Positions 1 through 12,688 of a stretch of 12,688 nucleotides of DNA are shown here, piece after piece. Both the position numbers and the translations under genes were made by a program. Every line of letters begins with the position of its first letter. Position 1 is the stretch's first letter. Source of the stretch: Spirosoma sp. (lineage in GTDB: Bacteria > Bacteroidota > Bacteroidia > Cytophagales > Spirosomataceae); NCBI GenBank assembly GCA_025351545.1, contig JANXVQ010000116.1, positions 1-12,688 on the forward strand. The letters are read 5' to 3'. A model generated the notes under the pieces. It saw nothing but the letters and a program-made list of their open reading frames with translations. It searched no databases and was not told the origin of the DNA.

Positions 1-473
1 TCGGTGAATAATTTACCATCGAGGTGGTCGTATTCGTGCTGAATAATACGGGCGGCCATGCCTTCATATTCTTCTTCGTGTTCGTTCCAGTCGGTATCGA
101 GGTAACGAATCACGATAATTTCGGGTCGGAATACTTCGCCCCGAATCCCCGGAATGCTCAGGCACCCTTCTTCAAAGCCCCAGTCGTCGCCCGCTTCTTC
201 AATGATTTCGGGATTGATGAACACTTTCTTAAAACCGATCAAGGTTTTATCGATGTCCTCTTCCGCTTCATCTTCGTTCAATGGTTCGCCATCGACCACA
301 AACATCCGGATGCTCTGTCCGATTTGTGGAGCTGCGAGCCCAACACCCGATGCCGCGTACATCGTTTCGTACATATTCTCGCTCAACTTTTTAATGTCGA
401 GGCTACCGAGTTCAATATTTTTGGCCCGTTTCCGCAGAACCGGGTCACCGTAGGCAATAATTGGGAGAATCAT
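1..473 (-). CDS. def: Peptide deformylase, partial (C-terminus beyond the window)
   Basis: Removes the formyl group from the N-terminal methionine of nascent proteins in the cytoplasm. I translated the minus strand from the ATG at 473-471; 157 residues are visible before the window edge. All three family motifs are present: GVGLAAPQIG at residues 43-52, EGCLS at 102-106 with metal-ligand Cys104, and HEYDH at 146-150 with the two zinc/iron-ligand histidines and catalytic Glu147. An acidic insert at about residues 63-76 lies between motifs 1 and 2; I believe such inserts occur in Bacteroidota deformylases. The start codon follows the ruvX stop codon by one base, so the two are almost certainly co-transcribed. 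Only the extreme C-terminus, probably 20-40 residues, is missing because of the window boundary. Confidence 0.96.
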   Translation of the reverse strand, partial: MILPIIAYGDPVLRKRAKNIELGSLDIKKLSENMYETMYAASGVGLAAPQIGQSIRMFVVDGEPLNEDEAEEDIDKTLIGFKKVFINPEIIEEAGDDWGFEEGCLSIPGIRGEVFRPEIIVIRYLDTDWNEHEEEYEGMAARIIQHEYDHLDGKLFT

Positions 474-474
474 A

Positions 475-912
475 TTAATTTTTGACTGAACCGGGATTCA
501 GACGATTGCTTTCCATGTATGACTGAAGGATAATAGCCGCACTTACTTTGTCGATATTACCCTTTACACGCCGGTCTTTTTTGGTGCTGCCGCCTGCAAT
601 CATGGCTTGCAGAGCCATAACAGACGTAAAGCGTTCGTCATGCCAATAAACCGGAATATCGGGCAAAGCGTTCTGCAAGTGCGTGACGAACTTCCTGACA
701 CGGGGCGTGTTATCGGTATCTTCACCATCTAAACCCTTCGGAAGACCAACAATAAATGCTTCAACTGGCTCCCGAACCACATAGGCTCGCAAATATTTCA
801 GCAATTCATGGGAGGGGACCGTTTCCAGCGCCGACGCAATGATTTGTAAAGAGTCCGTAACGGCAATGCCGGTGCGTTTCATTCCGTAGTCAATTGCTAA
901 GAGTCGTGCCAT
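475..912 (-). CDS. ruvX: Holliday junction resolvase-like protein RuvX/YqgF
   Basis: RNase H-fold protein of the YqgF/RuvX family, implicated in pre-16S rRNA 5'-end processing and possibly in Holliday junction resolution. The 145-residue length matches the family (about 138-150). Visible motifs are the N-terminal LAIDYG strand with catalytic Asp8, VGLPKGLDG in the middle, the DERFTS motif, and the C-terminal DKVSAAIILQSY helix with an acidic residue. The frame is open upstream to 993, but the extra 27 residues would precede the conserved MARLLAIDYG start and would be encoded across a promoter-like element, so I chose the ATG at 912-910. def follows one base downstream, so ruvX and def form an operon. 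Confidence 0.95.
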   Translation of the reverse strand: MARLLAIDYGMKRTGIAVTDSLQIIASALETVPSHELLKYLRAYVVREPVEAFIVGLPKGLDGEDTDNTPRVRKFVTHLQNALPDIPVYWHDERFTSVMALQAMIAGGSTKKDRRVKGNIDKVSAAIILQSYMESNRLNPGSVKN

Positions 913-920
913 TTTAACGG

Positions 921-950
921 CAAAGGTACGAAAATGAGGGGAGAGGCAAA
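921..950 (-). promoter_or_regulatory. Predicted Bacteroidota-type promoter of ruvX-def
   Basis: Read on the minus strand, TTTG at 950-947 is followed by 18 bases and then TACCTTTG at 928-921. This matches the Bacteroidota sigma-factor consensus (TTTG about 19 bases before TAnnTTTG). The -7 element ends 8 bases before the ruvX ATG, so transcription would begin close to the start codon and the mRNA would be leaderless or nearly so. It also suggests that ruvX-def can be expressed independently of the upstream mocA-like gene. Prediction only. Confidence 0.7.
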
Positions 951-999
951 GAGCGCGTTGCGCGGAGCACGGTGCCAAGTAGCAAAAAAGCACAATTCT

Positions 1000-1632
1000 T
1001 TACTCTTTAGGTTCAACAGCCTGCTCCATGCTCTCTATATCCTGTTGTTTACTCCACGCTTCCACATCCTGCGGAGTATCCAGGTCAATGCTGGCTAACG
1101 GGAAGGAGATTTCGGCGCAATCGCTCGAATATTGCTGAATGAGTTTACGGGCGCCCATATCACCTGATAAAAGCATAAACTCGGATCCATAGCGGATATC
1201 GAATAAAGCGGGAACGCCAAGGTGGCCAGCCTCACCGTAGCGGCAAGCCACAATGCCCCGCCCTGTCTGTTGCTGAGTTGTAATCAGTTGTTGCAGAAGC
1301 GCTTCCGTAACATATGGCTGGTCGGTCAGGACAATCAGAAAGGCCTCGACTGGCTCATCGGCTATCGTATTCAGGCCGACTCGCAAGGATGATGCCATGC
1401 CCTCACGCCAATCGGGATTAACGGGTGTATAGACGGGTAAATGAGCAAGTTCGGCATGAATAAGGTCATGATTTGCCCCTAGTACAACAATTACCGGCCC
1501 CGCTTGTAAGGATAACGCAGCATCGGCAATTTGCCGGATAAGCGTCGTTCCGTTATGAATAATCAGTTGTTTTGGTTCGCCACCCAATCGGGTTGATCCG
1601 CCAGCAGCCAGGATAATCGTTGCGATCCGCAT
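1000..1632 (-). CDS. MocA-like molybdenum cofactor nucleotidyltransferase
   Basis: A 210-residue MobA/MocA-type NTP transferase with a Rossmann-like nucleotide-binding fold. The N-terminus has the glycine-rich signature LAAGGSTRLGGEPKQL (residues 8-23); GMASSLRVGL lies at 78-87 and the metal-binding LTDQP at 102-106 (Asp104). These are expected of the MocA subgroup, which transfers CMP to molybdopterin to make molybdopterin cytosine dinucleotide (MCD). The start lies 2 bp after the xdhC stop, and a molybdenum hydroxylase operon lies upstream. That supports MCD synthesis for this enzyme over guanine transfer, although base specificity cannot be read from motifs alone. The C-terminal 15 or so residues are glutamine- and glutamate-rich and probably disordered. 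Confidence 0.88.
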   Translation of the reverse strand: MRIATIILAAGGSTRLGGEPKQLIIHNGTTLIRQIADAALSLQAGPVIVVLGANHDLIHAELAHLPVYTPVNPDWREGMASSLRVGLNTIADEPVEAFLIVLTDQPYVTEALLQQLITTQQQTGRGIVACRYGEAGHLGVPALFDIRYGSEFMLLSGDMGARKLIQQYSSDCAEISFPLASIDLDTPQDVEAWSKQQDIESMEQAVEPKE

Positions 1633-1634
1633 GC

Positions 1635-2813
1635 CTAGATCGTATCCAGGCCAATAGCGCTCGAATCAATTATAGCTGCTTGTCGATGGTGATCTGACGA
1701 GTTTCCGGAAAGTCGTTCATGGATTGGACCGGATTTGTCTTTCAAAAATCCGCCCGCTCCCTTCGTGAAAAATGCTTTGATTTCAGCCATGATCGACAAG
1801 GCGATTTCATCAGGCGTTTCGGCCCCTAAGTCCAGCCCAATAGGGGCATGAACCCTTTTCAGGGAGGTCTCACTGAAATTCAGCCCATCCTTTAAAAACT
1901 CTTCCTTCATCTTATCGAACCGTTTGCGTGGCCCTAACATGCCAATGTAGGGCACATCGGTCGTGAGGAGTTTTTCCAGTACAGCACGGTCGTAATTGAA
2001 GTTGTGCGACATCAGTACGGCGGCTGTTCTGTTGGTAATTGTAAGCTGGTCGATAACGGCTTGCCGATCGGCATACAATACGCAGGTAGCCACCGGAAAC
2101 CGCTTTGGCGACAGGTGAGCTATGCAATCGTCGGTAACGGTTACCTGCCAGCCGAGTTCACGGGCCAGTTTGGCTACCGGCACAACATCGTAGCCCGCAC
2201 CAAAGATAATTAGCTCAATACCAGGGTCAATTCGTTCAATAAATACCTCAACACTTCCCGATAAAACTGGATACGTTCTGGTCAAAGGTTTGCCCGTACC
2301 AAATACGTCGCTCATATCCTTATGCAGCCAACCGGGTATGGATTCAGCCGTTTGATCGGTGAGAATAAACCGGTTGCCGGGAATCAAGCCTGTAAAATCG
2401 TTGCTTTTCAGGACAGTTGCCAACGCTCGAACATCGCGTTTCTGGGTAAATTCTTTTAGCAGCGTAACTGGATTTTCTGCGCTACTGGGGTTGATCGGCT
2501 CGATTAATACATCAATTATACCATTGCAACCCAGACCGACACCAAAGCTATTTTCCCCGTCGTCCATTGTATCGTATGTGACAACAATAGGCTGGCCATC
2601 GAGCATAACCTGCCGGGCTTTTCGTAAGGCATCACCTTCCAGACAACCACCACTAATGGCCCCTTCCCAGCGGCCATCGTCGGTAATGAGCATACGGGCA
2701 CCGGGGCGACGATAGGATGATCCTTCGACCCAAACCACGGTTGCCAGAGCGGCTTTCCGTTGGGAGAAGTCAATTTGTTCAAAAACCTCAACAATGCGAC
2801 TGATTTCTTTCAT
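1635..2813 (-). CDS. xdhC: XdhC/CoxI family molybdenum hydroxylase maturation factor
   Basis: A 392-residue cytoplasmic protein that in characterised systems binds molybdenum cofactor, promotes its sulfuration and inserts it into xanthine dehydrogenase-like enzymes. The N-terminal XdhC/CoxI domain carries GSSYRRPGARM at residues 31-41, GGCLE at 55-59 and GLGCNG at 93-98. The C-terminal Rossmann domain begins with FGAGYDVVP at 204-212, followed by the typical MSHNFNYD and YIGMLGPRKR segments. The frame extends four codons further to a TTG at 2825. I prefer the ATG at 2813 because it places the first helix (KEISRIVEVFEQI) at the N-terminus. The mocA-like gene follows 2 bp downstream. The gene is separated from iorB by a hairpin-rich gap of about 235 bp, so it may be only partly co-transcribed with the enzyme genes. 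Confidence 0.93.
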   Translation of the reverse strand: MKEISRIVEVFEQIDFSQRKAALATVVWVEGSSYRRPGARMLITDDGRWEGAISGGCLEGDALRKARQVMLDGQPIVVTYDTMDDGENSFGVGLGCNGIIDVLIEPINPSSAENPVTLLKEFTQKRDVRALATVLKSNDFTGLIPGNRFILTDQTAESIPGWLHKDMSDVFGTGKPLTRTYPVLSGSVEVFIERIDPGIELIIFGAGYDVVPVAKLARELGWQVTVTDDCIAHLSPKRFPVATCVLYADRQAVIDQLTITNRTAAVLMSHNFNYDRAVLEKLLTTDVPYIGMLGPRKRFDKMKEEFLKDGLNFSETSLKRVHAPIGLDLGAETPDEIALSIMAEIKAFFTKGAGGFLKDKSGPIHERLSGNSSDHHRQAAIIDSSAIGLDTI

Positions 2814-2851
2814 GAACCAATTCAATAAACTATCGTAGTCATAGCATTTTT

Positions 2852-2999
2852 GTGCGGTCAGATTCTCAAATCTGACCAGTGCGGTCGGTTACTTCTAACC
2901 GACCGCACTGGTTTCTCAAAACCAAATAGGACGAGGTTTTGAGAAACCTCACTGGTCAAATTTAAGAATCTGACCGCACCGGCAAGAATCTGACCGCAC
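2852..2999. repeat. Array of REP-like hairpin units with two-fold symmetry
   Basis: A noncoding cluster of adjacent hairpins fills most of the gap between iorB and xdhC. Unit 1: stem GGTCAGATT (2856-2864), loop CTCA, matching arm 2869-2877. Unit 2: a perfect 17-bp stem, ACCAGTGCGGTCGGTTA (2875-2891), loop CTTC, arm 2896-2912. Unit 3: TGGTTT (2909-2914), loop CTCA, arm 2919-2924. Unit 4: GAGGTTT (2933-2939), loop TGAG, arm 2944-2950. Unit 5: GGTCAAATT (2955-2963), loop TAAG, arm 2967/8-2976, one mismatch. A 16-base direct repeat, AAGAATCTGACCGCAC, sits at 2964-2979 and 2984-2999, and its complement begins unit 1. Loops of the left units read CTCA/CTTC and those of the right units are complementary in type, so the array is roughly symmetric about 2929. 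No U-tract follows, so these are not standard terminators. Confidence 0.9.
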
Positions 3000-3048
3000 A
3001 CTCTGACCTCACACAAGTCAGTTTGTATGGGAAAACCCTGATAACGAA

Positions 3049-5304
3049 TTAAACTTTCTCCAAATTAAAGGGTAATCGACGGATGCGCTTGCCGGTGGCG
3101 GCAAAAACCGCGTTGGCTAAAGCGGGTGCCAAAGGCGGCAGACCCGGCTCACCAACACCCTTGATTACTGGTCCGCCTTCGGCAAGAATGTGGACTTCGA
3201 TTTCCGGCATCTCGTTGATACGCAGCATGTGGTTCGTATCAAAATTTTTCTGAACAGCCTGACCGTTCTCAAACGTGATTCCGTCTTTGGTGGCGGCTGT
3301 CAGGGCCATCACAATGGCGCCTTCTACCTGCGCTTTCACCGTATCGGGATTAACAACGGTGCCAAGGTCAATAACGCAATAAACCTTATCGACCTTTACG
3401 CCACCAGCTTTATCTTTTGACACTTCCACCACTTGCCCGGCCAGTCCCGCAAAAAATTCCCACTGGGCAACACCGCGTCCTTTACCCGCAGGAAGCGGTT
3501 TATCCCAACCAGAAACCTCTTTTAATTTCAGAAGTACCCGTTTTGCATCACTGTCTTTCGTCATCATCGACAGCCGAAACGCTAGTGGATCCTGTCCCGC
3601 TTTATGCGCCATTTCGTCGATAAAGCATTCGTGGGAGAACGCCAGCGTCGAACTCGTCACCGACCGCCAGTATGTAAGCGGAATGTGAATATCGGCATGG
3701 ACATAGCGGGTATTTAAGTTCGGAATTTCATATTTCTGCTCGTTGGTGGCTTCGAGCATAGTGCTGTCGGGCTTTGTCTTGTCGTATGTCTGGTTCATCG
3801 TCGCGTCGATAGACGGCGAAATGACCTTGTGCTGAAGGGCTATCGCTTTGCCATCCGCAGACAATGCCCCGCGCATGGCGGAGAATGTCATTGGTCGAAA
3901 CGGACCGAGTGTCGTATCATCTTCACGAGTCCAGACCACTTTAACGGGTTTGCCAATGGCTTTTGAGAGCAACGTTGCTTCGGTAGCAAAATCCTGCGTC
4001 AATCGCCGACCGAAACCGCCCCCGTTGAACAAAATGTGTACGGTTATATTATCGGCTGGTACTTTGAGCACTTTCGCTACCTCATCTCTAACCAGATCGC
4101 CACCCTGCGAAGAAACCCAAATCTCAATTTTATCGCCCGGCGTGGATGCGCCCGGCTTGTAATGCGCCAGCGCATTCATCGGCTCCATTGTTGAATGGCT
4201 CACGATAGGTGTTTCGTAAAGCGCTTCAAGCTGGTTTGGTGCATTGGCAAACGTTTTGTCAAAATCGCCGGTATTGTGCCCTACTACGCCATCCGTTTTA
4301 GCTAATTCGCGTAAATTTTTCTCGAAATCAACAGAATTGAATGTGTCATGGCCCTGATGATCCCATTTCACCTTGAGCGCTTTCCGGCCTTGTAAGGCAG
4401 CCCAGTAATTGTCGGCGATAATAGCGACACCATCGTAATGGTTTTTGCCAATGACACGCTCCACTTTTACCGCTTGCCGAACGCCTTTAACTTTCAGTGA
4501 CTGAGCCGCGTCGAAACTGACCAGCTTGCTTCCGAATACCGGGCACCGTTCGATGGATGCATAAACCATTCCCGGAACTTTTGCATCAATGCCAAACGTC
4601 GCTTGTCCCGATACTTTCATCGGGATATCCAGCCGGGACATCGATTTGCCCAGCATTGTAAACTGTTTCGGGTCTTTCAGTTTCGGGTCCTTCGGAACGG
4701 GTAGTTTGGCGGCTGGTTCAGCTAACAGACCATAGGCTAGTTTCCGGCCGGTGGGTTTATGAACAATCGTGGCGTTTTCGGCAAAACATTCTTCAACCGG
4801 AACGTTCCACTGATTACTGGCCGCTTTGATAAGCATCTCACGGGCCGACGCACCTACTTTTCGCATCTGCGTGTAACCACCCCGAATGGAGCCGCTGCCG
4901 CCCACCGCCTGCGACCACATACCACCATATTTGCTTTCGCCCCCGGTTTGACGGATAACGACTTTATCTAACGGCACTTCCAGTTCCTCGGCAATCAGCG
5001 CCGGAACAGATTGATAAGTTCCCTGCCCAATTTCGGGGCGGGGATTCATGATGGTAATCCGTCCCGATTTCTCGATGAGTATGTAAGGCGTGAGCTCAAC
5101 CGACTCAGGGAGAGCCAATCCAGGCCGGGCCAATTCAGGATGACCCAATCCAGGATGGCCACTAAGATTTAGTATTGGGCTGGCGAGACTATCGGTCGAC
5201 GAAAAGCCAAGCGCAAAGGCCGTACCGGTCAGGCCCGCAGCTTTTAGGAAATTTCGACGGCTCGTGCCGGTTTCGTTTCCAGTAGGAGTGGGGTTTATGC
5301 TCAT
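3049..5304 (-). CDS. Molybdopterin-binding subunit of an IorB-like molybdenum hydroxylase, Tat-exported
   Basis: Large catalytic subunit (751 residues) of the xanthine dehydrogenase superfamily, closest in layout to isoquinoline 1-oxidoreductase beta subunit (IorB). It should hydroxylate a carbon of an aldehyde or N-heterocycle using water; the substrate is unknown. The N-terminus has a twin-arginine motif, SRRNFLK at 15-21, followed by a hydrophobic stretch, so export to the periplasm is expected. GGGFGRRL is a typical cofactor-contacting motif, and GVGEP near the C-terminus holds the expected catalytic glutamate (Glu719). A 5-residue repeat region follows the Tat signal (about 48-67). The ATG overlaps the iorA-like stop as ATGA, indicating translational coupling. 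No FAD subunit gene is adjacent, as in Ior-type enzymes, which pass electrons to other carriers. Confidence 0.92.
5100..5159 (-). repeat. In-frame 15-bp tandem repeat within the iorB-like gene
   Basis: On the plus strand, three 15-base units are near-identical: 5115-5129 (CCAATCCAGGCCGGG), 5130-5144 (CCAATTCAGGATGAC) and 5145-5159 (CCAATCCAGGATGGC). A more degenerate fourth lies at 5100-5114. Each encodes five residues, giving a Gly/Ala/His-Pro-Gly/Glu-Leu type repeat between the Tat signal and the folded enzyme. The multiple-of-three unit keeps the reading frame, so copy number could vary and lengthen or shorten this linker. Confidence 0.8.
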
Positions 5305-5807
5305 CGCTTACCGATTTTAGGAGTTGTTTTGGGCATTTTAGGGCTGGATGCCATTTCTGCCGACGCCGTGTGAATGGCCTGACGAATGCGGCCATACGTA
5401 CCACAGCGGCAGATATTTCCCTGCATGGCCGTATCAATATCGTTGTCGGTAGGCTTGGGTGTTTGTTTCAGAAGGGCCACCGCCGACATGATTTGCCCGG
5501 ATTGGCAGTAACCGCACTGCGGCACCTGATGCTCCACCCAGGCTTTTTGCACAGGGTGATCGGCGTTTTTAGAAAGTCCTTCGATGGTTGTTATTTTCTG
5601 ACCAACCACTGCCGAGACGGGAACGCTACATGAGCGGGTAGGATTACCATCCAGATGGACAGTGCAGGCTCCGCATTGGGCAATACCGCAGCCAAATTTA
5701 GTGCCCGTCAGGCCAACCACATCGCGGATAGCCCACAACAGCGGCATATCAGGGTCTACATCCACGGTATGTGCCTGATTGTTAATCGTCAATTTCAAAG
5801 ATGCCAT
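5301..5807 (-). CDS. 2Fe-2S subunit of an IorA-like molybdenum hydroxylase
   Basis: Small electron-transfer subunit (168 residues) carrying two 2Fe-2S clusters. The N-terminal plant-type ferredoxin domain has Cys40, Cys45, Cys48 (CGIAQCGAC) and Cys60. The C-terminal helical domain has Cys98 and Cys101 (CGYC) and Cys133 and Cys135 (CRC). All eight ligands of the family are present. It passes electrons from the molybdenum site of the partner encoded immediately downstream. The frame opens at a TTG two codons earlier; I chose the ATG at 5807-5805, which starts at the first beta strand ([10 protein letters not shown]). No signal peptide is present, so if exported it must travel folded with the Tat-tagged large subunit. 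A lysine- and proline-rich tail of about 17 residues follows the domain. This is the first gene of the minus-strand operon. Confidence 0.94.
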
Positions 5808-5836
5808 AGCCAATTACGGATAATGATTGAATATGT

Positions 5837-5856
5837 GTTCTAGTGGATAATAGAAC
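5837..5856. promoter_or_regulatory. Candidate operator, GTTCTA-N8-TAGAAC palindrome
   Basis: GTTCTA at 5837-5842 and TAGAAC at 5851-5856 are perfect inverted half-sites with an 8-base spacer, centred about 39 bp upstream of the iorA-like start. The size fits a dimeric regulator, and the divergent Nudix/winged-helix protein is the natural candidate. No experimental or comparative support is available here. Confidence 0.4.
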
Positions 5857-5957
5857 GCTGATTTTTATGATGCCGGGCCGCCGATGCGGTTAAGCGTACT
5901 TATGATTTTATACTTTTTAGTTAGAATCGAATCATATTTATCATAAAAATCAGCGTT
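5854..5957. repeat. Perfect 18-bp inverted repeat spanning the divergent control region
   Basis: AACGCTGATTTTTATGAT at 5854-5871 is exactly complementary in inverted order to 5940-5957, with 68 bases between. The arms sit about 47 bp upstream of the iorA-like start and 72 bp upstream of the regulator start. The spacer contains a second nested pair, TATGATT at 5901-5907 and AATCATA at 5930-5936, and a small GC hairpin (CCGC-CGAT-GCGG, 5880-5891). The full noncoding gap is 5808-6028; no gene is seen in it. It may be paired binding sites for DNA looping, a structured transcript, or the ends of a small nonautonomous element. Confidence 0.85.
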
Positions 5958-6006
5958 TCATTGTATCAGGAAAGATACGAATTTACAATCAGCTTATAGA
6001 ATGACG

Positions 6007-6021
6007 TATAGAAAATCTATA
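6007..6021. promoter_or_regulatory. Candidate autoregulatory operator before the Nudix regulator
   Basis: TATAGA at 6007-6012 and TCTATA at 6016-6021 form a perfect palindrome around AAA, ending 7 bases before the regulator ATG. A direct copy of the half-site (TATAGA) lies at 5995-6000. The palindrome overlaps a near-match to the Bacteroidota -7 element (TATATTTC, 6018-6025), so a protein bound here could block the start of transcription. Short AT-rich palindromes arise by chance, so confidence is modest. Confidence 0.4.
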
Positions 6022-6028
6022 TTTCTGC

Positions 6029-6793
6029 ATGAATTACCCCGACCAATTAATCGCGTATTACCGAACTGTAGGCGAGGAGTGTGTGCCGGGCCTATCGCTT
6101 GACTGCGTTATTTTTGGTTTTCACGACACCCGGCTAAAGGTTTTGCTGCTACGCTGGAAAGACACAAATGAATGGTGTTTACCCGGCGGATTTATTTATA
6201 AAAAGGAGTCGGTAAATGCCGCAGCCGGGCGGGTACTTCACGAGCGAACGGGCCTTAACCAACTGTTTCTGCAACAGTTTCAACTGTTTGGTGAGGCTGT
6301 TCGGTACGATCGCGATGATACCTGGCGAAGGCAGAAAATGCCTATGCCCTTTGGCGGAAACTGGCCCGACCGCACAATTTCTATGGGCTACTATGCCTTG
6401 GTGGATTATACGAAAGTGACGCCCACCGCCGATTTTCTGTCCGATGAATGTGTTTGGCGGGAGGTGAGCGAGCTTCCGTCTCTACTCTACGATCACCGCC
6501 AGATTATCGCTGTTGCTCTGCAAACACTGCGTCTGCAACTCAACTGGCAACCAATCGGTTTAAACCTGATGCCCGAGAAATTTACGATTCCCGAACTACA
6601 ACGACTGTATGAGACCGTACTGGGCCGGGCGCTGGATGCCCGCAACTTTCACAAGAAAATAATCGGCTTAAGCATCCTGACCCGCTTAAACGAACGCCGA
6701 ACGGGTGGAGCACATAAATCGCCATACCTGTATCAATTTGACCAGACGAATTACCAGAAGGCATTAATTAGCGGGAATTTGATTTTCGTTTAG
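6029..6793 (+). CDS. Nudix-domain transcriptional regulator (NrtR-like) with winged-helix C-terminus
   Basis: A 254-residue protein with a Nudix fold (about residues 20-160) and a C-terminal winged-helix domain (about 180-245). This is the architecture of NrtR-type regulators, which bind ADP-ribose or related nucleotides and repress NAD- or sugar-related genes. The Nudix box starts at Gly54 with Glu60, Arg68, Glu72 and Gly75 in place. The expected glutamates at 69 and 73 are Val and Arg, so pyrophosphatase activity is probably lost and the domain likely senses a ligand. The DNA-binding part has the family-typical FTIPELQRLYE and NFHKKI segments. It is transcribed divergently from the molybdenum hydroxylase operon across an inverted-repeat-rich gap, so that operon is the likely target (inference). 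An inactive hydrolase without regulatory function is a less likely alternative. Confidence 0.88.
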   Translation: MNYPDQLIAYYRTVGEECVPGLSLDCVIFGFHDTRLKVLLLRWKDTNEWCLPGGFIYKKESVNAAAGRVLHERTGLNQLFLQQFQLFGEAVRYDRDDTWRRQKMPMPFGGNWPDRTISMGYYALVDYTKVTPTADFLSDECVWREVSELPSLLYDHRQIIAVALQTLRLQLNWQPIGLNLMPEKFTIPELQRLYETVLGRALDARNFHKKIIGLSILTRLNERRTGGAHKSPYLYQFDQTNYQKALISGNLIFV

Positions 6794-6828
6794 GGGCTTT
6801 TAGACGGTTTCTTAGCTTTTTCGTCCCT

Positions 6829-6836
6829 TATCTTTG
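6829..6836 (+). promoter_or_regulatory. Predicted -7 promoter element of the SnoaL-GNAT operon
   Basis: TATCTTTG matches the Bacteroidota -7 consensus TAnnTTTG exactly, 30 bp upstream of the chosen ATG at 6867. The -33 position shows only GTTTC (6807-6811), a partial match. The element also contains the TTG at which the reading frame could nominally open, which argues against that upstream start. Confidence 0.55.
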
Positions 6837-6866
6837 TTATCCAACTTCATACCAAAAACGCTTTTC

Positions 6867-7274
6867 ATGACGTCTCTCAATATTGTTTCCAGCTATTACG
6901 ACGCTTTTAACCGCAAAGATTGGGCAGGTATGCTCAGCTTGCTCCACCCGGATGTTCGCCACGACAGTAATCAGGGTGCCTCCCGTATTGGGAAAGACAT
7001 ATTCAGGCAGTTTCTTCAACACATGGACGACTGCTACGACGAAACCCTGACCGACATGATTATTATGACCGATCCAACCAATACACGCGTTGCCTGTGAG
7101 TTCGTTGTGAACGGAGTTTATAAAAAAACCGACGGCGATTTGCCACCCGCTACCGGCCAAACCTATGTGCTGTCTGCCGGTTCGTTTCTCGACGTTGCAG
7201 ATGGAAAAATTACCCGGATAACTACCTATTATAATTTGCCGCTCTGGGAGTCGATTATCCTGGGTAATAACTAA
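6867..7274 (+). CDS. SnoaL-like / NTF2-fold protein (ketosteroid isomerase-related)
   Basis: A 135-residue single-domain protein of the SnoaL/NTF2-like cone fold, matching the group usually named ketosteroid isomerase-related. Recognisable features are the N-terminal helix YYDAFNRKDWAGMLSLL, the HPDVRHD strand near residues 28-34, the buried helix DIFRQFLQHMDDCY, and the closing strands GSFLDVADGKITRITTYYNL. The substrate is unknown and members often have no proven enzyme activity. The frame is open to a TTG at 6834, but that codon lies in the promoter-like TATCTTTG, so I chose the ATG at 6867, where the first helix begins. The GNAT gene begins 7 bp downstream; from memory, these two families often occur together. 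Confidence 0.87.
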   Translation: MTSLNIVSSYYDAFNRKDWAGMLSLLHPDVRHDSNQGASRIGKDIFRQFLQHMDDCYDETLTDMIIMTDPTNTRVACEFVVNGVYKKTDGDLPPATGQTYVLSAGSFLDVADGKITRITTYYNLPLWESIILGNN

Positions 7275-7281
7275 TATTTCG

Positions 7282-7890
7282 TTGGCCATAGACTATTCAT
7301 CCCTGACTTTCCTCCGGTTGACGGGCTCTGCATTTCGGACTGTGTTCGACGACTTGGCCGCATTACGTATAGCAGTTTTTTACGACTTTCCTTATTTGTA
7401 TGAAGGGTTGGTTGCTTACGAGAAAAGCTACCTGGAAACGTACGCCCACTCTGATCGCTCGCTGTTATTTGCCGTTTATGATGGTGCTCAACTGGTTGGT
7501 GCAACAACCGCTTTACCTCTGCGTGACGAAACTGCCGAGGTGCAGCTACCTTTCATAACAGCAGGCTATGATCTCGATTCAATCGTCTATTTTGGTGAGA
7601 GCATTCTGTTGCCCGCCTATCGTGGTTTGGGCCTGGGGCATCGATTCTTTAATGAGCGCGAAGCCCATGCCCGCCAGTTTGGCCAGTACACAATGGCTTG
7701 CTTCTGTGCAGTGCAACGCCCTGTCGATCATCCACTTCGCCCTGTCGATTATCAACCCCTCGATGGATTTTGGACAAAGCGCGGTTATCAACGCGATAAA
7801 AGTCTGCAAAGTGAGTTCGTTTGGCCTGATCGAAACGAAACTATCGCGTCCGCTAAACCGATGATTTACTGGACGCGACCTCTATACTAG
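7282..7890 (+). CDS. GNAT family N-acetyltransferase
   Basis: A 202-residue acetyltransferase that would transfer an acetyl group from acetyl-CoA to an amine of unknown identity. The core motif A is clear: the strand YFGESILLP at 103-111 leads into the acetyl-CoA pyrophosphate loop RGLGLG at 114-119 and the helix HRFFNEREAHA. N-terminal strand TFLRLT and helix FDDLAALRIAVF fit the fold. There is no ATG near the start; the best candidate is TTG at 7282, which leaves eight residues before the first strand and lies 7 bp after the stop of the SnoaL-like gene. The start is therefore uncertain, though the frame is open upstream without another ordinary start codon. It is probably the second gene of a two-gene operon. 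Confidence 0.85.
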   Translation: MAIDYSSLTFLRLTGSAFRTVFDDLAALRIAVFYDFPYLYEGLVAYEKSYLETYAHSDRSLLFAVYDGAQLVGATTALPLRDETAEVQLPFITAGYDLDSIVYFGESILLPAYRGLGLGHRFFNEREAHARQFGQYTMACFCAVQRPVDHPLRPVDYQPLDGFWTKRGYQRDKSLQSEFVWPDRNETIASAKPMIYWTRPLY

Positions 7891-7979
7891 TTCAACCTTG
7901 TTAACAGCTTCGGAAAAAGGTTTCTATAACCTTAACCCTAATTCAACAGTTGTTCTTTAGTATACAACACACTGTAACT

Positions 7980-9146
7980 ATGGAAACAACTGCATCGAAA
8001 GACAGCAAAGTTGGTATTGGCGTTATTGGTATGGGGGGGTTTGGGCTGTTCGCTGTTCAGCAATTTTTACAGACCCCAAATACAAAACTAGTCGCCATTG
8101 CTGGGTCGAAACGGGAAGAAGCCACTAGAACGGCCAAGCGATTTGGTGCTGAACAGTTGGGCAGTATTGAGGAATTAGTCAACCATCCCGATGTGGATGT
8201 CATATACATTGCCACGCCCCCGTTCCTACATTACGAGCAGTCTATGCTGGCGCTGAATGCCGGAAAGCATGTCATTTGTGAAAAGCCGTTGGCGATGAAC
8301 CCCGAGCAGGGTGCAGAAATGCTGGCACTGGCAAAGCAAAAAGGATTGCTGATGGTCACAAACCTGATGCAACGCTACAACCCAATGTTTGCCCGTGTCA
8401 AACACCTGATCGACAAGAAGTTGCTTGGCGATTTTCTGCACGGATATTTCGAAAATTACGCGGGTGACGAGGGCCTTTCTCCCGAACACTGGTTCTGGGA
8501 CCGTACCAAATCGGGTGGTATTTTCATTGAACATGCCGTTCACTTCTTCGATATGTTTGATGGCTGGTTCGGTAATGGGACCGTGAAGGCCGCGCAGGTA
8601 ATTAAGCGCCCCAGCATGGATTCGTCAAGCAGCCAGGCGCCGGGATGGATAGAAGATCAGGTGCAGGCCACTGTCGAATATGGTGATGACATAACCGGAA
8701 AAAAGCTGGTCAATTTTTATCACGGCTTCACGCAAACCGGGCGGATGGATCGTCAGGAGATGCGGCTGGTGTTTGAGCGGGGAGATATTACTCTTTTCGA
8801 GTGGGTGCCAACCCGGATGATACTGCGTTGTGTGGCCGATGAGGAAACAACCCGCGCGTTGATGGACCTGTTTCCGAGTGCGCAACTCAACGTCACGGCC
8901 AATATCAGTAGTAAAGATCGGCCTCTTCGCGGCCGTCATAAAGAGTTCGATGCGTATCAGCAAATTGAACTTCGTTTTGGGTTTGGCGATGAAAAACAGC
9001 ACCTGTATGGCGAACTGCTTCGTTTGATGTTTCGCGATCAGGTCAATGCCATTCATTACCCTGGAACACACCGCATTATTACCGAACAAAATGGTCTGCA
9101 CTCATTAGAAACGGCAACTATAGCCGATCGGTTGGCAAGGTTATAA
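7980..9146 (+). CDS. Gfo/Idh/MocA-family NAD(P)-dependent oxidoreductase
   Basis: A 388-residue oxidoreductase of the glucose-fructose oxidoreductase/inositol dehydrogenase family; the substrate, probably a sugar or cyclitol, cannot be assigned. The N-terminal Rossmann domain has GMGGFG at residues 17-22, the IYIATPPFLHYE segment, and the signature EKP at 101-103 containing the family's catalytic lysine (Lys102). The C-terminal alpha/beta domain includes SGGIFIEHAVHFFDM, where the histidine of the usual GG...H..D motif is present. The frame opens at a TTG at 7950, but the ATG at 7980 begins nine codons before the first beta strand and is preferred. Despite the family name it is unrelated to the MocA-type nucleotidyltransferase at 1000-1632. 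It ends 2 bp before a long hairpin shared with the convergent protease gene. Confidence 0.9.
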   Translation: METTASKDSKVGIGVIGMGGFGLFAVQQFLQTPNTKLVAIAGSKREEATRTAKRFGAEQLGSIEELVNHPDVDVIYIATPPFLHYEQSMLALNAGKHVICEKPLAMNPEQGAEMLALAKQKGLLMVTNLMQRYNPMFARVKHLIDKKLLGDFLHGYFENYAGDEGLSPEHWFWDRTKSGGIFIEHAVHFFDMFDGWFGNGTVKAAQVIKRPSMDSSSSQAPGWIEDQVQATVEYGDDITGKKLVNFYHGFTQTGRMDRQEMRLVFERGDITLFEWVPTRMILRCVADEETTRALMDLFPSAQLNVTANISSKDRPLRGRHKEFDAYQQIELRFGFGDEKQHLYGELLRLMFRDQVNAIHYPGTHRIITEQNGLHSLETATIADRLARL

Positions 9147-9148
9147 AA

Positions 9149-9201
9149 AAGTCGAGATCCACAGACAGAGCCAATGTACGGCTGCCTGTGGATCTCGACT
9201 T
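9149..9201 (-). terminator. Long hairpin between convergent genes; intrinsic terminator on the minus strand
   Basis: Bases 9149-9168 pair with 9182-9201 in a 20-bp stem with one mismatch (A9165 against C9185) and a 13-base loop. Read on the minus strand, the hairpin is followed by TTTTTTATAA (9150-9141 overlapping the stem foot), a good U-tract, so it should stop transcription of the protease gene that ends at 9207. On the plus strand the sequence after the stem (ACTGGTTATT) is a poor U-tract, so termination of the oxidoreductase transcript would depend mostly on the hairpin itself. Confidence 0.85.
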
Positions 9202-9206
9202 ACTGG

Positions 9207-11279
9207 TTATTCCGTGACTATTATTTTGTGCGTGTACACTTTATTGGCCGAGTGGGCCTTGAGAATATACATACCCGTCTGCAGTTTTTGATTCGGCCGG
9301 ACAGACAGTAGATTGGCATCAATGGGTTGCTGCTGGAAAGAGATAGGCTGCCCCGTTAGTGTGTGTAAGGTAATAACTGTCTGCTTTGCGTCGGTCGGTA
9401 CGCGTACGAACAATTTCTGACCGTCGGAGGGGTTTGGATATACTTCAGTCGGTATGTTTTCAGCAATGATTTCTGCCGACAGACGCGCCGGTATGTTTGG
9501 CACCACAAGCGTATAGTCTTCAGCTTCGCCATATTTATAGGTATTGCAGGGGCTAAAGACCAAGCCAAAAGTGGCTCTCTGGGTACGGACACGTATCCGG
9601 TAGGAGCCGGGCTTGAGTCCCTTCGGAATGGCAATAGTGTCTATTAAGGAATCGAACCCACGAGCCATTTTGCCTTGAAAAAGCATCTCCGAACTATCGG
9701 GGTTTACAACACTGCCGGCAAATAATCCATCGCGATTGGCATCAATCCAAATCGAAACCGACTGCGGATAGAAACCTGTGGTATCTTGCATGACACTTAC
9801 AAGAAAGGGATATTTACGCCCCGATAGTACAGTGGCTGTTAGCGTTGAGTAATCGCGGAACCCGCCTGTTCCACAGCCTGTTTTTTGATTGTTTAAAATC
9901 GTTTCAGCTTTCAATATGAACGTATTGATACCATCGCCTTCCGAGCAGCCAACGGCGTAGAGGGGCGCACAAATCTGAATCGAATCAATCTTGATCGAGT
10001 CAATTTTGGTGTAAGCCGCAGTTGTTGTATTAGAGGGTTTTACGCGATAAAAATAGGTCTGACTAGCTACAATGTTGCGATCTGTAAATAGTGTGTCGTT
10101 GGGTTGAACGCCCCCAATGCCCAGAAATGGACCATTTTTCGTTGTCGCACGCTCGATTAGAAAACCCGTTTCATTCGTTGAGCTATCGGCCCACGCAATA
10201 AGTACACCCCCCGGATTTGCTAGTTTCACCTTACGAAGCAAAGGTGTTTTTACAACAGTTGGTTGCCAGGCCGCAGGGCCATTGACTGTGTATTTGTTAT
10301 CTGGATTTAAGCGTTTCTGCAACGCTAATCCGCCCATCACGTTTAATTGTCCGCCCGTAAACATGAATGCACCACACTGAAAATAAGCCATGATATTATT
10401 CATCTGCGGATCGAAGGCGTCTCCATTGGCATCGGCCATTTTAGACGCAGGCAGGTTATATGCACATCCGCTAAATATAGCTTTAACGCGGTCGTATGGG
10501 TCGGCTGGCGTGTCGCAGAGAAGGTCGCCTTTGGTTTCGCAGTTAGCTAATAGCCGTTTGCCTTTTTCGATTTTCAGGCGTGTAACCAATTCCCTGTCGG
10601 CCGTGTCGGGATCGGCGCTACTATCGAACGTATGGGCTAATTGAAAATAATGACCCAGTTCGTGGGGTAACGTTAAGTTGTCGTTACTCTGTCTCGACGC
10701 CATAAAAACGTGATTTGTCGCGTAAGTCGTATCCGGAAAATAAGCATAGCCTCCTGCCTCAGAGCCATCCGCTTTTATTGAGTTTAGGAAATAAATATTT
10801 ATGGCATTCCGAATGCCATACCGGCCTGTAATAAGTTTTTCCTGTGTTCGTCCGAGCGAATCTTTTTTTGACGAAGAATAGTCGTAGAACGTTGAATCGT
10901 CCACGAAGTCGAAATCAGTACCTGCCAGATAAAACTGAATTCCTTTTCCAGCTACTCGAAAATGACGATTTGTAACGGCAATCGAGTTATTTAACTCGCC
11001 GATAGAAAAACCCCCTTTTTTGTTTTTCCGGGCAATATGCGCCCGAATGGGAAAGTAAGTTACGCCGTCATCAAGAGTTTTGGCCTTGAGCGAATCGGTG
11101 GTTTTTTTTGTGGTGTCAGCTCCCAATCGGGCCTGTTCATACTGACGGCGCATCTTAAGGATTGAGAGCCGTTGTATATCAGACAAGGGTTTTGTACCAC
11201 AAGGATACTGCCCGTAAGTAAATAACGTTTGCCCCATTAAGAAGATTACTCCAAGAAAGCGAAGGGTAAAATTTATCAT
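9207..11279 (-). CDS. Secreted M43-like metalloprotease with Fn3, GEVED and T9SS sorting domains
   Basis: A 690-residue exported protein. Residues 1-23 are a Sec signal peptide. The protease domain holds the zinc motif HELGHYFQLAH at 206-216 (His206, His210, His216, Glu207), a GDLLCDTPADP segment at 251-261, and a Met-turn NNIMAYF around Met297, as in pappalysin/cytophagalysin-type M43 peptidases. A fibronectin type III domain follows (about 345-418), then a GEVED domain (about 485-592, ending YGEAEDYTLVV), then a type A T9SS C-terminal domain (about 612-690, beginning VYPNPSDG and ending with KIIVTE). It should be secreted across the outer membrane and released or anchored at the surface. 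The usual glycine at the eighth position of HExxHxxGxxH is Gln213, an unusual change. It is convergent with the oxidoreductase gene. Confidence 0.92.
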   Translation of the reverse strand: MINFTLRFLGVIFLMGQTLFTYGQYPCGTKPLSDIQRLSILKMRRQYEQARLGADTTKKTTDSLKAKTLDDGVTYFPIRAHIARKNKKGGFSIGELNNSIAVTNRHFRVAGKGIQFYLAGTDFDFVDDSTFYDYSSSKKDSLGRTQEKLITGRYGIRNAINIYFLNSIKADGSEAGGYAYFPDTTYATNHVFMASRQSNDNLTLPHELGHYFQLAHTFDSSADPDTADRELVTRLKIEKGKRLLANCETKGDLLCDTPADPYDRVKAIFSGCAYNLPASKMADANGDAFDPQMNNIMAYFQCGAFMFTGGQLNVMGGLALQKRLNPDNKYTVNGPAAWQPTVVKTPLLRKVKLANPGGVLIAWADSSTNETGFLIERATTKNGPFLGIGGVQPNDTLFTDRNIVASQTYFYRVKPSNTTTAAYTKIDSIKIDSIQICAPLYAVGCSEGDGINTFILKAETILNNQKTGCGTGGFRDYSTLTATVLSGRKYPFLVSVMQDTTGFYPQSVSIWIDANRDGLFAGSVVNPDSSEMLFQGKMARGFDSLIDTIAIPKGLKPGSYRIRVRTQRATFGLVFSPCNTYKYGEAEDYTLVVPNIPARLSAEIIAENIPTEVYPNPSDGQKLFVRVPTDAKQTVITLHTLTGQPISFQQQPIDANLLSVRPNQKLQTGMYILKAHSANKVYTHKIIVTE

Positions 11280-11948
11280 ATAAAAAGCGTCAATATTGGT
11301 GAATGTATGTTGAACCGATGAAGGTAATCCCGATCGTTTAACGGGTTGTTGAAGTCCACTCTGTTAAGCGCTGCTAAATGGTCTACTAGGTTAGTAGCAA
11401 GGTAGATAGGCCGTCAAAATCAATACTAATGATAGGCCCGTAAATCAAGTAATGAGGAAGTCGTGGACGGACTTGGCTAATGAATTGATTTTTATGCATC
11501 AAGTAACTACCTATTTACTTCATCAAAAGTGCGAATAGTTGAGTAGTTATACTTAAAAAATGACAAAAAAAATAATATATTATTTATCAAAGTGTTGTGT
11601 GGGTAAATTTATTAGTGTTTATCTCTATTAAATAGGTTTTCTTACTGTAACGTGGGGGCAGCACGGCAAAGCAATTAAACCTCCAGTGCGCTCATTAGTC
11701 TGCTGAGTATTAAGGAACGCCGACTTTAGCAAACGACAACTCATTTAAGTTTACGTGTCCAAATTTTACTACATTGGGTACTCAAAAGGCACAAATTGTA
11801 ATCATATAACTCAATAATGATTACTTTAGTTGTGGTTTAGTTAATAAAAAAATTTATAAATATTAGCCAGCGCAGTATAAATTACCTGAAAACTCCCTGA
11901 TTTTTTCGACCTTTGTGGCGTCTCATCATTTTCTCCGCACAGCGCATC
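11280..11948. other. AT-rich intergenic region without a recognisable gene
   Basis: About 670 bases between the divergent protease gene and nagB. I found no coding frame of convincing length and no tRNA- or rRNA-like pattern. Small structures are present: hairpin CTACTA-GGT-TAGTAG at 11383-11397, inverted repeats TAACTAC/GTAGTTA at 11504-11510 and 11543-11549, a 14-base AT palindrome at 11571-11584, and GTAATCAT/ATGATTAC at 11798-11805 and 11817-11824. It presumably carries promoters for both flanking genes; the only promoter-like match near nagB is GACCTTTG at 11908-11915, one base off TAnnTTTG. Confidence 0.7.
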
Positions 11949-12688
11949 ATGATTACGGAGTCTTCTTTACTCGATAGCCCGGACGGGAAGATTCCGGGCT
12001 CATCACTCACTGGTGGCCCTATCCAGTCGGCCATTACCTACGAAAAAATCCCAACCCACATCTACGCCGATGCTAAAGACGCGTCGCGGGCGGTGGCTCA
12101 GGAAATTGCTAATCTGATTCGCCAGAAACAAAGCGAAAGTAAACTCTGCGTGCTGGGTCTGGCAACCGGTTCATCGCCAAAAACAGTCTATGCCGAGCTG
12201 ATTCGGATGCACCGTGAAGAAGGTTTGAGTTTCCATAACGTCGTTTCGTTCAACCTGGACGAATATTACCCAATGGAGCCTGATTCGCTGCAGAGTTACT
12301 GGCGGTTTATGCGCGAACAATTGTTCGACCATGTTGACATTCCTGCCGGCAATTATCATTTGCCGGACGGAACGGCCCAGATAGATAAAATTAGCGCGTT
12401 TACGAAGCAATACGAAGCCGAGATCGAAGCGGCCGGTGGGCTGGATTTTCAATTGCTGGGTATTGGCGGTAATGGTCATATTGGGTTCAACGAACCGGGT
12501 TCGCTCATTAACTCGCATACCCGCCTGATGATGCTCGACAATTCTACGCGGGCAGCGGCTTCGGTAGATTTTGGTGGATTGCCAAAAACTCCCCGCAAGG
12601 CGATCACAATGGGCGTTTCGAGTATTTTGAGCGCCCGGCGTGTGTTGTTGCTGGCGTGGGGTGAGCGCAAAGCTCCCGTTATTCGGGG
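11949..12688 (+). CDS. nagB: Glucosamine-6-phosphate deaminase, partial (C-terminus beyond the window)
   Basis: Converts glucosamine 6-phosphate to fructose 6-phosphate and ammonia, linking amino-sugar use to glycolysis. I translated 246 residues from the ATG at 11949. Motifs include the phosphate-binding LGLATGSSP (69-77), SFNLDEYYP (100-108) with catalytic Asp104 and Glu105, and GIGGNGHIGFNEPGS (171-185) with catalytic His177. The sequence resembles the long Bacteroidota form, in which the deaminase domain is commonly followed by a PIG-L/LmbE-type deacetylase domain; that half would lie beyond the window and cannot be confirmed. About 30 residues, low in hydrophobicity, precede the first conserved block (YEKIPTHIYADA), so a later start is possible, although no other ATG lies before the conserved region. 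Confidence 0.94.
   Translation, partial: MITESSLLDSPDGKIPGSSLTGGPIQSAITYEKIPTHIYADAKDASRAVAQEIANLIRQKQSESKLCVLGLATGSSPKTVYAELIRMHREEGLSFHNVVSFNLDEYYPMEPDSLQSYWRFMREQLFDHVDIPAGNYHLPDGTAQIDKISAFTKQYEAEIEAAGGLDFQLLGIGGNGHIGFNEPGSLINSHTRLMMLDNSTRAAASVDFGGLPKTPRKAITMGVSSILSARRVLLLAWGERKAPVIR

Follow-up and report, generated by a model that had tools for sequence, protein, structure and literature searches.

A general rule relating RAYTs to REP sequences has been given in PMC2817692, and several RAYT repeat systems have been described. TnpA_REP enzymes of other systems cleave single-stranded REP at CT (one system also at CA) beside the hairpin (PMC8266576). The E. coli enzyme is dependent on the GTAG tag and needs a bulge, the Sm and Mb systems are dependent on specific loop positions, and the REPtron Sm enzyme needs a mismatch-free stem, block changes of the stem letters having a milder, moderate effect (PMC8266576). 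TnpA_REP subclass 2.6, which corresponds to Bertels RAYT group 5, was described as possessing 'atypical secondary structures', and the same survey of 2018 notes that the structures of the Bacteroidota RAYT subclass have no consensus tag and need manual inspection (PMC6006769). CGTC-3 of Agrobacterium tumefaciens has two stem-loops in its spacer, and it was suggested that heterodimers may escape palindrome clearance (PMC3733652). Our literature search found no description of RAYT repeats of Spirosoma or its family.

Here we analyze a block of hairpins at positions 2852-2999 of the window (i.e., the whole stretch of 12,688 nt of Spirosoma sp. DNA that was studied). With a probability of roughly 0.88, this block belongs to a Spirosoma family of REPIN/BIME-type non-autonomous repeats, the family of a RAYT (TnpA_REP), and is larger than the canonical copy by one more hairpin and two additional half units. 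The family displays features by which REPs and REPINs are recognized (many copies, extragenic location, an inverted doublet around a spacer, a RAYT flanked by the repeats) and follows the general RAYT-REP rule (PMC2817692). An initial annotation, based on the letters of the window alone, had read the block as a modular REP-like family; the copies, their placement, the covariation and the flanked RAYT support this reading.

Like the REPINs (REP doublets) of Pseudomonas fluorescens SBW25 (PMC3116915), the Spirosoma repeats are inverted palindromes around a spacer, are extragenic, occur in many copies in the presence of a RAYT and are predicted to form a hairpin as a single strand. They differ from the SBW25 REPINs in that each half has two hairpin segments, most folded full copies are cloverleaves, the tag is GTG-N, the stems are widely variable, the loops are near-constant and the host belongs to the Bacteroidota (PMC3116915). 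The canonical REP tag is GTAG, whereas the Spirosoma tag is GTG plus a variable letter. With respect to the Sm system, the family looks like a natural counterpart, as tag and loop are kept and the stem is paired but variable (PMC8266576). With subclass 2.6 it shares a Bacteroidota RAYT with NH[LIV]H and YIH-NP type motifs, an SS motif, the lack of a canonical GT[AG]G and the presence of copies elsewhere in the genome; for the repeats themselves, this comparison is by description (PMC6006769). CGTC-3 of A. tumefaciens and heterodimer-rich families are similar in being hairpin dimers with complementary or stem-loop spacer ends and often differing partners, but they carry a CGTC tag, and, according to PMC3733652, no RAYT is flanked by CGTC units. 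Bacteroidota RAYTs with atypical structures are thus already known (PMC6006769), and the Spirosoma family is a newly defined example with an unusually elaborate four-armed shape. It gives a RAYT of that general Bacteroidota kind a defined partner repeat, and its natural variation lets one read what the enzyme may need (tag, loop, paired stem) and what it may not (stem letters). Less expected are the cloverleaf layout, the difference that mostly exists between the two outer arms, and the presence of arrays inside a MITE in the window genome.

The hairpin block in the window

The Spirosoma assembly to which the window belongs as one of 1028 contigs comprises 5.07 Mb (hereafter, the window genome). 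Five stem-loops had been counted in 2852-2999 in the initial annotation, and the sequence confirms five as the minimum and adds two half units. The loops are CTCA, CTTC and CTCA on the left and TGAG and TAAG on the right, i.e., complementary between the two sides as had been claimed, and unit 4 is indeed an exact inverted copy of unit 3. The GTGCGGT/ACCGCAC edges, noted as recurrent, do recur within the block, but the exact GTGCGGT-edged form is rare in the window genome. Two inverted arms of 34 nt (2852-2885 with 2946-2979) are 91% complementary. The features of the block and its right border, none of which has a strand, are:

2852-2877, no strand: unit 1, GTG tag (2852-2854) and outer hairpin GGTCAGATT-CTCA-AATCTGACC (2856-2877)
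2875-2912, no strand: unit 2, double-foot hairpin GTGCGGTCGGTTA-CTTC-TAACCGACCGCAC (2879-2908), extended to a perfect 17-bp stem
2910-2923, no strand: unit 3, left half of the central arm, GGTTTCTCAAAACC
2924-2934, no strand: central spacer, unconserved between copies
2935-2952, no strand: unit 4, right half of the central arm, GGTTTTGAGAAACC plus TCAC; unit 3 inverted (2935-2948)
2954-2979, no strand: unit 5, outer hairpin GGTCAAATT-TAAG-AATCTGACC (2954-2975; one A.C mismatch in the stem) and CAC foot (2977-2979)
2984-2999, no strand: partial unit, right arm and CAC foot alone (AAGAATCTGACCGCAC), an exact repeat of 2964-2979
3002-3012, no strand: second partial unit, TCTGACCTCAC, a 75% direct-repeat match
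3002-3040, no strand: MITE-like right end, ending in GAAAACCCTG, 87% identical over 39 nt to MITE-like elements of the same genome

Because of the two partial right-hand units at 2984-2999 and 3002-3012, the block extends to about 3012; beyond it, a transposon-like end reaches 3040. The block folds as DNA with -53.4 kcal/mol (mean of shuffled sequences -15.4, z -13.8) and as RNA with a z of -13.0, in both cases with 0 of 200 shuffles as good. The most stable whole-block fold is a long outer stem enclosing unit 2 and the unit 3/4 arm. A known structured RNA family was rejected, as a search of the window against Rfam gave 0 matches at gathering thresholds.

Copy number and distribution of the family

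A BLAST search with 2826-3048 retrieved 38 segments in the window genome (the window itself included) and, among relatives, matches in 7 of 19 genomes, all of them Spirosoma. For wider searches we used the pattern GTCNGNTNCTNANANCNGAC, in which 13 letters of the outer hairpin are fixed and three pairs and one loop position are free, with the reversed pattern as control. It matched the window genome 77 times (one match lies inside unit 1, at 2857-2876), versus 0 for the control. Among 36 Spirosoma genomes, 29 had at least one match and 15 at least nine, with a maximum of 129; 14 of the 29 positive genomes have just 1-4 matches, little over the 0-2 matches per genome of the control. In the whole order (291 genomes), at least one match was present in 42 genomes, the top count outside Spirosoma being 10. 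These copies exclude that the block is unique in its genome, and the 38 BLAST segments and 77 pattern matches, together with the z-score of the fold, rule out a chance palindrome or a one-off structure. The exact GTGCGGT-edged form, searched with a stem-constrained pattern, occurs at 2 places in the window genome, and the broader pattern GTGNGGT...ACCNCAC at 18 (3 for its reversed control); the rarity of the exact form indicates that the true edge is GTG followed by variable letters. All array counts are based on patterns and BLAST rather than on a covariance model.

A plasmid-borne family was rejected, as a plasmid collection yielded no family match. A phage origin was rejected as well: viral contigs gave a single exact match of a 20-base core pattern, a lone hairpin of which about 280 surrounding bases were read. 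This lone central hairpin core lies at 5894-5913 of the predicted viral contig IMGVR_UViG_3300032118_002471 (L311).

Architecture of complete arrays

Twenty-four complete arrays were extracted from four genomes (the window genome, G009, G011 and G020), the criterion being outer stems with 6 or more bp and no mismatch; 23 of them were aligned, and L050, which consists of two fused arrays, was dropped. The first half of an array consists of a GTG foot, an outer hairpin whose core is 8 bp long, a short linker and GGTTTCTNAAAACC or a close variant; the second half consists of GGTTTTNAGAAACC or a close variant, a linker, the inverted outer hairpin and a CAC foot. The two halves are separated by a central spacer of 11-34 nt in the aligned arrays, all 23 of which also contain the core of unit 3. 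In the canonical copy, two GTG-tagged hairpins in inverse orientation enclose a long central arm.

The GTG and CAC feet are invariant in 23/23 aligned arrays, and the fourth letter of the tag is variable, GT[AG]G being fitted by GTGG copies only. The loop is CTTA, CTCA or CTAA in standard orientation in 40 of the 46 outer hairpins of these arrays; among the loops of the 77 pattern matches in the window genome, CTCA was found 42 times, CTTA 29 times, CTAA 6 times and CTGA 0 times. Four of five arrays from elsewhere (L041, L046, L230 and L231) fold as DNA into a cloverleaf that consists of the foot, a hairpin on each side and a ~20-bp central arm, whereas the L002 array and the window block adopt a fold with a long outer stem instead. 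At many places in G020, a single double-foot hairpin stands alone (e.g., GTGGTGTCGGTTTCTCAAAACCGACACCAC).

The two outer arms of an array are unequal in 22 of 23 cases. The second stem position is unlike in 17 of 23 arrays (11.6 expected), and only 147 of 20000 random pairings were as high; the total of stem differences between outer arms was 43 versus 36.9 (1170 of 20000 random pairings), and the number of arrays with equal arms, 1 versus 2.6 expected, was not significant (4920 of 20000 as low). Of these measures of the unlike-arm bias only that of the second position is strong, and several of the arrays are closely related to one another. This preference for unlike outer arms agrees with the suggestion that heterodimers may escape palindrome clearance (PMC3733652). 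The odds seem to us evenly balanced that these repeats represent a new REPIN architecture, i.e., a four-way-junction (cloverleaf) element that preferentially combines two unlike outer arms drawn from a small set of stem words (mostly C[AG]G-N-T-N), in which tag and loop are the only fixed recognition letters, and for which transport as MITE cargo in the window genome is a second means of spread. If this were true, unlike arms would prevent a perfect long palindrome and yet retain two RAYT sites.

Compensatory changes in the stems

At the three free pairs, Watson-Crick pairing was found in 71, 71 and 76 of the 77 pattern matches of the window genome (shuffled means 41.7, 30.6 and 66.7) and in 48, 48 and 49 of the 52 matches of G020 (shuffled 26.3, 16.9 and 23.5), an excess that shrinks when identical strings are counted once. 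In the alignment of 23 arrays, 96.1% of the cloverleaf pairs are formed, and 78 two-sided changes were counted, versus 24.3 after shuffling (0/500) and at most 17 with the partner slid. The 100% pairing of the outer stems in this alignment is by construction, as perfect stems had been selected, and the free-position pattern sample is therefore the fairer test of covariation. The other test that was not selected for pairing concerns the linkers flanking the central arm, which vary between copies and are complementary within a copy at 96 of 138 positions (permuted mean 63.4; 0/20000). The central claim of the initial annotation, that stems change in pairs while loop and edge are kept, is borne out by the free-pair counts and the alignment, the edge being reduced to GTG, and random stem changes are excluded by the excess of two-sided changes over shuffles.

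Paired changes could also result from template-switch copying within the palindrome (hairpin self-correction in replication), without any selection for recognition. One-sided states are rare (13 of 231 cells in the window genome are not Watson-Crick, of which 4 are G.T and 6 A.C, i.e., with no preference for G.T), and the central linkers are complementary within a copy though they are not obviously a recognition site, both of which speak for such copying. Nevertheless, we regard it as an improbable explanation, as it gives no reason for the near-constant loop, the constant GTG, the small stem vocabulary and the association with a RAYT. For a repeat that belongs to a RAYT, varied stems with constant loop and edge would be expected if the stem letters can change freely provided that pairing is preserved.

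The cognate RAYT

Y1 transposases were searched for with the PF01797 and NF047646 profiles, and many genomes possess several of them. One clade, the members of which share 66-100% identity, is present in 6 of the 36 Spirosoma genomes, including the window genome. All six places pass the NF047646 cut-off in the genome scan; for the three proteins scanned (from G011, G009 and the window genome), the scores were 105.9, 96.8 and 104.1 bits, with a cut-off of 80. The second His of HuH and the Tyr are invariant in 30 aligned homologues. The best PDB match of the AlphaFold model of the G011 protein (pLDDT 90.9) is 4ER8 (E 9.3e-10), a RAYT crystallized in complex with a REP hairpin; 4ER8 is also the best, but weak, match in a sequence-profile search (E 0.005). 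The gene of the window genome runs into a contig end, so that residues 1-9 are missing from the sequence, and encodes SHIH where other members have NHIH. Of the subclass 2.6 motifs NH[LIV]H, WQ and YIH[QN]NP (PMC6006769), the first agrees with most of the members read, and so does the third (N or T, and YMH in one case); the second is W[ET]D, not WQ, in the members read.

Family hairpins are found close to 6/6 genes of this clade and at 0/57 other Y1 loci fetched, of which 48 are from Spirosoma. Arrays are located on both sides of the gene in G011. Hairpins stand on both sides in G020, G006 and G009 as well, in G009 as an array on one side and only a central-arm hairpin on the other. In G033, one flank of the gene carries a full array, and the opposite flank a single imperfect hairpin. 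The gene of the window genome has hairpins on one side, the other side lying beyond the contig end. A RAYT-type Y1 transposase gene, which the initial annotation had proposed to look for, is thus present in the window genome itself and is adjoined by family hairpins. This presence of family hairpins at all six genes and at none of the other loci identifies the family as the REPIN/BIME-type repeat of a Bacteroidota RAYT.

The six genomes with the cognate RAYT have 52-118 pattern matches each (Mann-Whitney p 0.0007 versus the other 30). Among these 30, four (G021, G024, G025 and G032) have 60-129 matches in the absence of a RAYT of the cognate clade, and the rest have at most 30; in G024 and G025, only relatives with 32-39% identity are present, and these are not flanked by family hairpins. 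These four hairpin-rich genomes are the main unexplained point: the enzyme may have been lost, a more distant enzyme may act, or there may be another driver. The other Spirosoma Y1 transposases were rejected as partners, since the 57 fetched loci carry no family hairpins and several have hairpins of their own.

On the mechanism, we propose that a single-stranded copy, presumably on the lagging strand, would fold into the cloverleaf. The RAYT (HuH motif, catalytic Tyr) would recognize and bind the hairpins by their GTG tag and their CT[TCA]A loop, provided that the stem is well paired. It would then cut beside them and move the element, by pasting or copying, to a place between genes.

Different hairpins accompany Y1 transposases in G010 (L124), G004/G032 (L096/L170) and G009 (L100), namely TGGTCCGTG-GGGA, CGCGGGT-GGAA and ACGGAC-TTTA, which means that several RAYT/REP-like pairs coexist in the genus. 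In Flavobacterium sp. SUN052 (L115), a RAYT with 58% identity is flanked by GTG-type hairpins (2376-2403 and 3030-3260) in a like layout; their stem and loop words are other ones, GGCAGGTC-CCCC and GGGTTCCCCGAACCC. With the cognate RAYT in 6/36 Spirosoma genomes and this Flavobacterium homologue, the co-divergence of enzyme and repeat becomes directly testable.

Genomic placement and the gap upstream of xdhC

Intergenic positions were called by an ORF heuristic, with shifted positions as controls. In G020, 34 of 38 loci are intergenic (10 of 228 shifted positions), the gaps being between same-direction genes in 24 cases, convergent in 9 and divergent in 1. For G011 and G009 together, 26 of 32 loci are intergenic (11 of 192 shifted), with 17 same-direction, 7 convergent and 2 divergent gaps. 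In the window genome, the count is 20 of 24 loci (8 of 115 shifted), or 18 of 21 distinct places, as three places had been counted twice; L021, which has no match, was dropped. The intergenic bias for which a check had been proposed is therefore present in all three sets.

The window copy is located in the gap between two genes of a co-directional, operon-like set:

1635-2825, minus strand: maturation gene of the xdhC/coxI family, on the downstream side of the array; its homologues begin with MKEISRIV or a similar sequence (2813)
3049-5304, minus strand: molybdopterin-enzyme (MoCo) large-subunit gene (MoCoBD_1, MoCoBD_2), upstream of the array
5301-5813, minus strand: [2Fe-2S] small-subunit gene

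We read the xdhC loci of 29 relatives. The MoCo-xdhC gap was resolved in 23 of them, where the gene pair is kept and the gap is 1-239 nt long, and within 900 nt upstream of xdhC the hairpin patterns occur in none of the 29. As the array is absent from the gaps of these relatives, it most simply arrived in the window lineage after the split from them, loss in the relatives being the alternative. We observed neither a transposition event nor an empty site whose flanks match, and the gaps of the relatives have diverged too far for alignment by eye.

It could be argued that the array is kept for a role in RNA: the MoCo large-subunit transcript would carry a cluster of hairpins at its 3' end that stabilizes, terminates or attenuates it before xdhC, and any mobile palindrome landing there would be retained. 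Besides the position of the array between co-directional genes of one operon-like set, this idea draws on the relatives, as 13 of 21 of their gaps contain sequence-unrelated hairpins with z < -3, compared to 4 of 16 control gaps (Fisher p 0.045; L286, a near copy of L285, and L302, with a 1-nt gap, were excluded), and on the scarcity of copies in divergent (promoter) gaps (1/34 in G020, 2/26 in G011 and G009). A first, smaller control set of 6 gaps had contained 2 with z < -3. However, 8 of the 21 gaps have no hairpin of z < -3, the control set of 16 is small, and 3 of the 13 intergenic places of the window genome with both neighbors called are divergent. Furthermore, terminator-like sites are not clearly above background (2 versus a shuffled mean of 0.9, sd 1.0), so that an intrinsic terminator was rejected, and no promoter-like signal clearly exceeds background. 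An RNA role would also leave the family, the association with the RAYT, and the fixed loop and tag unexplained, and we consider it doubtful as the reason for the presence of the array. The array might set relative transcript levels here, an effect proposed in the initial annotation, the only and weak hint being the unrelated hairpins in the same gap of relatives. Long hairpins of unrelated sequence are frequent in the gap between the MoCo large-subunit and xdhC genes of relatives (L282-L308).

MITE-like elements carrying arrays

In the window genome, family hairpins are also found inside a MITE-like element, the ends of which are CAGGGYTTTCTTATA and which is accompanied by 10-bp target duplications. 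As in MITEs of insertion sequences, some arrays thus lie within an element with inverted ends and target duplications; this holds for a subset of the arrays only and was not seen around the arrays read in relatives. Judging from the ends and the duplication, the transposase of these elements is probably of the DDE type.

Such an element, with the array as cargo, might have delivered the window copy in place of the RAYT. The MITE end (at most 1 mismatch) is present at 39 sites in the window genome versus 0 in the control, complete elements with family hairpins inside are bordered by 10-nt direct repeats (TATGATACAA, CTTACTCAAA and GTCAACAAAT; the repeat of a fourth element is imperfect), and 3002-3040 of the window is 87% like the right end of these elements. 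Neither a left MITE end nor a target duplication was recognized beside the window copy, though, the arrays of G011, G009 and G020 read by eye show no MITE ends, and delivery by a MITE does not explain the flanks of the RAYT genes. We therefore think this route unlikely for the window copy and prefer its assignment to the RAYT family; as the copy terminates in a MITE-like end, its last move may nonetheless have been by another route.

The elements themselves vary. Four of them (L203, L207, L212 and L219, on G000:C570, C808, C882 and C1007) are ~104-175 bp long, contain one or more family hairpins and differ in the number of hairpins retained. Longer or cut elements with the same ends are located at contig ends of G000 (L205, L202, L209 and L194), and in L205 and L209 an open frame starts, possibly that of the autonomous insertion sequence of the MITE. 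A second MITE of ~195 bp (L215, G000:C934) has the same ends, an unrelated inside and a 10-bp duplication, GTATATTTGC.
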